DNA of 64,000 nt from a bacterium. GTDB taxonomy: Bacteria; Bacillota_I; Bacilli_A; Izemoplasmatales; Hujiaoplasmataceae. The notes under the pieces were generated by a model that worked only from the letters and a program-made list of their open reading frames with translations, did no database searches and had not been told where the DNA came from. The position numbers were made by a program, and so were the translations under genes. This document shows, in pieces, positions 1 to 64,000 of this stretch (positions within the stretch are counted from its first letter, which is position 1; each line of letters starts with the position of its first letter). The stretch covers positions 1-64,000 of the forward strand of contig JAUXXX010000102.1 of NCBI GenBank assembly GCA_030684695.1, written 5' to 3'.

Positions 1-862
1 CAGAAACAGCAATTGAACTTACGAGAATATCTTGATTTGATAAAGTAATCACTAACGTACCATTGATACTTGGTGTACTGACAGAAGTTGCTTTGACAGT
101 GACAGTACCATTGGTAATGGCCGTTAATAATCCAGCAGAACTAATAGATGCAGTTCCGGTACCAGGGATAACACTCCATACGACAGATTTATCCGCTGCA
201 TTCGCAGGCAAGACAAGAGCTGACATTTGTAAAGTGCCATGGAATGTGGAAATCGCTACTGCGGATCCAGCTCCAGAAACAGCAATTGAACTTACGAGAA
301 TATCTTGGTTTGAGATTGTTATGACCATCTCTCCAAAAATTTCAGTTCTACTAGCTGAAGTTGCACGTACAGTTACTATGCCATCAGTGATAGCACTGAG
401 AAGACCAGATGAACTAATGGACGCAGTCCCTGATCCGTTTATGACGCTCCAAACCACGGTCTTATCATCTGCACTCAAGGGCAAGACAAGAGCTGACATT
501 TGAAGTGTTCCTCTTGATTCTTGAATTACTGTGGCATCTCCACTACTGAAAACAACAATGGAGTAAACTGCAATGGGACCAACAGTTGTTGTGACTGTTG
601 TAGTCGCGATTGTCGAAATTGTTGTTTGGGTAGTTGTGAGTGTTGTGGTGGAAGTAGTAGGTGCCACACTCGTAGTCACGGTAGTGGGAGCTACCGTTGT
701 CGGCAAGGATGTGGTGGGTATTGTACTCGTTATGGTAGATGTGGTAGGCAACGAAGTTGAAGTGGTGGTCGCATTCGTTCCACATGAAACTATTAGCATA
801 ACAAGACCAACCAACATCATGACAACAAGTGTTCTTGTTGTCAATCGATTCTTAATTAACAT
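1..862 (-). CDS. Repeat-containing surface lipoprotein (partial, runs off left edge)
   Basis: This minus-strand frame is open from an ATG at 862 to position 1, so only the first 287 codons are present. The N-terminus is a lipoprotein signal: positively charged start, hydrophobic core and a lipobox ending in Ser-Cys at Cys27. A threonine-rich linker of roughly 65 residues follows, probably a wall- or membrane-spanning stalk. After it come two full bacterial Ig-like (BIg2-type) repeats of about 91 residues, each with an LPxxAxxKxVxWSV core, and the start of a third. The start is set by AAAGGGG upstream of the ATG. It is a paralogue of the lipoprotein at 1291-5367; one repeat (about 61-300) is almost identical in DNA to 2823-3062. 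The C-terminal domain, and hence the function, is outside the window. An exposed adhesin-like role is inferred. Confidence 0.85.
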   Translation of the reverse strand, partial: MLIKNRLTTRTLVVMMLVGLVMLIVSCGTNATTTSTSLPTTSTITSTIPTTSLPTTVAPTTVTTSVAPTTSTTTLTTTQTTISTIATTTVTTTVGPIAVYSIVVFSSGDATVIQESRGTLQMSALVLPLSADDKTVVWSVINGSGTASISSSGLLSAITDGIVTVRATSASRTEIFGEMVITISNQDILVSSIAVSGAGSAVAISTFHGTLQMSALVLPANAADKSVVWSVIPGTGTASISSAGLLTAITNGTVTVKATSVSTPSINGTLVITLSNQDILVSSIAVS

Positions 863-917
863 ATAATCATTCCCCTTTCAGAGGAGTCGGGTCCATCTTA
901 TATACCAAGTTGCCTTC

Positions 918-946
918 AGTATATTCTTTTAATTTCATAATGTCAA
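918..946 (-). promoter_or_regulatory. Sigma-A-type promoter of the left lipoprotein gene
   Basis: On the minus strand a perfect -35 TTGACA (946-941) is separated by 17 bases from a -10 TATACT (923-918). The spacer and the following leader (CTGAA..CAACTTGGTA) nearly repeat those in front of the paralogue at 5367. Confidence 0.75.
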
Positions 947-1135
947 CCATATATTCATATATAAATATCAAAATACATAAGATTTCATATAAAAGACAAT
1001 TTGAGTGTAGTATTTTCAATTGTTATCGTGGCAATTTTGATATATATAGAGTGATATTTGTTAAATATAATATTCTTTTATGGCATAAATAGTCGGAAAT
1101 CTTACTAACAATGCTGTAATGAGTCATCTTGTTGC

Positions 1136-1188
1136 GAAGAAAAACCGTCAGGTTCAGTCAAATGTTACTTTGACTTCACCTGACGGTT
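1136..1188 (-). terminator. Rho-independent terminator of the ice-binding lipoprotein gene
   Basis: Arms 1143-1162 and 1169-1188 are complementary at 18 of 20 positions around a 6-base loop. Read on the minus strand, the stem runs into a T-rich tract (GTTTTTCTT), so it terminates the gene ending at 1291. Confidence 0.85.
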
Positions 1189-1290
1189 GTGATTATTCAA
1201 TCACAAAGACCATCATTCTGGTATATGTAATAGGAGAAAACATGTGGCCATAGATGGAGATCGTGATTATGTGATTCGATTTTTTGTTGT

Positions 1291-4200
1291 TTATTCGGCT
1301 TTTCCTACGATGATATTAGCATCAAGAGTAACCGCAGTTTGAGCAAACAATTTACCGTTTACAGTAGCGCTTGTGCCAACAGCGATGCCTGTCTTACAAA
1401 GAATAGTTCCTTGGAAGTGAGCAGAAGCTCCAATTGCAACGTCACCAGCGACTTGCCAGAATACATTTTCAAATAAAGCACCACCAGAAAGAATTACTTG
1501 AACAGCAGCTGCTTCTGATAATGAACCAGAGATTTGGAAAATCCAAACGTCGGTTGCGCTGCCTGAAAGTGTCACGTTGGTGTTGATAATGACATCAGTG
1601 CTCCATTTGTAGACTCCAGCGTATAGAGTTTTTCCGCTTAAGTCACCTGCATGTAATTCAATGAAGTCAGGTGTTCTTGCGGATGCATCGGCGTACGCGA
1701 TTTCCATATCACCAATTACTGTCGTCATAAACGATGGAGTTGGTGCGGAATAATCGGATGCATACACATTACCGTTTACTTGGGTGGACGTGGAATAATT
1801 TCCACTAGCATCAAGTATTAATGAGAATCCGGTAATTGCGGTGGAATCAATTGGACTTACACCAATATGACCTGTGATAGCGGATATTGGGGAGGTAGAT
1901 ATTCCAGTTTTTCCTAGAATAGCGAAGTCATCCGCTGTTCCCAGATTGACTGGTTGAAGCAATAGTACAACGACTTGATTGGATAAAGTAATTACAATCG
2001 AGCCACTGACTGAAGGTGTCGAAACTGATGTAGCGATGACAGTGACCGTTCCGTCTAGAACAGCGGATAAAAGTCCAGAACTATTGATAGTGGCTTGGCC
2101 AGTACCATTTGTTACACTCCATATTACGTCAGTGTTTTCGGCATCGATTGGTAATATTGCCGCTGACATTTGAAGTGTTCCTTTATCTACGTTGATAACT
2201 GTTGCCATCCCAGCACCAGTGACTGTGATTGAAGACACTAATACATCTTGATTTGTTAAGGTAATCACTAACGTCCCATTGATACTAGGTGTACTGACAG
2301 AAGTTGCTTTGACAGTAACGGTACCATTGGAGGAAGCGGTTAATAAGCCTGAAGTACTAATGGAAGCTGTTCCTGTGCCATGTACTACACTCCAAACGAC
2401 GGATTTATCGTTTGCATTAGCAGGAAGAACAAGTGCCGACATTTGTAATGTTCCACGGAATGTGGTAATGACTTCTGCGGATCCAGCACCCGATACCACG
2501 ATAGAATTCACTAGGATTTCTTGATTTGATAATGTAATCACTAGGGTACCGTTGATGGAAGGAGTACTGACAGACGTTGCTTTGACAATGACAGTTCCAC
2601 TTGTAATGGCGGTTAATAAGCCAGTTGAGTTAATGGAAGCTGTTCCGGTACCAGGGATAACACTCCATACGACAGATTTATTCGCTGCGTTGGCAGGAAG
2701 AACAAGAGCTGACATTTGTAAGGTACCATGATAAGTGGAAATGACGGTTGCCATATCCGCGCCTGAGACGGCGATAGATTCAACGAGAATATCTTGATTC
2801 GATAAAGTAATCACTAACGTACCATTGATACTAGGAGTACTGACAGAAGTTGCTTTAACAGTAACTGTACCATTGGTAATGGCTGTTAATAATCCAGCAG
2901 AACTAATAGATGCAGTTCCGGTACCAGGGATAACACTCCATACGACAGATTTATCCGCTGCATTGGCAGGAAGAACAAGAGCTGACATTTGTAAAGTGCC
3001 ATGGAATGTGGAAATCGCTACTGCGGATCCAGCTCCAGAAACAGCAATTGAACTTACTAAAATGTCTTGATTTGATAATGTGACTAATAGAATACCATTG
3101 ATACTAGGTGTACTGACGGAAGTTGCTTTGACAGTTACAGTACCATTGGTAATGGCTGTTAATAGTCCAGCAGAACTAATAGATGCAGTTCCTGTACCAT
3201 TGATAACACTCCATACAACTGATTTATTCGCTGCGTTGGCAGGAAGTATCGCGGCTGACATTTGTAAGGTTCCATGGAATGTGGAAATCGCTACTGCGGA
3301 TCCAGCACCCGACACCACGATCGATTCAACGAGAATGTCTTGGTTTGTTAAGGTAATCACTAACGTCCCATTGATACTAGGTGTACTGACAGAAGTTGCT
3401 TTGACAGTGACAGTACCATTGGTGATTGCAGTTAATAGTCCAGAAGAACTAATAGAAGCGGTTCCGGTACCATTGACAACACTCCATACAATGGATTTAT
3501 CCGCCGCATTAGCAGGTAAGACAACAGCTGACATTTGCAAAGTACCATGGAATGTGGAGATTGCAACTGCGGAACCAGCTCCAGAAACTGCTATTGAGCT
3601 TACTAGAATTTCTTGATTTGATAATGTGACTAATAGAATACCATTGATGCTAGGGGTACTGACAGAAGTTGCTTTAACAGTGACAGTACCATTGGTGATG
3701 GCGGTTAATAATCCAGCAGAACTAATTGATGCAGTTCCGGTACCAGGGATAACACTCCATACGACAGATTTATCCGCTGCATTGGCAGGAAGAACAAGAG
3801 CTGACATTTGTAAGGTTCCATGGAATGTGGAAATCGCTACTGAAGATCCAGCACCTGACACCACGATAGAGTCTACTAAGATTTCTTGATTCGATAAAGT
3901 AATCACTAACGTACCATTGATACTTGGGGTACTGACAGAAGTTGCTTTGACAGTAACGGTACCATTGGTGATGGCTGTTAATAATCCAGTTGAATTAATG
4001 GATGCAGAGCCTGTGCCATTCATAACACTCCAGACAACCGATTTATCCGCTGCGTTGGCAGGCAAGACAAGAGCTGACATTTGTAAGGTTCCATGAAATG
4101 TTGTGATAACATTTAAGGATCCGGCACCAGAGACAACGATCGAAGATACTACTACCTCTTGGTTGGATAATGTGATGACTAACGAACCACTAATGGAAGG

Positions 4201-5367
4201 AGTACTGACCGATGTTGCTTTTACGTTGACAGTACCATTGCTCACAGCAGTTAATAGTCCGGAAGCACTAATGGTAGCTGAGCCTGTGCCATTGATAACG
4301 CTCCAAACAACTGCTTTATTGTCGGCGTTGGCAGGTAAGACAACTGCGGACATTTGCAATGTTCCTTGGAAAGTAGAAATGGTAACGGCTGAGCCTGCTC
4401 CAGATACTGTAATAGAGGAAGCTAATACTTCTTGATTCGATAGAGTAATTACTTTAGTTCCAACAACAGATGGTGTACTAACTGAAGTTGCCCGGACGGT
4501 TACTGTTCCATTGGACAATGCAGATAATAAACCTGTGGAGCTAATAGTTGCTGATCCTGTTCCATTTAGTACACTCCAGGTGACTGACTTATCGTCTGCA
4601 TTGGCAGGCAATACAAGTGATGACATTTGCAAAGTTCCTCGGAAAACGGAGATGACTTGTGCATCTGAAGCACCAGAAACAGCTATTGAAGCCACAAGAG
4701 TTTCTTGGTTTGTAATCGTGATGGTTTTACTTCCATAAATGGTTGGATTTGACACGGAAGTTGCGATGACAACAACTGTTCCATTTGTTAAAGCAGTTAG
4801 TAGACCGCTTGCAGATATCGATGCACTTCCCGTTCCATTTGTAACACTCCAAACGACAGAATCGTTTGATGCATTTGCGGGTAATACATTTGCTGACATT
4901 TGCAATGTTCCACGGTAGGAATCAACTACAGCCAAGTCTCCAGCACTGGATACTCCAATGGATGCAACCATTACTTCTTGATTGGAGATGGTAATGATTC
5001 GAACACCATTGATTGCCGGTGTAGACACGGAAGTGGCTTTTACTGTGACAGTACCATTTGAAACGGCGGATAAAACTCCGATGCTGCTAATGGTGGCCTC
5101 CCCAGTTCCGTTGATGACGCTCCAAGTTACTGCTTTGTTCGAAGCGTTAGCAGGTAGTACAGCTGCTGACATCAGCAGTGTTCCCCCAAATTCTGTAATT
5201 GTAGTTGCAGAACCAGCTCCGGACACGACAATGGAACTTACTGGCACTAATGCAGGTGACGTAGTCGCAGTAGTCTCTTTATCACAGGCCGAAATGGTAA
5301 AAAATAAACCGACCATTAATATAAGAGATAACAGCTTAGACAAGGTCATTCTCTTCTTTAATAACAT
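1291..5367 (-). CDS. Ice-binding-type (DUF3494) lipoprotein with 12 Ig-like repeats
   Basis: A 1358-residue exported lipoprotein. A signal peptide ends in an Ile-Ser-Ala-Cys lipobox at Cys28, with a short Thr/Ser-rich linker. Residues about 42-1134 are 12 tandem repeats of 91 residues (273 bp), each resembling a bacterial Ig-like BIg2 domain with a central W-S-V and an ATS strand near the end. Residues about 1138-1358 match the DUF3494 / Ice_binding family (Pfam PF11999 from memory): an LGTADDFAILG start, an ITGHIGVSP segment, GVYKWS, WIFQISGSL and FWQVAG motifs. In that family the beta-solenoid binds ice in several characterised members, though others have unknown ligands. Ig-like stalks presenting such a domain resemble the arrangement of large bacterial ice adhesins. 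AAAGGGGG precedes the ATG. The close repeat identity means copy number could be mis-assembled. Ice binding itself is inference. Confidence 0.88.
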   Translation of the reverse strand: MLLKKRMTLSKLLSLILMVGLFFTISACDKETTATTSPALVPVSSIVVSGAGSATTITEFGGTLLMSAAVLPANASNKAVTWSVINGTGEATISSIGVLSAVSNGTVTVKATSVSTPAINGVRIITISNQEVMVASIGVSSAGDLAVVDSYRGTLQMSANVLPANASNDSVVWSVTNGTGSASISASGLLTALTNGTVVVIATSVSNPTIYGSKTITITNQETLVASIAVSGASDAQVISVFRGTLQMSSLVLPANADDKSVTWSVLNGTGSATISSTGLLSALSNGTVTVRATSVSTPSVVGTKVITLSNQEVLASSITVSGAGSAVTISTFQGTLQMSAVVLPANADNKAVVWSVINGTGSATISASGLLTAVSNGTVNVKATSVSTPSISGSLVITLSNQEVVVSSIVVSGAGSLNVITTFHGTLQMSALVLPANAADKSVVWSVMNGTGSASINSTGLLTAITNGTVTVKATSVSTPSINGTLVITLSNQEILVDSIVVSGAGSSVAISTFHGTLQMSALVLPANAADKSVVWSVIPGTGTASISSAGLLTAITNGTVTVKATSVSTPSINGILLVTLSNQEILVSSIAVSGAGSAVAISTFHGTLQMSAVVLPANAADKSIVWSVVNGTGTASISSSGLLTAITNGTVTVKATSVSTPSINGTLVITLTNQDILVESIVVSGAGSAVAISTFHGTLQMSAAILPANAANKSVVWSVINGTGTASISSAGLLTAITNGTVTVKATSVSTPSINGILLVTLSNQDILVSSIAVSGAGSAVAISTFHGTLQMSALVLPANAADKSVVWSVIPGTGTASISSAGLLTAITNGTVTVKATSVSTPSINGTLVITLSNQDILVESIAVSGADMATVISTYHGTLQMSALVLPANAANKSVVWSVIPGTGTASINSTGLLTAITSGTVIVKATSVSTPSINGTLVITLSNQEILVNSIVVSGAGSAEVITTFRGTLQMSALVLPANANDKSVVWSVVHGTGTASISTSGLLTASSNGTVTVKATSVSTPSINGTLVITLTNQDVLVSSITVTGAGMATVINVDKGTLQMSAAILPIDAENTDVIWSVTNGTGQATINSSGLLSAVLDGTVTVIATSVSTPSVSGSIVITLSNQVVVLLLQPVNLGTADDFAILGKTGISTSPISAITGHIGVSPIDSTAITGFSLILDASGNYSTSTQVNGNVYASDYSAPTPSFMTTVIGDMEIAYADASARTPDFIELHAGDLSGKTLYAGVYKWSTDVIINTNVTLSGSATDVWIFQISGSLSEAAAVQVILSGGALFENVFWQVAGDVAIGASAHFQGTILCKTGIAVGTSATVNGKLFAQTAVTLDANIIVGKAE
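1965..5245 (-). repeat. Twelve tandem 273-bp coding repeats
   Basis: Repeats encode 91-residue Ig-like modules in one frame. Central copies are far more alike than the outer ones; for example 2881-3000 and 3720-3800 share long identical runs. This suggests recent duplication or gene conversion in the middle of the array. Boundaries are approximate. Confidence 0.88.
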
Positions 5368-5424
5368 AAAACAATTCCCCCTTTAGGTTATTCTTGAGTC
5401 CATATTGTTTACCAAGTTGATTTC

Positions 5425-5453
5425 AGTATATTCTTATAATTTCATATTGTCAA
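5425..5453 (-). promoter_or_regulatory. Sigma-A-type promoter of the ice-binding lipoprotein gene
   Basis: Minus-strand TTGACA (5453-5448), 17-base spacer, TATACT (5430-5425). Spacer and leader closely match the promoter of the paralogue at 918-946. Confidence 0.8.
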
Positions 5454-5566
5454 TACTATTTTCATATATAAAGTTGTATTTACATAAATAATATGTTATA
5501 TTCATAATAAGCGTAATATAAAACTATAAACGCTTACATCTTCATGTATAAAATATAAGGTTTTAC

Positions 5567-5637
5567 CTTGGAAGAGCAAATGCATCCTCATACGCATCTA
5601 TATTTCATATACACACACGTATGAAGTACCTTCCAAG
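5567..5637. other. Nested inverted repeat upstream of the GlsB-like gene
   Basis: Outer arms CTTGGAAG (5567-5574) and CTTCCAAG (5630-5637) enclose inner arms CATACG (5589-5594) and CGTATG (5618-5623). There is no T-run directly after it, so it is not a normal terminator. It could be a leader RNA structure or two protein-binding sites. Confidence 0.4.
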
Positions 5638-5696
5638 AGGGATTAGAAAAATCAAAAAATCGCTTTTTATGTATCAATGGAAAGGAGGAAGTTCAA

Positions 5697-5957
5697 ATGA
5701 ATATTTTATTATGGATCTTATTTGGTGGATTGGTTGGTTGGTTAGCAAGTATCGTTACGCGTGATACTTATAGGATGAGCATTTTTGCTTATGTACTTGT
5801 GGGTCTATTGGGCTCTGTTTTAGGCGGATTAATTGCATCATTTATGAGTGTTACTCCAATAGCTACGTTTAGTTGGCTAAGTTTAGGTTTTTCTGTTCTA
5901 GGGGCAGTGTTGTTACTGTTGGCATTAAGCACGATTCGAAAACCACGGAACAGATAA
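5697..5957 (+). CDS. GlsB/YeaQ/YmgE family membrane protein
   Basis: An 86-residue hydrophobic protein with three predicted membrane segments and the Gly-rich start (ILFGGLVGWLAS) typical of the GlsB/YeaQ/YmgE 'transglycosylase-associated' family. Members are small integral membrane proteins often induced by general stress; no enzymatic activity is established for them. Residues 20-27 form a short charged loop where the family usually has a Gly-rich stretch. The ATG has an excellent ribosome binding site (AAAGGAGG). It stands alone after a structured 5' region and is followed about 100 bases later by another small membrane protein. Confidence 0.8.
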   Translation: MNILLWILFGGLVGWLASIVTRDTYRMSIFAYVLVGLLGSVLGGLIASFMSVTPIATFSWLSLGFSVLGAVLLLLALSTIRKPRNR

Positions 5958-6059
5958 GGAAGATTTGGTTTTTAGTAACAAGTGCATTAATATATACAAG
6001 GATGAATATGTCACCTTATCCACCAGTTTCACAAAAATTGAGTTAGGAGAACACTACTG

Positions 6060-6530
6060 ATGAAAAGAAACAACGCTAGTTTATTCAATTATATTGTGGT
6101 AGTCATCGGATTTCTTTCAGTAGTCATCGCCTTTCTACCAGCATTAATGTATTCGGATTCAGAAACAGTATTTAAAGGATATGAACTAATAATCGGCACG
6201 CAGTTTCTCAATCTTGGAAGCATTGCAAGTGGACAAATCGAACCCAATATGATCATTGGAATCGGCTATCTATTACCGATTGTGGCTTGTTTACTTCTGG
6301 TTTTTTCAAAAAAAAGTGCATTGATTTCTTTAGTTCTATTTATCGTTTCCATTGGGTTACTATTTCTTACTCCAGAGTTTGTGGTTACGAGTGTCACCGT
6401 CGTGGGAGTTACCAATGTAATTGATGTCCAGTGGTCGATGGCATATGGTTTATATGTAGCGATCGGCTTATCTTTCTTGGGGGCATTATTTAGTATTTAT
6501 CCTATTGCGAGCCGTTCTTTTCAAGACTAA
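6060..6530 (+). CDS. Four-TM membrane protein of unknown function
   Basis: A 156-residue protein with four hydrophobic segments at roughly residues 9-31, 67-82, 86-105 and 128-148. A polar, probably extracellular loop (about 32-66) lies between the first two. I do not recognise the family. TAGGAGA precedes the ATG. It is followed by a bidirectional terminator and may be cotranscribed with the GlsB-like gene, since no terminator separates them. Function cannot be stated from sequence. Confidence 0.7.
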   Translation: MKRNNASLFNYIVVVIGFLSVVIAFLPALMYSDSETVFKGYELIIGTQFLNLGSIASGQIEPNMIIGIGYLLPIVACLLLVFSKKSALISLVLFIVSIGLLFLTPEFVVTSVTVVGVTNVIDVQWSMAYGLYVAIGLSFLGALFSIYPIASRSFQD

Positions 6531-6555
6531 GTTCATTATTTTATCTGGTCATAAA

Positions 6556-6607
6556 GAAAAAGACTTTTTCCCCCTAATTTAATTAGGAAGAAAGAGTCTT
6601 TTTTTCT
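6556..6607. terminator. Bidirectional rho-independent terminator
   Basis: A long stem (arms containing AAAAAGACT and AGTCTTTTT, closed by CCTAAT/ATTAGG) sits between converging genes. It has T-runs on both sides, so it can end transcripts from 6530 (plus) and 6661 (minus). Confidence 0.85.
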
Positions 6608-6660
6608 GATTTGTTAGGTACAGTAGTATTAATCGCTTGATAATGATATCAATCAAAGCC

Positions 6661-7587
6661 TCACTTGAACGCAACTTGTAAAGCAAGTAAACGTTTCTTC
6701 ATGCAAAATTGAGCAAATGGACTATTACTGGCCGCGTCATATCCATGGAAGGTTCCCATTGTTTCAAACAACGTTACTGGAATGTCCTTTGTTTGTAGGA
6801 TGGATGCATAACGGACACCATCATCGTGCAGACAATCAAACTCAGCTGTTTCAATGTAGGCGGGAGGAAGATGATCAAAACTGGGGTTTAACAACGGATA
6901 CGCATATTCTTTCAGACCAAAATAGCCATTCTTATAGACAATCTTGTTGATAAAGGCGAAGTTTCTAGTGTTAAAGACCGGGGTTTCTTTAAATTTACGA
7001 CGAGAGGTATAATTCGCTGATAGTTTATTCAAAGCCGGATAGAGTAACATTTGAAAACAAACAGTTGGTCCTCCAAAATCACGCAACATCATAAGTGTTC
7101 CAGCAACAAGGCTACCACCTGATGAATCTCCTGCTAAAGCAATTCTTGTTGGATCAATCCAAAGTTCTTTTGCGCGTCGGTGAATGTCTATGGTAGCGTC
7201 TACAGTATCATATAAAGCGGTTGGAAAAAGATGTTTTGGGGCCAACCGATAGTGTACTAATATAACATGACAGTTGCATTGTGAGGCAATCGTTGCAGCT
7301 GAACTCTTGTGAACGAGGTTCGCACCCATCATGAAGCCACCTCCTGGGAAATAGAGTAAGCATGGATACGTTTGATCTTTCACAAGTGGAGAATACATGG
7401 TCATGGCAAGGGTATGGTTGTCTCGTGTTATGACAGTTTCTTTGCTTATTCGAACAGACTTTGGGTTTTTACTGAACAGATTTGTAATCTTTAACAAAAA
7501 ATTGATGAATTTCATTGCACATAGACTTCTTGGCATATGAAATTTCTTAAATTTTTCAAACTCGGGTTTTACCGCATATGATTTCAT
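6661..7587 (-). CDS. Alpha/beta hydrolase, hormone-sensitive-lipase-type esterase
   Basis: A 308-residue alpha/beta-hydrolase fold-3 (HSL family) carboxylesterase, probably cytoplasmic because no signal peptide is visible. The oxyanion-hole motif appears as PGGGF (the family usually has HGGGF). The nucleophile elbow is GDSSGG, the acidic residue lies in EFDCLHDDG, and the catalytic His is in the THUS-named C-terminal FHGYD. The family hydrolyses short-chain acyl esters; the substrate cannot be read from sequence. GGAGG lies directly before the ATG. A perfect 16-base palindrome at 7608-7623 lies just upstream, suggesting its own repressor. It is monocistronic and converges on the gene pair to its left. 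Confidence 0.87.
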   Translation of the reverse strand: MKSYAVKPEFEKFKKFHMPRSLCAMKFINFLLKITNLFSKNPKSVRISKETVITRDNHTLAMTMYSPLVKDQTYPCLLYFPGGGFMMGANLVHKSSAATIASQCNCHVILVHYRLAPKHLFPTALYDTVDATIDIHRRAKELWIDPTRIALAGDSSGGSLVAGTLMMLRDFGGPTVCFQMLLYPALNKLSANYTSRRKFKETPVFNTRNFAFINKIVYKNGYFGLKEYAYPLLNPSFDHLPPAYIETAEFDCLHDDGVRYASILQTKDIPVTLFETMGTFHGYDAASNSPFAQFCMKKRLLALQVAFK

Positions 7588-7607
7588 AAGTCCTCCTTCG
7601 TCTAAAT

Positions 7608-7623
7608 CAATGATGCATCATTG
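7608..7623. promoter_or_regulatory. 16-bp perfect palindrome upstream of the esterase gene
   Basis: CAATGATGCATCATTG is its own reverse complement. It lies 21-36 bases before the esterase ATG, between the likely transcription start and the ribosome binding site, where a bound repressor would block transcription. The cognate regulator is unknown. Confidence 0.5.
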
Positions 7624-7895
7624 GCTTGTTACTTCATATTACTACATTTCATGGATTTAGAACACAATATATATGAAATTAGGACATAATAAATGAAAAA
7701 ATATGAAAAATAAGTTCATATCATCTGTTTTATCCGATTATAGATCTACAACGACTTCCCTAGAGGATTTCATTCTTATAGTTGTTCAATAGATCAATTT
7801 GTCTTCCAAGGATGCTATTTTTCCTCCTTCTGTAAGGAAGAGTCCATTTTATACAAAACAACACGATAATCTCTAAGCATCATTGAGCATATCAT

Positions 7896-7924
7896 TTGAT
7901 ATTCTATACCCCATGGGGTATCAT
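7896..7924 (+). promoter_or_regulatory. Promoter of the CsoR-type/redox operon
   Basis: TTGATA (7896-7901), 17-base spacer, TATCAT (7919-7924). The palindromic operator fills the spacer, so repressor binding would directly exclude RNA polymerase. Confidence 0.65.
7906..7921. promoter_or_regulatory. CsoR-family operator palindrome
   Basis: ATACCCCATGGGGTAT is a perfect 16-base palindrome with a G/C tract flanked by AT on both sides. This is the pattern known for operators of the CsoR/RcnR/CstR family. It is placed between -35 and -10 of the operon that begins with a CsoR-family gene, so autorepression is the natural inference. Confidence 0.75.
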
Positions 7925-7953
7925 AGAACTATCTATAAAAGGAGGAATTGCTC

Positions 7954-8205
7954 ATGATCTGTGATGTATCGGTAACCAATCGAATCAAGCGTACCAAAGG
8001 ACAAATGCAAGGAGTATTAAACATGATGGAAAATGGCGCTCCATGTGAAGAAATTGTAACTCAACTAAAAGCCATCAAATCGAGTATCGAAAAAGCCATT
8101 GCTTTGGTCACAACAAACAACCTAATTCAGTCTATTGAGGATGAAAATCATATCAAAGTAACGAATGTGAACCAAGCGATTAATTTAATCATTAAAGGAA
8201 TGTAA
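7954..8205 (+). CDS. CsoR/CstR-family transcriptional repressor
   Basis: An 83-residue all-helical repressor of the CsoR/RcnR/CstR family (RIKRTKGQMQGVL helix 1, then CEEIVTQLKAIKSS). ATG 7954 is chosen because AAAGGAGGA sits at the right distance; a TTG at 7948 is too close. The first sensing Cys (PCEEI) is present. The second helix reads NNLIQSI where copper sensors have HxxxC and the persulfide sensor CstR has a Cys, so that ligand is replaced by Ser. An extra Cys lies at residue 3. The sequence is otherwise closest to CstR (KSS, NLI motifs). Next to reductase and disulfide oxidoreductase genes, a thiol, persulfide or redox signal is more likely than copper; this is inference. Confidence 0.85.
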   Translation: MICDVSVTNRIKRTKGQMQGVLNMMENGAPCEEIVTQLKAIKSSIEKAIALVTTNNLIQSIEDENHIKVTNVNQAINLIIKGM

Positions 8206-8224
8206 GAATAGAAGGTGATTTACC

Positions 8225-9202
8225 ATGTTTAATTTTAGTTTTGAACCAACCAAGAAAACTTCCGTTTTCCAAGATAACCGCTTATGGGATTTATTAATCA
8301 TTGGAGGGGGACCTGCAGGATTAAACGCTGCACTGTACGCCAAGCGTAAAGGGTTAGCAGTGGGGCTTCTTACCAAAGAAATTGGTGGACAGCTACACAA
8401 CACCAGCGATGTTGACAATTACTTAGGTCTCAAATTGCTCAAGGGAGAAGAACTCTCTGCTCAGTTTCTAGAACATGTTAATGGCTTGGATGTCCCAATT
8501 TATAAAGATGTTTTCGTAAAAAGCATATCGAGCACTCTTCCAAACTTTGAAATAGAACTGTCTACAGGGGAACGATTGAAGACAAAAACAGTTTTGATTA
8601 CCACAGGTGGTGCCCCAAGAAAACTTCAAATCCCTGGCGAAATGGAATACGCCAATATCGGCGTATCGTATTGTACTACTTGTGACGCTCCATTCTTTAA
8701 AGGAAAAGACGTCATTGTTTCTGGTGGCGGAAACAGCGCTGCAGAGGCCGTTTTGGATTTGGCAGTTTATGCATCCTCGATTACGGTGGTTCATCGCAGT
8801 CAGTGGCGTGCAGATGACATTCTTCTAAAGAAGCTAAAGCAAGTTCCACATTTGACCATTCATCTTGAAACCCAAATTCTTGAAGTGATTGGCAAAGAAC
8901 AGATGACTGCCATTCGAGTACTTGATAAACAAACAGGTCTTGAACGCTTGATACCAGCACAGGGGATGTTTGTGGAAATTGGTAGTATTCCAAACAGCCA
9001 TGTAGTCAAAGACTTGGTTTTGTTAAATGATCGTCAAGAAATCATTGTCGACGATACCCAAAAGACTTCGTTAGCAGGGTTATTCGCTGCTGGTGATGTC
9101 ACGAACCAACCATTCAAACAAATCATTATATCCGCAGCTCAAGGAGCTAGCGCAGCATTAAGTATCAGTCACTATTTAACACACACATATAAAGGAGAAT
9201 AA
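8225..9202 (+). CDS. Thioredoxin-reductase-like FAD/NAD(P)H disulfide reductase
   Basis: A 325-residue low-molecular-weight thioredoxin reductase-type flavoprotein. It has an FAD-binding GGGPAG after a roughly 20-residue N-terminal extension, and a redox-active Cys-Thr-Thr-Cys-Asp centre. A second nucleotide site reads GGGNSAAEAV, and an ATG-like GLFAAGDV forms the second FAD motif. The residues after the second Rossmann strand (HRSQWRA) only partly match the NADPH signature HRRxxxR, so coenzyme preference is uncertain. It would pass electrons from NAD(P)H to the dithiol of the protein encoded immediately downstream. The start has GAAGGTGA. The next gene begins two bases after its stop, indicating tight coupling. 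Confidence 0.88.
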   Translation: MFNFSFEPTKKTSVFQDNRLWDLLIIGGGPAGLNAALYAKRKGLAVGLLTKEIGGQLHNTSDVDNYLGLKLLKGEELSAQFLEHVNGLDVPIYKDVFVKSISSTLPNFEIELSTGERLKTKTVLITTGGAPRKLQIPGEMEYANIGVSYCTTCDAPFFKGKDVIVSGGGNSAAEAVLDLAVYASSITVVHRSQWRADDILLKKLKQVPHLTIHLETQILEVIGKEQMTAIRVLDKQTGLERLIPAQGMFVEIGSIPNSHVVKDLVLLNDRQEIIVDDTQKTSLAGLFAAGDVTNQPFKQIIISAAQGASAALSISHYLTHTYKGE

Positions 9203-9204
9203 CC

Positions 9205-9849
9205 ATGGCAAAATTATTTAACAAAGAAGTAGAAGCTCAAATTAAAGAAGTACTATCTCAAGGAATTGAACCGATTACCATTGTATTATTTACGTCCAAA
9301 GGGGAATGTAATACTTGTGAAGAAACAAAACAATTATTAACAGAAACTGCCGCGTGTTCTGACAAGATTAGTGTTGTGCTAAAAGATGTACAAGAAGATC
9401 AAGAAGAAGCAAAAAAGTATGGAATTACCTTAACACCAAGTTTCGTCATACTCGATAAATCAGGAGTTTACAAAGGGGTTAAGTTTAACGGAATTCCTGC
9501 AGGTCATGAAATCAACTCGTTTATCAGCGCGTTATTAGAAATGTCAGGGCTTACGTATCAACTCCCAGCGGATGTGTTAAAACGAATTGGCAAAATTAAA
9601 AAGCCTGTAAATATTAAGGTGTTCGTTACATTATCTTGCCCTCATTGCCCAGGTGCAGTACAAAGTGCACATCGATTAGCGATGCTCAATAGTAATGTGG
9701 TTGGCGAAATGATTGAAGCTCAGACATTTTATGATTTCTCGAGTAAATACAACGTGTCAGGTGTTCCCAAAATCGTGATAAATGACAAATATGAATTACT
9801 AGGCAATCAACCTATCGAAGCGTTTTTAGATAAAATAGAGCAATTATAA
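9205..9849 (+). CDS. Protein disulfide oxidoreductase, two thioredoxin folds
   Basis: A 214-residue protein built from two tandem thioredoxin-like units, as in the PDO / glutaredoxin-like family best known from thermophiles and anaerobes. The N-terminal half has a Cys-Asn-Thr-Cys motif (residues about 34-37). The C-terminal half has Cys-Pro-His-Cys, a glutaredoxin/DsbA-like active site, with the usual cis-Pro segment GVPKIV. It lacks a signal peptide and acts in the cytoplasm. It is probably the electron acceptor of the reductase encoded just upstream, giving an NAD(P)H-reductase-PDO relay under the CsoR-type repressor. AAAGGAG overlaps the upstream stop. A strong terminator follows. Confidence 0.85.
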   Translation: MAKLFNKEVEAQIKEVLSQGIEPITIVLFTSKGECNTCEETKQLLTETAACSDKISVVLKDVQEDQEEAKKYGITLTPSFVILDKSGVYKGVKFNGIPAGHEINSFISALLEMSGLTYQLPADVLKRIGKIKKPVNIKVFVTLSCPHCPGAVQSAHRLAMLNSNVVGEMIEAQTFYDFSSKYNVSGVPKIVINDKYELLGNQPIEAFLDKIEQL

Positions 9850-9900
9850 AAACACTAGAATAACACCAGTATGTTCAAGTAACAACTTGTCTACCATCCT

Positions 9901-9930
9901 AAAAAGTCACGAAATGTGACTTTTTCTTTA
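9901..9930 (+). terminator. Terminator of the redox operon
   Basis: Perfect 10-base arms AAAAAGTCAC/GTGACTTTTT around GAAAT, followed by T-rich sequence. Confidence 0.9.
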
Positions 9931-9931
9931 T

Positions 9932-9965
9932 AGTTCATATTCAGTTCACAATGAAGCGTTATAAT
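9932..9965 (+). promoter_or_regulatory. Tandem direct repeat and -10 element before the ABC exporter
   Basis: AGTTCA at 9932-9937 is repeated at 9943-9948, 11 bases apart (one helical turn). This is the spacing typical of OmpR/PhoB-type response-regulator half-sites. A TATAAT follows at 9960-9965 with no good -35, as expected for an activator-dependent promoter. The adjacent OmpR-type regulator is the obvious candidate; this is inference. Confidence 0.45.
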
Positions 9966-9992
9966 CCATTCATCATCAAGGAGGAATCAACC

Positions 9993-12299
9993 ATGTTAAC
10001 ATTAAAAGAGATTAAAAAAGACTATGTCGTCGCAGGAAAACCCATCCCTGCTCTAAATGGAATTTCTTTGCACTTTAAAGAAAATGAGTTTGTATCGATT
10101 TTAGGACAATCAGGATCAGGTAAAACAACGCTTCTCAATATTATCGGTGGATTGGACCGGTATACGAGTGGTGATTTATTGATTGATGGAAAATCAACAA
10201 AAGACTTCCAAGATTCGGATTGGGACGCATATCGTAATCAAACCATTGGCTTTGTATTTCAAACCTATAACTTAATCACTCATTTATCCGTTCTTGATAA
10301 CGTAGAAATGGCACTTCGGTTATCAGGAGTCAGTGCCGCTGAAAGAAGAAGTAGAGCCATTCAAGTACTTACAGAAGTTGGACTCGCAGATCAAATATAC
10401 AAGCGACCAAACCAATTATCTGGTGGTCAAATGCAACGCGTAGCGATTGCAAGGGCATTGGTGAATAACCCAAAAGTGTTGTTAGCAGACGAACCCACTG
10501 GAGCACTCGATTCGAAGACTAGTAAGCAGATAATGGCGTTAATTAGCGAAATAGCGAAGGATAGACTCGTGATTATGGTGACCCATAACTCCGAGATTGC
10601 AAAAACATACAGCGATCGTATCATATTGTTGGTAGACGGACAAGTCATGGAAGATTCCCATCCTCAAGAAGCTGTTATCGAACAATCAGGTAAACTCAAA
10701 ACTACGAAAACATCCATGAGTTTCTTCACAGCTCTTAAAACCAGTCTTAAGAACTTGTTGACGAAAAAAGGTAGAACAATTATTACCTCCATTGCAGGAA
10801 GTATTGGTATCATTGGAATTGCATTGGTGTTATCCATTTCCACTGGAATGACCAATTATGTAACGGAGCTTCAAAGTGATGCATTGGCAGGATTTCCCAT
10901 CACGATATCAAAAAGTGTCTCAACAGATCGATTTGGACCTGGGGCGAATGGACCACTAAACCAAAATACGAATACGTTTCCCACAAACTCAATTATTACA
11001 CCATACGATCGTCAGGAAGCGACTACTACGCATACCAACATCATTAATCAAGCATTTATCGACTATTTAAATGCCATGGATCCGACTCTTCGAAACTCGA
11101 TATCGTATTCAAGAGCCATTGGGATTCACCTGTTGGCTCAAACCTCATCTGGTGGTGTCATCAAGGTAGTGAATACGGCTGGAACTTCTTTTTTTAGTTC
11201 AGGAACTCGTGTGATATCTGAAGTTCCAAATAATCCAGCCTTTATCTTGTCACAATATGATGTTTTATCAGGTACTTATCCCACAGACTATACAAAACTA
11301 GTATTGGTTGTGGACGAAAACAATCGACTGGATACCACCGTATTAGAAGCACTTGGAATTGAGTTGGCGGAGGAATATACCTTTGATGATTTAATTGGAA
11401 AGACCTTCAAATTACTGTTAAACGATTTTTATTATCACGAAGTAGCTGGTGTATTTCGACCAAGAACGGATTATGAAGTAATGTATGAGGAACCCTCATC
11501 GATTACCCTAGAAATCGCAGCGATTTTACGTGTCAAAAAAGAGGCTTCTTCTAGTTTGCTAAATACAGGACTTGGATACAGTTCTTTGTTAACTGATTTC
11601 TTGCTTGAAAATGCACAAACTTCCAATATTGTCTTGGCTCAACAATCCAGTCCTGATATCAACATATTGTCTGGAAATCCATTTACTACCACTGTGACTT
11701 ACACCACTGTGATGTCACTGATTGGTGGAGATTCGACGCCAACAGGGGTACAAATCTATCCCAAGTCGTTTGATTCCAAAGATGATATTAAAGCGTATCT
11801 TGATGCTTATAATGAAGGTGTAGCTCCTGCAAATGCCATTATTTATGCAGATTTAGCTGAAACAATTTCTTCCACCATTTCTGGACTTATTGATACGATT
11901 ACCATTGTCTTAACCGCTTTCGCAGCAGTATCACTTGTGGTATCTTCGATTATGATTGGAATTATTACTTATGTTTCGGTAGTAGAAAGAACCAAAGAAA
12001 TAGGAATCATGAGAAGTCTTGGTGCTAGAAAACGAGATATTTCCCGAATTTTTAATGCAGAAACCATTTGGATTGGACTGACAGCGGGATCCATAGGAAT
12101 CGGGATAGCATATCTACTACACTGGCCAATCAATGTGATTGTTGATAACCTCATTGGTGTGAAAAACATTGCATCATTAACCATAACGAATGGGCTATTT
12201 TTAGTAGTACTTAGTATTGTATTAACTCTGCTTGCTGGCTTAATCCCTAGTGGAATCGCCGCAAGAAAAGACCCTGTTGTTGCACTACGAACCGAATAA
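9993..12299 (+). CDS. MacB-type ABC transporter, ATPase-permease fusion
   Basis: A 768-residue fusion. Residues 1 to about 225 form an ABC ATPase: Walker A GQSGSGKT, signature LSGGQ, Walker B VLLADEP. A short linker leads to a permease with one TM helix at about residue 260 and a large extracytoplasmic domain of roughly 340 residues. Three C-terminal TM helices carrying the FtsX-type signature (VVERTKEIGIMRSLGA) complete it. That topology defines the MacB/mechanotransmission class, which exports or detaches peptides, antibiotics or lipids at the cell envelope. ATG 9993 with AAGGAGGA is preferred over a weaker ATG at 9951, which precedes the -10 element. A two-component system follows, suggesting a stress-sensing and detoxification module. 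The substrate is unknown. Confidence 0.88.
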   Translation: MLTLKEIKKDYVVAGKPIPALNGISLHFKENEFVSILGQSGSGKTTLLNIIGGLDRYTSGDLLIDGKSTKDFQDSDWDAYRNQTIGFVFQTYNLITHLSVLDNVEMALRLSGVSAAERRSRAIQVLTEVGLADQIYKRPNQLSGGQMQRVAIARALVNNPKVLLADEPTGALDSKTSKQIMALISEIAKDRLVIMVTHNSEIAKTYSDRIILLVDGQVMEDSHPQEAVIEQSGKLKTTKTSMSFFTALKTSLKNLLTKKGRTIITSIAGSIGIIGIALVLSISTGMTNYVTELQSDALAGFPITISKSVSTDRFGPGANGPLNQNTNTFPTNSIITPYDRQEATTTHTNIINQAFIDYLNAMDPTLRNSISYSRAIGIHLLAQTSSGGVIKVVNTAGTSFFSSGTRVISEVPNNPAFILSQYDVLSGTYPTDYTKLVLVVDENNRLDTTVLEALGIELAEEYTFDDLIGKTFKLLLNDFYYHEVAGVFRPRTDYEVMYEEPSSITLEIAAILRVKKEASSSLLNTGLGYSSLLTDFLLENAQTSNIVLAQQSSPDINILSGNPFTTTVTYTTVMSLIGGDSTPTGVQIYPKSFDSKDDIKAYLDAYNEGVAPANAIIYADLAETISSTISGLIDTITIVLTAFAAVSLVVSSIMIGIITYVSVVERTKEIGIMRSLGARKRDISRIFNAETIWIGLTAGSIGIGIAYLLHWPINVIVDNLIGVKNIASLTITNGLFLVVLSIVLTLLAGLIPSGIAARKDPVVALRTE

Positions 12300-12302
12300 A
12301 CA

Positions 12303-12311
12303 TGGTATAAT
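12303..12311 (+). promoter_or_regulatory. Possible extended -10 promoter for the two-component genes
   Basis: TGGTATAAT lies directly after the transporter stop codon and about 20 bases before the regulator start. No clear -35 at normal spacing, so it may be weak or activator-dependent. Confidence 0.4.
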
Positions 12312-12331
12312 CAATTCAAAGAGGGATGTCT

Positions 12332-13000
12332 ATGTTACGAGTACTGGTTGCAGAAGATGATCTTCATTTGCGGAAATTAATCACAAAATTTCTTGAAATG
12401 CATCATTTTGAAGTAAGTGAAGCAAGCAACGGACAATTGGCCATACAATTATTTCAAGAATACCATCATGATGTTGTGATTACAGACATCATGATGCCTT
12501 TTCTTGATTGATTTTCATTGGTATCACAAATTCGAAGATTAAAAGCTGATGTCCCCATACTTGTATTGACAGCACTTGATTCTTATCAAGACAAAGAAAA
12601 AGGATTTAGTCGTGGAGTAGATGACTACATGGTAAAGCCAATTGACTTTAATGAATTATTATTGAGAATTAAGGCATTGCTTCGACGATTTAAGATCACA
12701 CATGAACACATAATTGAGTTACAAGGTTTTTGTATGAATGAACAGACCATGAAAGTTTTGCTTGCGGAAAAACCCATTGAACTTACACGAAAAGAGTTTG
12801 CATTATTGTTCAAGTTGTTATCCAATCCCAACCAGATTTTTACTCGCGAACAACTCATGAATCAAATCTGGGGCTTTGATTCTCAATCCTACGATCGAAC
12901 AGTAGATACGCATATCAAACGACTAAGAGATGCGATTACGTCAGACAGTTTTGAGATTATTACGATACGAGGTCTTGGATATAAGGCGGTGTTAAAATGA
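12332..13000 (+). pseudogene. OmpR-family response regulator interrupted by an in-frame TGA
   Basis: Read through, the frame encodes a 222-codon OmpR/PhoB-type regulator. The receiver domain has the acidic pair E8-D9-D10, phospho-acceptor Asp52 and the conserved Lys of VKP. A winged-helix DNA-binding domain ends in RGLGYKA. Codon 60 (12509-12511) is TGA at the position of the near-invariant Gly in the MPxxDG motif; GGA would give Gly with one base change. Frame and sequence quality are unaffected after the stop, and translation could restart only at a TTG (12518) that lacks the phosphorylation site. It overlaps the histidine kinase start by four bases. It may be a recent mutation, a sequencing error or a readthrough site. 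ATG 12332 fits the GAGGG site. Confidence 0.85.
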
Positions 13001-14013
13001 AGCAATTATCAGTCAAAATTATTGGGACGTTATTCTTGGTATTCTTTATTGTAACCTTAATACCGCGTACCTTTTTCTTTCTCATGGGAGATACTCCGCC
13101 AAGTGAATGGCTTACCTCGAACCACTTTTTTTATGGAAGCATCATCATTGTCGGTATGGCGCTCATACTTTTTGGAATGGCAATGAATCATTTGGTTGTC
13201 AAACGTGTAAAGGAACTTGATAATGCTTCCAAGCAGGTTCAAGAAGGACATTTTGACCTACATATACCAGAACATGGAAAAGATGAAATCTCAAGTCTTG
13301 TTCAAAGTTTTAATAAAATGATTGATGCATTAAAACACAACGAATATGTGAACCGTGAGTTTGTTAAAAATTTCTCTCATGAAATGAAAACGCCACTTGC
13401 AATCATTAGAGGTTATACGGAATTATTACATTCCCAAACAGAGCACACTTTTGAAGTCAAAGAATATACGCAAATTATCATCGAAGAACTTGATCATCTA
13501 AATCAAATGGCCTCACAAATGCTTATATTATCTCAAGTAGATGCCCAAGTATTTATTAAGCAAGAAGATCAGTTCGTGGTTTCAGAACAAATAAGAAATC
13601 ATCTACTACGAACTCAGTTCGTTTGGGAAGAAAAAGGACTTGTTTTACAATTAGAACTCGAAGATTTTAAAATTCAACACAATCAAGAATTGTTGAGCCA
13701 TGTCTGGAGGAACTTAATTGATAATGCGATGAAGTATGCTACGCCACATACCCCCATTGAAATCGAACTTCATCAAGTCAATCAAACTCTTCGCTTTTGT
13801 ATTTCAAACCAAGGTCAAATCATTCACAAAGCAGATGTTCCCGCCTTGTTTCATAGTTTTGCGAACCAGTTACCATCCATTCATCCAAAGGGCCATGGAA
13901 TTGGTCTTTCGATTGTGAAAAAAATCGTTGATAAAGTCCATGGTCAAATTGAAGTTCATACCGATGAGCTTGGCAAAATTGAGTTTGTTGTAACTATTCC
14001 CAATGTGATATAA
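12997..14013 (+). CDS. Sensor histidine kinase
   Basis: A 338-residue membrane histidine kinase. Two TM helices (about residues 7-30 and 43-66) are separated by only about a dozen residues outside, so it likely senses within the membrane or through a partner such as the adjacent ABC exporter. A HAMP linker follows, then a dimerisation/phosphorylation helix with His in FSHEMKTPL. The ATPase domain has the N box NLIDNAMKYA and a G box GHGIGLSIV. Its partner regulator upstream has an in-frame stop, while this gene is intact. The ATGA overlap implies translational coupling. Confidence 0.9.
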   Translation: MKQLSVKIIGTLFLVFFIVTLIPRTFFFLMGDTPPSEWLTSNHFFYGSIIIVGMALILFGMAMNHLVVKRVKELDNASKQVQEGHFDLHIPEHGKDEISSLVQSFNKMIDALKHNEYVNREFVKNFSHEMKTPLAIIRGYTELLHSQTEHTFEVKEYTQIIIEELDHLNQMASQMLILSQVDAQVFIKQEDQFVVSEQIRNHLLRTQFVWEEKGLVLQLELEDFKIQHNQELLSHVWRNLIDNAMKYATPHTPIEIELHQVNQTLRFCISNQGQIIHKADVPALFHSFANQLPSIHPKGHGIGLSIVKKIVDKVHGQIEVHTDELGKIEFVVTIPNVI

Positions 14014-14017
14014 AAAG

Positions 14018-14046
14018 AACGATTCTCTTTGAAAAGGGAATCGTTT
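14018..14046 (+). terminator. Terminator after the histidine kinase gene
   Basis: AACGATTC/GAATCGTT arms (extended by CTTT/AAGG pairing) around a short loop, followed by TTTTATG. Confidence 0.75.
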
Positions 14047-14096
14047 TATGTAATATCCTTCCAGTTGTACCATGATGAATTTGGGAGTTTGTCTTG

Positions 14097-14125
14097 TTGA
14101 AAGACGAAAGTTTTGATAGTATAGT
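14097..14125 (+). promoter_or_regulatory. Promoter of the DNA methyltransferase gene
   Basis: TTGAAA (14097-14102), 17-base spacer, TATAGT (14120-14125). Confidence 0.6.
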
Positions 14126-14161
14126 AGATAGCATTTATTGTGGTAAATTTTGTGAGGTTCT

Positions 14162-15157
14162 ATGAGTAAAAAGACTGTTTTAGGGCAATTTTATACCAAA
14201 GAGAATTCGTGGTTGTTACAACACATATATGAGTTTATTCTACAATCTCAGGCAACAGTCATCTATGACCCATTTGCAGGTAACGGCCATTTATTAAAAG
14301 CACTTTCTTTTCTGCCGGTTCTTACATTTGTTGGACTCGATATTGATCCATCGAATGGATGGACACTTAACGATAGTTTGCAACAGATTCCACCTCTTAA
14401 AGACGCCATTATTATAACGAATCCTCCTTATATATCAAGTTATTCAGCGGCTAGAAAGCATCTGTTATCCCCAATGAACCAGTATTTTGAAGCATCAGAG
14501 TACAATGATTTGTACTTGATTGCTCTTGACAAAATGTTGGAAGCTCAAGATGATGTCGTTGCGATTGTTCCAGAGTCTTTTATTAATTCTAACTATAAGG
14601 GCAAAAATCGACTTAGGATGATTACGATACTGGAAATTAATCCATTTCATGACACTGACGTACCAGTATGTGTCGTTTGTTTTGATAAGCACAACAAATC
14701 ATTCGAAGATATAAAAGTTTTTAAGAATGAGCAGTATTTATTTCCTTTAGCTACTTTAGAAAATCACCGGCTCGTTCCAACCCAAAAAATTGATATTTCC
14801 TTCAACGTAGTAGATGGATGGTTGGCTCTTCGAGCCGTAGATTCCACGAATCCATTGTTTCAAATTCGTTTTGATCATAAAGAATGCATTGATTATGATT
14901 GGCAGAAAGGTATTAAAATCAGTTCTCGGCTGTTTTCTCTTATTGAAGTATCCGTGCCAATCCATCGACAAGATGAGTTTATCGATGCATTGAATCAACG
15001 ACTTCAGGATTTGCGCTGCATTACTTTTGATACGATCTTATCTCCTTTCAAAGGAAATATGAAAAATGGAGTAAGAAGAAGAAGACTTGATTATAAAACT
15101 GCAAGAGCCTTGATTGAAGAAGTGCACAATACATTGTTTCATCACGGGGTTCAATAA
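14162..15157 (+). CDS. N6-adenine-type DNA methyltransferase, orphan
   Basis: A 331-residue SAM-dependent methyltransferase. The N-terminal GQFYTKENSWLL resembles the start of Type I/II adenine methylases. The SAM motif is DPFAGNGHLL (residues about 38-47). The catalytic motif IV is NPPYIS (residues about 87-92), diagnostic of amino-methylation of adenine (or less often cytosine). No restriction endonuclase or specificity subunit is adjacent, so it is either a solitary regulatory methylase or a remnant of a restriction system. The flanking genes are housekeeping or unrelated. The target site cannot be inferred. RNA or protein substrates are possible but less likely. Confidence 0.82.
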   Translation: MSKKTVLGQFYTKENSWLLQHIYEFILQSQATVIYDPFAGNGHLLKALSFLPVLTFVGLDIDPSNGWTLNDSLQQIPPLKDAIIITNPPYISSYSAARKHLLSPMNQYFEASEYNDLYLIALDKMLEAQDDVVAIVPESFINSNYKGKNRLRMITILEINPFHDTDVPVCVVCFDKHNKSFEDIKVFKNEQYLFPLATLENHRLVPTQKIDISFNVVDGWLALRAVDSTNPLFQIRFDHKECIDYDWQKGIKISSRLFSLIEVSVPIHRQDEFIDALNQRLQDLRCITFDTILSPFKGNMKNGVRRRRLDYKTARALIEEVHNTLFHHGVQ

Positions 15158-15223
15158 AGGAATCAACATCGATACCGATTGAATTCAAAATAGAAATGAT
15201 TATGAATCACGATGAGGTATTGA

Positions 15224-15232
15224 TGGTATAAT
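15224..15232 (+). promoter_or_regulatory. Extended -10 promoter of the leucine-rich-repeat gene
   Basis: TGGTATAAT, about 92 bases before the ATG at 15325. The -35 region is weak. The leader between shows no clear structure. Confidence 0.5.
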
Positions 15233-15324
15233 ACAAGATACTGTTGTGACACATCCAATAGAAGTCTCACTAATGAGGTACATTTCTGACAACAACCTAT
15301 ACCCTTTTATCCAAAAAGGAAGCA

Positions 15325-16209
15325 ATGAAGTATCACAATGAACGAAAGGTCTCCATTTCTGAACATGTCATTAAGATCAATGAGCATGTTTTTTTTGGAT
15401 ATCAAAAAATGAAGCGTTTGTTTATTCCGGATTCTGTTCAAATCATTGAACACGGTGCGTTTCAAGAATGTATGAATGTGGAAGAAATCCGCTTTGGATT
15501 TCACTCCAAACTCAAAGTAATTCCCGCTCATTGCTTTCATGGCTGTGCTCGTTTGGTCGATTTTAAATTACCTCAAGACTTGATTTCCATTGGGGATTGT
15601 GCTTTTCGAGACTGCGTTTCACTAAAAGAGATTCATATCCCCAATACAGTCGTAGAAATCCATCCCAATGCCTTTTATGGATGGTTGGAGACCCAAACTA
15701 TTTATACACCTATTGCCATTCCAAAAGGATTGAACTGCCATGCTACCATTGTAGTACAACCTCCAAAGCCAATCATCATCAACAATCTACCTTATAAACC
15801 CGCTGGAGAAATCAAGTACTACTCTGTAGAGTGTAAATGTGGACATGTTGGAAGAGATAAGTTTATGCCTATTGTTTTTCCGATGAAGGCGTATTCTAAA
15901 AAAGAAGCAGCGCAACTTGCAAAAGAACTTCCCCGTGTGAAACGTGATCACGTAGATGCTATCTTAACTTGCACCCAAATATCAAAAGAGCAATACATTG
16001 AGTTATTAAAGAATAACAAGGCCGATGTTTATCTTCAGGTGAAAAGCAAGCATGAGCAAAAAAAACACTTAGATAAGATTGAGCCACGATTACAAGTAGA
16101 AAAACCAAAGAATATCGTACCCAAAACCAAAACGGAACCACTGAAGAAGACATTCATAAAAAAAGAAGTTGTTGAGAATAAAAAGAAGTTCGAAAAATAC
16201 AACCGATAA
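15325..16209 (+). CDS. BspA-type leucine-rich-repeat protein with Cys motif and basic tail
   Basis: A 294-residue protein without a signal peptide or TM segment. Residues about 25-130 form roughly five LRR_5 (BspA-type) repeats, each with a pattern like FxxCxxLxxIxIPxxVxxIGxxAF. Residues about 165-230 carry a Cys-x-Cys-Gly-His motif and a later Thr-Cys, possibly a small metal site; I do not recognise this part. The last 60 residues are rich in Lys/Glu, likely a flexible basic tail. LRR_5 proteins are usually secreted, so a cytoplasmic version is less common. The purine phosphorylase gene begins 16 bases after it, suggesting one operon. The function is unknown. Confidence 0.78.
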   Translation: MKYHNERKVSISEHVIKINEHVFFGYQKMKRLFIPDSVQIIEHGAFQECMNVEEIRFGFHSKLKVIPAHCFHGCARLVDFKLPQDLISIGDCAFRDCVSLKEIHIPNTVVEIHPNAFYGWLETQTIYTPIAIPKGLNCHATIVVQPPKPIIINNLPYKPAGEIKYYSVECKCGHVGRDKFMPIVFPMKAYSKKEAAQLAKELPRVKRDHVDAILTCTQISKEQYIELLKNNKADVYLQVKSKHEQKKHLDKIEPRLQVEKPKNIVPKTKTEPLKKTFIKKEVVENKKKFEKYNR

Positions 16210-16225
16210 ATAGAAAGGACTTTTT

Positions 16226-17041
16226 ATGGAATATCAACATATCATGGAAGCTGCCCAGTATATCTTATCGATTGTGAAAACCAACGCTACCATTGGTCTT
16301 GTATTAGGCTCGGGTTTAGGATCACTTACTACAAAATTGACAGAAGCGACTTCTATTCCATTCGCAAGCATTCCGCATTTCACAACTCCTTCGGTTCAAG
16401 GGCATCGTGGAGAATTGGTCATTGGGAAGCTTAACAATGTGGATGTGATTGCTTTATCAGGAAGATATCATTTTTATGAGGGGTATCCCCTTGATCAAGT
16501 TGTACTACCCATTCGTGTCTTAAAACTGCTTGGAGTTCAAACATTGATCCTTTCAAATGCCTGTGGTGCGATAAACGAAACATTTCGACCAGGACAGTTA
16601 ATGTTAATACGAGATCACTTGAATATGGTTGGCATCAACCCATTGATTGGAAAAAACATCGATTCGCTTGGTCCAAGGTTTCCTGATGCTTCCGAAATCT
16701 ATTCTAAAAAGTTAAGGCAATTGGCAAAAGACATTGCTTTCTTTCAGGAAATTTCTGTAAAAGAAGGGGTCTATGCTTGGTGGAGCGGTCCCAGTTATGA
16801 AACCCCAGCAGAAATTAAAATGCTACGCATACTAGGCGCTGATGCAGTAGGCATGTCTACTGTTCCTGAAAGCTTGACTGCTTCACACATGGGGATGGAT
16901 GTGTTAGGTATCTCATGCTTAACGAATATGGCAAGTGGAATATTAGACCAAAAATTATCACATGAAGAAGTGATTAAAGTCGCATCCAGTGTGAAAGAAA
17001 CCTTTCAAAAATATATAGAAGAGATTGTAAAGCAACTATGA
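16226..17041 (+). CDS. Purine nucleoside phosphorylase (trimeric PNP-I type)
   Basis: A 271-residue cytoplasmic enzyme that cleaves purine (deoxy)nucleosides with phosphate to free base and (deoxy)ribose-1-phosphate in purine salvage. Family marks: phosphate-binding GSGLGSL near the N-terminus, SGRYHFYEGY, the SNACGAIN block, the substrate loop GPSYETPAEI, and DAVGMSTVPE. The Asn in CLTNMASG is the residue that gives preference for 6-oxopurines (guanosine, inosine). Length is normal for the family. It lies in a probable operon LRR protein - PNP - Smr protein, overlapping the latter by four bases. Confidence 0.92.
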   Translation: MEYQHIMEAAQYILSIVKTNATIGLVLGSGLGSLTTKLTEATSIPFASIPHFTTPSVQGHRGELVIGKLNNVDVIALSGRYHFYEGYPLDQVVLPIRVLKLLGVQTLILSNACGAINETFRPGQLMLIRDHLNMVGINPLIGKNIDSLGPRFPDASEIYSKKLRQLAKDIAFFQEISVKEGVYAWWSGPSYETPAEIKMLRILGADAVGMSTVPESLTASHMGMDVLGISCLTNMASGILDQKLSHEEVIKVASSVKETFQKYIEEIVKQL

Positions 17042-17373
17042 AAGAGTTCGATATCCATCACGGAAAACCAACCGTTGAAGCCGCGATTTCTTTGTTAAAA
17101 ATGCATCTTTCTATTCAAAAAAAGACCGAAAAGGTCATCAAAATCATTCATGGATATGGTTCTTCTGGTATGGGTGGAAAAATTAAAATCGCTGCCAGAG
17201 AGTACATTGAAGAAGAATATCATAAAAACCGAATTCAAGATTATATTCCGGGGGAAGCCATTTACACCCCTATGGGTTTTGATGAAACGATTCGTTCGTA
17301 TAAATCGTTGATTCAGATGGATCTGGATTATAAAAAAGGCAATGATGGCATTACCTATGTATTCTTTAAGTAA
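17038..17373 (+). CDS. Smr-domain protein
   Basis: A 111-residue protein consisting of a stand-alone Smr (small MutS-related) domain: the FDIHHG start corresponds to the family LDLHG motif, and IIHGYGSSGMGGKI to its HGxGxG loop. Smr domains bind or cut nucleic acids; in ribosome rescue they cleave mRNA. The usual Leu-Asp-Leu-His is altered to Phe-Asp-Ile-His. It overlaps the PNP stop codon (ATGA), so translation is coupled. The cellular role is unknown. Confidence 0.8.
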   Translation: MKEFDIHHGKPTVEAAISLLKMHLSIQKKTEKVIKIIHGYGSSGMGGKIKIAAREYIEEEYHKNRIQDYIPGEAIYTPMGFDETIRSYKSLIQMDLDYKKGNDGITYVFFK

Positions 17374-17421
17374 GTTGTAAAATGGCTATTTTGTGCGATA
17401 TTAGTCGAATAGGAGGACTCC

Positions 17422-18066
17422 ATGAACGTATGTACTATTTGTCAATATCCGACAACCTCATTCCAGCATTCAACGAGTGGAGTTTTATTTCATCTATGTC
17501 CACATTGTGAGTACATTCGTAAAGATGAGTTGTTCTTTCCTACCAAAGAAGCGGAACTGAAACGGTACAATCAACACCAAAACTCCAAAGAAGACGTTAC
17601 ATATCAAGCATACTTTGCAAGGTTTATTGAAGAGGCGTTGATTCCATTTACAACAGGAAAAAAAGCGATTGATATAGGTTCGGGACCGCAAGCGGTTTTA
17701 GCATATGTTCTAACAAATCGTTATGGGTTTGAAGTGGATATTCACGATCCCTTTTATTCGAAAGAAGATGACGTACTTCATCAGTTGTACGATGTCGTGG
17801 TATGTACGGAAGTGATAGAACATGTCTTTGATGTTCCATCGATTTTTAAGCAGTTTGTGTCGTTGTTACACCCAAAAGGGGTTTTAGCGATTATGACGAG
17901 TTTTCATCCTCTAGATCAAACATTGTTTCAAAATTGGCACTATCACAGAGATAATACTCATGTTGGATTTTTTAGAGACCGTACGTTTGAAATTCTTTCT
18001 ATTCAATATGGGTTTGATATTTTATATTCGAATCATCGCAATATGATTACTTTACGAAAAAGGTGA
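17422..18066 (+). CDS. SAM-dependent methyltransferase with N-terminal zinc finger
   Basis: A 214-residue class I methyltransferase. The N-terminus has two Cys-x-x-Cys pairs (C4/C7 and about C27/C30) that would bind zinc. The SAM-binding motif I is AIDIGSGPQAVL, motif II VDIHDP, and EVIEHVFDVP is typical of the Methyltransf_23 group. The substrate is unknown. The architecture resembles enzymes acting on small molecules or tailoring steps. It has a good AGGAGG site and is followed four bases later by a hydrolase gene. Confidence 0.8.
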   Translation: MNVCTICQYPTTSFQHSTSGVLFHLCPHCEYIRKDELFFPTKEAELKRYNQHQNSKEDVTYQAYFARFIEEALIPFTTGKKAIDIGSGPQAVLAYVLTNRYGFEVDIHDPFYSKEDDVLHQLYDVVVCTEVIEHVFDVPSIFKQFVSLLHPKGVLAIMTSFHPLDQTLFQNWHYHRDNTHVGFFRDRTFEILSIQYGFDILYSNHRNMITLRKR

Positions 18067-18070
18067 CGAT

Positions 18071-18682
18071 GTGAAAAAACCAATTTTATTGTTTCAAGGA
18101 GATTCCAACACCGATTGGAACCGAGTTAGAGAAGATTATTATGATTTAGGTGGAGGATACGTACATTTAGTACAACACGCATTTCCGCATGTATTGGTCC
18201 TGAACCGTGGTGTAAGTGGGGATCGCACAACAGAACTCTTGGCACGATGGCACAAGGATTGTTTGGAGATTCAACCGGATTATTTATCCATTTTTGTGGG
18301 AATCAATGAAGTGTGGCATAAATACATTTGGAATAAACCGATGACTACTAGACAGTTTGAAGAAAACTATCGACAATTATTGGAACTTGTAAAGAAGGAG
18401 AAACCAACAACAAAGATGTTGCTTCTGTCCCCATTTGTATTTCCTATCGGAGACTATAATGAGCAGTGGATGCCAGACTTAATCGAAGAAACTAGAATTG
18501 TCGAAGAATTATCAAAAGAGTACAACACACTATTTATTCATATGCAACAATTTATGGATTCTCATTTGACCATGCATTCCATGCAAGAGTTGACCTATGA
18601 CGGTGTACATCCAACCCCACTAGGATTTGACTTTATTTCAAAAGAAATTATCCAACAAATCGAAAAACACTGGAATTTATAA
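18071..18682 (+). CDS. SGNH/GDSL-type esterase
   Basis: A 203-residue cytoplasmic SGNH hydrolase. Block I is FQGDSNTDW (nucleophile Ser), block II GVSGDRT (oxyanion Gly), block III GINEVW (in place of GxND, with Glu for Asp) and block V DGVHPT (catalytic Asp/His). The family covers acyl esterases, including lysophospholipases and sugar deacetylases. The start is GTG, with AGGTGA upstream; an ATG two bases earlier is out of frame. It is probably cotranscribed with the methyltransferase. The substrate is unknown. Confidence 0.85.
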   Translation: MKKPILLFQGDSNTDWNRVREDYYDLGGGYVHLVQHAFPHVLVLNRGVSGDRTTELLARWHKDCLEIQPDYLSIFVGINEVWHKYIWNKPMTTRQFEENYRQLLELVKKEKPTTKMLLLSPFVFPIGDYNEQWMPDLIEETRIVEELSKEYNTLFIHMQQFMDSHLTMHSMQELTYDGVHPTPLGFDFISKEIIQQIEKHWNL

Positions 18683-18696
18683 CGAATGAGTATTGA

Positions 18697-18726
18697 ACCA
18701 GAAGAGAACCTCTTTTGGTTTTTTTC
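18697..18726 (+). terminator. Terminator after the SGNH hydrolase gene
   Basis: ACCAGAAGAG/CTCTTTTGGT arms with a three-base loop followed by a run of seven T. Confidence 0.85.
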
Positions 18727-18840
18727 TTTGGTTTGTTCTTGCATACAAAGTAGAAACCCTATGTATCATATACAATAATTAACCGTATATGTCGGAAGGT
18801 TTTGAAAACTTGTTATCTCCTTGCTTCCATTATTTTTTAT

Positions 18841-18869
18841 TGGACAAGTACGTTCATCTATGCTATAAT
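18841..18869 (+). promoter_or_regulatory. Promoter of the rpsF operon
   Basis: TGGACA (18841-18846), 17-base spacer ending in TGC, TATAAT (18864-18869): a strong extended -10 promoter. The leader of about 70 bases contains two hairpins (GTGAG/CTCAC and GCTGCA/TGCAGC) that may be an autoregulatory target of S6-S18. Confidence 0.75.
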
Positions 18870-18943
18870 ATTCGAGCGTGAGAAAACTCACCCCTTGCTG
18901 CAGCATAGAGCGTGCAGCCAATAGACCATAAGGAGGAACTGAA

Positions 18944-19234
18944 ATGAGAAAGTATGACATTATGTACATCATTCGTCCGACTCTCGAATTGGAACAAAAA
19001 AAGGCATTGGTTGAAGAAATGAATGTCCTATTAAATTCCAAAGGCGCGGAATCGATTAAAACGAATGAATGGGGAACTCGTGAACTCGCTTACGAGATTA
19101 ACGACCTCAGAAAAGGATACTATGTTGTTCTTGAAGCAATGTTACCAATCGAAGCTGTAAATGAATTCGATCGTGTAGCAAAGATTAAAGAAAACATTAT
19201 TCGTCACATTATCGTCTCTCGCGAAGACCGATAA
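18944..19234 (+). CDS. rpsF: Ribosomal protein S6
   Basis: A 96-residue S6, a small-subunit platform protein that binds 16S rRNA as a heterodimer with S18. The start MRKYDIMYIIRP and the core NEWGTRELAYEI are typical, and the length is standard for Firmicutes. AAGGAGG precedes the ATG. It is first in rpsF-ssb-rpsR, transcribed from a strong promoter with a structured leader. Confidence 0.97.
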   Translation: MRKYDIMYIIRPTLELEQKKALVEEMNVLLNSKGAESIKTNEWGTRELAYEINDLRKGYYVVLEAMLPIEAVNEFDRVAKIKENIIRHIIVSREDR

Positions 19235-19248
19235 GCCAGGTATAGACT

Positions 19249-19704
19249 ATGTTAAATAAAGTCGTGTTAGTAGGAAGACTCACCAAAGACCCAGAGTTAA
19301 AAACCACTACAGGCGGGAATATTCCAGTCGTTACTTTTACCTTAGCCGTCAATCGTGCATTTTCAAGTAATAATCAGGAGCAAGGAAATGACAATCGTCA
19401 AACCGCTGATTTTATCAGCTGTGTTGCGTGGCGTCGTCAAGCGGAAGTCATGGCCAAGTACACCCAAAAGGGAAGCTTAATAGCTGTGGACGGACGTATC
19501 CAAACTCGTGATTATACAGACAAAGATAATATTAAACGCTATGTATCAGAAGTGGTTTGTGATTCCGTTGTTTTCCTTGACTCCAAGTCAAGCAATGAAA
19601 ACCAATCACCCAACCAACCTCGATACCAAGAAAAGCAAAATAACTTTAACAAACCACAAAACGATGCAGACTTACCTCTCATCGAAGATGATCTACCATT
19701 CTAA
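19249..19704 (+). CDS. ssb: Single-stranded DNA-binding protein
   Basis: A 151-residue SSB. The OB fold occupies residues 1 to about 108 (MLNKVVLVGRLTKDPEL, FISCVAWRRQAE). A Gln/Asn-rich tail and the conserved acidic C-terminus DDLPF follow; the tip recruits replication and repair proteins. It protects single-stranded DNA at the fork. It is placed between the S6 and S18 genes, as in most Firmicutes. Confidence 0.97.
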   Translation: MLNKVVLVGRLTKDPELKTTTGGNIPVVTFTLAVNRAFSSNNQEQGNDNRQTADFISCVAWRRQAEVMAKYTQKGSLIAVDGRIQTRDYTDKDNIKRYVSEVVCDSVVFLDSKSSNENQSPNQPRYQEKQNNFNKPQNDADLPLIEDDLPF

Positions 19705-19720
19705 TTAGGAGGAACTACTC

Positions 19721-19990
19721 ATGGCATACGGACAACAATCTTCGTCCCAAAGCGGCGGCGGTTTTCGTGCTAACCCACGTAAACGCAGTCGTAAACGTTG
19801 CTATTTTACCGATAATAAAATCACATATATCGATTTTAGAGATTTCGAAATGTTGAAAAAATTCATCTCGGAACGTGGTAAAATTTTACCAAGACGTGTT
19901 ACAGGAACGAAAGCTTATTTCCAAAAGCATTTAGCTGTAGCGATTAAACGTGCTCGCTTCATGGCTTTATTACCTTACGTAAAAGACTAG
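19721..19990 (+). CDS. rpsR: Ribosomal protein S18
   Basis: An 89-residue S18 that partners S6 on the 30S platform. A Ser/Gly/Gln-rich N-terminus is followed by [18 protein letters not shown] and the RNA-binding [13 protein letters not shown]. Only one Cys is present, so this is the non-zinc form. TAGGAGGA precedes the ATG. It is last in the rpsF operon, before tandem terminators. Confidence 0.96.
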
Positions 19991-19998
19991 TATACATT

Positions 19999-20046
19999 GG
20001 GACTCCATTGGGTCCCTTTTTATTTTACCTCCCTTTAGGGAGTTTT
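19999..20046 (+). terminator. Tandem terminators after rpsR
   Basis: GGGAC/GTCCC hairpin with TTTTTATTTT (19999-20026), followed by CTCCC-TTTA-GGGAG with TTTT (20029-20046). Confidence 0.85.
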
Positions 20047-20075
20047 CGCTTGCGATTTGCAAACAGAGTCACTTG

Positions 20076-20084
20076 TGATATAAT
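20076..20084 (+). promoter_or_regulatory. Extended -10 promoter of gdpP-rplI
   Basis: TGATATAAT with a weak -35 (TTTGCA, 20056-20061) at 17 bases, about 35 bases upstream of the ATG at 20119. Confidence 0.6.
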
Positions 20085-20118
20085 ATCTTTGATTACGAAA
20101 AATTCGAGGTGCCTTTTT

Positions 20119-22560
20119 ATGAAAAAGCGCTCCATGGTGATTTTAATCCTTGTTATTGGGCTGACGTTATTGTTCAGTATCTTTGGATTCATCATCATCT
20201 TGCAACAACAAGATGTTTGGTATACAATACTCTATTTATTGGTTATTTTATCCATTGCATTCGGCGTGCTATTTAACACGCTTTTTGGCAAGCAACGAAT
20301 CTTCAAGATCAAACTGTTAGAAGAAAAACTACGAGATGCTAGCGTATTACAAAAAAGATTGAAGAATAGTGAAGAAATCGCCTTGAACTATTTACCGGTA
20401 GGGATGATTCTTTACGATTCAAATGGATTAATCATTTATGCAAATAATGCAGCGAAAGACTACTTTTCGAATCTATTAGTAGATCGTCGGTTGTCGTTAG
20501 TTCATGAAAATTTAGCGAACTTGATTGAAAAGAAAGAATCAAAGTTTATCATCAATGTGTATGGGAAAGAATACGATGTGATACATTATCCCAAGAATCG
20601 TGCATTGTATTTGTTTGAAGTAACCCAACGGGAAGAAATGAAAACCTATATTCGGGATCATGCACCTGTGATTGGCATGATTAATCTTGATAATTTTGAA
20701 GAAGCAACTCAAAACTTTGACTTCCAACTAAAATCATCTGTTCAAGGGAAATTCTTAGGAGCGATTAGCAATTGGGCGCAAAAATATGATCTGTATTTAA
20801 TTAATCTACGTACCGAACGTTGTATATTTTTCTGCCATCGTCATCAACTTGAACAAATTATGAAAGATGATTTGTCTATTCTTGAAAAGATTAATGAGGC
20901 TTCGAACGCAACCGAAGTTCGAGTAACTGCATCTATTGGAATAGCATGCGGGGATGTCACTCAAAACAACTTAGGAGATTTAGCAGAAGAAGCCCTAAAG
21001 TTAGCATTGGGTAGAGGCGGCGATCAAGTCGTTGTTAATATCGAAAATCAACCATTAAAATTCTTCGGTGGAAAAACAAATACTGTTGAAAAGCGAACCA
21101 AAATCACCGCTCGAATCAATTCAAGAATCATTGGGGACTTAATTGCAAAACATCCAAAAACCTACATCATGCCCCACAAGTGGACCGATATTGATGCATT
21201 AGGAGCCGCAGTTGGTTTATTGCATTTAGCGTTGGTTCAAGGAAAAGAAGCTCGGATTATTTTAGACTTTGATGCCATTGATTTAACATGTTCAAAAGTC
21301 ATCAATATGTTAAATCGAGAGTATATCAAACTCTTGGAATATTTTATGGATCCGGATTACGCGTTGGATCAAATCAACGCAGACGATTTACTGATTTTGG
21401 TGGATCATCATGCGGCGAGTCAATCCAACGAACCAAAAGTGGTTGAAAAAACCAAGAACATCGTTATTGTAGACCACCATCGTCGTATGGAAGGTGCACT
21501 CACTGATGTATTACTTAGTTACATTGAACCCTACGCATCCAGTTCTGCAGAACTAGTGATTGAACTTATCGAGTTATACAATTATGAAATTGAGTTAGAT
21601 TCTTTCGAAGCGACTATGATGCTTGCTGGTATGATGATCGATACCAACAATTTTACGTACCGAACAGGAGTAAGAACGTTTGAAGCAGCAGCTTTACTGA
21701 AACGCTATGGTGCAGATCCATTTAAAGCACGGTTGTTACTTCGTGAATCCTTAGATCATATAAAAACGAAATCAAATCTAATTAACCAGGCACAAATCAT
21801 ATCGAATCATTTTGCAATTACCACACTCGCTCCAGAAATTCAAACCGAACGAGTTCAACTAGCCAAAACAGCAGACGAGTTATTAGAGATTGATAATATT
21901 GTAGCGGCATTTGCGATTGGGCATATTAGCCCAGATGTTGTGGCAATCTCAGGTCGAAGTGTTGACAAATTCAATGTTCAAGTCATCATGGAGCAATTCG
22001 GTGGTGGCGGGCACTTGAACAATGCCGCAGCACAAATACCGAATGGAACGATTCCAGAAATCGTTCATAAACTCGAAGAAATCTTGAAAACATCCTACAA
22101 GGAGGAAATCAACATGAAAGTAATTTTAACCAAAGATGTCAAAGGAAAAGGTAAAAAAGGGGAAATCATTGATGTAGCGACGGGGTATGGAAACTTCTTA
22201 CTTACGACAAAACAAGCCATGGAAGCAACCACTGGAAACTTAAAATCCTTAGAAGAAGAACGCGCAAAAATTGAGAAAGAAGCCAAAGCTGAACTTGATA
22301 TGGCTAAGAAATTAAAAGCAGATATTGAAGATCATCCCATCAAGCTATACGTCAAAATTGGTGAATCAGGCAAACTATTTGGAGCGATTAATACCAAGCA
22401 AATTGCAGAAGAGTACAAGAAGACACATAACATTGAGTTAGACAAGCGAAAAATCGTTCTTGATGAAAACATCCATTCTCTTGGGGTATACAAAGTACCT
22501 GTGAAATTACATAAAGATGTGATGGCTTATATCAATTTACAAATTCTCGAAGAAAAATAA
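20119..22560 (+). CDS. gdpP: GdpP c-di-AMP phosphodiesterase fused in frame to ribosomal protein L9
   Basis: An 813-codon frame. Residues 1-665 are GdpP: two N-terminal TM helices, a PAS domain (about residues 80-170), a degenerate GGDEF domain, and a DHH/DHHA1 phosphodiesterase. The last carries [22 protein letters not shown] and the C-terminal [11 protein letters not shown]. It hydrolyses cyclic di-AMP at the membrane, linking to osmotic, potassium and wall stress control. Residues 666-813 are a complete L9. No stop codon separates them, yet AAGGAGGA (22099-22105) lies just before the L9 ATG at 22114. L9 could therefore be made both as a membrane-tethered fusion and as a free protein. ATG 20119 is chosen; an earlier GTG-type start at 20008 would lie upstream of the promoter. 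Confidence 0.93.
22114..22560 (+). CDS. rplI: Ribosomal protein L9 (in frame with gdpP, own start site)
   Basis: A 148-residue L9: an N-terminal RNA-binding domain starting [17 protein letters not shown], a long central helix rich in Glu/Lys, and a C-terminal domain ending ILEEK. The length matches free-standing L9. L9 binds 23S rRNA at the base of the L1 stalk and limits frameshifting and ribosome collisions. A near-ideal ribosome binding site precedes ATG 22114, so independent initiation is likely although the reading frame is continuous with gdpP. Confidence 0.9.
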
Positions 22561-22581
22561 TTCATTCCCCAGGAGGTTCCC

Positions 22582-23943
22582 ATGGAACAAAAAATCCCGC
22601 AAAATATAGAAGCAGAACAAGCCGTCCTGGGTTCGGTCTTTTTCGATCAAGGATCGATAAAAACCGTTTTAGATAAACTCCATCAACAGGATTTCTATCA
22701 TCCACAACATCAAATCATCTACGAATCAATGAAAGAGTTATTTCAAGAACTGGTGATGATTGACTATACGACGTTAAGCGATCGCTTATCATCCAAAGGG
22801 ATGTTGGAGCGAGCTGGCGGAATGGAGTACATTACTGCACTTATTGAGGCAGTACCTTCGTCTTCAAACTTAATCAATTACATCAACATCGTGAAAGATA
22901 AGTCCATCACACGAAAAATCCAAGACACGTGCCGAAAAATCATTGAAGAATCTTACAATGTTGAGTTTGCACCCGATTTCATCGATGATGTGGAACGTCA
23001 AATCGTCCAAATTACCAAAGAAAAACGCACATCTGATTTCAAAGAGATTGGTGGTATTGCGGAAGAACTGTTGAAAAAAATTGCCAATCAAGCTCAAGTC
23101 AAAGGACATATCACTGGGATTGATTCTGGATATGCGATGTTAAATCATTACACTTTGGGTCTTCAACCATCCGATTTATTAATCATTGCGGCACGACCTT
23201 CTGTTGGGAAAACCGCGTTTGCTTTGAACGTTGCACTCAATGCAGCCAAGTCAGATAAAAAGCCCCATATCGCCTTTTTCTCCTTGGAGATGGGCGTGGA
23301 CCAACTTGTGATGCGGATGCTTGGCTGTCAAGCTCAAGTGGACAACTTTAATCTCCGTAAAGGGGACTTAATGAGTCAGGATTGGGAAAAACTTCATTAT
23401 GCAGTAAGTCTTCTTCAAACGCTAAACATCTACTTCGATGACTCAGGAACCGTCAAAGTCACGGATCTTCGTAGTAAATGTCGTAAACTTCGTCAAGATG
23501 GGAAACTTGATTTAGTCATCATTGACTATCTACAACTATTGAGTGGAAGTGCAACCAACCAACAAAACCGGGTTCAAGAAGTATCTGAAATTTCTCGGGT
23601 TCTCAAAGAAATGGCCCGTGAACTTAAAATACCCGTTGTGGCACTAAGTCAATTGTCTCGAAATGTAGAAACGAGACAAGACAAGACACCAGTCATGGCA
23701 GACTTAAGAGAATCTGGTTCGATTGAACAAGATGCGGATATTATCCTATTCTTGTATCGTAAAGAACCCACAGAAGGAGATAAAACTATCTCCAATCATA
23801 TTATGGTCAATATCGCAAAGAACCGTTCTGGTACCATCGGAGAATTTGAACTCCTCTTTAATAAGAACATGTCGACATTCTCGAATACACGTGTGTCGAA
23901 TGATCGTAATGATGATGAAGAGCAGTATGAGGTGAAGCGTTAG
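22582..23943 (+). CDS. dnaB: Replicative DNA helicase
   Basis: A 453-residue hexameric helicase that unwinds DNA at the replication fork. The N-terminal primase-interacting domain (IEAEQAVLGSVFFD) is followed by a RecA-like ATPase with Walker A ARPSVGKTA, Walker B LDLVIIDYLQLL and the DnaB motif LRESGSIEQDAD. No intein is present. It follows rplI by 21 bases with AGGAGG upstream. A weak hairpin overlapping its end (23935-23962, with a T-run) may partly terminate transcription before prfA. Confidence 0.97.
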   Translation: MEQKIPQNIEAEQAVLGSVFFDQGSIKTVLDKLHQQDFYHPQHQIIYESMKELFQELVMIDYTTLSDRLSSKGMLERAGGMEYITALIEAVPSSSNLINYINIVKDKSITRKIQDTCRKIIEESYNVEFAPDFIDDVERQIVQITKEKRTSDFKEIGGIAEELLKKIANQAQVKGHITGIDSGYAMLNHYTLGLQPSDLLIIAARPSVGKTAFALNVALNAAKSDKKPHIAFFSLEMGVDQLVMRMLGCQAQVDNFNLRKGDLMSQDWEKLHYAVSLLQTLNIYFDDSGTVKVTDLRSKCRKLRQDGKLDLVIIDYLQLLSGSATNQQNRVQEVSEISRVLKEMARELKIPVVALSQLSRNVETRQDKTPVMADLRESGSIEQDADIILFLYRKEPTEGDKTISNHIMVNIAKNRSGTIGEFELLFNKNMSTFSNTRVSNDRNDDEEQYEVKR

Positions 23944-24011
23944 CTTCGCTTAACTGTTTTTTCTTTGAGACCATTAGATTACGATATTATTTATATTAAA
24001 AGGAGCACCTT

Positions 24012-25082
24012 ATGTTATTAGATCGCTTGGACCAGCTTGAGGTCCGTTATGAAGAAATCAACGAGTTATTACTCGATATGACCGTCACTTCCGATATCAA
24101 ACGGTTGATGACGTTATCCAAAGAACAACGATATTTGGAACGAATTGTCGTTGTTTATCGTCGTTATAAAGAATTACTTGCAAGTTTATCCGATTTAAAA
24201 GAGATGCTAAGAGATACTGATCCAGAAATCTCTGAAATGGCTGAAATGGAACTTTCGTCTGTGAACGAAGAACTGCCTCAACTAGAAGAACAACTAAAAC
24301 TGATGCTTGTCCCTAAGGACCCCAATGATGATAAAAACGTAATTGTGGAAATTCGAGGCGCAGCTGGTGGCGATGAAGGTAATATCTTCGCAGGAGATTT
24401 ATTCCGGATGTATACCAAATATGCCGAGGTCAAGGGTTGGAAAATCGAAATGCTCGGTGCCGAAGAAAGCGAAGCTGGCGGCTATACTCAAATTGAATTC
24501 ATGGTGAATGGGGATGCCGTTTATTCCTTATTAAAGTATGAATCTGGTGTACACCGCGTTCAACGTGTGCCTCAAACAGAAGCACAAGGAAGAATTCATA
24601 CTTCTACAGCGACTGTACTTGTATTGCCTGAAGCAGAAGAACTAGACTTTGAAATTGATATGGCAGACATTCGTATCGATACATTTTGCTCTTCTGGACC
24701 AGGCGGACAAAGTGTGAATACTACAAAATCAGCGGTGCGACTGACTCATGAACCGACAGGAACCGTGGTTCAATGTCAAGATGGAAAGAGTCAACACGAA
24801 AACAAAGCTTCTGCATTGCGGATGCTTCGTTCCAGACTATATGATGCCTTGCTTCAAGAAAAACTGGATAAAGAAGGCGTAGAACGTAAAAGTAAGATTG
24901 GTTCTGGCGATCGAAGCGAAAAAATCAGAACGTATAATTACCCACAAAATCGTGTAACCGATCATCGAATTAACTTTACCATCCAACAGCTTGATCGCGT
25001 GATGGAAGGGAAGTTAGAGCCTGTGATTGAGGCACTTCTTGCAGAAGAACAACGCCGAAAACTTGCTGGCGAAAACGAATAA
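24012..25082 (+). CDS. prfA: Peptide chain release factor 1
   Basis: A 356-residue class I release factor for UAA and UAG. It has the catalytic GGQ in SSGPGGQSVNTT and the anticodon-like PxT-region (RVPQTEAQGRIHTS) that marks RF1. AAAGGAGC precedes the ATG. The gene for its Gln methylase follows after one base, the usual RF1-PrmC pairing. Confidence 0.96.
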   Translation: MLLDRLDQLEVRYEEINELLLDMTVTSDIKRLMTLSKEQRYLERIVVVYRRYKELLASLSDLKEMLRDTDPEISEMAEMELSSVNEELPQLEEQLKLMLVPKDPNDDKNVIVEIRGAAGGDEGNIFAGDLFRMYTKYAEVKGWKIEMLGAEESEAGGYTQIEFMVNGDAVYSLLKYESGVHRVQRVPQTEAQGRIHTSTATVLVLPEAEELDFEIDMADIRIDTFCSSGPGGQSVNTTKSAVRLTHEPTGTVVQCQDGKSQHENKASALRMLRSRLYDALLQEKLDKEGVERKSKIGSGDRSEKIRTYNYPQNRVTDHRINFTIQQLDRVMEGKLEPVIEALLAEEQRRKLAGENE

Positions 25083-25083
25083 T

Positions 25084-25944
25084 ATGCCTACTTACCAACA
25101 AGTATTAAAAGATTCAGAGCGTCTTGCTCGTTTGAGACGATTAGAACCATCTGCTGTTAAATTATTACTACTGCATTTTTCCAAAATGTCCGCTTCGGAG
25201 TTGTTTTTGCACATGCAAGATGAATTTCCTGAAGTAGAGTATACTGCATTCAAAAAAGGACTTCATCGCTACCTAGATGGATTTGAACCTGTTCAATACA
25301 TCATCGGATATGTCTATTTTTATGGATATCAATTCCTTGTAGGACCCAATGTCTTGATTCCCCGTTTTGAAACAGAAGAACTCGTCGCCAATGTATTAAT
25401 AGCATATGATGAGGTGTTTGGCGATAAAGAGGTTCGTTTAGTGGATGTTGGGACAGGGTCTGGGTGCCTTGCCATCGCTTTAGCACTCGAAGAATCGCAT
25501 TTAGAAGTGAGTGCGAGTGATGTTTCTTTGGAGGCGCTTTCCACAGCGAAGCAAAACGCATCCAATCTTGGAGCGAAGATTACATTTTATCATGGCGATA
25601 TGTTACAACCGTTGATGGGCCAAAAATTTGATATTTTAGTGTCCAACCCACCATATATTCCAGAAGATGAAGCGGTTGATCCGTTGATATCAAACAACGA
25701 ACCTCATGTGGCTCTCTATGGTGGAAAAGATGGCTTGAAGTTTTATCGAATCATTTTATCTCAAGCAAACGACTTATTAAATGATACCTTTGTGATTGCC
25801 TTTGAACATGCCTATAACACCGCACAAGCAATTCGGGAATTAGCATTACACTATTTTCCACAAGCATCCGTTGAAACCTTGCAAGACATGCAAAAAAAAG
25901 ATCGTATGACCATCATTAAACAAATCAAGAAGACTTCTTTATAG
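25084..25944 (+). CDS. prmC: Release factor glutamine methyltransferase
   Basis: A 286-residue enzyme methylating the Gln of the GGQ motif in release factors. It has an N-terminal helical domain, a SAM motif DVGTGSGCLAIALA and a catalytic NPPYIP (Gln-methylase type). ATG 25084 is chosen, one base after the prfA stop with a weak site, consistent with coupled translation. An upstream in-frame TTG at 25027 would lie inside prfA without support. Confidence 0.94.
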   Translation: MPTYQQVLKDSERLARLRRLEPSAVKLLLLHFSKMSASELFLHMQDEFPEVEYTAFKKGLHRYLDGFEPVQYIIGYVYFYGYQFLVGPNVLIPRFETEELVANVLIAYDEVFGDKEVRLVDVGTGSGCLAIALALEESHLEVSASDVSLEALSTAKQNASNLGAKITFYHGDMLQPLMGQKFDILVSNPPYIPEDEAVDPLISNNEPHVALYGGKDGLKFYRIILSQANDLLNDTFVIAFEHAYNTAQAIRELALHYFPQASVETLQDMQKKDRMTIIKQIKKTSL

Positions 25945-25960
25945 AGGTCTTCGTTTTTTT
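25929..25960 (+). terminator. Terminator overlapping the prmC stop
   Basis: GAAGAC/GTCTTC arms bracket the stop codon, followed by GTTTTTTT. Confidence 0.75.
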
Positions 25961-26021
25961 AAAATTTTTATTATTATAATATAATAAAGGAAAAACACAC
26001 AAATTTCTCAAACAAATACAG

Positions 26022-26050
26022 TTGACTTATCACCAACACATCAGTATAGT
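26022..26050 (+). promoter_or_regulatory. Promoter of topA
   Basis: TTGACT (26022-26027), 17-base spacer, TATAGT (26045-26050). Confidence 0.7.
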
Positions 26051-26075
26051 ATTAGTTTGAAAGAGAGTGGTATCT

Positions 26076-28154
26076 ATGAAGCAAAAATTAGTGATTGTGG
26101 AGTCCCCTAGCAAATCGAAGACCATTGGTGGCTATTTAGGTAATGAGTATCTAGTGACCTCTTCTAAAGGCCATATCCGTGATTTAACAACCACTGGTAA
26201 GGGCGGACTTGGAATTGATATTGAACATAACTTTAAGCCCATCTATGCAATTATTCCAGATAAAAAAACTTTAGTAAAGGAATTAATCGAAGCGTCGAAA
26301 CAAGCATCAGAGATTTATCTAGCCACCGACCCTGACCGTGAAGGAGAAGCCATTTCGTGGCATCTAGCGGAAGTACTCGATGTTGCTAAAAAACCAGTTT
26401 ATCGTGTCTTTTTTAATGAAATTACCAAAAAAGCAATTTTAGAAGCGTTTGAACATCCCGGTCAAATCAATGAACACTTGGTGTTTTCTCAAGAAGCCAG
26501 ACGTGTTATTGACCGAATTATTGGTTTTAAATTATCTAAATTATTGCAAAGTAAAATTAAATCCAAATCAGCTGGACGTGTTCAATCTGCTTGCTTAAAA
26601 CTCATTGTCGATAAAGAGCGTGAAATCAATGCTTTTGTCATCGAAGAATACTATGAAGTAAAAGCTGTCTTTGATACGTTTGAAGCAGATTTGTTTAAGA
26701 TCCAAGGAAAAACTCCAGCATTAAAAACAAGAGAACAAACGATGTCGCTGATCGAGCAATTAAAAGGACGATTTGTTGTGTCTAGTTTGGAAACAAAGCA
26801 TAAATCATCAGAATCAAAACCACCATTTATAACTTCCACATTTATGCAAGAAGCTTCTTCGAAACTAGGATATAATTCTACAAAAACCATGGAAATCGCA
26901 CAAAAACTGTATGAAGGAATCGAAATCGGGAATGAAAATGTTGGTTTGATTACTTACATGAGAACCGATTCCATTCGATTGTCTGAAGATTTTGTAACTT
27001 CCGCAAATCGTTATATCGTCACCCACTATTCAAAAGACTATCTTGGACACCCTAAAATGATGAAGTCCAATACCGGAAATATGCAAGATGCCCATGAAGC
27101 CATTCGTCCAACGGATATCTTTCGCACCCCGGATTCGATGAAATCGTACTTAACCAAAGAACAACAAGCGATTTATCAACTTATTTATGCCAGAGCATTG
27201 GCTTCCTTAATGAAAGCATCTACCTATGACCAAACGATTTTAGTCTTAGAAAATGGCGAGACTTTGTTTAAAGCCATTCAAAACAAACCTGATTTTGACG
27301 GGTATTTGAAGGTATATGGTAAATACGATGCTGGAACGACAAAATCAAAAGATCAACTTCCAAACCTAACAGTTGGAGATTACATCTTAGCCAACTCCGT
27401 GTTAGAAAAACAATGCTTTACAAACCCACCAATGCGATATTCAGAGTCCAAACTCATCAAAGAAATGGAAGAGTTAGGAATTGGAAGACCATCGACATAT
27501 GCTTCCACCATTTTATTATTAAAAAAACGGAAGTACATTTCTGAAAGTGATAAAAAATTCGTTCCAAGTGATCAAGGAATGTTAACCATTGATGCTCTTG
27601 AAGAATTTTTTAAAGAATTCATTTCAGCCGATTATTCCAAAGATATGGAAGATGTATTAGATCAAATTGCGGAAGGTTCCAAAGAACCTGTCGATGTTGT
27701 TCGTTCGTTTTATGAATATTTTAATCCCATTGTAGTCAATGCTTCTCGTGATATGAAAAAGATTCCTCCCACTCAAACGGGTGAACCATGTCCATTATGT
27801 GGGAAACCCATGGTACACCGTAAAGGTAAATACGGAGAATTCGAAGGATGTTCGGATTATCCAACTTGTCGGTATATTAAAAAAGCTGTCGAACTTGACG
27901 CCCCAAAACTTAGGGATACTTTAGTGGCTTGCCCGACGTGTCCAACTGGAACATTGGTAGAACGCATTGCAGCAAGAGGAAAGAACAAAGGGAATCGTTT
28001 CTTAGCGTGTTCAAGCTTTCCAAAATGCAAATATGTTCACCCATACACACCCATTGACATCGATTGCCCAAAATGTGGTAACTTGCTTGTAAAAAACAAT
28101 GAAGGTCATATATTTTGTGTCGATGAACAAGGCTGTGGGTATCACCAACACTAA
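26076..28154 (+). CDS. topA: DNA topoisomerase I
   Basis: A 692-residue type IA topoisomerase that relaxes negative supercoils behind RNA polymerase. It has a Toprim domain with VIVESPSKSKTI and DPDREGEAI, an active-site Tyr294 in GLITYMRTDS, and three four-Cys zinc ribbons in the last about 120 residues (CPLCGK..., CPTCPTG..., CPKCGN...). ATG 26076 is chosen over an in-frame GTG at 26067 because of spacing from GAGAG. It is monocistronic, with its own promoter and terminator. Confidence 0.96.
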   Translation: MKQKLVIVESPSKSKTIGGYLGNEYLVTSSKGHIRDLTTTGKGGLGIDIEHNFKPIYAIIPDKKTLVKELIEASKQASEIYLATDPDREGEAISWHLAEVLDVAKKPVYRVFFNEITKKAILEAFEHPGQINEHLVFSQEARRVIDRIIGFKLSKLLQSKIKSKSAGRVQSACLKLIVDKEREINAFVIEEYYEVKAVFDTFEADLFKIQGKTPALKTREQTMSLIEQLKGRFVVSSLETKHKSSESKPPFITSTFMQEASSKLGYNSTKTMEIAQKLYEGIEIGNENVGLITYMRTDSIRLSEDFVTSANRYIVTHYSKDYLGHPKMMKSNTGNMQDAHEAIRPTDIFRTPDSMKSYLTKEQQAIYQLIYARALASLMKASTYDQTILVLENGETLFKAIQNKPDFDGYLKVYGKYDAGTTKSKDQLPNLTVGDYILANSVLEKQCFTNPPMRYSESKLIKEMEELGIGRPSTYASTILLLKKRKYISESDKKFVPSDQGMLTIDALEEFFKEFISADYSKDMEDVLDQIAEGSKEPVDVVRSFYEYFNPIVVNASRDMKKIPPTQTGEPCPLCGKPMVHRKGKYGEFEGCSDYPTCRYIKKAVELDAPKLRDTLVACPTCPTGTLVERIAARGKNKGNRFLACSSFPKCKYVHPYTPIDIDCPKCGNLLVKNNEGHIFCVDEQGCGYHQH

Positions 28155-28155
28155 C

Positions 28156-28185
28156 AACACGACACGAGTCGTGTTTTCTTTTACC
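28156..28185 (+). terminator. Terminator of topA
   Basis: AACACGAC/GTCGTGTT with a 4-base loop, then TTCTTTT. Confidence 0.88.
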
Positions 28186-28216
28186 AAAAGTATCAACATC
28201 GAAAATTTGTATTATA

Positions 28217-28225
28217 TGATATAAT
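28217..28225 (+). promoter_or_regulatory. Extended -10 promoter of ftsY operon
   Basis: TGATATAAT about 28 bases upstream of the GTG start. The -35 region is poor. Confidence 0.6.
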
Positions 28226-28252
28226 ATTGGAGAAAAGAAAGGCGGAGTTGCT

Positions 28253-29224
28253 GTGGGGATTTTCCAAAAACTCTTCGGTAGTAAGGAAAAACGTCTGAAA
28301 GCCGAAAAATATAAAATTGGGATGGAAAAGACAAGACGAGGGTCGCTGTCTTCTTTAAAAGACGTCTTAAAACAATCAAAAAAGATTGATGAAGCGTTGT
28401 ATGATAAACTAGAAGAAATTTTTATTATGGCAGACATCGGTGTTGATACCGTTGTTGGATTTGTTTCTGAACTACGTAAAGAAGTCAAAAAACAAGAAAT
28501 TTCATCGCCAATTGCCCTAGAAAATATCATCGTTGATAAAATGTTTGAACTCTATCTCAAAGGCGAGATTGTCAATACCAACATCAGATACAACGAAGGT
28601 GGATTGACTGTACTATTATTTGTTGGTGTGAATGGGACAGGAAAAACCACTTCGATTGGAAAGTTGGCTCATAAACTTCGTAAAGAAGGCAAGAGTGTTA
28701 TGATGGCAGCGGGAGATACTTTCCGTGCAGGAGCCATCAACCAATTGAAGATATGGGGAGAACGTGTAGGCTGTGAAGTCGTCGCAAAATCAGAAGGAGC
28801 CGATCCTTCGGCGGTAATTTTTGATGCGATCAAGCATGCCAAAGAAGCCAAAGTAGATGTTCTTCTTTGTGATACCGCTGGGCGTCTTCAAAACAAAGTG
28901 AACTTAATGAAAGAACTTGACAAAATCAAACGTACGATTGAACGTGAAATTGGATCGAGTCATTATGAAACATATTTAGTCGTCGACGCGACCACTGGAC
29001 AAAATGGATTATCTCAAGCGAAAATTTTCCAAGAAGTAACCAAATTATCCGGGATTGTATTAACCAAACTCGATGGAACCGCAAAAGGTGGAATTGTTCT
29101 AGCTATTCGTAATGAGTTAGGAATCCCGATTTCATTTGTGGGCCTCGGTGAAAAGATTGATGACATTGACTATTTCGATATTGAAGATTATATTTATGGA
29201 TTATTTGCAGATTTCTTTGAGTAG
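28253..29224 (+). CDS. ftsY: Signal recognition particle receptor FtsY
   Basis: A 323-residue SRP GTPase receptor that docks ribosome-nascent-chain-SRP complexes at the membrane. The short basic N-terminus lacks the long acidic A domain, as in many Firmicutes. It has G1 GVNGTGKTTSIGKLA, G3 DTAGR, and G4 TKLDGTAKGG. The start is GTG with AAAGGCGGAG upstream. The order ftsY-ylxM-ffh places the receptor, its modulator and the SRP protein in one operon. Confidence 0.96.
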   Translation: MGIFQKLFGSKEKRLKAEKYKIGMEKTRRGSLSSLKDVLKQSKKIDEALYDKLEEIFIMADIGVDTVVGFVSELRKEVKKQEISSPIALENIIVDKMFELYLKGEIVNTNIRYNEGGLTVLLFVGVNGTGKTTSIGKLAHKLRKEGKSVMMAAGDTFRAGAINQLKIWGERVGCEVVAKSEGADPSAVIFDAIKHAKEAKVDVLLCDTAGRLQNKVNLMKELDKIKRTIEREIGSSHYETYLVVDATTGQNGLSQAKIFQEVTKLSGIVLTKLDGTAKGGIVLAIRNELGIPISFVGLGEKIDDIDYFDIEDYIYGLFADFFE

Positions 29225-29557
29225 GTGAGTGTGTTGAGCGAACAACTATCAGAAAAGATTCGATTGAATCAATTGTTTGATTTTTATGGAGAATTATTAA
29301 CCCAAAAGCAACAGACTTATTTTACCCACTATTATCAAGATGATTATTCCTTGGCTGAGATTGCACAATTACTCGATGTGAGTCGAAATGCTGTGTTTGA
29401 TCAAATTCAAAAAGCAGTGGAGCACTTAGAGCACTATGAAGCAACATTACAATTGTCTACGAAGTCACAACTTCGCAGTCAAAAATATCTTGAATTAGAG
29501 AAACATACGAGTGCATCAGGAATTGAAATCCTCGAAGAACTAAAAGGATTGGAGTGA
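29225..29557 (+). CDS. ylxM: YlxM-type SRP-associated helix-turn-helix protein
   Basis: A protein of about 110 residues of the YlxM/p13-like family, known to modulate SRP GTPase activity in some Firmicutes. It contains a helix-turn-helix similar to sigma-70 region 4 (YSLAEIAQLLDVSRNAVFDQI). The exact start is uncertain among GTG 29225, GTG 29231 and TTG 29234, since the binding site AGGTGAG lies at the ftsY stop. It sits between ftsY and ffh with almost no spacing. Confidence 0.88.
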   Translation: MSVLSEQLSEKIRLNQLFDFYGELLTQKQQTYFTHYYQDDYSLAEIAQLLDVSRNAVFDQIQKAVEHLEHYEATLQLSTKSQLRSQKYLELEKHTSASGIEILEELKGLE

Positions 29558-29561
29558 GAAT

Positions 29562-30971
29562 ATGGCGTTTGAAAATTTAACAGGTCGCTTACAAATGGCG
29601 CTTCGCCGGATTACTGGCAAAGCAAAGCTAACCGAAGTCGATATTGAAGAAATGATGAGAGAGGTTCGCCTTTCTTTATTAGAAGCTGATGTGAATTTCA
29701 AAGTTGTGAAAGATTTCACGAGCGAAGTCAAAGAATTGGCCATGGGTGAAAAGATTTTAAAGGGTCTAGATCCTGGGCAACAAGTGGTCAAAATTGTTAA
29801 CGATGAATTAGTGAAACTCATGGGTAACGAGGCAGTACTAGTCGATTTTAGACAAAATGGGCCTACTGTCATCATGATGGTTGGTCTTCAAGGCGCTGGT
29901 AAAACGACTACTGCTGGGAAATTAGGGGCGTATTTACGTAAAAATCATCAATTGAAACCCATGTTAATCGCGGCCGATATTTATCGTCCTGCAGCAATTG
30001 ATCAGTTAATGACCGTTGGTCAAAAACTCGACATCCCTGTATTTCAAATGGGAATTGATGTCAATCCAAGGCAAATCGTTGAAAAAGGTTTAAAGCATGC
30101 CAAAGAACAAGGGTATGACTTAATTATTATCGATACTGCTGGCCGTTTACATATCAACGAAACCTTGATGGATGAGTTAGTAGACATCAAGAAGATATCA
30201 AAAGCAGACGAAATATTGCTTACAGTGGATGCAATGACGGGACAAGATGCAGTGAATGTCGCTACAGCTTTCCATGAAGCCTTAGATGTAACAGGCTGCA
30301 TTCTTACCAAACTCGATGGAGATACTCGAGGGGGAGCAGCGTTATCCATTCGTAAGGTCACAGGTGTTCCCATTAAATTTGCAGGAACCGGCGAGAAACT
30401 TACTGAAATTGAAGTGTTTCATCCAGAGCGAATGGCAAGTCGTATTCTGGGTATGGGAGATGTACTGAGTTTAATCGAAAAAGCGACAGAAGAAATCGAT
30501 GAAGACGAAGCCATGTCGATGATGGAAAAAATGATGTCAGGGAAGTTTAACTTCAATGACTTATTAAAACAAATGAAAATGATTAAACGAATGGGTGCTT
30601 TTTCAGGAATTCTCAAGATGCTTCCAGGCATGGGTGCTTTAGCCAATAGTGGTAAGGTGGATGACAAGCAAATCGTTTATATCCAAGCCATCATTCAATC
30701 CATGACAGAAGAAGAACGAAAGAATCCAGAGTTGCTAGAGCGAAGTTCAAGTCGAAGAAACCGGATTGCCAGAGGGTCTGGCCGGTCCACAACAGAAGTC
30801 AATCGACTTATTTCTATGCTTGAAAAACAACAAGCAATGATGAAAAAAGCAGCGAATTTTAGTCCAGAAGCCATGGAAAAAATGGCTGGTGGCGCAATGC
30901 CAAGTATGCAAAATCCAACTGCTGTTTCCAAAGGAAAAGGCAAAGGAAAAGGTGGATTTCGCTTAAAATAG
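29562..30971 (+). CDS. ffh: Signal recognition particle protein Ffh
   Basis: A 469-residue SRP54 protein. It has an N-terminal four-helix N domain, a GTPase G domain (G1 GLQGAGKTTTAGKL, DTAGRL, TKLDGDTRGG) and a Met-rich C-terminal M domain that binds signal peptides and 4.5S RNA (RIARGSGRS motif). A Gly/Lys tail ends the protein. It targets membrane and secreted proteins cotranslationally. GGAGTGA precedes the ATG. Last gene of the ftsY operon. Confidence 0.97.
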   Translation: MAFENLTGRLQMALRRITGKAKLTEVDIEEMMREVRLSLLEADVNFKVVKDFTSEVKELAMGEKILKGLDPGQQVVKIVNDELVKLMGNEAVLVDFRQNGPTVIMMVGLQGAGKTTTAGKLGAYLRKNHQLKPMLIAADIYRPAAIDQLMTVGQKLDIPVFQMGIDVNPRQIVEKGLKHAKEQGYDLIIIDTAGRLHINETLMDELVDIKKISKADEILLTVDAMTGQDAVNVATAFHEALDVTGCILTKLDGDTRGGAALSIRKVTGVPIKFAGTGEKLTEIEVFHPERMASRILGMGDVLSLIEKATEEIDEDEAMSMMEKMMSGKFNFNDLLKQMKMIKRMGAFSGILKMLPGMGALANSGKVDDKQIVYIQAIIQSMTEEERKNPELLERSSSRRNRIARGSGRSTTEVNRLISMLEKQQAMMKKAANFSPEAMEKMAGGAMPSMQNPTAVSKGKGKGKGGFRLK

Positions 30972-30998
30972 GGTGGACGAAGTCCATCCTCTTTATTT
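30971..30998 (+). terminator. Terminator of the ftsY-ffh operon
   Basis: GGGTGGAC/GTCCATCC (one G-U pair) with a 3-base loop, then TCTTTATTTT. Confidence 0.8.
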
Positions 30999-31011
30999 TC
31001 CATCCATTTCT

Positions 31012-31039
31012 TTGACCTTATGGATATTTTTGGTATAAT
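31012..31039 (+). promoter_or_regulatory. Promoter of the FMN-binding protein/nitroreductase operon
   Basis: TTGACC (31012-31017), 16-base spacer ending TGG, TATAAT (31034-31039). Confidence 0.72.
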
Positions 31040-31072
31040 GAGGATTAAGAATACTCTTTGAAAGGAACCTCC

Positions 31073-31489
31073 ATGAGCCAGACTAAAACAATCTTGTTTC
31101 TCCTTATTGGGATTCTTTCAACGATTTTGCTTGCATATTTGTTTAGTATTTATACATGGAATGAGTTTGAAAAAGAGGTTCGTAAAATTGAAATTATCCC
31201 TGTGGACATGATGACAGTACAAGATGGTACCTTTGAGGGATATTATAGTGTGAATTTGATTCGAGTTCGCGTTTCTGTAACTGTAGTCAATCACATCATC
31301 ACGAGTATTATCGTTCTCGAGCATCATCAATCCAATGCAATCCAAGCAGAAGCCATCATTGACATCATCATCGAAGAACAATCAATAGAAGTCGATGCCA
31401 TTGCAGGAGTAACCTATTCCGTGCAAGTCATCAAAGCTGCCATTATCGATGCATTAAAAAAAGGAGTATTGACCAATGACGAATCATGA
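31073..31489 (+). CDS. Membrane-anchored FMN-binding-domain protein
   Basis: A 138-residue protein with one N-terminal TM segment (about residues 5-26) and an outward-facing FMN-binding domain of the NqrC/RnfG type (DGTFEGYYSVNLIRVRV..., ending AIAGVTYSVQVI). In this family FMN is attached covalently to a Thr in a motif of the form D-x-x-x-G-A-T; here it reads G-V-T, so covalent flavinylation is plausible but not certain. Such domains carry electrons at the outer membrane face. ATG 31073 fits AAAGGAACC. It overlaps the nitroreductase gene by 14 bases. Confidence 0.82.
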   Translation: MSQTKTILFLLIGILSTILLAYLFSIYTWNEFEKEVRKIEIIPVDMMTVQDGTFEGYYSVNLIRVRVSVTVVNHIITSIIVLEHHQSNAIQAEAIIDIIIEEQSIEVDAIAGVTYSVQVIKAAIIDALKKGVLTNDES

Positions 31490-32198
31490 CGCCATTATGA
31501 CAAGAAAATCAAGAAGAAAATTTGTCTCCCAACCCCTAAGCGCTGAAGAAAAAGAAGTTTTACTTTCAGCAATCAAACAAGGAAACAAAGCAGGATCGCT
31601 TTCCATGCAACTCGTTGAAAATAAACCAGAATTGTTTGGTGGTTTCTTTAGGAGTTATGGACTGTTTGTAGGTGTCGAACATTTTATTGTGATGGCCGGT
31701 CCCAAAAAAGACATTCATTTAGCTGAAAAGTTAGGTTACTATGGAGAAAAAGTATTACTTGAAGCTGTTAAATTAGGGTTAGGAACTTGCTGGGTCGGCG
31801 GTTCTTTCAACAAGCAAGGAGTGAATTCACTGGTATCTGTGGATGATTTATTAATTGCTGTGATAGTCATCGGAGAACCTGTAAATAAATATACCGCAAG
31901 AGAACAACTAATTCGTTCGATTACTCATTTAAAAAAGGAGCAACAATCCAAGTTTTTCCAAACCGATGGTAGTGAACCTTCCTGGTTTATGCAAGCGATT
32001 GATTATGTATACCGCGCCCCTTCGGCAGTCAATCAACAACCAGTGTGGATGAATGTAGCCTCAGGTAAAATTACCGCACGCTTACGAAACATCAACCATT
32101 TTGCATGGGTTGATTTGGGAATTGCAAAAGCTCATTTTGAGTATGCTGCCCCAAGTGGAAGATTCGAATGGGGTAACAATGCGTTTTTCCATCAATAA
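31476..32198 (+). CDS. Nitroreductase-family flavoprotein
   Basis: A 240-residue nitroreductase-fold protein, closest in feel to the 'TM nitroreductase' subgroup: RKSRRKF at the N-terminus, GLGTCWVGGSFN, and APSAVNQQPVW near residues 180-190. It should bind FMN and reduce substrates with NAD(P)H. The gene overlaps that of an exported FMN-binding protein, hinting at a joint flavin-based electron route, although this enzyme is cytoplasmic. The substrate is unknown. Confidence 0.85.
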   Translation: MTNHDAIMTRKSRRKFVSQPLSAEEKEVLLSAIKQGNKAGSLSMQLVENKPELFGGFFRSYGLFVGVEHFIVMAGPKKDIHLAEKLGYYGEKVLLEAVKLGLGTCWVGGSFNKQGVNSLVSVDDLLIAVIVIGEPVNKYTAREQLIRSITHLKKEQQSKFFQTDGSEPSWFMQAIDYVYRAPSAVNQQPVWMNVASGKITARLRNINHFAWVDLGIAKAHFEYAAPSGRFEWGNNAFFHQ

Positions 32199-32226
32199 AG
32201 TTCACAAAAATCCATAAGCCATTAAA

Positions 32227-32263
32227 AAAAGCAAAGATCGGTATGTTGATCTTTGCTTTTCAT
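32227..32263. terminator. Bidirectional terminator
   Basis: AAAAGCAAAGATC/GATCTTTGCTTTT arms with an 8-base loop, between converging genes. T-runs or A-runs are on both flanks. Confidence 0.88.
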
Positions 32264-32268
32264 TTGGT

Positions 32269-33090
32269 CTATTTGATGTTTAGAAACTGGGATAAGAACT
32301 TACGAACCGCTCCGTCTTTTGCAGTGTAGGGTACGATTAAATCAGCGATTTCTAAAAGTTCTGGATGTGCATTTTTAACAGCAACTCCAAGAGAAGCATA
32401 CTGAATCATTTCTAAATCGTTGTGTCCATCTCCTATCGCAATGACTTGATCTTGTGAAAATCCTAAATAACTCGCAACATAAGCCAACGCTTTCCCTTTG
32501 TTCGATGCAGGTGTGAATATCTCTACAATGGAATCAAATTCGCCTGGGAAATGCCAAATACGTGATAACACGGTTCCAGAATACTTTTCTTTGACGTAGT
32601 TTTCAATGGTTTTTCCAGCGCCTTGATGTCCAATGATAATGAATCCATTGGGGTCTTCTTTCAAAGTGTCTTTTAAATGTCCTAAAAACAATCCGGAATC
32701 CTTGGTTAGGTGAAGTAATGGTTCGATGGCCAATTCTTCTTGAAACAAGTATATGTTATCTTTTACTTCACTAAAGGCATTTCGAATGGAGTTCACATTA
32801 GACTCAAAAATATCAATGATTGCTTCTTTGGGAACGGTTAAGTTAACCGTCGGGAATGTAGAATCTAGTGGATGGGTGATTAATCCCCCATTGTAATTAA
32901 TAATCGGTGTATCGAGTCCAAATCGTTCGTACACAAACCGACTACTGCGATATGGTCTTCCTGTGGCAATGACAATTTTATGACCCAATTGTTTTACTTT
33001 TTGAATGAATTCCACCATGGATTCATCTAGTGTATCAAAATCATAAAGAAGAGTCCCATCGAGATCGATGGCAAATAAGTATTTTTTCAT
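32269..33090 (-). CDS. Cof-type HAD phosphatase
   Basis: A 273-residue HAD-superfamily hydrolase of the Cof/type IIB group. Motif I is DLDGTLL, motif II ATGRP, and motif III/IV GDGHNDLEMI. A C2 cap domain lies between motifs. Such enzymes dephosphorylate sugar phosphates, nucleotides or flavin mononucleotide; the substrate cannot be assigned. It is the only minus-strand gene in the right 56 kb, with its own promoter. Confidence 0.9.
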   Translation of the reverse strand: MKKYLFAIDLDGTLLYDFDTLDESMVEFIQKVKQLGHKIVIATGRPYRSSRFVYERFGLDTPIINYNGGLITHPLDSTFPTVNLTVPKEAIIDIFESNVNSIRNAFSEVKDNIYLFQEELAIEPLLHLTKDSGLFLGHLKDTLKEDPNGFIIIGHQGAGKTIENYVKEKYSGTVLSRIWHFPGEFDSIVEIFTPASNKGKALAYVASYLGFSQDQVIAIGDGHNDLEMIQYASLGVAVKNAHPELLEIADLIVPYTAKDGAVRKFLSQFLNIK

Positions 33091-33111
33091 CTGGCTACCT
33101 CACTTGATTAC

Positions 33112-33140
33112 ATTATCTCATAAAGTAAGGCACAATTCAA
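33112..33140 (-). promoter_or_regulatory. Promoter of the HAD phosphatase gene
   Basis: Minus-strand TTGAAT (33140-33135), 17-base spacer, GATAAT (33117-33112). Confidence 0.65.
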
Positions 33141-33223
33141 TTTTTAGAATGTAAACACGCGGTAAACTATCGGATTGTGTACGTTTTCATTGAAAAAGAT
33201 GGTTTAATGGATGATTAAATTCA

Positions 33224-33252
33224 TGGACATGAAATCATTACTATGTTATAAT
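33224..33252 (+). promoter_or_regulatory. Promoter of the lysine biosynthesis operon
   Basis: TGGACA (33224-33229), 17-base spacer, TATAAT (33247-33252). The transcript starts about 20 bases before the riboswitch. Confidence 0.78.
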
Positions 33253-33280
33253 TCTAACAACAATTACATCAAAGACCTAT

Positions 33281-33420
33281 TGATAAGAGGCTGCGTTACT
33301 CCATGAAGTTTATACGAGGGGGAGGACGCCGAAGCAAATGTTTATTTGCTGGGATTATGTTGAAGAAACATAAGACTGTTTTGTATCGGTTGCCCAACCG
33401 ATATAAATTGCGCTTATCTT
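33281..33420 (+). ncRNA. Lysine riboswitch (L box) aptamer
   Basis: Conserved L-box blocks occur in order: GATAAGAGGCTGCG at the 5' side, GGACGCCGAAGCAAA with its pairing TTTGCTGG, and AAGACTGT. The closing P1 stem pairs GATAAG (33282-33287) with CTTATC (33413-33418). It lies between a strong promoter and a terminator, directly upstream of lysA. Lysine binding would stabilise P1 and favour termination, shutting off the nine-gene operon. Confidence 0.92.
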
Positions 33421-33444
33421 TGTGGGGGGCGAAAGCATGGACGG

Positions 33445-33480
33445 AAAACTATGGCTTTTGCTCATAGTTTTTTTATTTTT
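33445..33480 (+). terminator. Riboswitch-controlled attenuator terminator
   Basis: AAAACTATG (33445-33453) pairs with CATAGTTTT (33463-33471), followed by a T-run. The loop GCTTTTGC could instead pair with GCGAAAGC (33430-33437), giving a possible competing antiterminator. Confidence 0.85.
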
Positions 33481-33497
33481 CCGGGAAAGAGGAAATC

Positions 33498-34781
33498 ATG
33501 TTCTACTTGAAGAAAGCAAACACGTTTCAAGGGGTAAGTTTTCAAGAATTAGCACAACAGTTTGGGACACCCCTTTACCTATATGATGAGCAAATGATTC
33601 GGGCACAATGTCAAACATTTCTGTCGAATTTTGTACATCCATTTGTGAGGAGCGAAGTCATTTATGCATCCAAAGCTTTTTTAACCAAGGCGATGGCCAC
33701 GCTGATTCATCAAGAAGGATTGTCCCTTGATGTGGTTTCTGGAGGAGAATTGTTTACAGCTGTCCAAGGAAAATTCCCCGTGAATCGACTCTATTTTCAT
33801 GGTAATAACAAATCCAGAAAAGAGCTTCTAGAAGCCATTGAAGCCCATGTTGGCACAATCATTATTGATAGTGAAGCCGAATTTTTGTTACTACAGTCGA
33901 TTCTTCCCAATAACACCAATCAACGGGTGATGCTACGAATCAATCCAGGAATTGAAGCTCACACTCATGAATACATTCAAACCACGAAAAATGATTCGAA
34001 ATTTGGAGAAAGTATTTTCGCGGATTCAACCATGTCTTTGATTTCGCGAATCTCAAAAGATTCTCGTTTTGATTTTGTTGGACTTCATAGCCATATCGGA
34101 TCCCAAATCTTTGAAGAGTCTTCGTTTTATGAGCACAGTAGAGCAGTTCTTCGATATGTAAAAGCAATTACAGTTCAAACCAAAGTCGTTGTCAAAGAAA
34201 TCAACTTGGGTGGGGGATTTGGTGTAGAATATACTTCCGCTGACCAAGGAATTGATTTGATTGAAGTGCTTCCAAAAATGTTAGATACCATTTATCAAGC
34301 CGCAATGGATTTGGAAATTGCCATTCCAAAAGTGTTGATTGAACCAGGGCGTGCAATCGTTGCTCAAGCGGGATCGACACTCTATGAAGTAGGCTCTACT
34401 AAGCAAACCGTAGAAGGAAAAAACTATTTGATGGTGGATGGTTCCATGGCCGACCACATTCGCACTGCTTTGTATCAAGCAATTTATGATGCAGTGTTGA
34501 TTAGTGACCGTGAAATCTCTTCAAGTAGTGTATATACCGTTGCTGGAAAAGCCTGTGAATCTGGAGATGTCTTAATTCGTTCAATTCAGTTGCCACAAGC
34601 ACAAGCAGGAGATTATTTATTAGTGAAGACTACGGGGGCGTATCATTATTCCATGGCCTCAAATTATAACCGTTTGACAAAACCTGCAGTTGTGTTTGTC
34701 AATAACGGAGTATGTAGAGTTGTTGTGAAAAAGGAAACCTACGCCGATTTGATTCGTCTCGATGTAGACATGGAGGAATAA
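33498..34781 (+). CDS. lysA: Diaminopimelate decarboxylase
   Basis: A 427-residue PLP enzyme of the fold-III (alanine racemase-like barrel) group that decarboxylates meso-diaminopimelate to L-lysine, the last step of the pathway. It has a PLP Lys in YASKAF, the phosphate-binding GGGFGVEY, and the substrate motif CESGDVL. AGAGGAAATC precedes the ATG. It is the first gene after the lysine riboswitch, an operon order that puts the terminal enzyme first. Confidence 0.95.
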   Translation: MFYLKKANTFQGVSFQELAQQFGTPLYLYDEQMIRAQCQTFLSNFVHPFVRSEVIYASKAFLTKAMATLIHQEGLSLDVVSGGELFTAVQGKFPVNRLYFHGNNKSRKELLEAIEAHVGTIIIDSEAEFLLLQSILPNNTNQRVMLRINPGIEAHTHEYIQTTKNDSKFGESIFADSTMSLISRISKDSRFDFVGLHSHIGSQIFEESSFYEHSRAVLRYVKAITVQTKVVVKEINLGGGFGVEYTSADQGIDLIEVLPKMLDTIYQAAMDLEIAIPKVLIEPGRAIVAQAGSTLYEVGSTKQTVEGKNYLMVDGSMADHIRTALYQAIYDAVLISDREISSSSVYTVAGKACESGDVLIRSIQLPQAQAGDYLLVKTTGAYHYSMASNYNRLTKPAVVFVNNGVCRVVVKKETYADLIRLDVDMEE

Positions 34782-34782
34782 T

Positions 34783-35985
34783 ATGGGCCGTGTTGTTTTA
34801 AAATATGGGGGATCCTCCGTAGCCACCATTGAGAAAATGCAGTTACTTGCACCTAAGATTTTACAAAGAGCCATACTAGGAGAACAAATTGTAATCGTGG
34901 TTTCTGCGATGGGCAATTCTACCAATCATTTGCTTGATTTAGCCAAAAAGGCTTCCAGTCATCCCCCTAAAAGAGAAATTGATTTGCTTATTTCAACGGG
35001 AGAACAAGTATCCATCTCCTTATTCACTATGGTACTAAAAGAAATGGGAGGCGATGCCATCGCCTTAACAGGGTTCCAAGCAGGAATTCATACCATTGGG
35101 TCACATACCAAAAATAAAATCAAAGAAATAGATACTCGAGTCATTGAAAAACATTTAGAAGCTGGCAAAATTGTGGTCGTAGCTGGATTTCAAGGATTGA
35201 ATGATGAAGGGGATATCACAACGTTAGGCAGAGGCGGTTCAGACACAACGGCCGTAGCCATTGCAGCGAAGCTTCACACACACGCAGAGATTTATACCGA
35301 TGTGGATGGTATTTATGGGGTAGACCCACGGTTGTTTCCACAAGCAAAAAAAATCAATACGATTACATATGAAGAAATGAAAGAAATGGCATTTTTAGGA
35401 GCGAAAGTAATGGAACCTCGCTCCATTGAAATTGGACACCGCTATGGTGTGAAAATCTATGTGGCATCTGCTCATGGTGATGTAGCTGGTACATGGATTA
35501 TGGAGGAATCCCCTGTGGAAGAAAAACAAATAACTGGTTTATCCATCTCTCAAAAAGTAGTGATGGTTACCTTACGAAATGTCCCAAATAAACCACGTGT
35601 CATAGCGGATTTATTCGCGGCATTGGCCCAAAACGAAGTCAATGTGGATATCATTTCGAAAACCACATCCATTCAAGATTTGATCAATGTTGCTTTTACT
35701 GCATCGAGTGATGATTTTGAAGCGATTGAAACAGTCGTTCAATCGATTCAAAAAAACATCCCATCGATTGAACCATATTATGAATCAAACATCGTGAAAG
35801 TCAGTGTGGTAGGTACCGGAATGAGAACACAAAGCGGAGTCGCTGCGAAGCTGTTTACGTTACTTGCGGACCATGATATCGAGTTTAAATTGGTTACGAC
35901 TTCAGAAATTTCCATTTCTTACACGATGGATAAATCATATCAAGAAATCGCAGTTCAAGTAATTGCTTCTGCATTTGGATTGTAG
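34783..35985 (+). CDS. lysC: Aspartate kinase
   Basis: A 400-residue monofunctional aspartokinase, the first committed step of lysine, methionine and threonine synthesis. The N-terminal kinase domain has KYGGSSVA, the aspartate-binding region GRGGSDTTAVAIA and YTDVDGIY. Two C-terminal ACT domains (GLSISQKVVMVTL..., VKVSVVGTGMRTQSGVAAKLF) would bind the feedback inhibitor. The riboswitch control suggests the lysine-responsive isoform; the inhibitor is inference. It starts two bases after lysA. Confidence 0.95.
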   Translation: MGRVVLKYGGSSVATIEKMQLLAPKILQRAILGEQIVIVVSAMGNSTNHLLDLAKKASSHPPKREIDLLISTGEQVSISLFTMVLKEMGGDAIALTGFQAGIHTIGSHTKNKIKEIDTRVIEKHLEAGKIVVVAGFQGLNDEGDITTLGRGGSDTTAVAIAAKLHTHAEIYTDVDGIYGVDPRLFPQAKKINTITYEEMKEMAFLGAKVMEPRSIEIGHRYGVKIYVASAHGDVAGTWIMEESPVEEKQITGLSISQKVVMVTLRNVPNKPRVIADLFAALAQNEVNVDIISKTTSIQDLINVAFTASSDDFEAIETVVQSIQKNIPSIEPYYESNIVKVSVVGTGMRTQSGVAAKLFTLLADHDIEFKLVTTSEISISYTMDKSYQEIAVQVIASAFGL

Positions 35986-35992
35986 GTGGATT

Positions 35993-36799
35993 ATGATTTC
36001 CTTTGAAAAGTATCACGGGACAGGAAATGACTTTATATTTACACAAATGGTGCCATACCCAAGTCAACTTGCCATTTTGTTATGTGATCGGCATTTTGGC
36101 ATTGGTGCAGACGGATTGATGATTGCCTCGCCCTCAACGATCGCTCGAATTAAGATGGATTATTGGAATTCGGATGGAAGTGTTGCTCCAATGTGTGGAA
36201 ATGGCATGCGTTGTTTCGTGAAGTATGTATTGAAAAATAACATTGTTCAAGAACATGTCTTTGATGTTGAAACCAAAGCAGGCATCATTCATGTGGAGTA
36301 TCACCAACATTCAGATTTGGTGTCAGTTACTATGACCGATCCCATCATGGTGCTTCAAACACCGGATGTGAAACATCCAGGAATGTTTCAACACATCGAA
36401 ATAGAACTACAATCCAAAAAGAAAGCAGTATCGGCTTTGTTCTTAGGAACACTCCATGCAGTAGTATTCGTCGAATCAGGGAAGACGTTGGAGTATGTAG
36501 AATTTGCGGAAGCGCTTGGAAAGCATCCTGCATTCCCTAAGCAAATTAATGTAAATATAGTAGAAGTACAATCCAACAATTCCATCTTAGTCACTACATA
36601 TGAACGAGGAGCGGGTTGGACAAAGTCCTGTGGAACAGGAGCTTGTGCAAGTGCTTTTCAAGCTTTCAAAGATGGATTGGTATCTCCAAGTGTCAACGTT
36701 TTAGTACCCGGTGGTACATTGCATGTTGGTGTCCATGAATCTATTGTATTAACAGGAGAAGCAACATGGATTGCTTCGGGGGTAACAAATGATGTTTAA
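35993..36799 (+). CDS. dapF: Diaminopimelate epimerase
   Basis: A 268-residue cofactor-independent epimerase converting LL- to meso-diaminopimelate. It has two catalytic Cys, in PMCGNGMRC and KSCGTGACA, and the N-terminal KYHGTGNDFI. ATG 35993 is chosen, as an in-frame TTG-type start at 35963 would lie inside lysC. It overlaps asd by 11 bases. Confidence 0.95.
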   Translation: MISFEKYHGTGNDFIFTQMVPYPSQLAILLCDRHFGIGADGLMIASPSTIARIKMDYWNSDGSVAPMCGNGMRCFVKYVLKNNIVQEHVFDVETKAGIIHVEYHQHSDLVSVTMTDPIMVLQTPDVKHPGMFQHIEIELQSKKKAVSALFLGTLHAVVFVESGKTLEYVEFAEALGKHPAFPKQINVNIVEVQSNNSILVTTYERGAGWTKSCGTGACASAFQAFKDGLVSPSVNVLVPGGTLHVGVHESIVLTGEATWIASGVTNDV

Positions 36800-37784
36800 G
36801 CCCAAAAAAGTCGCAATTGTTGGGGCGAGTGGATTAGTCGGCCAACAATTTATTAAAATATTGGAGGAATTTTCCTTCCCTATCGAAAAACTTAGTTTAT
36901 TTGCTTCTGCGAAGAGTGCTGGAAAAAGTGTATTGTTTCAAGGGAATGAAGTGTTCATTCAAGAATGCACAGAAACTTCTTTTGAAGAAGGATTTGATGT
37001 GGTATTGTTTTCTGCTGGTGGTGATGTATCAAGAAAGTTCGCACCTATTGCTTGCAAAACAAATGCCCTCGTTATTGATAATTCGAGTGCATGGCGGATG
37101 GATGAACTGGTTCCACTAGTGGTGCCAGAATGTAATCCACAAGACATCTTTTTTCACCAAGGCATCATTGCAAACCCCAACTGTTCAACCATTCAAGCCG
37201 TCGTTGCATTGCAAGCGGTAGAAGATTTGTTTGATATCACACGAATCTCTTATAGTACTTATCAAGCGGTTTCAGGATCAGGTTACAAAGGAATTAATGA
37301 TTTACATCGGGGAGAAGAAGGAGCGGAACCACTCTTTTACCCTCACCCAATCATTCATAACGTAATTCCACAAATTGATCGATTTTTAGATACTTTTGAA
37401 ACCTACGAGGAATTGAAAATGCGTCAAGAAACCAAAAAAATTCTTCATAAGCCACAATTAATTATCCATTCTACGTGCATTCGAGTACCCGTACTCAATT
37501 CTCATACCGTTGTGGTCCATGCTCAATGTAAAAACGTCATTGACCAAGAACAACTCATTCAAGCATGGAAAAACAACCCCGCTATTGAATACATAGCTGC
37601 CCCCGATTATCCAACACCATTGAGAGCAAGTGGGCAAGATAAAGTACTGATTGGACGGTTGGTTTGTGACAAAGACGATCCCACATTTGTGTCGTTTATC
37701 ACTGTAGCTGACAACATTCGTAAAGGTGCTGCGACCAACGCAGTTCAAATCGCTATGACCTATTTTAAGGAGGAATTGCAATGA
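36789..37784 (+). CDS. asd: Aspartate-semialdehyde dehydrogenase
   Basis: A 331-residue NADPH enzyme reducing aspartyl phosphate to aspartate semialdehyde. It has the Rossmann start VAIVGASGLVGQ, a catalytic Cys in NPNCSTIQ, and a His in the later STCIRVPVLNSHT block. GGGGG precedes a pair of ATGs. Overlaps dapF and dapA. Its product feeds dapA next in line. Confidence 0.95.
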   Translation: MMFKPKKVAIVGASGLVGQQFIKILEEFSFPIEKLSLFASAKSAGKSVLFQGNEVFIQECTETSFEEGFDVVLFSAGGDVSRKFAPIACKTNALVIDNSSAWRMDELVPLVVPECNPQDIFFHQGIIANPNCSTIQAVVALQAVEDLFDITRISYSTYQAVSGSGYKGINDLHRGEEGAEPLFYPHPIIHNVIPQIDRFLDTFETYEELKMRQETKKILHKPQLIIHSTCIRVPVLNSHTVVVHAQCKNVIDQEQLIQAWKNNPAIEYIAAPDYPTPLRASGQDKVLIGRLVCDKDDPTFVSFITVADNIRKGAATNAVQIAMTYFKEELQ

Positions 37785-38674
37785 GTTTATTATTTACAGG
37801 ATCTGGAGTTGCTTTAGTAACCCCATTTCTCCCATCCGGAGAAATCAATTATGTCGTATTATCACAGTTGATTGAATGGCATATTTTGAACAAGACGGAT
37901 GCTCTCATTTTAGCAGGAACAACGGGAGAAGCGGCGACGCTTTCATTAGAAGAAAAACGTAGTTTGTTTTCGTATAGTGTCAAAGTAGCGAACAAACGGA
38001 TTCATATTTGTGCTGGTACTGGTACAAACAACACCTCTGCGAGCATTGAACTATCCTTGATTGCTCAAGAAGCTGGAGTGGATAGCTTGTTATTGGTTAC
38101 TCCTTTTTATAACAAACCCACCCAACGTGGAATGTATGCTCACTTTGAAGCCATCGCTTCAAGAGTACAAATTCCAATAATCTTATACAATGTGCCATCT
38201 AGAACGTCTGTAAATTTACTTCCAGAAACAGTCGCTGCATTATCAAAGATTCCAAATATCCGTGCCATAAAAGAAGCAAGTGCAGACATATCTCAAATTG
38301 CAAAAGTATTTGAGTTATGTGGAAACGAATTTATCGTGTATTCTGGAAATGATGATCAAACGTTTGCAATCATGGCACTTGGAGGAAAAGGAGTCATTTC
38401 CGTTAGTGCCAACATCGCACCTTTGGCAGTATCCAATCAAGTACACTTATTTTTAAATGGATTGATTCAAGAAGCAAAGCAACTAGGAAATGTTCTTCGT
38501 CCATTGCACGATATCATGTTCATTGAAACCAATCCTGTTCCTGTCAAGCAAGCACTCCAACTAATGGGGACTGAAGTGGGTGAAGTACGACTTCCTTTGG
38601 TTTCTTTAGAAGAGAAAAACTTTGTGAAATTACAAACGGTTATCAATGATTATCAACAAAGAGGCATTTTATGA
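37781..38674 (+). CDS. dapA: 4-Hydroxy-tetrahydrodipicolinate synthase
   Basis: A 297-residue TIM-barrel lyase that condenses pyruvate with aspartate semialdehyde. It has GTTGEAATLS, the catalytic Tyr in LYNVPSRT and the Schiff-base Lys in AIKEAS. AAGGAGGA precedes the ATG. It overlaps asd and dapB by four bases each. Confidence 0.96.
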   Translation: MSLLFTGSGVALVTPFLPSGEINYVVLSQLIEWHILNKTDALILAGTTGEAATLSLEEKRSLFSYSVKVANKRIHICAGTGTNNTSASIELSLIAQEAGVDSLLLVTPFYNKPTQRGMYAHFEAIASRVQIPIILYNVPSRTSVNLLPETVAALSKIPNIRAIKEASADISQIAKVFELCGNEFIVYSGNDDQTFAIMALGGKGVISVSANIAPLAVSNQVHLFLNGLIQEAKQLGNVLRPLHDIMFIETNPVPVKQALQLMGTEVGEVRLPLVSLEEKNFVKLQTVINDYQQRGIL

Positions 38675-39432
38675 ACATTGGAGTCATTGGGATTCATGGC
38701 CAAATGGGCCAATTAATCGCTACCTCCATTCAAAAAAAAGCCAATTGGAAGGTATTGTTTGGCGTGGATGCCATCAAACAAGTCCCCTTTGGTGAAGTGA
38801 TAGTGTTTGGCTCTTTAGCAGACGCACCACGTGCAGATCTCGTTGTGGATTTTTCTCATATTGGACAATGGAGTTCTACGATTGCCTATGCGAAAAAGCA
38901 TCAAGTACCTTTAGTATTAGGAACCACAGGATACTCCGTCCATCAATACCATGAATTAGTGGAGGCTTCAAAAGTAGTTCCAATTTTTCATTCTCAGAAT
39001 TTTTCGGTAGGTTTATATGTTGTTTTGCAAGCACTAAAACAAATCACCCCCATGCTTGAAGACGATTTTGACATTGAAATCATCGAACGTCACCACGGTC
39101 AAAAGGTAGACGCTCCTTCTGGAACAGCCCATTTAATCATGGATACGATTCAACAATCGTTATCCACAAAGTATGAAATTATCCATGGACGTGAAGGTTT
39201 TACAGGTGCACGTCCGAAAACCCAAATTGGGGTTCATTCCATACGTGGGGGAAGCATTGCTGGGGTTCATGAAGTATTGTTTGCATCCAAAGGAGAGCAA
39301 ATTCAATTGTCTCATACTGCGGAATCCAGACAAGTATTTGTTTCAGGCGCATTAAAAGCCATTTCGTTTTTACAACATCTCCCCAGTGGATTATATGGCA
39401 TGTCTCATTTAATAGGAGGGATTACTCAATGA
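38671..39432 (+). CDS. dapB: 4-Hydroxy-tetrahydrodipicolinate reductase
   Basis: A 253-residue NAD(P)H reductase forming tetrahydrodipicolinate. It has the Rossmann [17 protein letters not shown], and the substrate/catalytic block [15 protein letters not shown]. It is coupled by ATGA overlaps on both sides. It ends in TGA, confirming TGA as a stop here. Confidence 0.95.
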
Positions 39433-40139
39433 ATGAATTTTTACTAGATCCATATGAAATAGCGAAATACATCAAACAAGCAACCAAAACAACCCCGATT
39501 AAGGCAACCTTACAAGGACGCTTTGAATCGATACTTTTCCCAGGCGTCAAGTGTTTTGGGACCGATTCTTTTAAAGTATTGTTTGGAGAAGCATCGGTAA
39601 TCGAATTATTATTAGTTCAACACAAAGACTTTATTGATGATGTAGTTATTGAGTCGAGTCGCCGGAATTCAGCTATTCCACTTCTTGATATTACTGCTCT
39701 TGATGCGAGAATTGAACCAGGTGCAATCATTCGTGAGTTTGTATCAATTGGATCCAAAGCAGTCATCATGATGGGTGCTGTTATCAATATTGGGGCTGTC
39801 ATTGGTAGTGAAACGATGATTGATATGAATGCAGTTGTCGGTGCAAGAGGGCAAATAGGTAGTCGGTGCCACATTGGGGCTGGAGCCGTCATTGCAGGAG
39901 TCTTAGAACCCCCTTCGAAGTTGCCGGTTATTATTGAAGATGGAGTGCTGGTTGGCGCGAATGCTGTGGTACTAGAAGGTGTTCGAGTTGGTAAAAATAG
40001 TGTAGTAGCTGCAGGTGCTATTGTTACACAAGATGTACCTGAAGGGGTCGTTGTGGCTGGGTCTCCTGCGAAAATAATTAAGCAAAAAGATGAGAAAACA
40101 GAAGGAAAAACACAACTTCTTAACGATCTTAGAAAGTAG
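39429..40139 (+). CDS. dapH: Tetrahydrodipicolinate N-acetyltransferase
   Basis: A 236-residue hexapeptide-repeat (left-handed beta-helix) acetyltransferase. Repeating units such as [20 protein letters not shown] and the C-terminal VVAGSPAK are typical. The length equals DapH of Bacillus and its N-terminal domain ([10 protein letters not shown]) is DapH-like, not the succinylating DapD. It therefore commits the pathway to N-acetyl intermediates and explains the following two genes. Confidence 0.95.
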
Positions 40140-40144
40140 GACAT

Positions 40145-41335
40145 ATGGACTTATTAACACGTGATCAACAATACATCATGAATACGTATCGACGACTTCC
40201 GATTGTCGTAAAAAAAGCCAAAGGCAGTTATTTGATTGACGAATCCAACCAAGCATACTTGGATTTCTTTGCAGGGATTGCTGTCAATTCGCTGGGACAT
40301 TCACATCATGTAATCCAAAAAGCCATGAAGAAGCAAATGCGTCAATTCTTGCATTTATCTAACTATTTTTCTACCGAAAGTGTTGTGGAACTAGCAAAGA
40401 AATTGACACATTTATCTGGTCTTGATCAAGTCTTCTTTACAAACTCTGGAACAGAAGCCACCGAAGCTGCGATGAAGTTAGCCCGCAAAGCTACTCGTCA
40501 ATTGAATCCAGAAAAACTGGAGTTTATTGCATTGAAAGATTCTTTCCATGGACGTACGCTTGGCGCATTATCACTGACTGGACAACCCAAATATCAAGAA
40601 TCCTTTCGCCCACTGATTCCGCTAGTTCGTCATATTGAACGAAACAATCTTGACCAATTAAAACAAGCTGTCAATGATAAAACATCTGCGGTTTTTCTTG
40701 AAGTCATTCAAGGAGAAAGCGGGGTTCAAGTATTAAGTGAGGACTTCCTTCAGACCATTATGGACTTACAAGCACAATATCATTTTTTGATTGTGGCAGA
40801 TGAAGTGCAGTCCGGATTATACCGTACTGGCATTCCGTTTAGTTATCAACGAACTCCATTAAAGCCAGACATGGTAACCGTTGCTAAATCACTGGGGGGC
40901 GGATTGCCCATTGGGGCTTTAATCGCAACTTCTGAAGTTGCGAGTGCATTTACCTACGGAGATCATGGCTCAACATTTGGAGGAAATCCATTTGTGGCTG
41001 CCCTTGGAAACGCATTACTTGGAGAATTATCATCGACAACATTCCAAACGCATTTAAAAACGCAATGTCAAGCACTCCTCCAAGGATTAAAAGAAATCGC
41101 AAGACTTTATCCTCATGTGATTACACAGATTCGTGGAGAAGGGATGATGCTTGGGCTTGAAGTTGGCACTTACGCTCCACTTATCCAAAAGGCTGCTTTT
41201 AACAAAAAGTTGTTACTTAATGTCACGAATCAAACAGTGATTCGTTTGCTTCCCCCATTGACCATCAACCAAAAAGAACTCAGTGAATTCTTTACCAAAT
41301 TCAAACAATCGATTGATGAGGTTTGTTTGCAATGA
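40145..41335 (+). CDS. Class III aminotransferase, probable N-acetyl-LL-DAP aminotransferase
   Basis: A 396-residue PLP enzyme of the acetylornithine/ornithine aminotransferase (ArgD) group: NSGTEATEAAMKLAR, the substrate loop FHGRT, VADEVQSG and the PLP Lys in TVAKSLGGGLPIGA. In Bacillus the acetylated DAP pathway uses a class I aminotransferase (PatA). Here a class III enzyme lies between dapH and the deacetylase, under the lysine riboswitch. The inferred job is transamination of N-acetyl-2-amino-6-oxopimelate. ArgD is known to be bifunctional in some bacteria. Arginine genes are absent nearby. It overlaps the next gene by four bases. Confidence 0.88.
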   Translation: MDLLTRDQQYIMNTYRRLPIVVKKAKGSYLIDESNQAYLDFFAGIAVNSLGHSHHVIQKAMKKQMRQFLHLSNYFSTESVVELAKKLTHLSGLDQVFFTNSGTEATEAAMKLARKATRQLNPEKLEFIALKDSFHGRTLGALSLTGQPKYQESFRPLIPLVRHIERNNLDQLKQAVNDKTSAVFLEVIQGESGVQVLSEDFLQTIMDLQAQYHFLIVADEVQSGLYRTGIPFSYQRTPLKPDMVTVAKSLGGGLPIGALIATSEVASAFTYGDHGSTFGGNPFVAALGNALLGELSSTTFQTHLKTQCQALLQGLKEIARLYPHVITQIRGEGMMLGLEVGTYAPLIQKAAFNKKLLLNVTNQTVIRLLPPLTINQKELSEFFTKFKQSIDEVCLQ

Positions 41336-42468
41336 GTTCCCTACTGACCCAAGAAGATCTAACGTTTTACCGACGTAGCTTACATCAAATCCCAGAACTA
41401 GGGTTCGATGTATTGAAAACTAGAGTTTTTTTGATTTCACAGTTACATTCCATGGGATACATCACTCAAACGGTTGGTAAAACTGGAGTATTGGTTCATA
41501 AACTGGGTCTTGATTCGCGATGTTTGTTGTTTCGAAGTGATATGGATGCTCTTCCCATAGAAGAGGCGACCACTTGTGACTTTCAAAGTCAACACCCGGG
41601 AATCATGCATGCCTGTGGACATGATGGACATATGGCAATTCTGTTAGGATTCGCCAAAGAAATTGCACATTTACAAACAAAATACTCCATTCTTATGTTG
41701 TTTCAACCCGCAGAAGAAGGTCCTGGTGGTGCGAAGTTAATCATTGAAGAGGGTTTATTTCAACGATATGAAATCGTCCATGCATTTGGATTACATCTTT
41801 ATCCTGAGTTGGCAGGTGGAATTATCGGCTACCACGAAGGAGGATTCTTTGCTCAAAGCGGGGAAGTAGATATTGAAATCTTGGGGATATCTTCTCATGG
41901 TGCGAAACCTCATCTTGGTGCAGACGCGTTGCTAGCGAGTAGTCATCTTGTTTCTTTATTACAATCCATTGTCAGTCGATCCATCGATCCTTTTGAGCAA
42001 GCAGTCGTGACAATAGGTAAAATAAGTGGTGGAGATGCTCGCAATATCATTGCATCCACCATCCGATTAGAAGGAACCATTCGTGCCTTTGACGAAGAGG
42101 TATATGACACGATCAAGAAACGAATTCGTGAGATTGCTAAAGGAATTGAATGGTCCGATCATGTAATCGTTCATGTGGAAATTCGCGATTTCTATCCGGT
42201 TGTAAAAAATGACGTAGCATTGACAAAAGAGATTGTTTCATCGCTGTCTCATGTACAAGCAAAAGAGATTACCCCTGTGATGTTTGCAGAAGACTTCGCT
42301 TATTTCTCAAAGCAAGTCCCATCTTTATTTGTGATGCTGGGCTCTAGAAACGATGATTTAGGGTACATTCATCCGTTGCATTCCAATCAATTTCAATTTG
42401 ATGAGTCCATTTTATTAAGTGGAGTACGCTATTTTGAGGAAGTATTGGATATTTGTTCTTCCAAATAA
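41332..42468 (+). CDS. N-acetyldiaminopimelate deacetylase (M20 family)
   Basis: A 378-residue M20 peptidase/amidohydrolase: metal-binding HACGHDGH, catalytic QPAEEGPGGAK, dimerisation-domain GISSHGAKPH, and a late MFAEDFAYFS metal ligand block. It resembles YkuR of Bacillus and should remove acetate from N-acetyl-LL-DAP to give LL-DAP for DapF. ATG 41332 overlaps the aminotransferase stop (ATGA). Last gene of the lysine operon. Confidence 0.9.
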   Translation: MSSLLTQEDLTFYRRSLHQIPELGFDVLKTRVFLISQLHSMGYITQTVGKTGVLVHKLGLDSRCLLFRSDMDALPIEEATTCDFQSQHPGIMHACGHDGHMAILLGFAKEIAHLQTKYSILMLFQPAEEGPGGAKLIIEEGLFQRYEIVHAFGLHLYPELAGGIIGYHEGGFFAQSGEVDIEILGISSHGAKPHLGADALLASSHLVSLLQSIVSRSIDPFEQAVVTIGKISGGDARNIIASTIRLEGTIRAFDEEVYDTIKKRIREIAKGIEWSDHVIVHVEIRDFYPVVKNDVALTKEIVSSLSHVQAKEITPVMFAEDFAYFSKQVPSLFVMLGSRNDDLGYIHPLHSNQFQFDESILLSGVRYFEEVLDICSSK

Positions 42469-42470
42469 TC

Positions 42471-42500
42471 AAAGTCACCTCGCAAAGGTGACTTTTCTTT
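42471..42500 (+). terminator. Terminator of the lysine operon
   Basis: AAAGTCACCT/AGGTGACTTT with a 4-base loop, then TTCTTT, directly after the last stop codon. Confidence 0.85.
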
Positions 42501-42555
42501 ATTGAATCAATGAGTTGCTACATTTTTTTAACCAAAGGTGTATTCGTTGATTAAG

Positions 42556-42584
42556 TTGTCTTTTTCAGGGGTTTATTATATAAT
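42556..42584 (+). promoter_or_regulatory. Promoter of the ftsK-lepB-rbgA operon
   Basis: TTGTCT (42556-42561), 17-base spacer, TATAAT (42579-42584). Confidence 0.7.
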
Positions 42585-42611
42585 ACATCTATGCAAGAAG
42601 GGGGTATCACT

Positions 42612-43373
42612 TTGAAGCCATATTCGTTAGTTTCGCTTAATTGGCCACTCATTTCTACATTTATCATCGGGATGCTTACTGGTTTTGTTTTGCTTAGTTT
42701 GTTCATTGCCTTTTTGCTGATCAGGTCACGTAAAAGTAAGGAAAAACTAATTTTAAGTCATTCACAACCCCTTGAATCAGAAGTGATTACCAAAATGATT
42801 CAATCAAAGCAACAAGAGTTGATGGATACCATTAAGGTTTCTGATAACGCTTATTTCCGTGTCGCAATGGATTTATCGATGGATTTGGTCTTTGATATCG
42901 CAAAACATTATTTTCCAAACTCTACGTACCCCATTTATGAGTTATCCATTCAAGAAATTATGGATTTAGTTGCCTATATCCATAAAAGAGCGCAAGCAAT
43001 CGTCAATCATAAGTTTATTCGTTTGTTCAAAAATAGTCGAATTTCGACGATTGTCGATATTTTAAATAAGAAGAAAGCCATTGATAACTCAAAAATCATG
43101 AAATGGAATCGACAATACAAAATATCGAAAGTTCTTTCCTATGCTGGAATGGTCCTCAATTATGCCAATCCCATTTATTGGTTCCGTAAATTGGCCCTTA
43201 AACCATCTACCACATTAGTCATCAAGGAAGCCTGTAAAAAAATCATTGAAATCGCTGGAGAAGAAACCAATAAAATTTACTCGAAGAAGTTATTTATGTC
43301 TCCAGATGACCCACTATTACTAGAACAAACGTTTGATCAAATAACCGAAGAAGCCTATAAGACAAAGGAGTGA
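42612..43373 (+). CDS. Single-pass membrane protein of unknown function, upstream of ftsK
   Basis: A 253-residue protein with one strong TM helix near the N-terminus (about residues 13-36), then a cytoplasmic, mainly helical domain rich in Lys and Ile. I do not recognise the family. The start TTG 42612 is chosen because AAGGGGG precedes it; ATG 42591 coincides with the expected transcription start and has no leader. It shares an operon with an FtsK that lacks its own membrane anchor (six bases apart), so it is a candidate anchor or regulator. That role is inference. Confidence 0.75.
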   Translation: MKPYSLVSLNWPLISTFIIGMLTGFVLLSLFIAFLLIRSRKSKEKLILSHSQPLESEVITKMIQSKQQELMDTIKVSDNAYFRVAMDLSMDLVFDIAKHYFPNSTYPIYELSIQEIMDLVAYIHKRAQAIVNHKFIRLFKNSRISTIVDILNKKKAIDNSKIMKWNRQYKISKVLSYAGMVLNYANPIYWFRKLALKPSTTLVIKEACKKIIEIAGEETNKIYSKKLFMSPDDPLLLEQTFDQITEEAYKTKE

Positions 43374-43378
43374 ACCTC

Positions 43379-45529
43379 ATGTTTGGACTGAAAAAGAAGA
43401 AAGTTCTGGAACGAACTGTTCCTGGATTGTCTCGAAGTGAAGATTCACGCCTCTTCTTTATTCCGAAGATTACGGATTATGAAGATAAAGTAACCTTAAA
43501 AAGACGATTTATTTCGCCAGTATTTGGTAAAAATGTCAAAGATGAAGTCGTACTTCCTCATGATGCAAGACAAGGCGGAGATATCGATAAACGATATGAC
43601 CCATTCCGTAAGAACAAAAAACTGACCAAAGAAGAAGCGAAGCGGCGCTACGGGGATGCTTATTATGAGTTTAATACCATAACGAATAAACAAAAAGATA
43701 AAATGGTCAAAGGTGAACTTGACCCAGAAGACATTATTGCTCGACCAAGAGAACAAATCCTTCCAGAAACAAGTCCCAAAATGACTAAAGAAGTCGCTTC
43801 TCAAGTATCGATTGATGATTTCTTTGATGCTGTAGAACCATCTACCGTAGAAGATACCTACACCACTCTAGAAGAGATGACAAGAAACATCAAGGAACCA
43901 GATGGCGACTTTGATCTTGATCGTTTTTCTGCATTCGTAGAAGAAGATGTGGAATTGTTTGCCAAAAATGAGCCCGTTAAGATCAAAGAAGAAACGCCTA
44001 AAAGAGTAGTGATCGAAGAAGATGAACGACCTGTTTCCATAAAACCTTCTGAAGCTCCATTCAAAAAAACCTACTCCTCCTCGATTACAGATTACAAAGA
44101 TTACTACCTGCCTCCGGTTAGTTTAATGAAGAAATCACCCATTCATAAAGCGTCTTCGGATCATTGGATACAAGCAAATATCGATATTATTAACCAAACA
44201 TTGCTTGCTTTTGATATTGGAGGAGAAGTCTCCACATTTACCAAGGGACCAACCGTAACCCGTTATGAAATTGCTTTAGCAGCAGGGGTTCAAACCAAAA
44301 AGATTACCTCCATTGCGGATAACATCCAAATGAATTTAGCAGCACATACCATTCGAATTGAAGCGCCGATTCCTGGAAAAACAACAGTTGGGATTGAAGT
44401 ACCAAACAAAGAACGAGAATCGGTCTTTTTTGGAGATGTGATTGACAATCCCAAATTTTTGCTTAGTCAAGATCCTTTGCTCTTAGCAATTGGACTGGAT
44501 ATTGATGCCAATCCAGTATATACCTCCATTGAAGCAATGCCTCATGGATTGGTAGCTGGTTCCACACAAAGTGGGAAGTCGGTTGCCATTGCTTCGATTA
44601 TCGCTTCGATTTTATACAAAAACAAACCAGATCAAGTGAAACTCTTGTTAATTGATCCAAAAAAAGTGGATTTACAGCAGTTCGCAGACATTCCTCATTT
44701 GGTCACGCCAATCATCGATGAAACAAAGATGGCACTAGAAGCACTAAAATGGACCGTTGGTGAAATGGAACGCCGCTATGACGTCCTAAAGAAATTCAAA
44801 AGTGTTAATGTCAAAGATTATTACGAACGTCGACTCCATGATCGAGATTTCGAAAAAATGCCACGTTTGGTCATTATTGTGGAAGAAGCCTCTGATTTGT
44901 TACTAAATGGCGGACCGGAAGTGGAAGAAAACATTTTAAAACTGACTCAAAAATCCAGAGCGGTTGGGATTCATTTGATTTTAGCTACTCAACGTCCTAG
45001 TGCAGATATCATCAAAGGATCCATCAAAGCCAATATTCCTACTCGGTTTGCGTTTAAAGTTCCTACTCAAGTGGACTCCTCTGTGGTACTTGATACACCT
45101 GGCGCAGAAAAATTACTTGGCAGAGGGGATATGTTGTTATCAGAAAACGGATTAATCCGTCGACTTCAAGGAGCTTTTTTATCGCCACAAGAGATTGAAT
45201 CGTTGGTAGAATTTATTAAAAACCAAGCACATCCGGCTTACGTTTTTACTCATGAAACCTTAGTAAAAACCTTCCAAGATAGCCAACAATCCTCTGAACT
45301 AGATGAGTTATTTGGGGAAGTAGCGAGGTATGTCGTTTTGGAAGAAAAATGTTCCCTCAATAAAATTACTCAAGAGTTTAACATTGGCTTTAATCGCGCC
45401 ACCCAAATCGTATCAAGTTTAGAGTTGTATGGTGTTGTTTCTCGCAACGTTGGGACAAAACCACGTGAAGTGATGGTCAATGAAAAAGAACTACTACGTA
45501 TATTAGAAGGATTAGGTCAACAATTGTGA
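43379..45529 (+). CDS. ftsK: FtsK/SpoIIIE-family DNA translocase without membrane domain
   Basis: A 716-residue motor for chromosome segregation at division. The N-terminal about 250 residues are charged and contain no TM helix, unlike standard FtsK/SpoIIIE with four. The alpha/beta motor follows: Walker A GSTQSGKS (about residues 395-402), Walker B LVIIVEEASDLL, and ATQRPS. A C-terminal winged-helix gamma domain (ELFGEVARYVVLEEKCS...) would read orientation sequences. ATG 43379 follows GGAGTGA. It overlaps lepB by one base. The membrane anchor may come from the upstream gene. Confidence 0.92.
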   Translation: MFGLKKKKVLERTVPGLSRSEDSRLFFIPKITDYEDKVTLKRRFISPVFGKNVKDEVVLPHDARQGGDIDKRYDPFRKNKKLTKEEAKRRYGDAYYEFNTITNKQKDKMVKGELDPEDIIARPREQILPETSPKMTKEVASQVSIDDFFDAVEPSTVEDTYTTLEEMTRNIKEPDGDFDLDRFSAFVEEDVELFAKNEPVKIKEETPKRVVIEEDERPVSIKPSEAPFKKTYSSSITDYKDYYLPPVSLMKKSPIHKASSDHWIQANIDIINQTLLAFDIGGEVSTFTKGPTVTRYEIALAAGVQTKKITSIADNIQMNLAAHTIRIEAPIPGKTTVGIEVPNKERESVFFGDVIDNPKFLLSQDPLLLAIGLDIDANPVYTSIEAMPHGLVAGSTQSGKSVAIASIIASILYKNKPDQVKLLLIDPKKVDLQQFADIPHLVTPIIDETKMALEALKWTVGEMERRYDVLKKFKSVNVKDYYERRLHDRDFEKMPRLVIIVEEASDLLLNGGPEVEENILKLTQKSRAVGIHLILATQRPSADIIKGSIKANIPTRFAFKVPTQVDSSVVLDTPGAEKLLGRGDMLLSENGLIRRLQGAFLSPQEIESLVEFIKNQAHPAYVFTHETLVKTFQDSQQSSELDELFGEVARYVVLEEKCSLNKITQEFNIGFNRATQIVSSLELYGVVSRNVGTKPREVMVNEKELLRILEGLGQQL

Positions 45530-46383
45530 TGTCTGAAGAACCCATAAATACAATAGAAGAAAGAATTGTTCCTGATCAAATCGTTGATAATGACATCATT
45601 AAGCTTCATCATCAAATGATGAAAAAGGGACTAAGGAAAATGATTGTGTTTTTAATATCAACGATTTCAATCGTTGTTTTTGTGGCTGTATTTCAAGGAG
45701 AAAAATTGTTTATCTTTGATATTACGAACCAAAACCTTAACACCACTGAACTGAGCCGATTTTTTAGTATCATTACATATGGATTTCTCCTTTTTACCTT
45801 ACTGGATTTTATTTACTTTGCGACATTGTGGTTTAAGAGAAAAAAAGAAATTACACTACCAATCAATATTGAGCAAACACTTCCGGCATTCCAATGTCAC
45901 TATAACTTGTTTGATTTGCTTTCTGTGATCCCCAGTTTTTTATTGATGATTATCTTGATAAACGGATTCTTTCTTAGCCCAGCGGTCGTCGATGGAAGAT
46001 CGATGGAGCCCACCTTTTATGATAACGATCCTGTAGTCATTTATCATTTCCAAGTTCACTATCAAAAGGAAGACATTATCATCATCACTGTTCAAAATAG
46101 GCTGCTTATCAAGCGATTAATTGCTGTTCCTGGAGATGTACTAAAAGTGTCACTTTCTGGTATTTGGGTCAATGGCGTTTTAGTGGAAACCGATGTTAGA
46201 CCTAACGGCGCTGGCTATTTAGCTACGTTTGATGGAATCGTACAAGAGGGTCAGTATTTTGTTTTAGGAGATAACCGTGAGTATACACAATCAGGATCTG
46301 CGATGTCCAATGATAGTCGCTATTTCGGATTCATAGATAAAGAGCAATTGCTTGGGAAAGTGATCCTTAAATTAGGGTCGTAA
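45529..46383 (+). CDS. lepB: Signal peptidase I with extra N-terminal TM segments
   Basis: A 284-residue type I signal peptidase. It has a catalytic Ser158 in VDGRSMEPTF and a general-base Lys195 in LLIKRLIAVPGD, followed by box E GDNR...SNDSRYFGFI. Two extra hydrophobic helices (about residues 38-55 and 75-97) precede the usual anchor helix (about 129-148), so it is longer at the N-terminus than SipS-type enzymes. It cleaves signal peptides outside the membrane. The ATG overlaps the ftsK stop. Confidence 0.92.
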   Translation: MSEEPINTIEERIVPDQIVDNDIIKLHHQMMKKGLRKMIVFLISTISIVVFVAVFQGEKLFIFDITNQNLNTTELSRFFSIITYGFLLFTLLDFIYFATLWFKRKKEITLPINIEQTLPAFQCHYNLFDLLSVIPSFLLMIILINGFFLSPAVVDGRSMEPTFYDNDPVVIYHFQVHYQKEDIIIITVQNRLLIKRLIAVPGDVLKVSLSGIWVNGVLVETDVRPNGAGYLATFDGIVQEGQYFVLGDNREYTQSGSAMSNDSRYFGFIDKEQLLGKVILKLGS

Positions 46384-46392
46384 GGAGTTATT

Positions 46393-47238
46393 ATGAAACA
46401 AATTCAATGGTTTCCTGGACATATGGCGAAAGCGAGACGTCAAGTGGAAGAAAAACTTGGGGTAATCGATGTCGTGTTTGAACTGCTCGATGCAAGAGCG
46501 GTCAAATCTTCGATGAATCCAACATTATCTGAGATAATCAAGAATAAGCCTAAAATGGTACTACTCAATAAAGCAGACCTAGCGGATCCAAAGCAAAACA
46601 AACGCTGGGTCAATTATTTTGAAAATCAAGGAATCGCAGCAGTATGTACCAATTCACTGGTGGATGATTTATCGAGCACACTCGTGCCCAGATTAGAACG
46701 TTTGATGGCACCGTTAAGAGAAAAGGAAGAATCAAGAGGGATGAAAAAGCGACCGCTTCGAGTCATGATTGTCGGTATTCCTAATGTGGGGAAAAGCCAA
46801 TTTATCAATCGTCTTTCTAATAAAAATAAAACCAAGACAGGGGATAAACCTGGGGTAACAAAAATCCAACAATACTTACGAGTGGGAGACGATTTTGAAG
46901 TACTAGACAATCCTGGTATTTTATGGCCTAAGTTTGATGATCCGGATGTGGGATTCAAATTAGCTTTACTCGGTTCGATTAAAGATGATTTATTACCCCT
47001 TGATGAAGTCTTGTTTTATGGACTTCGCTATTTAAAAGAGTATTACCCCAACCAATTAAAAGAACGGTATTCCTTGACGTCGCTGGACGGTGAAATTGTG
47101 GATTTATTGGAGCAAATTGGACGTAATCGTGGTTCTTTACTCAAAGGGAACACCGTAGATATGGAACGTGTGATCAAGTATGTCGTTGCTGATATTCGTG
47201 AAGCAAAATTTGGTAGAGTATCCTATGATCGAATCTAG
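46393..47238 (+). CDS. rbgA: Ribosome biogenesis GTPase RbgA (YlqF)
   Basis: A 281-residue circularly permuted GTPase needed for late 50S assembly. The permutation is visible: G4 (LLNKADLAD, about residue 55) precedes G1 (GIPNVGKSQFINRL, about 125) and G3 (DNPGI). The N-terminal IQWFPGHMAKA is the family hallmark. It overlaps rnhB by 14 bases, a linkage seen across Firmicutes. Confidence 0.95.
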   Translation: MKQIQWFPGHMAKARRQVEEKLGVIDVVFELLDARAVKSSMNPTLSEIIKNKPKMVLLNKADLADPKQNKRWVNYFENQGIAAVCTNSLVDDLSSTLVPRLERLMAPLREKEESRGMKKRPLRVMIVGIPNVGKSQFINRLSNKNKTKTGDKPGVTKIQQYLRVGDDFEVLDNPGILWPKFDDPDVGFKLALLGSIKDDLLPLDEVLFYGLRYLKEYYPNQLKERYSLTSLDGEIVDLLEQIGRNRGSLLKGNTVDMERVIKYVVADIREAKFGRVSYDRI

Positions 47239-47860
47239 ATTGATGTATCTGTATGAGGAGCAATTTGTACTTCAAGGTTATAAACTCATCGCTGGACTGG
47301 ATGAAGCTGGCCGTGGTCCAATTGCTGGACCAGTTGTGGCAGCCTGTGTCATATTACATCGAGATGATGAAATCATTGGATTAAATGATTCCAAACAACT
47401 ATCTGAACGGAAACGTAATGAATTGGAAATTCAAATCAAGCAACGTGCCATTTGTTATCAAGTAGCTTTTGTGGATGAAGCAACCATTGATCGAATCAAT
47501 ATCTATCAAGCCTCCAAATTGGCAATGCTTCAAGCACTAAAGAAGATGGCCATTAAGCCAGACGCTTTGTTAACCGATGCTATGCCGTTAAAAGAAGCAA
47601 ATATTCCATATTTATCTTTGATTCATGGGGATGCTCTCAGCGCATCGATTGCGGCAGCTAGTATTTTAGCCAAAGTGGAGCGTGATCGTTATATGAAACA
47701 AATGGATGAATTATATCCAGGATATGGATTTAGCAAGCATAAAGGGTATTATACCAAAGAACACAAAATTGCACTTCTTACTCATGGGGCTACCCCCATT
47801 CACCGTAAAACGTTCGCACCAGTTCAACAAATTCTTTATCCCGAAAACACACTATTTTAG
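47225..47860 (+). CDS. rnhB: Ribonuclease HII
   Basis: A 211-residue enzyme removing ribonucleotides and RNA from RNA-DNA hybrids. It has catalytic acidic residues in GLDEAGRGPIAGP and the later LLTDAM, with the ASILAKVERD block and the C-terminal GYGFSKHKGYYTKEH. ATG 47225 is chosen within the end of rbgA; the frame's earlier start at 47180 is unsupported. Confidence 0.94.
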   Translation: MIESRLMYLYEEQFVLQGYKLIAGLDEAGRGPIAGPVVAACVILHRDDEIIGLNDSKQLSERKRNELEIQIKQRAICYQVAFVDEATIDRINIYQASKLAMLQALKKMAIKPDALLTDAMPLKEANIPYLSLIHGDALSASIAAASILAKVERDRYMKQMDELYPGYGFSKHKGYYTKEHKIALLTHGATPIHRKTFAPVQQILYPENTLF

Positions 47861-47869
47861 GAGATGTCT

Positions 47870-48553
47870 ATGAAGCAAGATATAAAAGCAGTTATTTTTG
47901 ACTTGGATGGAACCTTGCTTGATACCATTCATGATATTGCGACAAGTGTCAATAACGGACTTATTGACTTGGACATACCTCCATATTCTGACGAAGAGTA
48001 CAAATACTTTGTTGGAGAGGGTGTTGTCAAATTAATGTCTCGTGTTCTCGAAAAACACCCTCATGCCCATGGGAAGGAATCCTTTCTTCTGAAACGATAT
48101 ATGGAAGAATACTCCATTCATCAGCATGATACAACCAAGCCATATGAAGGTATTACGGACTTGATCGCGTGGTTGATTTCTAATCACATTCAAGTAGCTG
48201 TCTTATCAAACAAACCACATATCGATACATTAAGAGTGGTGGAACACCACTTTCCTACATTATCCAATTCTTACATTATGGGGAAGACAGACGAGTTCTT
48301 ACCTAAACCTTCTCCACAGTCGCTACATGCATTGCTTAAAAAGTTGAATGTATCAAACGATCAAGTCTTATATGTTGGTGATACAGCAACGGACATGATT
48401 ACTGCAAAATCAGGCGATTTGACGGCAATTGGTGTAACGTGGGGATTTCGTAAAAAAGAGGAACTCATTGCAGCAAATGCAGATAAAATTGTAGACCATC
48501 CCAGCGAGATTAAACAACTCATAGAAAAATATAGGACCTCACCAAGACGCTGA
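47870..48553 (+). CDS. HAD hydrolase, phosphoglycolate phosphatase-like
   Basis: A 227-residue HAD enzyme of the Gph/PpaX/PGMB group. Motif I is FDLDGTLLDT, motif II VLSNKP, motif III with Lys in PKPSP, and motif IV VGDTATDM. A helical cap (C1) fits residues about 18-85. It may be phosphoglycolate or pyrophosphatase (PpaX) activity; the substrate is uncertain. ATG 47870 is preferred to 47864, which lies directly on the AGGAG site. End of the ftsK operon. Confidence 0.9.
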   Translation: MKQDIKAVIFDLDGTLLDTIHDIATSVNNGLIDLDIPPYSDEEYKYFVGEGVVKLMSRVLEKHPHAHGKESFLLKRYMEEYSIHQHDTTKPYEGITDLIAWLISNHIQVAVLSNKPHIDTLRVVEHHFPTLSNSYIMGKTDEFLPKPSPQSLHALLKKLNVSNDQVLYVGDTATDMITAKSGDLTAIGVTWGFRKKEELIAANADKIVDHPSEIKQLIEKYRTSPRR

Positions 48554-48561
48554 GTGATAAT

Positions 48562-48588
48562 AAATCGACGATATCGCCGATTTTTTTC
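48562..48588 (+). terminator. Terminator of the ftsK-rnhB operon
   Basis: AAATCG...CGATTT arms around CGATATCG, followed by seven T. Confidence 0.78.
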
Positions 48589-48630
48589 TACCCAAAAAAT
48601 CAATAACATAACAATCCATGGAGATTTTAT

Positions 48631-48659
48631 TTGTAAACTACACCCAATTTTGCTATAAT
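48631..48659 (+). promoter_or_regulatory. Promoter of the rpiB-upp-atp operon
   Basis: TTGTAA (48631-48636), 17-base spacer ending TGC, TATAAT (48654-48659). A small leader hairpin (GTTTTCC/GGAAAAT) lies before rpiB. Confidence 0.72.
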
Positions 48660-48715
48660 TGTATGGGGTTTTCCCTAAAGGAAAATCTTAAGCTAACGAA
48701 CTGAAGGAGGATTAC

Positions 48716-49165
48716 ATGAAAATTGCCATCGGATCTGACCATGCAGGGTTTGCATACAAAGAAGAGATTAAGTTATTTCTAAACCGAAACCATCACGAAT
48801 ATATCGATTTTGGTACTAAGACCATCGATTCTACAGATTATCCACTTTATGCGATCAAAGTGGGACAAGCGGTATCGAATAAAGACGCTGATTTAGGAAT
48901 CCTGATTTGTGGCACTGGCATTGGAATGTCCATTGCTGCGAATAAAGTCAAAGGAATCCGTGCTGCAGCGTGTCAAACTGCCGTTTGTGCTCAAGCGACA
49001 AGGGAACATAACAATGCCAATGTCCTGTGTGTCGGCTCAAGAACCAACACCATGGATGAAGTACTAGAACTCGTAGAACTCTTTATCACCACTCCATACT
49101 CCAATGGCGAACGTCATCAAAAACGTGTCGAATTGATAAAAAAATACGAGGAGGAACAAAAATGA
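48716..49165 (+). CDS. rpiB: Ribose-5-phosphate isomerase B
   Basis: A 149-residue RpiB/LacAB-type isomerase interconverting ribulose-5- and ribose-5-phosphate. It has [12 protein letters not shown], the catalytic Cys in [10 protein letters not shown], and [20 protein letters not shown] precedes the ATG. It overlaps upp by four bases; pentose phosphate and PRPP-using salvage are coupled. Confidence 0.94.
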
Positions 49166-49794
49166 GTCGTGAACTGTTAACCATCATCAACCATCCATTG
49201 TTGGAACACAAAATGGCAATCATCCGTAACAAATTAACTGATACCAAAACATTCAGAGAAAACTTGAATGAAATTGGAAGTCTGGTGACCTATGAAATCA
49301 CTCGTGATTTAGAAACCAAACCGGTCATTGTGGAAACTCCTATTGCTTCCACGACTTGCCAAATGTTAGCAAAAGAAGTCGTCATCGTACCGATTTTGCG
49401 AGCAGGACTAGGTATGGTTGATGGAATCCATACCGTGATTCCCACTGCTAAAATCGGACACATTGGCTTATGGCGTGATGAAACAACACTCACTCCTCAT
49501 GAGTATTATTTGAAATTACCTCCCTTTATTGACCAAGCAACCGTATTGATTGTCGATCCAATGCTAGCAACTGGTGGGTCTGCAAATGCGGCCATTGATC
49601 AAGTAAAAAAACGAGGAGCCAAAGACATTCGTTTCGTGGGATTGGTTGGGGCTCCCGAAGGAGTCAAAGCCATTCATGACAAACACCCAGATGTGCATAT
49701 TTATTTAGTGAAACTTGATAGTCATTTAAATGAGATTGGTTACATCGTCCCAGGACTTGGTGACTGTGGTGACCGATTATTTGGAACGAAGTGA
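49162..49794 (+). CDS. upp: Uracil phosphoribosyltransferase
   Basis: A 210-residue pyrimidine-salvage enzyme forming UMP from uracil and PRPP. It has [11 protein letters not shown], the PRPP-binding [15 protein letters not shown], and the C-terminal [17 protein letters not shown]. It is located just before the ATP synthase genes, as in Bacillus. Confidence 0.96.
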
Positions 49795-49800
49795 GTCTCT

Positions 49801-50055
49801 TTGTCAAAACAAAATCATAAAGAAAACGCAAAAATTATCCATCTTATTGTCCAGTTTTTTTCCGAGACTTTTGTAGCCATGGCACTTGGTTATTTTTTTG
49901 GTAAGTGGCTGGACGGATTTTTCTTTCCCGATCAAACCATTTTAACCATCGTTTTTTTAACCATTGGAGTGTTTGCTGGATTGCGTAATTTAATCATTCG
50001 AGCGATTGCTTATACGAAAGGAGATACCGATGCGACACAAGACAAACGTCATTGA
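49801..50055 (+). CDS. atpZ: AtpZ/AtpI-family ATP synthase accessory protein
   Basis: An 84-residue protein with two TM helices (about residues 19-37 and 43-63), of the small AtpZ/AtpQ type that accompanies F-ATPase operons and has been tied to c-ring assembly or Mg/Ca transport. The start is TTG with a weak AAGTGAG site. It overlaps atpI. Confidence 0.8.
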   Translation: MSKQNHKENAKIIHLIVQFFSETFVAMALGYFFGKWLDGFFFPDQTILTIVFLTIGVFAGLRNLIIRAIAYTKGDTDATQDKRH

Positions 50056-50425
50056 AAAGACAATTTTATTCTCATGGCCCTATTTATTGGTTGTATCGGT
50101 GGCCATCTACTTAATTACATTTAACTGGGATTTCGTAACCAGTTTTATCTTAGGTGGCGTATCCTCCATGCTCATGGCTTCTTGGAATTATCGTTGGATG
50201 AAACGGGCTTATATGGAAGCACCTACATTAATCCAACGACATTATGTGATATCTTATGTGTTTCGATTTGTATTGTTTGGAGTATTGTTATACATTACTG
50301 CAACCAACCCCGAATCGTGGAACGTATATTTTACCGCAGCAGGGATTTTAACCTATCGGATAGTACTGGTCCCGATGGTGTTGATCTTCGGAAGAGCAGA
50401 AGGCGGTGATGATGTTGGAAGATAA
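50030..50425 (+). CDS. atpI: ATP synthase subunit I
   Basis: A 131-residue four-TM protein of the AtpI family, thought to assist c-ring assembly. ATG 50030 follows AAAGGAGATACC; an earlier in-frame start at 50006 lies deeper in atpZ. It overlaps atpB by about 14 bases. Confidence 0.8.
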   Translation: MRHKTNVIEKTILFSWPYLLVVSVAIYLITFNWDFVTSFILGGVSSMLMASWNYRWMKRAYMEAPTLIQRHYVISYVFRFVLFGVLLYITATNPESWNVYFTAAGILTYRIVLVPMVLIFGRAEGGDDVGR

Positions 50426-51092
50426 TTTCGTATTATACGGCCCTTTATCCCCCAACTTGGTTTCTTCTTTAATCATCATTGTGTTTTTAGCGGTTTCATT
50501 CATCCTTATTGGTAAAAAAGTCAATCAACTAGATCCCAGGCAAACACCCAAAGGATTTATGTTAGCGATGGTGTTGATTGTAGATACATTTAACAAGTTT
50601 ATTAAAGAGCAATTACCAGGAACAAGGTTTAAGACATTCGCACCCTATTTATTTACCATTTTTGTTTTCTTGGCATTTGCAAATACCGTATCCTTGTTTG
50701 GATTAAATCCACCGCTTTCTAACCTTGGAGTTGCATTATCATTTTCGGTGATGTCATTGTTTATGATTAAGTTTTCAGAGATGAAGTACCAAGGAGTAAA
50801 AAAGAAACTGATTTCACTACTTGGACCGGTGTTACCGATTGCGCCACTGATGTTACCCATTAACTTAATTGGTGAAATATCGACACCTGTTACCATGGGG
50901 ATGCGTTTGTTTGGGAACTTAATGTCAGGTACAATCGTTTCCATTATGGTATATACGGCGCTTCATTGGACATTAGGTATTTTTGCTGGGATATTTGTTC
51001 ACGCCATTTTTGATATTTTCTTTGGTTTGATTCAAGCATTTGTGTTCTTCATGCTATCACTAGTAACCATTAGCATGGGATCCGATGCATAA
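50412..51092 (+). CDS. atpB: ATP synthase F0 subunit a
   Basis: A 226-residue integral membrane protein carrying the ion half-channels. The essential Arg lies in MGMRLFGNLMSG, and the C-terminal helix contains the usual Gln/aromatic face (FGLIQAFVFFMLSLVTI). The start is one of GTG 50406, ATG 50409 or ATG 50412; 50412 best fits AAGGCGG. Confidence 0.93.
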   Translation: MLEDNFVLYGPLSPNLVSSLIIIVFLAVSFILIGKKVNQLDPRQTPKGFMLAMVLIVDTFNKFIKEQLPGTRFKTFAPYLFTIFVFLAFANTVSLFGLNPPLSNLGVALSFSVMSLFMIKFSEMKYQGVKKKLISLLGPVLPIAPLMLPINLIGEISTPVTMGMRLFGNLMSGTIVSIMVYTALHWTLGIFAGIFVHAIFDIFFGLIQAFVFFMLSLVTISMGSDA

Positions 51093-51419
<327 letters not shown>

Positions 51420-51457
51420 GCTGGGAGCTCCCATAGCACCCTTTAGGAGGTTCCATC

Positions 51458-51991
51458 ATGTCTGCAATTGACCGCATTACCACTGCCGTTAATGATATGT
51501 TACAAACGGCACTTGGCGTTAGCTTACTTGACATGTTTATTCAAATTTCAGCTACGATTATTTTAGTGATTATTGTCAAAAAATTCTTTTGGGGGAAGAT
51601 TACTGCGTTTTTAGAAAAACGTGGAGAAATCTTGTCAGCGGAGTTACAAACACTAGAAAATGCAAAATCGAAAGCTCTTGAGTTAGAAACCATGCGCCAA
51701 ACGGAATACACTGAATTACAGCGTCAAAAAAGTCAAGTAATCCAGGAAGCAAGAAAAATTGGAGAGGCAGAAAAAGAAGCTATTTTACTTTCAGCCAAAC
51801 ATGAAGCTTTGCGAATTGCTGTGGAGGCAAATCTTCAACTGGAGTATGACATTCAAAAGGCAAAAGAAGCATTGACAGAAGAAGTTGTTGTGTTAGCTGC
51901 TCAAATGGCCACAAAAATAATACAAGCTGAAGTTGATCCTTCGAAATATACAGAACAAGTCAGTAAAGAATTCTTGAAGAGGGAATCCTAA
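51458..51991 (+). CDS. atpF: ATP synthase F0 subunit b
   Basis: A 177-residue peripheral-stalk subunit with one N-terminal TM helix (about residues 20-40) and a long charged coiled coil (residues about 50-150). It holds F1 to subunit a. TAGGAGG precedes the ATG. The stop overlaps atpH by one base (TAATG). Confidence 0.94.
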   Translation: MSAIDRITTAVNDMLQTALGVSLLDMFIQISATIILVIIVKKFFWGKITAFLEKRGEILSAELQTLENAKSKALELETMRQTEYTELQRQKSQVIQEARKIGEAEKEAILLSAKHEALRIAVEANLQLEYDIQKAKEALTEEVVVLAAQMATKIIQAEVDPSKYTEQVSKEFLKRES

Positions 51992-52506
51992 TGAACGGCA
52001 AGGCAAAAGAATATGCACTTGCCATTTTTGGGCTTGCGAAAGAACAGAATCTTGAAACAATGGTCAAGGAATCCTTGAGAAACATTCAACTTGGCTTGAA
52101 TGAAGAACAAAGAGTATTTTTTCGCCACCCCAAAATCAGCAAGCAGATCAAAAAGGACGTCCTCCAATCCGTAGTAAAAGAAGAGTTGTTACTCCATTTT
52201 CTTTATCTACTTATTGATAACCAACGATTTGATTGGTTTGACGAGATTATCTTGGAATATAACAAGTTGATGGATCAAATGAATCGTATCTTAAAAGTAG
52301 TGGTGTACTCTAAAACAGGACTATCTACTTCGGTACTTCAATCCATCAAACAGAGATTTGAAGCAGACCATCACCGTGAAGTGGTGATGGAATCCGTGAT
52401 TGATTCTACTTTACTGGGTGGAATTCGCTTGGAATACGATGGTTTTGTCGAAGACCGGACCATCAACCGCTATTTGGGCGACTTAACCCAAAGCTTGAGA
52501 AACTAA
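51991..52506 (+). CDS. atpH: ATP synthase F1 subunit delta
   Basis: A 171-residue soluble subunit linking the b stalk to the alpha3beta3 head. It has the N-terminal AKEYALAIFGLA and the C-terminal strand TLLGGIRLEYDGFVEDRTINRY typical of the family. Confidence 0.93.
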   Translation: MNGKAKEYALAIFGLAKEQNLETMVKESLRNIQLGLNEEQRVFFRHPKISKQIKKDVLQSVVKEELLLHFLYLLIDNQRFDWFDEIILEYNKLMDQMNRILKVVVYSKTGLSTSVLQSIKQRFEADHHREVVMESVIDSTLLGGIRLEYDGFVEDRTINRYLGDLTQSLRN

Positions 52507-54027
<1,521 letters not shown>

Positions 54028-54044
54028 GAAAAGGAGGGAACGCT

Positions 54045-54908
54045 ATGGCTTCCATGCGTGATATCAAAACGAAAATCACTGCCACTCGAAAAACGTCTCA
54101 GATTACCAAAGCAATGAACATGGTGTCTGCCTCTAAATTACGAAAAGCAGATAAGAAATATAAAACCTTCCACCCTTTAGTTATGAAAGTAAAAGGGATT
54201 GTGGAAAACATATTATCGACGGATCCTGATATTCAACATCCACTATTGACTCCTCGTGAGATCAAAAAGACCGGATATATTTTGATTACAAGTGACCGTG
54301 GTCTTGCGGGTCCATATAATACTAATGTGCTGAAAACGTTCCATAAAATTACCAGTCAGCATGCAAGTAAGGATGAATATTTTGTTGGGACCATTGGATT
54401 CAAAGGATATAGTTATTGCAAGCGTAGCAAGCACCCGCTCATCAATGAAGAGTCGATTAATTCACGAGATGAAGTGCAATTCATTGATTTTCAAGCGATG
54501 GCTAGAACCTTTATTCAATTTTATATTGATGGAGTAGTTGATAAAATAGTCGTGATTCACTCGCATTTTGTCAATACCATTACCCATCAGGTTCAAGAGA
54601 CTACCATTTTGCCAATCACAGATTTAATGAAGGATTCTTCGAAACGAATTAATGATTATTTATATGAACCTTCTGCAGACGTCATATTGTCTGAATTGTT
54701 ACCTATTTATGTAGAAAACACACTATACGGCATTATCTTAGACGCAAAAGCCAGTGAACATGCTTCACGGATGACCGCGATGAAAAACGCCTCAGACAAT
54801 GCAAAAGAAGTGATTACAACATTAAACCTTTATTACAATCGTGCCCGTCAAGGGTCGATTACCAAAGAACTAACAGATATCATCGGCGGCGCAAATGCTG
54901 TCAGTTAG
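54045..54908 (+). CDS. atpG: ATP synthase F1 subunit gamma
   Basis: A 287-residue central rotor shaft. It has the N-terminal IKTKITATRKTSQITKAMNMVSASK-type coiled coil (shown in part), SDRGLAGPYN, and the C-terminal RQGSITKELTDIIGGA. AAGGAGGG precedes the ATG. Confidence 0.95.
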   Translation: MASMRDIKTKITATRKTSQITKAMNMVSASKLRKADKKYKTFHPLVMKVKGIVENILSTDPDIQHPLLTPREIKKTGYILITSDRGLAGPYNTNVLKTFHKITSQHASKDEYFVGTIGFKGYSYCKRSKHPLINEESINSRDEVQFIDFQAMARTFIQFYIDGVVDKIVVIHSHFVNTITHQVQETTILPITDLMKDSSKRINDYLYEPSADVILSELLPIYVENTLYGIILDAKASEHASRMTAMKNASDNAKEVITTLNLYYNRARQGSITKELTDIIGGANAVS

Positions 54909-56333
<1,425 letters not shown>

Positions 56334-56342
56334 GGAGCCCAT

Positions 56343-56735
56343 ATGCGAATCTCAATTGTGACGCCGGATGGCGAGTTGTATAATGAAACAGTCAATGCCA
56401 TTGTCGTTGCCAGCGATAATAACGGCGACTATGGGATATTGCACGGACACGTACCCATCATTTCTACCATTCATCAAGGATATATCAAGTTAGAGCAAGA
56501 AAACCTAGTATATTACGTTGTCATTATCGGTGGGATTTTGGAACACCATAATAATGTAGTTACTGTCATTGCTCAAGATGCTTTTATTGGTAATTCAAAG
56601 GAAGAAGCGTTTCAAAACTTACACGACTTACGAACAGAGCGAATCGAAGACAATAAGAAAAGAAACATCGAACTAGCACTAGCTGAACAAGAACTAAAAA
56701 AGCAAATCAAGCAAAGTGGTGCAGGTTCCTTGTAA
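56343..56735 (+). CDS. atpC: ATP synthase F1 subunit epsilon
   Basis: A 130-residue subunit: an N-terminal beta-sandwich (MRISIVTPDGELYNE, GDYGILHGHVP) and a C-terminal helical hairpin that can inhibit ATP hydrolysis. It ends the operon; a weak hairpin (AATCG/CGATT, about 56750-56772) follows and may be the terminator. Confidence 0.93.
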   Translation: MRISIVTPDGELYNETVNAIVVASDNNGDYGILHGHVPIISTIHQGYIKLEQENLVYYVVIIGGILEHHNNVVTVIAQDAFIGNSKEEAFQNLHDLRTERIEDNKKRNIELALAEQELKKQIKQSGAGSL

Positions 56736-56782
56736 CAATCAAAAAACAATCGACTATACATGAGCGATTTTCCCTAAACGGT

Positions 56783-56811
56783 TTGACAAAAGTACCACTT
56801 TTTGTTATAAT
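56783..56811 (+). promoter_or_regulatory. Consensus promoter of the unknown-protein/dut operon
   Basis: Perfect TTGACA (56783-56788), 17-base spacer, perfect TATAAT (56806-56811), 36 bases before the ATG. One of the strongest promoters in the window. Confidence 0.85.
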
Positions 56812-56847
56812 GCCACTACTAATAAACGAGATAGAGAGGTAACATCC

Positions 56848-58245
56848 ATGTTAATTAAACGTATTCAAAACTCGAAAGTCCTGCAACTGATTACTGCACT
56901 GATATTAATCAGTATTCTTGCAGCCCTGATCTTCATTATTAATATAATTCCAATTTATAACCCCATCCGTGTGGATATCAATCACACTGGCTTAGTCACA
57001 CCTGCTGGTAGAAATATGGCGCTTTATGAAAATGAAGTGTATTTTTTCAGTGCAGGCAGTGAAGGAAGAGGAATCTATGTAACAGTATCCGAAGATTCGG
57101 AACCAGAACTTGTTTTTTTAGTGGACTCTATCAATGGTCTGGCAGCAAACGCCTCTCATGTATTCTTTGTTACCGTCGAACCTAGCGAATTTGGATCCAT
57201 TGTTAAAGTTGATAAAGTCACAAAAGAAGAAGTTACTCGCACCATTCCGATTCGCTATGTCATGGGAATCGCTGCAGACGAAACTTATGTATATTTCCAA
57301 GGCTGTGTTGTTGAAGAAAACTCTTGTAACTCTGTTTCCGGGATTCAACAATCCAACTTTGTAGAAGTCATCGAAGAAGATAAAGTTGTTCCAGTAGATA
57401 ATTTCCGCATTTTTAAGAGTGATATGTTCAACGCTGAAAATCCAACAGCATTTTATACCACAAATTTCCAAGTGGTTACTTTGGATCCAACCAACAATCG
57501 TCAAGTAGCAATTTACTATTCCTCAGAAATTCCAGGGAAAACGATTGTTTATCAAGCAAGCATCAACTTAAATACCGCAAATAATGCTTTATATCCCTAT
57601 TTGATTGACCAAGTGGATATCTTTGATAACACTACAGGCCTTAAAGTATTAGCCTCGACTTCCAATGATTTTCAATTCCGTGTTTCTGCAACGAGATACA
57701 TTACAAGAATTCGCGACTTCAACCGAATTGTTTCTGACGTAAAGATTAACCAATTCCACATCAATCAAATGGTTGGAACAACAGAAACAAGAGGGTTCAG
57801 GACCGTCAATTATGTTTATAATTTCCCTGAAATCATTGAAAGAAATATTTACTTCGAGTACGCAGCTCCCTTTAAAATAGGCGCTACATCGATTGGATTC
57901 ATTACTTCGAGATGGAATAAACCTTCGGATGGTAGCATCTTCGAACCCATGCAAAATCGTCATCTAGAAGACAACTTGATTCAGTTTGACTATGCCACAA
58001 ACACATTAACTGTTCTATTCTCATCTGAGAAAGGTGAACGTATCATTGGATATCGTGAAGGAGTTGTTTATTTGTATGAATCGAATCGTATCTATTCTTA
58101 CAACATTCAAACTCAAGTAAAAGAACTTGTTCTAAATGTGGCAAAATTCTCTCAAAATACCACAATTAACATCGATATGATGGGTAAAATCATCTTAATT
58201 TCCAACGTTCAAGGAACTAGATCCTACCGTTATGACCTCCCCTAA
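56848..58245 (+). CDS. Membrane-anchored exported protein, unknown function
   Basis: A 465-residue protein with one N-terminal signal-anchor (about residues 12-36). The rest is an outward-facing domain of alternating beta-strands with repeated blocks such as ...YENEVYFFSAG, ASHVFFVTVEP, DETYVYFQG, and REGVVYLYESN. These suggest a beta-propeller-like fold. I do not recognise a family. Two Cys (around residues 151-158) could form a disulfide. It is transcribed from a near-perfect consensus promoter and overlaps dut by 14 bases, so it is strongly expressed in principle. Confidence 0.75.
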   Translation: MLIKRIQNSKVLQLITALILISILAALIFIINIIPIYNPIRVDINHTGLVTPAGRNMALYENEVYFFSAGSEGRGIYVTVSEDSEPELVFLVDSINGLAANASHVFFVTVEPSEFGSIVKVDKVTKEEVTRTIPIRYVMGIAADETYVYFQGCVVEENSCNSVSGIQQSNFVEVIEEDKVVPVDNFRIFKSDMFNAENPTAFYTTNFQVVTLDPTNNRQVAIYYSSEIPGKTIVYQASINLNTANNALYPYLIDQVDIFDNTTGLKVLASTSNDFQFRVSATRYITRIRDFNRIVSDVKINQFHINQMVGTTETRGFRTVNYVYNFPEIIERNIYFEYAAPFKIGATSIGFITSRWNKPSDGSIFEPMQNRHLEDNLIQFDYATNTLTVLFSSEKGERIIGYREGVVYLYESNRIYSYNIQTQVKELVLNVAKFSQNTTINIDMMGKIILISNVQGTRSYRYDLP

Positions 58246-58699
58246 CCAAGGTAGACTTCGTGGATTTGAACTGGTAACTAGTTATCAATCTACAGACATC
58301 CAAATCCCTTCTCGCAAAACCATGACCTCCGCAGGATATGATTTCGCAGCAGCAGAAGATGTGGTCATTCACCCGCAAGAAATTAAGTTGGTTCCCACTG
58401 GAATCAAAGCATACATGCAAAATGATGAAGTATTAAAGTTATATGCAAGAAGTTCTATTGCCGTCAATAAACAACTCATTTTAGCCAATGGAGTGGGAGT
58501 CATTGATCAAGATTATTACAACAATGAATCCAATGAAGGCCATATCTTACTACCACTTTACAATGCATCCAATCAAATTGTCACCATCCAAAAAGGAGAA
58601 CGGGTTGCTCAAGGAGTCTTTGAGAAATTCCTCTCTTCTGATTCAGAATCCCGCCCGGCATCCAAGCGGTCTGGTGGGTTTGGTTCAACTGGACGATAA
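58232..58699 (+). CDS. dut: dUTPase
   Basis: A 155-residue trimeric dUTP diphosphatase that keeps uracil out of DNA and supplies dUMP. Its five motifs are visible: AGYDFAAAEDV (I), YARSS (II, Ala in place of the usual Gly), GVIDQDYYNN (III), KGERVAQGVF (IV), and RSGGFGSTGR (V). There is a short insertion after motif III. Translation is probably coupled to the upstream gene through a 14-base overlap. Confidence 0.92.
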   Translation: MTSPNQGRLRGFELVTSYQSTDIQIPSRKTMTSAGYDFAAAEDVVIHPQEIKLVPTGIKAYMQNDEVLKLYARSSIAVNKQLILANGVGVIDQDYYNNESNEGHILLPLYNASNQIVTIQKGERVAQGVFEKFLSSDSESRPASKRSGGFGSTGR

Positions 58700-58725
58700 C
58701 CACCAATCACTGGTGGTTTTTTGTT
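58698..58725 (+). terminator. Terminator after dut
   Basis: AACCACCA/TGGTGGTT with a 5-base loop, then TTTTTTG. Confidence 0.9.
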
Positions 58726-58754
58726 TGGATATGGCCGTTTGTGAGAAATTTTGC

Positions 58755-58783
58755 TTGCAATTATACAGCATTTTTGGTACAAT
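58755..58783 (+). promoter_or_regulatory. Promoter of rpsB
   Basis: TTGCAA (58755-58760), 17-base spacer ending TGG, TACAAT (58778-58783). The leader of about 110 bases before rpsB contains distant TGCGT/ACGCA pairing and is a candidate S2 autoregulatory region. Confidence 0.65.
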
Positions 58784-58901
58784 AACTTCGCCGTAAAAAA
58801 TACACACACTGCGTAGCGAATGAATTCCTTGAGCCCAATGGGTGGAAATCACGCAATGACCGTAGTGGAGGGCAAACATCTAATAGGAGGAACAAATTAT
58901 T

Positions 58902-59996
58902 ATGGGCGTTATTTCAATGAAAGCCCTGCTCGAAGCAGGCGTCCACTTTGGTCACCAAACACGTCGTTGGAACCCAAAGATGGCAAAGTACATCTACACA
59001 TCAAGAAACGGGATTCATATCATTGATTTACAAAAGACCAGCGATTTAATTGATATTGCTTACAAAGCATTGTTTGAAATCGCAGAACAAGACGGCAAAG
59101 TATTGTTCGTAGGAACCAAAAAACAATCACAAGAACCAGTGAAAGAAGAAGCCATTCGTACCGGTCAATACTATGTGGACAACCGCTGGCTTGGTGGAAC
59201 ATTAACCAACTTCAAAACCATTAAGAAATCCATTAAGAAACTTCAAGATTTATACAAAATGGAAAAAGACGGAACATTCGAAGTTCTTCCAAAAAAAGAA
59301 GTCATTGGACTTCGTAAAGAAATGGCACGCTTAGAGAAATTCTTAGGTGGAATCAAAGAAATGAAAGGATTACCACAAGCCATTTTCATTATCGACCCAC
59401 GTAAAGAAAGAAATGCTATTTTAGAAGCTCGCAAATTAAACATTCCTGTATTTGGTATCGTTGACACCAACTGCGATCCAGATGAAGTAGACTATATTAT
59501 CCCAGCAAACGATGATGCACTTCGTTCGGTTAAGTTAATCGTATCCAAAATGGCTGATGCATTAGTAGAAGCCAAAGGTGGATTATCAGACGCTCCAGCA
59601 GAAGATAAACCAGAAGTCGTCGAAGAAAAACCAGCTCCACGTCCAGAACGTCGTCCTGACAATCGTGCTCCCTACAATAACCAAAACAACCAAAATCGTG
59701 GACCACGTCCAGACAATCGTACCGCACCAGCTCCAAGAGTAGAAACTCCAAAAGCAGCAGCACCAGTAGTTGTTGAAGCTCCAAAAGCAGCAGCACCAGT
59801 AGTCGTTGAAGCTCCGAAGGTCGTGGCACCAGTTCAAGTGGCAGCCCCAAAAGTCGAAGTAGCTCCTGCTAAAGTAGAAGTAAACTACGAAGCGATGACT
59901 GTAAAAGACTTACAACAAGTTGCAAAAGAAGCTGGATTAAGCGGCTATTCTGCTCTCAAAAAAGCAGAATTAATTGAATTGGTTAAAAAAGCGTAA
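58902..59996 (+). CDS. rpsB: Ribosomal protein S2 with C-terminal SAP/Rho-N-like extension
   Basis: A 364-residue protein. Residues 1 to about 226 are canonical S2 ([39 protein letters not shown]). Residues about 227-326 form a low-complexity linker: first Arg/Asn/Pro-rich, then repeated APVVVEAPK units. Residues about 327-364 resemble a SAP or Rho N-terminal motif ([30 protein letters not shown]), a small helix-extended nucleic-acid-binding fold. S2 recruits S1-like function and mRNA to the 30S; an added nucleic-acid module might contribute. AGGAGGA precedes the ATG. Confidence 0.94.
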
Positions 59997-60005
59997 CGCA
60001 CACAT

Positions 60006-60028
60006 GGGAGCATCACTGCTCCCTTTTT
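60006..60028 (+). terminator. Terminator between rpsB and tsf
   Basis: GGGAGCA/TGCTCCC with a 4-base loop, then TTTTT. Confidence 0.88.
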
Positions 60029-60050
60029 ACAGAAAAATATCTGCACTACA

Positions 60051-60080
60051 TTGTCATAACATATCGAAATATGATACACT
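60051..60080 (+). promoter_or_regulatory. Promoter of tsf
   Basis: TTGTCA (60051-60056), 18-base spacer ending TGA, TACACT (60075-60080). It separates tsf transcription from rpsB. Confidence 0.6.
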
Positions 60081-60108
60081 ACATATAGTCTATTAGGAGG
60101 AATCATCC

Positions 60109-60996
60109 ATGGAAATTACTGCAAGTTTAGTAAAAGACCTACGTGAAAAAACCGGCGCTGGAATGATGGATTGCAAAAAAGCACTCGTTGAAACAAACGG
60201 CGATGTGGAAAAAGCGATTGACTGGCTTCGTGAAAAGGGCATCGCAAAAGCAGCGAAAAAATCGTCACGAATCGCCGCAGAAGGTCTTGGCGAAATTGTA
60301 ATCGTTGGGAACAAAGCGTTATTGTTTGAATTAAATTGCGAAACAGATTTCGTTGCTAAAAACGAAAGATTTACTACTTTAATCAATCAAATCGGACAAA
60401 TTCTTGTCAATGCTTCCATAACTAACACACAAGAAGCACTTGCTTACGTTGTCGATGGAAAAACAGTTCAAGGGTTATTGCTTGAAGCCGTTTCTGGAAT
60501 TGGTGAAAACTTATCCTTACGAAACGTTACTGTTTTTCATAAAACACAGGAGCAATCTTTTGGTGCATACAAACATATGGGAGGACGTATTATTGCGTTG
60601 TCCATTGTCAATGGATCCGCTGAAGTAGCCAAAGACATTGCTATGCATGTCGCTGCTTCCAATCCACGTTATATGTCACAAAAAGACATCAGTGCAGATG
60701 TGATTAATCATGAACGCCAAGTATTAACCAACACCGCGTTAAATGAAAACGCTGAATCCGAAAAACCAAAGCCTGAAGCCATTGTCTTAAAGATGATTGA
60801 AGGCCGTTTAGCGAAGAACTTAAAAGAGATTTGTTTAGTTAACCAACCCTTCATTAAGAATCCAGATGTAACTGTGGAAGAATATGTGAAGCAAAAAGGT
60901 GCTAGCCTTGTTTCCTTCCAACGTTTTGCTGTTGGAGAAGGCGTTGAAAAGAAAGAAGAAAACTTCGCTCAAGAAGTTATGTCTGCCATTAAGTAA
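60109..60996 (+). CDS. tsf: Elongation factor Ts
   Basis: A 295-residue nucleotide-exchange factor for EF-Tu. The N-terminal UBA-like domain [20 protein letters not shown] and the core [15 protein letters not shown] (the Asp-Phe contact to EF-Tu) are conserved. TAGGAGGA precedes the ATG. Its own promoter and terminator allow expression apart from rpsB. Confidence 0.96.
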
Positions 60997-61006
60997 CGAT
61001 TTTCCT

Positions 61007-61032
61007 AAGGACACCCGTGTGTCCTTTCTTTC
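61007..61032 (+). terminator. Terminator after tsf
   Basis: AAGGACAC/GTGTCCTT with CCGT loop, then TCTTTCTT. It may be partial, since no clear promoter was found before pyrH. Confidence 0.75.
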
Positions 61033-61065
61033 TATCCAATCAATCACAATCAATGGAGGCCTAAC

Positions 61066-61794
61066 ATGGTGAAAAGACGGATTATGATAAAACTCAGTGG
61101 TGAAGCTCTTGCTGGGAAAACAGGCATTGGGATTGATCCCATTGTCGTCAAGACAATCGCTGCTGAAATCAAAAAAGCGGTAGACTTAAACACTGTTGAA
61201 ATTGGAATTGTTGTTGGCGGTGGGAATATTTTCCGGGGAAAACTTGCCTCAGAAATGGGAATTGAACGTAGTTCTGCAGACTATATGGGCATGATTGGCA
61301 CCATCTTAAATGCGCTTGCTTTGCAAAACTCTTTGGAATCACTTGGAGTAGAAACAAGGGTAATGAGTAGTTTAAATATACCAGAAGTAGCCGAACCTTA
61401 TATTCGTCGCAAAGCGATTAGTCATTTAGAAAAAGGGTATGTCGTCATCTTCGGTGGGGGTACAGGAAATCCATATTTTTCAACCGATACTACTTCAGCA
61501 CTACGTGCCGCTGAAATTGGAGCCTCGATCATTTACATGGCAAAAAACGGTATCGATGGTGTCTATGATTTCGATCCTCGTACCAACAAAGATGCAGTAA
61601 AGTATACGAAGCTAACCCATCAAGAAGTCTTAAAACAGGAATTACAAGTAATGGACTCTACTGCCGCAGCTCTTTGTAACGATAATAATATTGATATTTA
61701 TGTCTTTGACATGAATGTTGAAGGAAACATCAAAAACGCAATCTTGGGTCAAAAAATAGGTACAATGATTACCAAAAATCATCAGGAGGGATAA
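61066..61794 (+). CDS. pyrH: UMP kinase
   Basis: A 242-residue hexameric UMP kinase of the amino-acid-kinase fold: [36 protein letters not shown] and the [13 protein letters not shown] block. It makes UDP for nucleotide and cell envelope synthesis. TGGAGG precedes the ATG. The frr gene follows after three bases. Confidence 0.95.
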
Positions 61795-61797
61795 ATT

Positions 61798-62355
61798 ATG
61801 CCAGATACCATCTTAATGAATGCTGAAGAACGCATGGAACACACCATGGATGCCTTGCACCGAGACTTTACTCAAGTTCGGAGTGGAAGAGCCAATCCAA
61901 AAATGTTGGAACGTGTTAGTGTGGACTACTATGGTGTGGAGACACCGATTAATCAAGTAGGTTCCATTTCTGTTCCAGAAGGAAATCAGATTTACGTAAA
62001 GCCTTACGATAAGTCGCTACTAAGCAAAATTGAAAAAGCCATCCAAGCAGCCAATTTGGGCGTAAACCCCAACAATGATGGTGTAGGAATTCGGATGATT
62101 TTACCAGTAATGACTGAAGAACGGCGCAAAGAAAGTGCTAAAACCGTTCATAAAATGGCAGAAGAGTGTAAAATTGCTATTCGTAATATTCGTCGTGACG
62201 CCATTGCAGATTTGAAGAAGCTTGAAAAAGACAAAGCAATCAGTGAAGATGAACTCGAAATCTATTTAGAAGAAGTTCAAAAAATCACGGATAAGTTTGT
62301 AGAAAAAATTGATCAAGCCGCTTCTGACAAAGAAAAAGAAATCATGCACATCTAG
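61798..62355 (+). CDS. frr: Ribosome recycling factor
   Basis: A 185-residue tRNA-shaped protein that, with EF-G, splits post-termination ribosomes. It has the long N-terminal helix RSGRANPKMLERVSVDYYG and the C-terminal helices with RNIRRDAIADLKKL. The length is standard. AGGAGGG precedes the ATG. Confidence 0.96.
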   Translation: MPDTILMNAEERMEHTMDALHRDFTQVRSGRANPKMLERVSVDYYGVETPINQVGSISVPEGNQIYVKPYDKSLLSKIEKAIQAANLGVNPNNDGVGIRMILPVMTEERRKESAKTVHKMAEECKIAIRNIRRDAIADLKKLEKDKAISEDELEIYLEEVQKITDKFVEKIDQAASDKEKEIMHI

Positions 62356-62378
62356 AGACCAGAAATGGTCTTTTTTCT
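62356..62378 (+). terminator. Terminator after frr
   Basis: AGACCA/TGGTCT with GAAA loop and TTTTTC, starting directly after the stop codon. Confidence 0.88.
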
Positions 62379-62413
62379 TCGCCAATTGTTTTCCAATAAT
62401 CGTTAAAATAGTG

Positions 62414-62419
62414 TATAAT
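62414..62419 (+). promoter_or_regulatory. -10 element before uppS
   Basis: TATAAT about 24 bases before the uppS start. The -35 (TTCCAA at 62391-62396) is weak. Confidence 0.45.
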
Positions 62420-62442
62420 TAGTTCGAAGCGGAGTGGTAGAC

Positions 62443-63174
62443 ATGTTATTTCAAAAAAAACCTAAAAACCTCACGATTCCCAAACATTTAGCGATTATAC
62501 TAGATGGAAATGGAAGATGGGCAAAAAGACGTGGAATGCCACGGACATTTGGCCATCAAGTCGGAATCGAAAACATACGTTCCATTGCTATTGAGTGTTC
62601 AAAGCTTGGCATTAAAGCCTTGTCAGTTTATGCATTCTCCACTGAAAATTGGGCACGTCCACAAGCAGAAGTCGATTATTTGATGACTATGCCTGCTCAA
62701 TTTGAAAAGCAGTTTAAAGATGATTTTGAAAAATACGATATTCGTGTAGTTTTCTCTGGTCGAAAAACTAAAATGAGTGCTGAAAACAAAGAGATTCTTG
62801 AACGAATTACTTCCAATACCGCCAATCGATCTGGCTTGATTCTCAACATTTGTTTTGATTATGGTTCTTATTATGAGATCACAGAAGCCGTAAAGTCGAT
62901 TTCAGAAGCTGCGATGAATCACGAAATAGAAGTTTCAGACATCACTCCAGAAGTAATCTCTTCTTACTTATTTACTGCAAATCTTCCACCACTTGACTTA
63001 TTCATTCGTACTTCTGGGGAAATTAGACTGTCCAATTACTTGTTGTGGCAAGCAGCTTATTCGGAGTTATACTTTACTAAAGTACCATGGCCAGCATTTG
63101 ATAAAAAACAACTGCTCCTTGCCTTGGAAGAATTTACAAATCGTGATCGCCGTTATGGCGGATTGAAAGGATAA
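62443..63174 (+). CDS. uppS: Undecaprenyl diphosphate synthase
   Basis: A 243-residue cis-prenyltransferase making the C55 lipid carrier. It has [26 protein letters not shown], and the C-terminal [23 protein letters not shown] (the family has GExRxSNF). The carrier serves peptidoglycan or other surface polymers. ATG 62443 follows GGAGTGG. The next gene, cdsA, begins five bases later. Confidence 0.96.
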
Positions 63175-63178
63175 GTTC

Positions 63179-64000
63179 ATGAAGCAACGAATCCAAACAG
63201 GCGTCTTAATAGGACTCATCATTCTTCCGATTTTGATTTTTGGCCATCATTATTTTATCTTTGACATCTTTTGTTTTGTTTTATCGATAGCAGCTGGAAT
63301 TGAATTGGTCAAGTTGTTCCGTAACCATAACCATTTACCAAAAGTAGTCGAAATCATTACTGTTGCTTCTACAGCGGGTTTTTATGTGCTTGTGTTGATT
63401 ACTACAAGATATAATGTACAAGCAAGATGGTTGTTGGCCGGATTGTTTGTTCTAATCTTAATCAATGCCTTCTTCTTGGTGGTTGTAGATTCGTTTAAAG
63501 CCAATGACTTTGGAAATCAGTTATTAACCGTATTTTATGGTAGTTTAGGGTTCGCAGCATTTGCATTTTTACGCCATACCAGTCTACATTTAATGATTTA
63601 CTTGTTAATGACTGCGATGGTTACTGACACGTTTGCTTACTTCTTTGGTGTTCGTTTTGGAAAACATAAGTTAGCACCCAAGGTGAGTCCCAAAAAGAGT
63701 ATAGAAGGTGCCATTGCTGGATTGATCTTTGGAGGTGGACTTTCTGCACTGTATGCCATATTACTTCCTGTATTTCGTGTGGACGTTCCCATCTGGGCCA
63801 TCTTTTTGATTTCATTTTTCTTGTCATTCGTTGCCCAATTAGGGGATCTTGTGGCATCGAAACTAAAACGCAGTTTTGATGCAAAAGATTTTTCTAACCT
63901 ACTTCCAGGACACGGTGGTGTCTTAGATCGGTTTGATTCTTCGCTTTTTGCGGCGTTGTACTTATTAATGATTTTAGGATTTCTTCAAGGATTTGGTCTG
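63179..64000 (+). CDS. cdsA: Phosphatidate cytidylyltransferase (partial, cut by right edge)
   Basis: The first 274 codons of a multi-TM enzyme that makes CDP-diacylglycerol for phospholipid synthesis. About seven hydrophobic helices are visible. The family signature near the C-terminus is present: [12 protein letters not shown] and then [19 protein letters not shown]...[13 protein letters not shown], with the Asp residues that bind metal. Few residues should be missing. The order frr-uppS-cdsA is typical of Firmicutes. Confidence 0.93.

Follow-up and report, generated by a model that had tools for sequence, protein, structure and literature searches.

We report that the gene for the predicted c-di-AMP phosphodiesterase GdpP and rplI, which encodes ribosomal protein L9, form one continuous reading frame in the stretch of 64,000 nucleotides analyzed here (the window), as they do across a large set of bacteria akin to the wall-less mollicutes. 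The best explanation, which we consider likely, is that one gene encodes two products, the shorter nested in the longer, that the fusion had a single origin and was kept by selection, and that the fused L9 domain serves GdpP. Initiation at 20119 would produce a membrane-bound c-di-AMP phosphodiesterase with a C-terminal L9 domain, and initiation at an internal Shine-Dalgarno (SD) sequence and ATG (22100-22116) would produce free L9, the sole source of ribosomal L9 in genomes with a single copy of rplI. The relevant features of the window are:

19999-20042, + strand: two terminator-like hairpins between rpsR and gdpP (five terminator-like sites in the region versus 1.6 expected)
20056-20084, + strand: promoter-like site before gdpP (TTTGCA or TTGCAA, TG, TATAAT; 10 of 12 consensus matches), a consensus match only, with the total of such sites found at chance level
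20119-22560, + strand: fused gdpP::rplI open reading frame, 813 amino acids and TAA (NF011110, 673.9 bits, E = 3e-202)
20119-22113, + strand: GdpP part, 665 codons (residues 1-665), with N-terminal hydrophobic helices, PAS, degenerate GGDEF, DHH and DHHA1 (Pfam)
22098-22106, + strand: internal SD sequence, (C)AAGGAGG(A), core AGGAGG at 22100-22105, read as Lys-Glu-Glu in the fused frame
22099-22113, + strand: short junction peptide KEEIN, linking the final helix of DHHA1 to the strand with which L9 begins (AlphaFold model)
22114-22560, + strand: rplI part, a 148-amino-acid L9 (residues 666-813) with its own ATG and both L9 domains (TIGR00158, Pfam)
22582-23943, + strand: dnaB, downstream of rplI (from its translation; the order gdpP-rplI-dnaB also occurs in the related loci L197-L201)

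As an earlier sequence-only reading of this DNA had proposed, the 813-codon frame runs uninterrupted from its ATG to a TAA at 22558-22560, with no stop between gdpP and rplI. Pfam domains follow one another along the protein in the order PAS_GdpP, GGDEF_GdpP, DHH, DHHA1, Ribosomal_L9_N and Ribosomal_L9_C. The GdpP domain set is complete, including the N-terminal membrane helices, which span residues 2-29 and 33-91 in the AlphaFold model and are hydrophobic by eye. The metal-binding and catalytic DHH motifs are intact (H353, D357, D359, D388, D429, D452-H453-H454 and D508) and, like the glycine-rich motif before H632, are invariant or nearly so in an alignment of 22 fused relatives; H632 itself does not vary there. 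The L9 part exceeds the cut-offs of TIGR00158 (129 bits) and of Pfam L9_N and L9_C, and retains the bL9 loop residues G13, K14, G24 and G90. No second rplI was found in the window genome (1.93 Mb, 129 contigs, 87% complete). At the junction, the AlphaFold model has a helix at residues 645-659, pLDDT values below 50 at 661-663 and an L9 strand from 666; a docked L9 interface was considered and dropped, since pTM values of 0.38 and 0.42 make the domain placement unusable.

The window genome also contains a gene for the c-di-AMP synthase DAC. A DAC match (PF02457) was absent from all four genomes searched in family f2 (G034, G036, G038 and G040; L064-L066), three of which carry the fused GdpP-L9. 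The f2 relative L277 nevertheless keeps the DHH residues; in this family the enzyme may act on another substrate.

Of the 60 nearest relatives, 57 have the fused frame, whole or as a piece cut by a contig end, and these include single-contig genomes; the frame is also present in the complete genome CP076020 ("Mycoplasmatota bacterium strain zrk2"). Among genomes that were taken from hit lists rather than at random, many of them metagenome-assembled, it occurs in nearly all members of the order (families f1, f2 and f3) and extends to five other families of the class (f7, f12, f16, f18 and f22), with complete genomes among the carriers. L9 matches were obtained in 13 of 15 genomes of f7 and 53 of 55 of f22, and each of these genomes has the fused form or its fragments. 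L9 is free in f5, f6, f8, f9, f10, f13, f14, f15, f17, f19, f20, f21 and f24, as far as these were listed or read. Full-length profile matches had hinted at a fusion in f9, where an in-frame stop lies just before L9, and long tblastn matches had hinted at fusions in Clostridia and Enterococcus, where all frames read contain stops or frame changes and all 45 loci examined are unfused.

On a tree of 86 GdpP proteins, the difference between fused and unfused states requires a single change, with no unfused row under the common ancestor of the fused rows. In the unfused relatives read, with one exception, gdpP and rplI are spaced from -23 (an overlap) to +18 nt, and the SD sequence of L9 lies within or next to the end of gdpP. 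Given this overlapping or abutting arrangement, the ancestral step was probably the loss of the gdpP stop codon. This loss would predate the split of the order from the other fused families, after which selection would have kept the fusion. In Enterococcus sp. MJM12 (L256, near 4806), rplI is unfused and in a different frame from gdpP, and the SD stretch, AAGGAGGAAATTAAC, is almost identical to that of the window; this likeness suggests that the SD sequence is older than the fusion.

How might free L9 be made from the fused gene? In the window, AAGGAGGAA (AGGAGG at 22100-22105) sits 8 nt before the ATG of L9 at 22114. Its pairing with the 16S rRNA tail amounts to -11.2 kcal/mol, whereas recoding the peptide synonymously gives a mean of -4.1; at the remaining in-frame Met codons in gdpP genes (n = 1,720) the average is -2.1 kcal/mol, and 6% of these codons reach -6 or below. 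The internal ribosome-binding site that the sequence-only reading had noticed is thus far beyond chance. All 137 distinct single-copy fused junctions have a start codon (ATG, GTG or TTG) and a strong SD sequence at L9. Across 104 single-copy fused loci, L9 begins with ATG in 97, GTG in six and TTG in one, and a valine in first position is always encoded by GTG, though GTG makes up 5-16% of the valine codons in those genes. Each of the 104 loci pairs at -6 kcal/mol or lower, and their mean of -10.3 is the same as in unfused relatives (-10.2). Synonymous recodings with each gene's own codons average -6.8 kcal/mol (Wilcoxon p = 9e-16, a nominal value that overstates independence, as do the counts, because genomes within families are related). 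The excess over recodings is seen in eight of eight family means, is largest in f1 (-11.0 versus -4.1), f7 and f3, and is small in f12, f16 and f22, whose peptide (GG or GE) nearly forces an SD sequence. Both the junction peptides (KEE, QEE, GGD, KGE and EKEE) and the codon phase of the SD motif vary among families. The mRNA also has less structure at this point: folding in the 50 nt around the L9 start is below the gene's own mean in 102 of the 104 loci, and for the window 196 of 200 shuffled sequences fold at least as well. Judged by these comparisons, the SD sequence and start codon at L9 are conserved beyond the demands of the encoded peptide. Inheritance from the unfused state could partly account for them; passive retention over a tree of 24 substitutions per site is unlikely.

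Two natural duplications bear on what each product does. In five genomes, the fusion is followed 15-70 nt downstream by a free rplI and then by dnaB, all on one contig (G310, G317 and G323, from one f7 genus, and G134 and G556, from one f22 genus; L197-L201). Among 142 distinct fused junctions, the SD sequence is missing from these five alone (+0.5, -2.8, -2.8, -1.3 and -1.4 kcal/mol). The three f7 duplicates have also lost the L9 start codon of the fused copy (ACT, AAG and AAG), and the free copies start with ATG. The N-domain loop residue G24, invariant in the 137 other L9s, is replaced by H, E, E, N and N in the five fused duplicates, which have likewise lost the C-domain residue G90 (97% conserved); the free copies keep both residues, which we take to be rRNA contact positions. 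Nevertheless, the fused duplicates are still full-length and L9-like, AlphaFold models retain the L9 pattern of helices and strands, and dN/dS values for this part are 0.32 (G317-G323) and 0.12 (G134-G556), with 0.15 for GdpP.

In the L9 tree, the two copies of each genus pair with one another among the fused families (supports of 82 and 88, which are moderate); topology tests weakly rejected a grouping of all free copies (p = 0.036) and did not reject a grouping of all fused copies (p = 0.083). Because single-copy relatives exist in both families and the copies pair by genus, this evidence, which comprises two lineages and five genomes, is most simply read as two independent tandem duplications. 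It is possible that such tandem rplI copies, with the fused one diverging, represent subfunctionalization. In sequence, the internal start is lost after duplication, exactly where a second, free rplI exists, and is conserved elsewhere. Together, these patterns lend good support to the two products that the sequence-only reading had envisaged and suggest that both proteins are made. As a separate observation, G139 (genus g84, 97% complete) and G350 have neither an L9 nor a GdpP match, and their sister genomes have the fusion and a second rplI; the whole gdpP-rplI unit may have been lost.

If free L9 comes from the internal start, why is the fusion kept? The fused tail seems to be kept for GdpP, because the duplicated copies stay full-length and under selection, the linker is nearly fixed in length and stop codons have not been gained. 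As deduced from this retention, the domain would most likely act on GdpP itself, through stability, oligomeric form or regulation. A more specific proposal is that a whole lineage has captured L9 as a permanent regulatory or structural GdpP module, whose ribosomal-protein fold adjusts c-di-AMP hydrolysis to the state of translation, or to how much free L9 or how many ribosomes are available, with the internal start balancing L9 against the enzyme. This proposal is speculative and we give it little weight.

The sequence-only reading had raised a role at the ribosome, in which the fusion could tether ribosomes or link the second messenger to translation. Ribosomes would then be held at the membrane, or L9 on the ribosome would control the phosphodiesterase. 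Two points speak for such a role: the binding site of L9 on 23S rRNA lies between helices H15 and H76, with the C-domain of L9 pointing outward (PMC3335287), and in single-copy genomes the conserved residues of L9 are intact in the fused domain. However, the intact surface in these genomes is accounted for by the sequence shared with free L9. Where a duplicate supplies free L9, the fused copies of both lineages have dropped the loop glycine and the C-domain motif yet are retained under purifying selection; that conserved RNA-binding features go once the ribosomal duty is lifted argues against tethering as the conserved purpose. The short linker, which leads straight into the rRNA-binding N-domain, may also hinder docking. 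We therefore regard coupling to the ribosome as unlikely, though it may operate in single-copy genomes, and the fused domain probably has a role for the enzyme instead.

It could also be argued that the loss of the stop was harmless, that the tail does nothing for GdpP and that conservation is due to free L9 alone. Such an accident would be easy, given that gdpP and rplI overlap or abut with the L9 SD sequence in or beside the end of gdpP, and the L9 sequence would be conserved for free L9 in any case. Neutrality does not, however, fit the absence of reversions: a rough estimate at the GdpP amino-acid rate predicts that stops would have appeared about 25 times in ten codons of the linker over the tree, and none was seen in the 107 fused genomes sampled. 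Between the GGGGH motif and L9 residue 1, every fused genome measured has 33-36 residues; in unfused GdpP, 26-43 residues follow the motif up to the end of the protein. Fused L9 copies freed of ribosomal need, moreover, remain full-length under purifying selection. We find this explanation distinctly improbable.

Translation of the fusion alone, with L9 released by proteolysis at the junction, could make use of the low-confidence break at residues 661-663, but would leave unexplained the restriction to ATG, GTG and TTG, the synonymous conservation of the SD sequence, the unstructured mRNA and the loss of these features only beside a free rplI, and is very unlikely. Removal of a stop by sequencing or assembly error has a negligible probability, as nothing was found in its favor, the same fused frame occurs in more than 100 independent genomes, several of them complete, and a missed stop is excluded by the nearest relatives (57 of 60) and CP076020. 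The continuous frame noticed in the sequence-only reading is confirmed.

The order of genes in the window, all on the + strand and named from their translations, is rpsF-ssb-rpsR, gdpP, rplI, dnaB and prfA. The start of gdpP is the ATG at 20119, preceded by GAGGTG (20106-20111); TTG 20008, the listed start, is unlikely, as it falls inside the terminator/promoter stretch. Given the hairpins that follow rpsR, transcription of gdpP-rplI probably begins independently. Just upstream of rpsF (17422-18682) are a methyltransferase-like ORF and a GDSL/SGNH-type hydrolase ORF, both ordinary by eye.

The fusion itself is already known as a named NCBI annotation family, in keeping with the remark in the sequence-only reading that comparable names exist for some other bacteria. 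NF011110/PRK14538 ("putative bifunctional signaling protein/50S ribosomal protein L9") has the same domain order over its full length, and the window protein matches it in one stretch (profile positions 50-836 of 838), with GdpP and L9 in one chain. Because its score of 673.9 bits is under the equivalog cut-off of 707, which is passed by none of the 61 nearest genomes and by 38 of 296 in the class, the window protein is a divergent relative rather than a curated member. The best members in the class belong to the small-genome family f12, and the record is silent on an internal start or two products. According to Grosjean et al. 2014 (PMC4014445), fusions among Mollicutes translation genes are flagged in a supplement. 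Our literature search found no functional study of a GdpP-L9 fusion or its products, only mentions of the operon; within the reach of that search, what is new is the gene with two products, the fact that it arose once and the duplications in two lineages. The case is a clear, old and stable one in which bacteria carry a ribosomal protein gene in frame within the gene for a signaling enzyme, with evolutionary support for two products and with two duplications in nature that set the two functions apart. The cause of the lasting gdpP-rplI linkage across Firmicutes becomes testable, and the case illustrates how annotation can hide the free L9 start across an entire bacterial group, whose genomes then appear to be without a normal rplI.

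L9 is dispensable in E. coli, where its binding site lies below the L1 stalk (PMC3335287). In Bacillus, Streptococcus and other Firmicutes, gdpP and rplI are co-transcribed (PMC4568413, PMC3711813), with the same genes in the same order and rplI directly after gdpP; these operons differ from the fusion in the stop that separates the two proteins. Enterococcus L256 is an example, in which AAGGAGGAAATTAACATG is close to the SD stretch of the window but rplI is in a different frame. Two further systems offer partial parallels. Forms of IF2 arise from an in-frame internal start in infB, which likewise yields a shorter second protein from an SD sequence and start in the same frame; unlike those of infB, the short product here would be a ribosomal protein in its own right, encoded as a free-standing protein in relatives, and the long one is part of a different pathway. 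Eukaryotic ubiquitin-ribosomal protein fusions, which are split by proteolysis, also carry a ribosomal protein as the C-terminal part of an unrelated protein, whereas the evidence for GdpP-L9 points to internal initiation.
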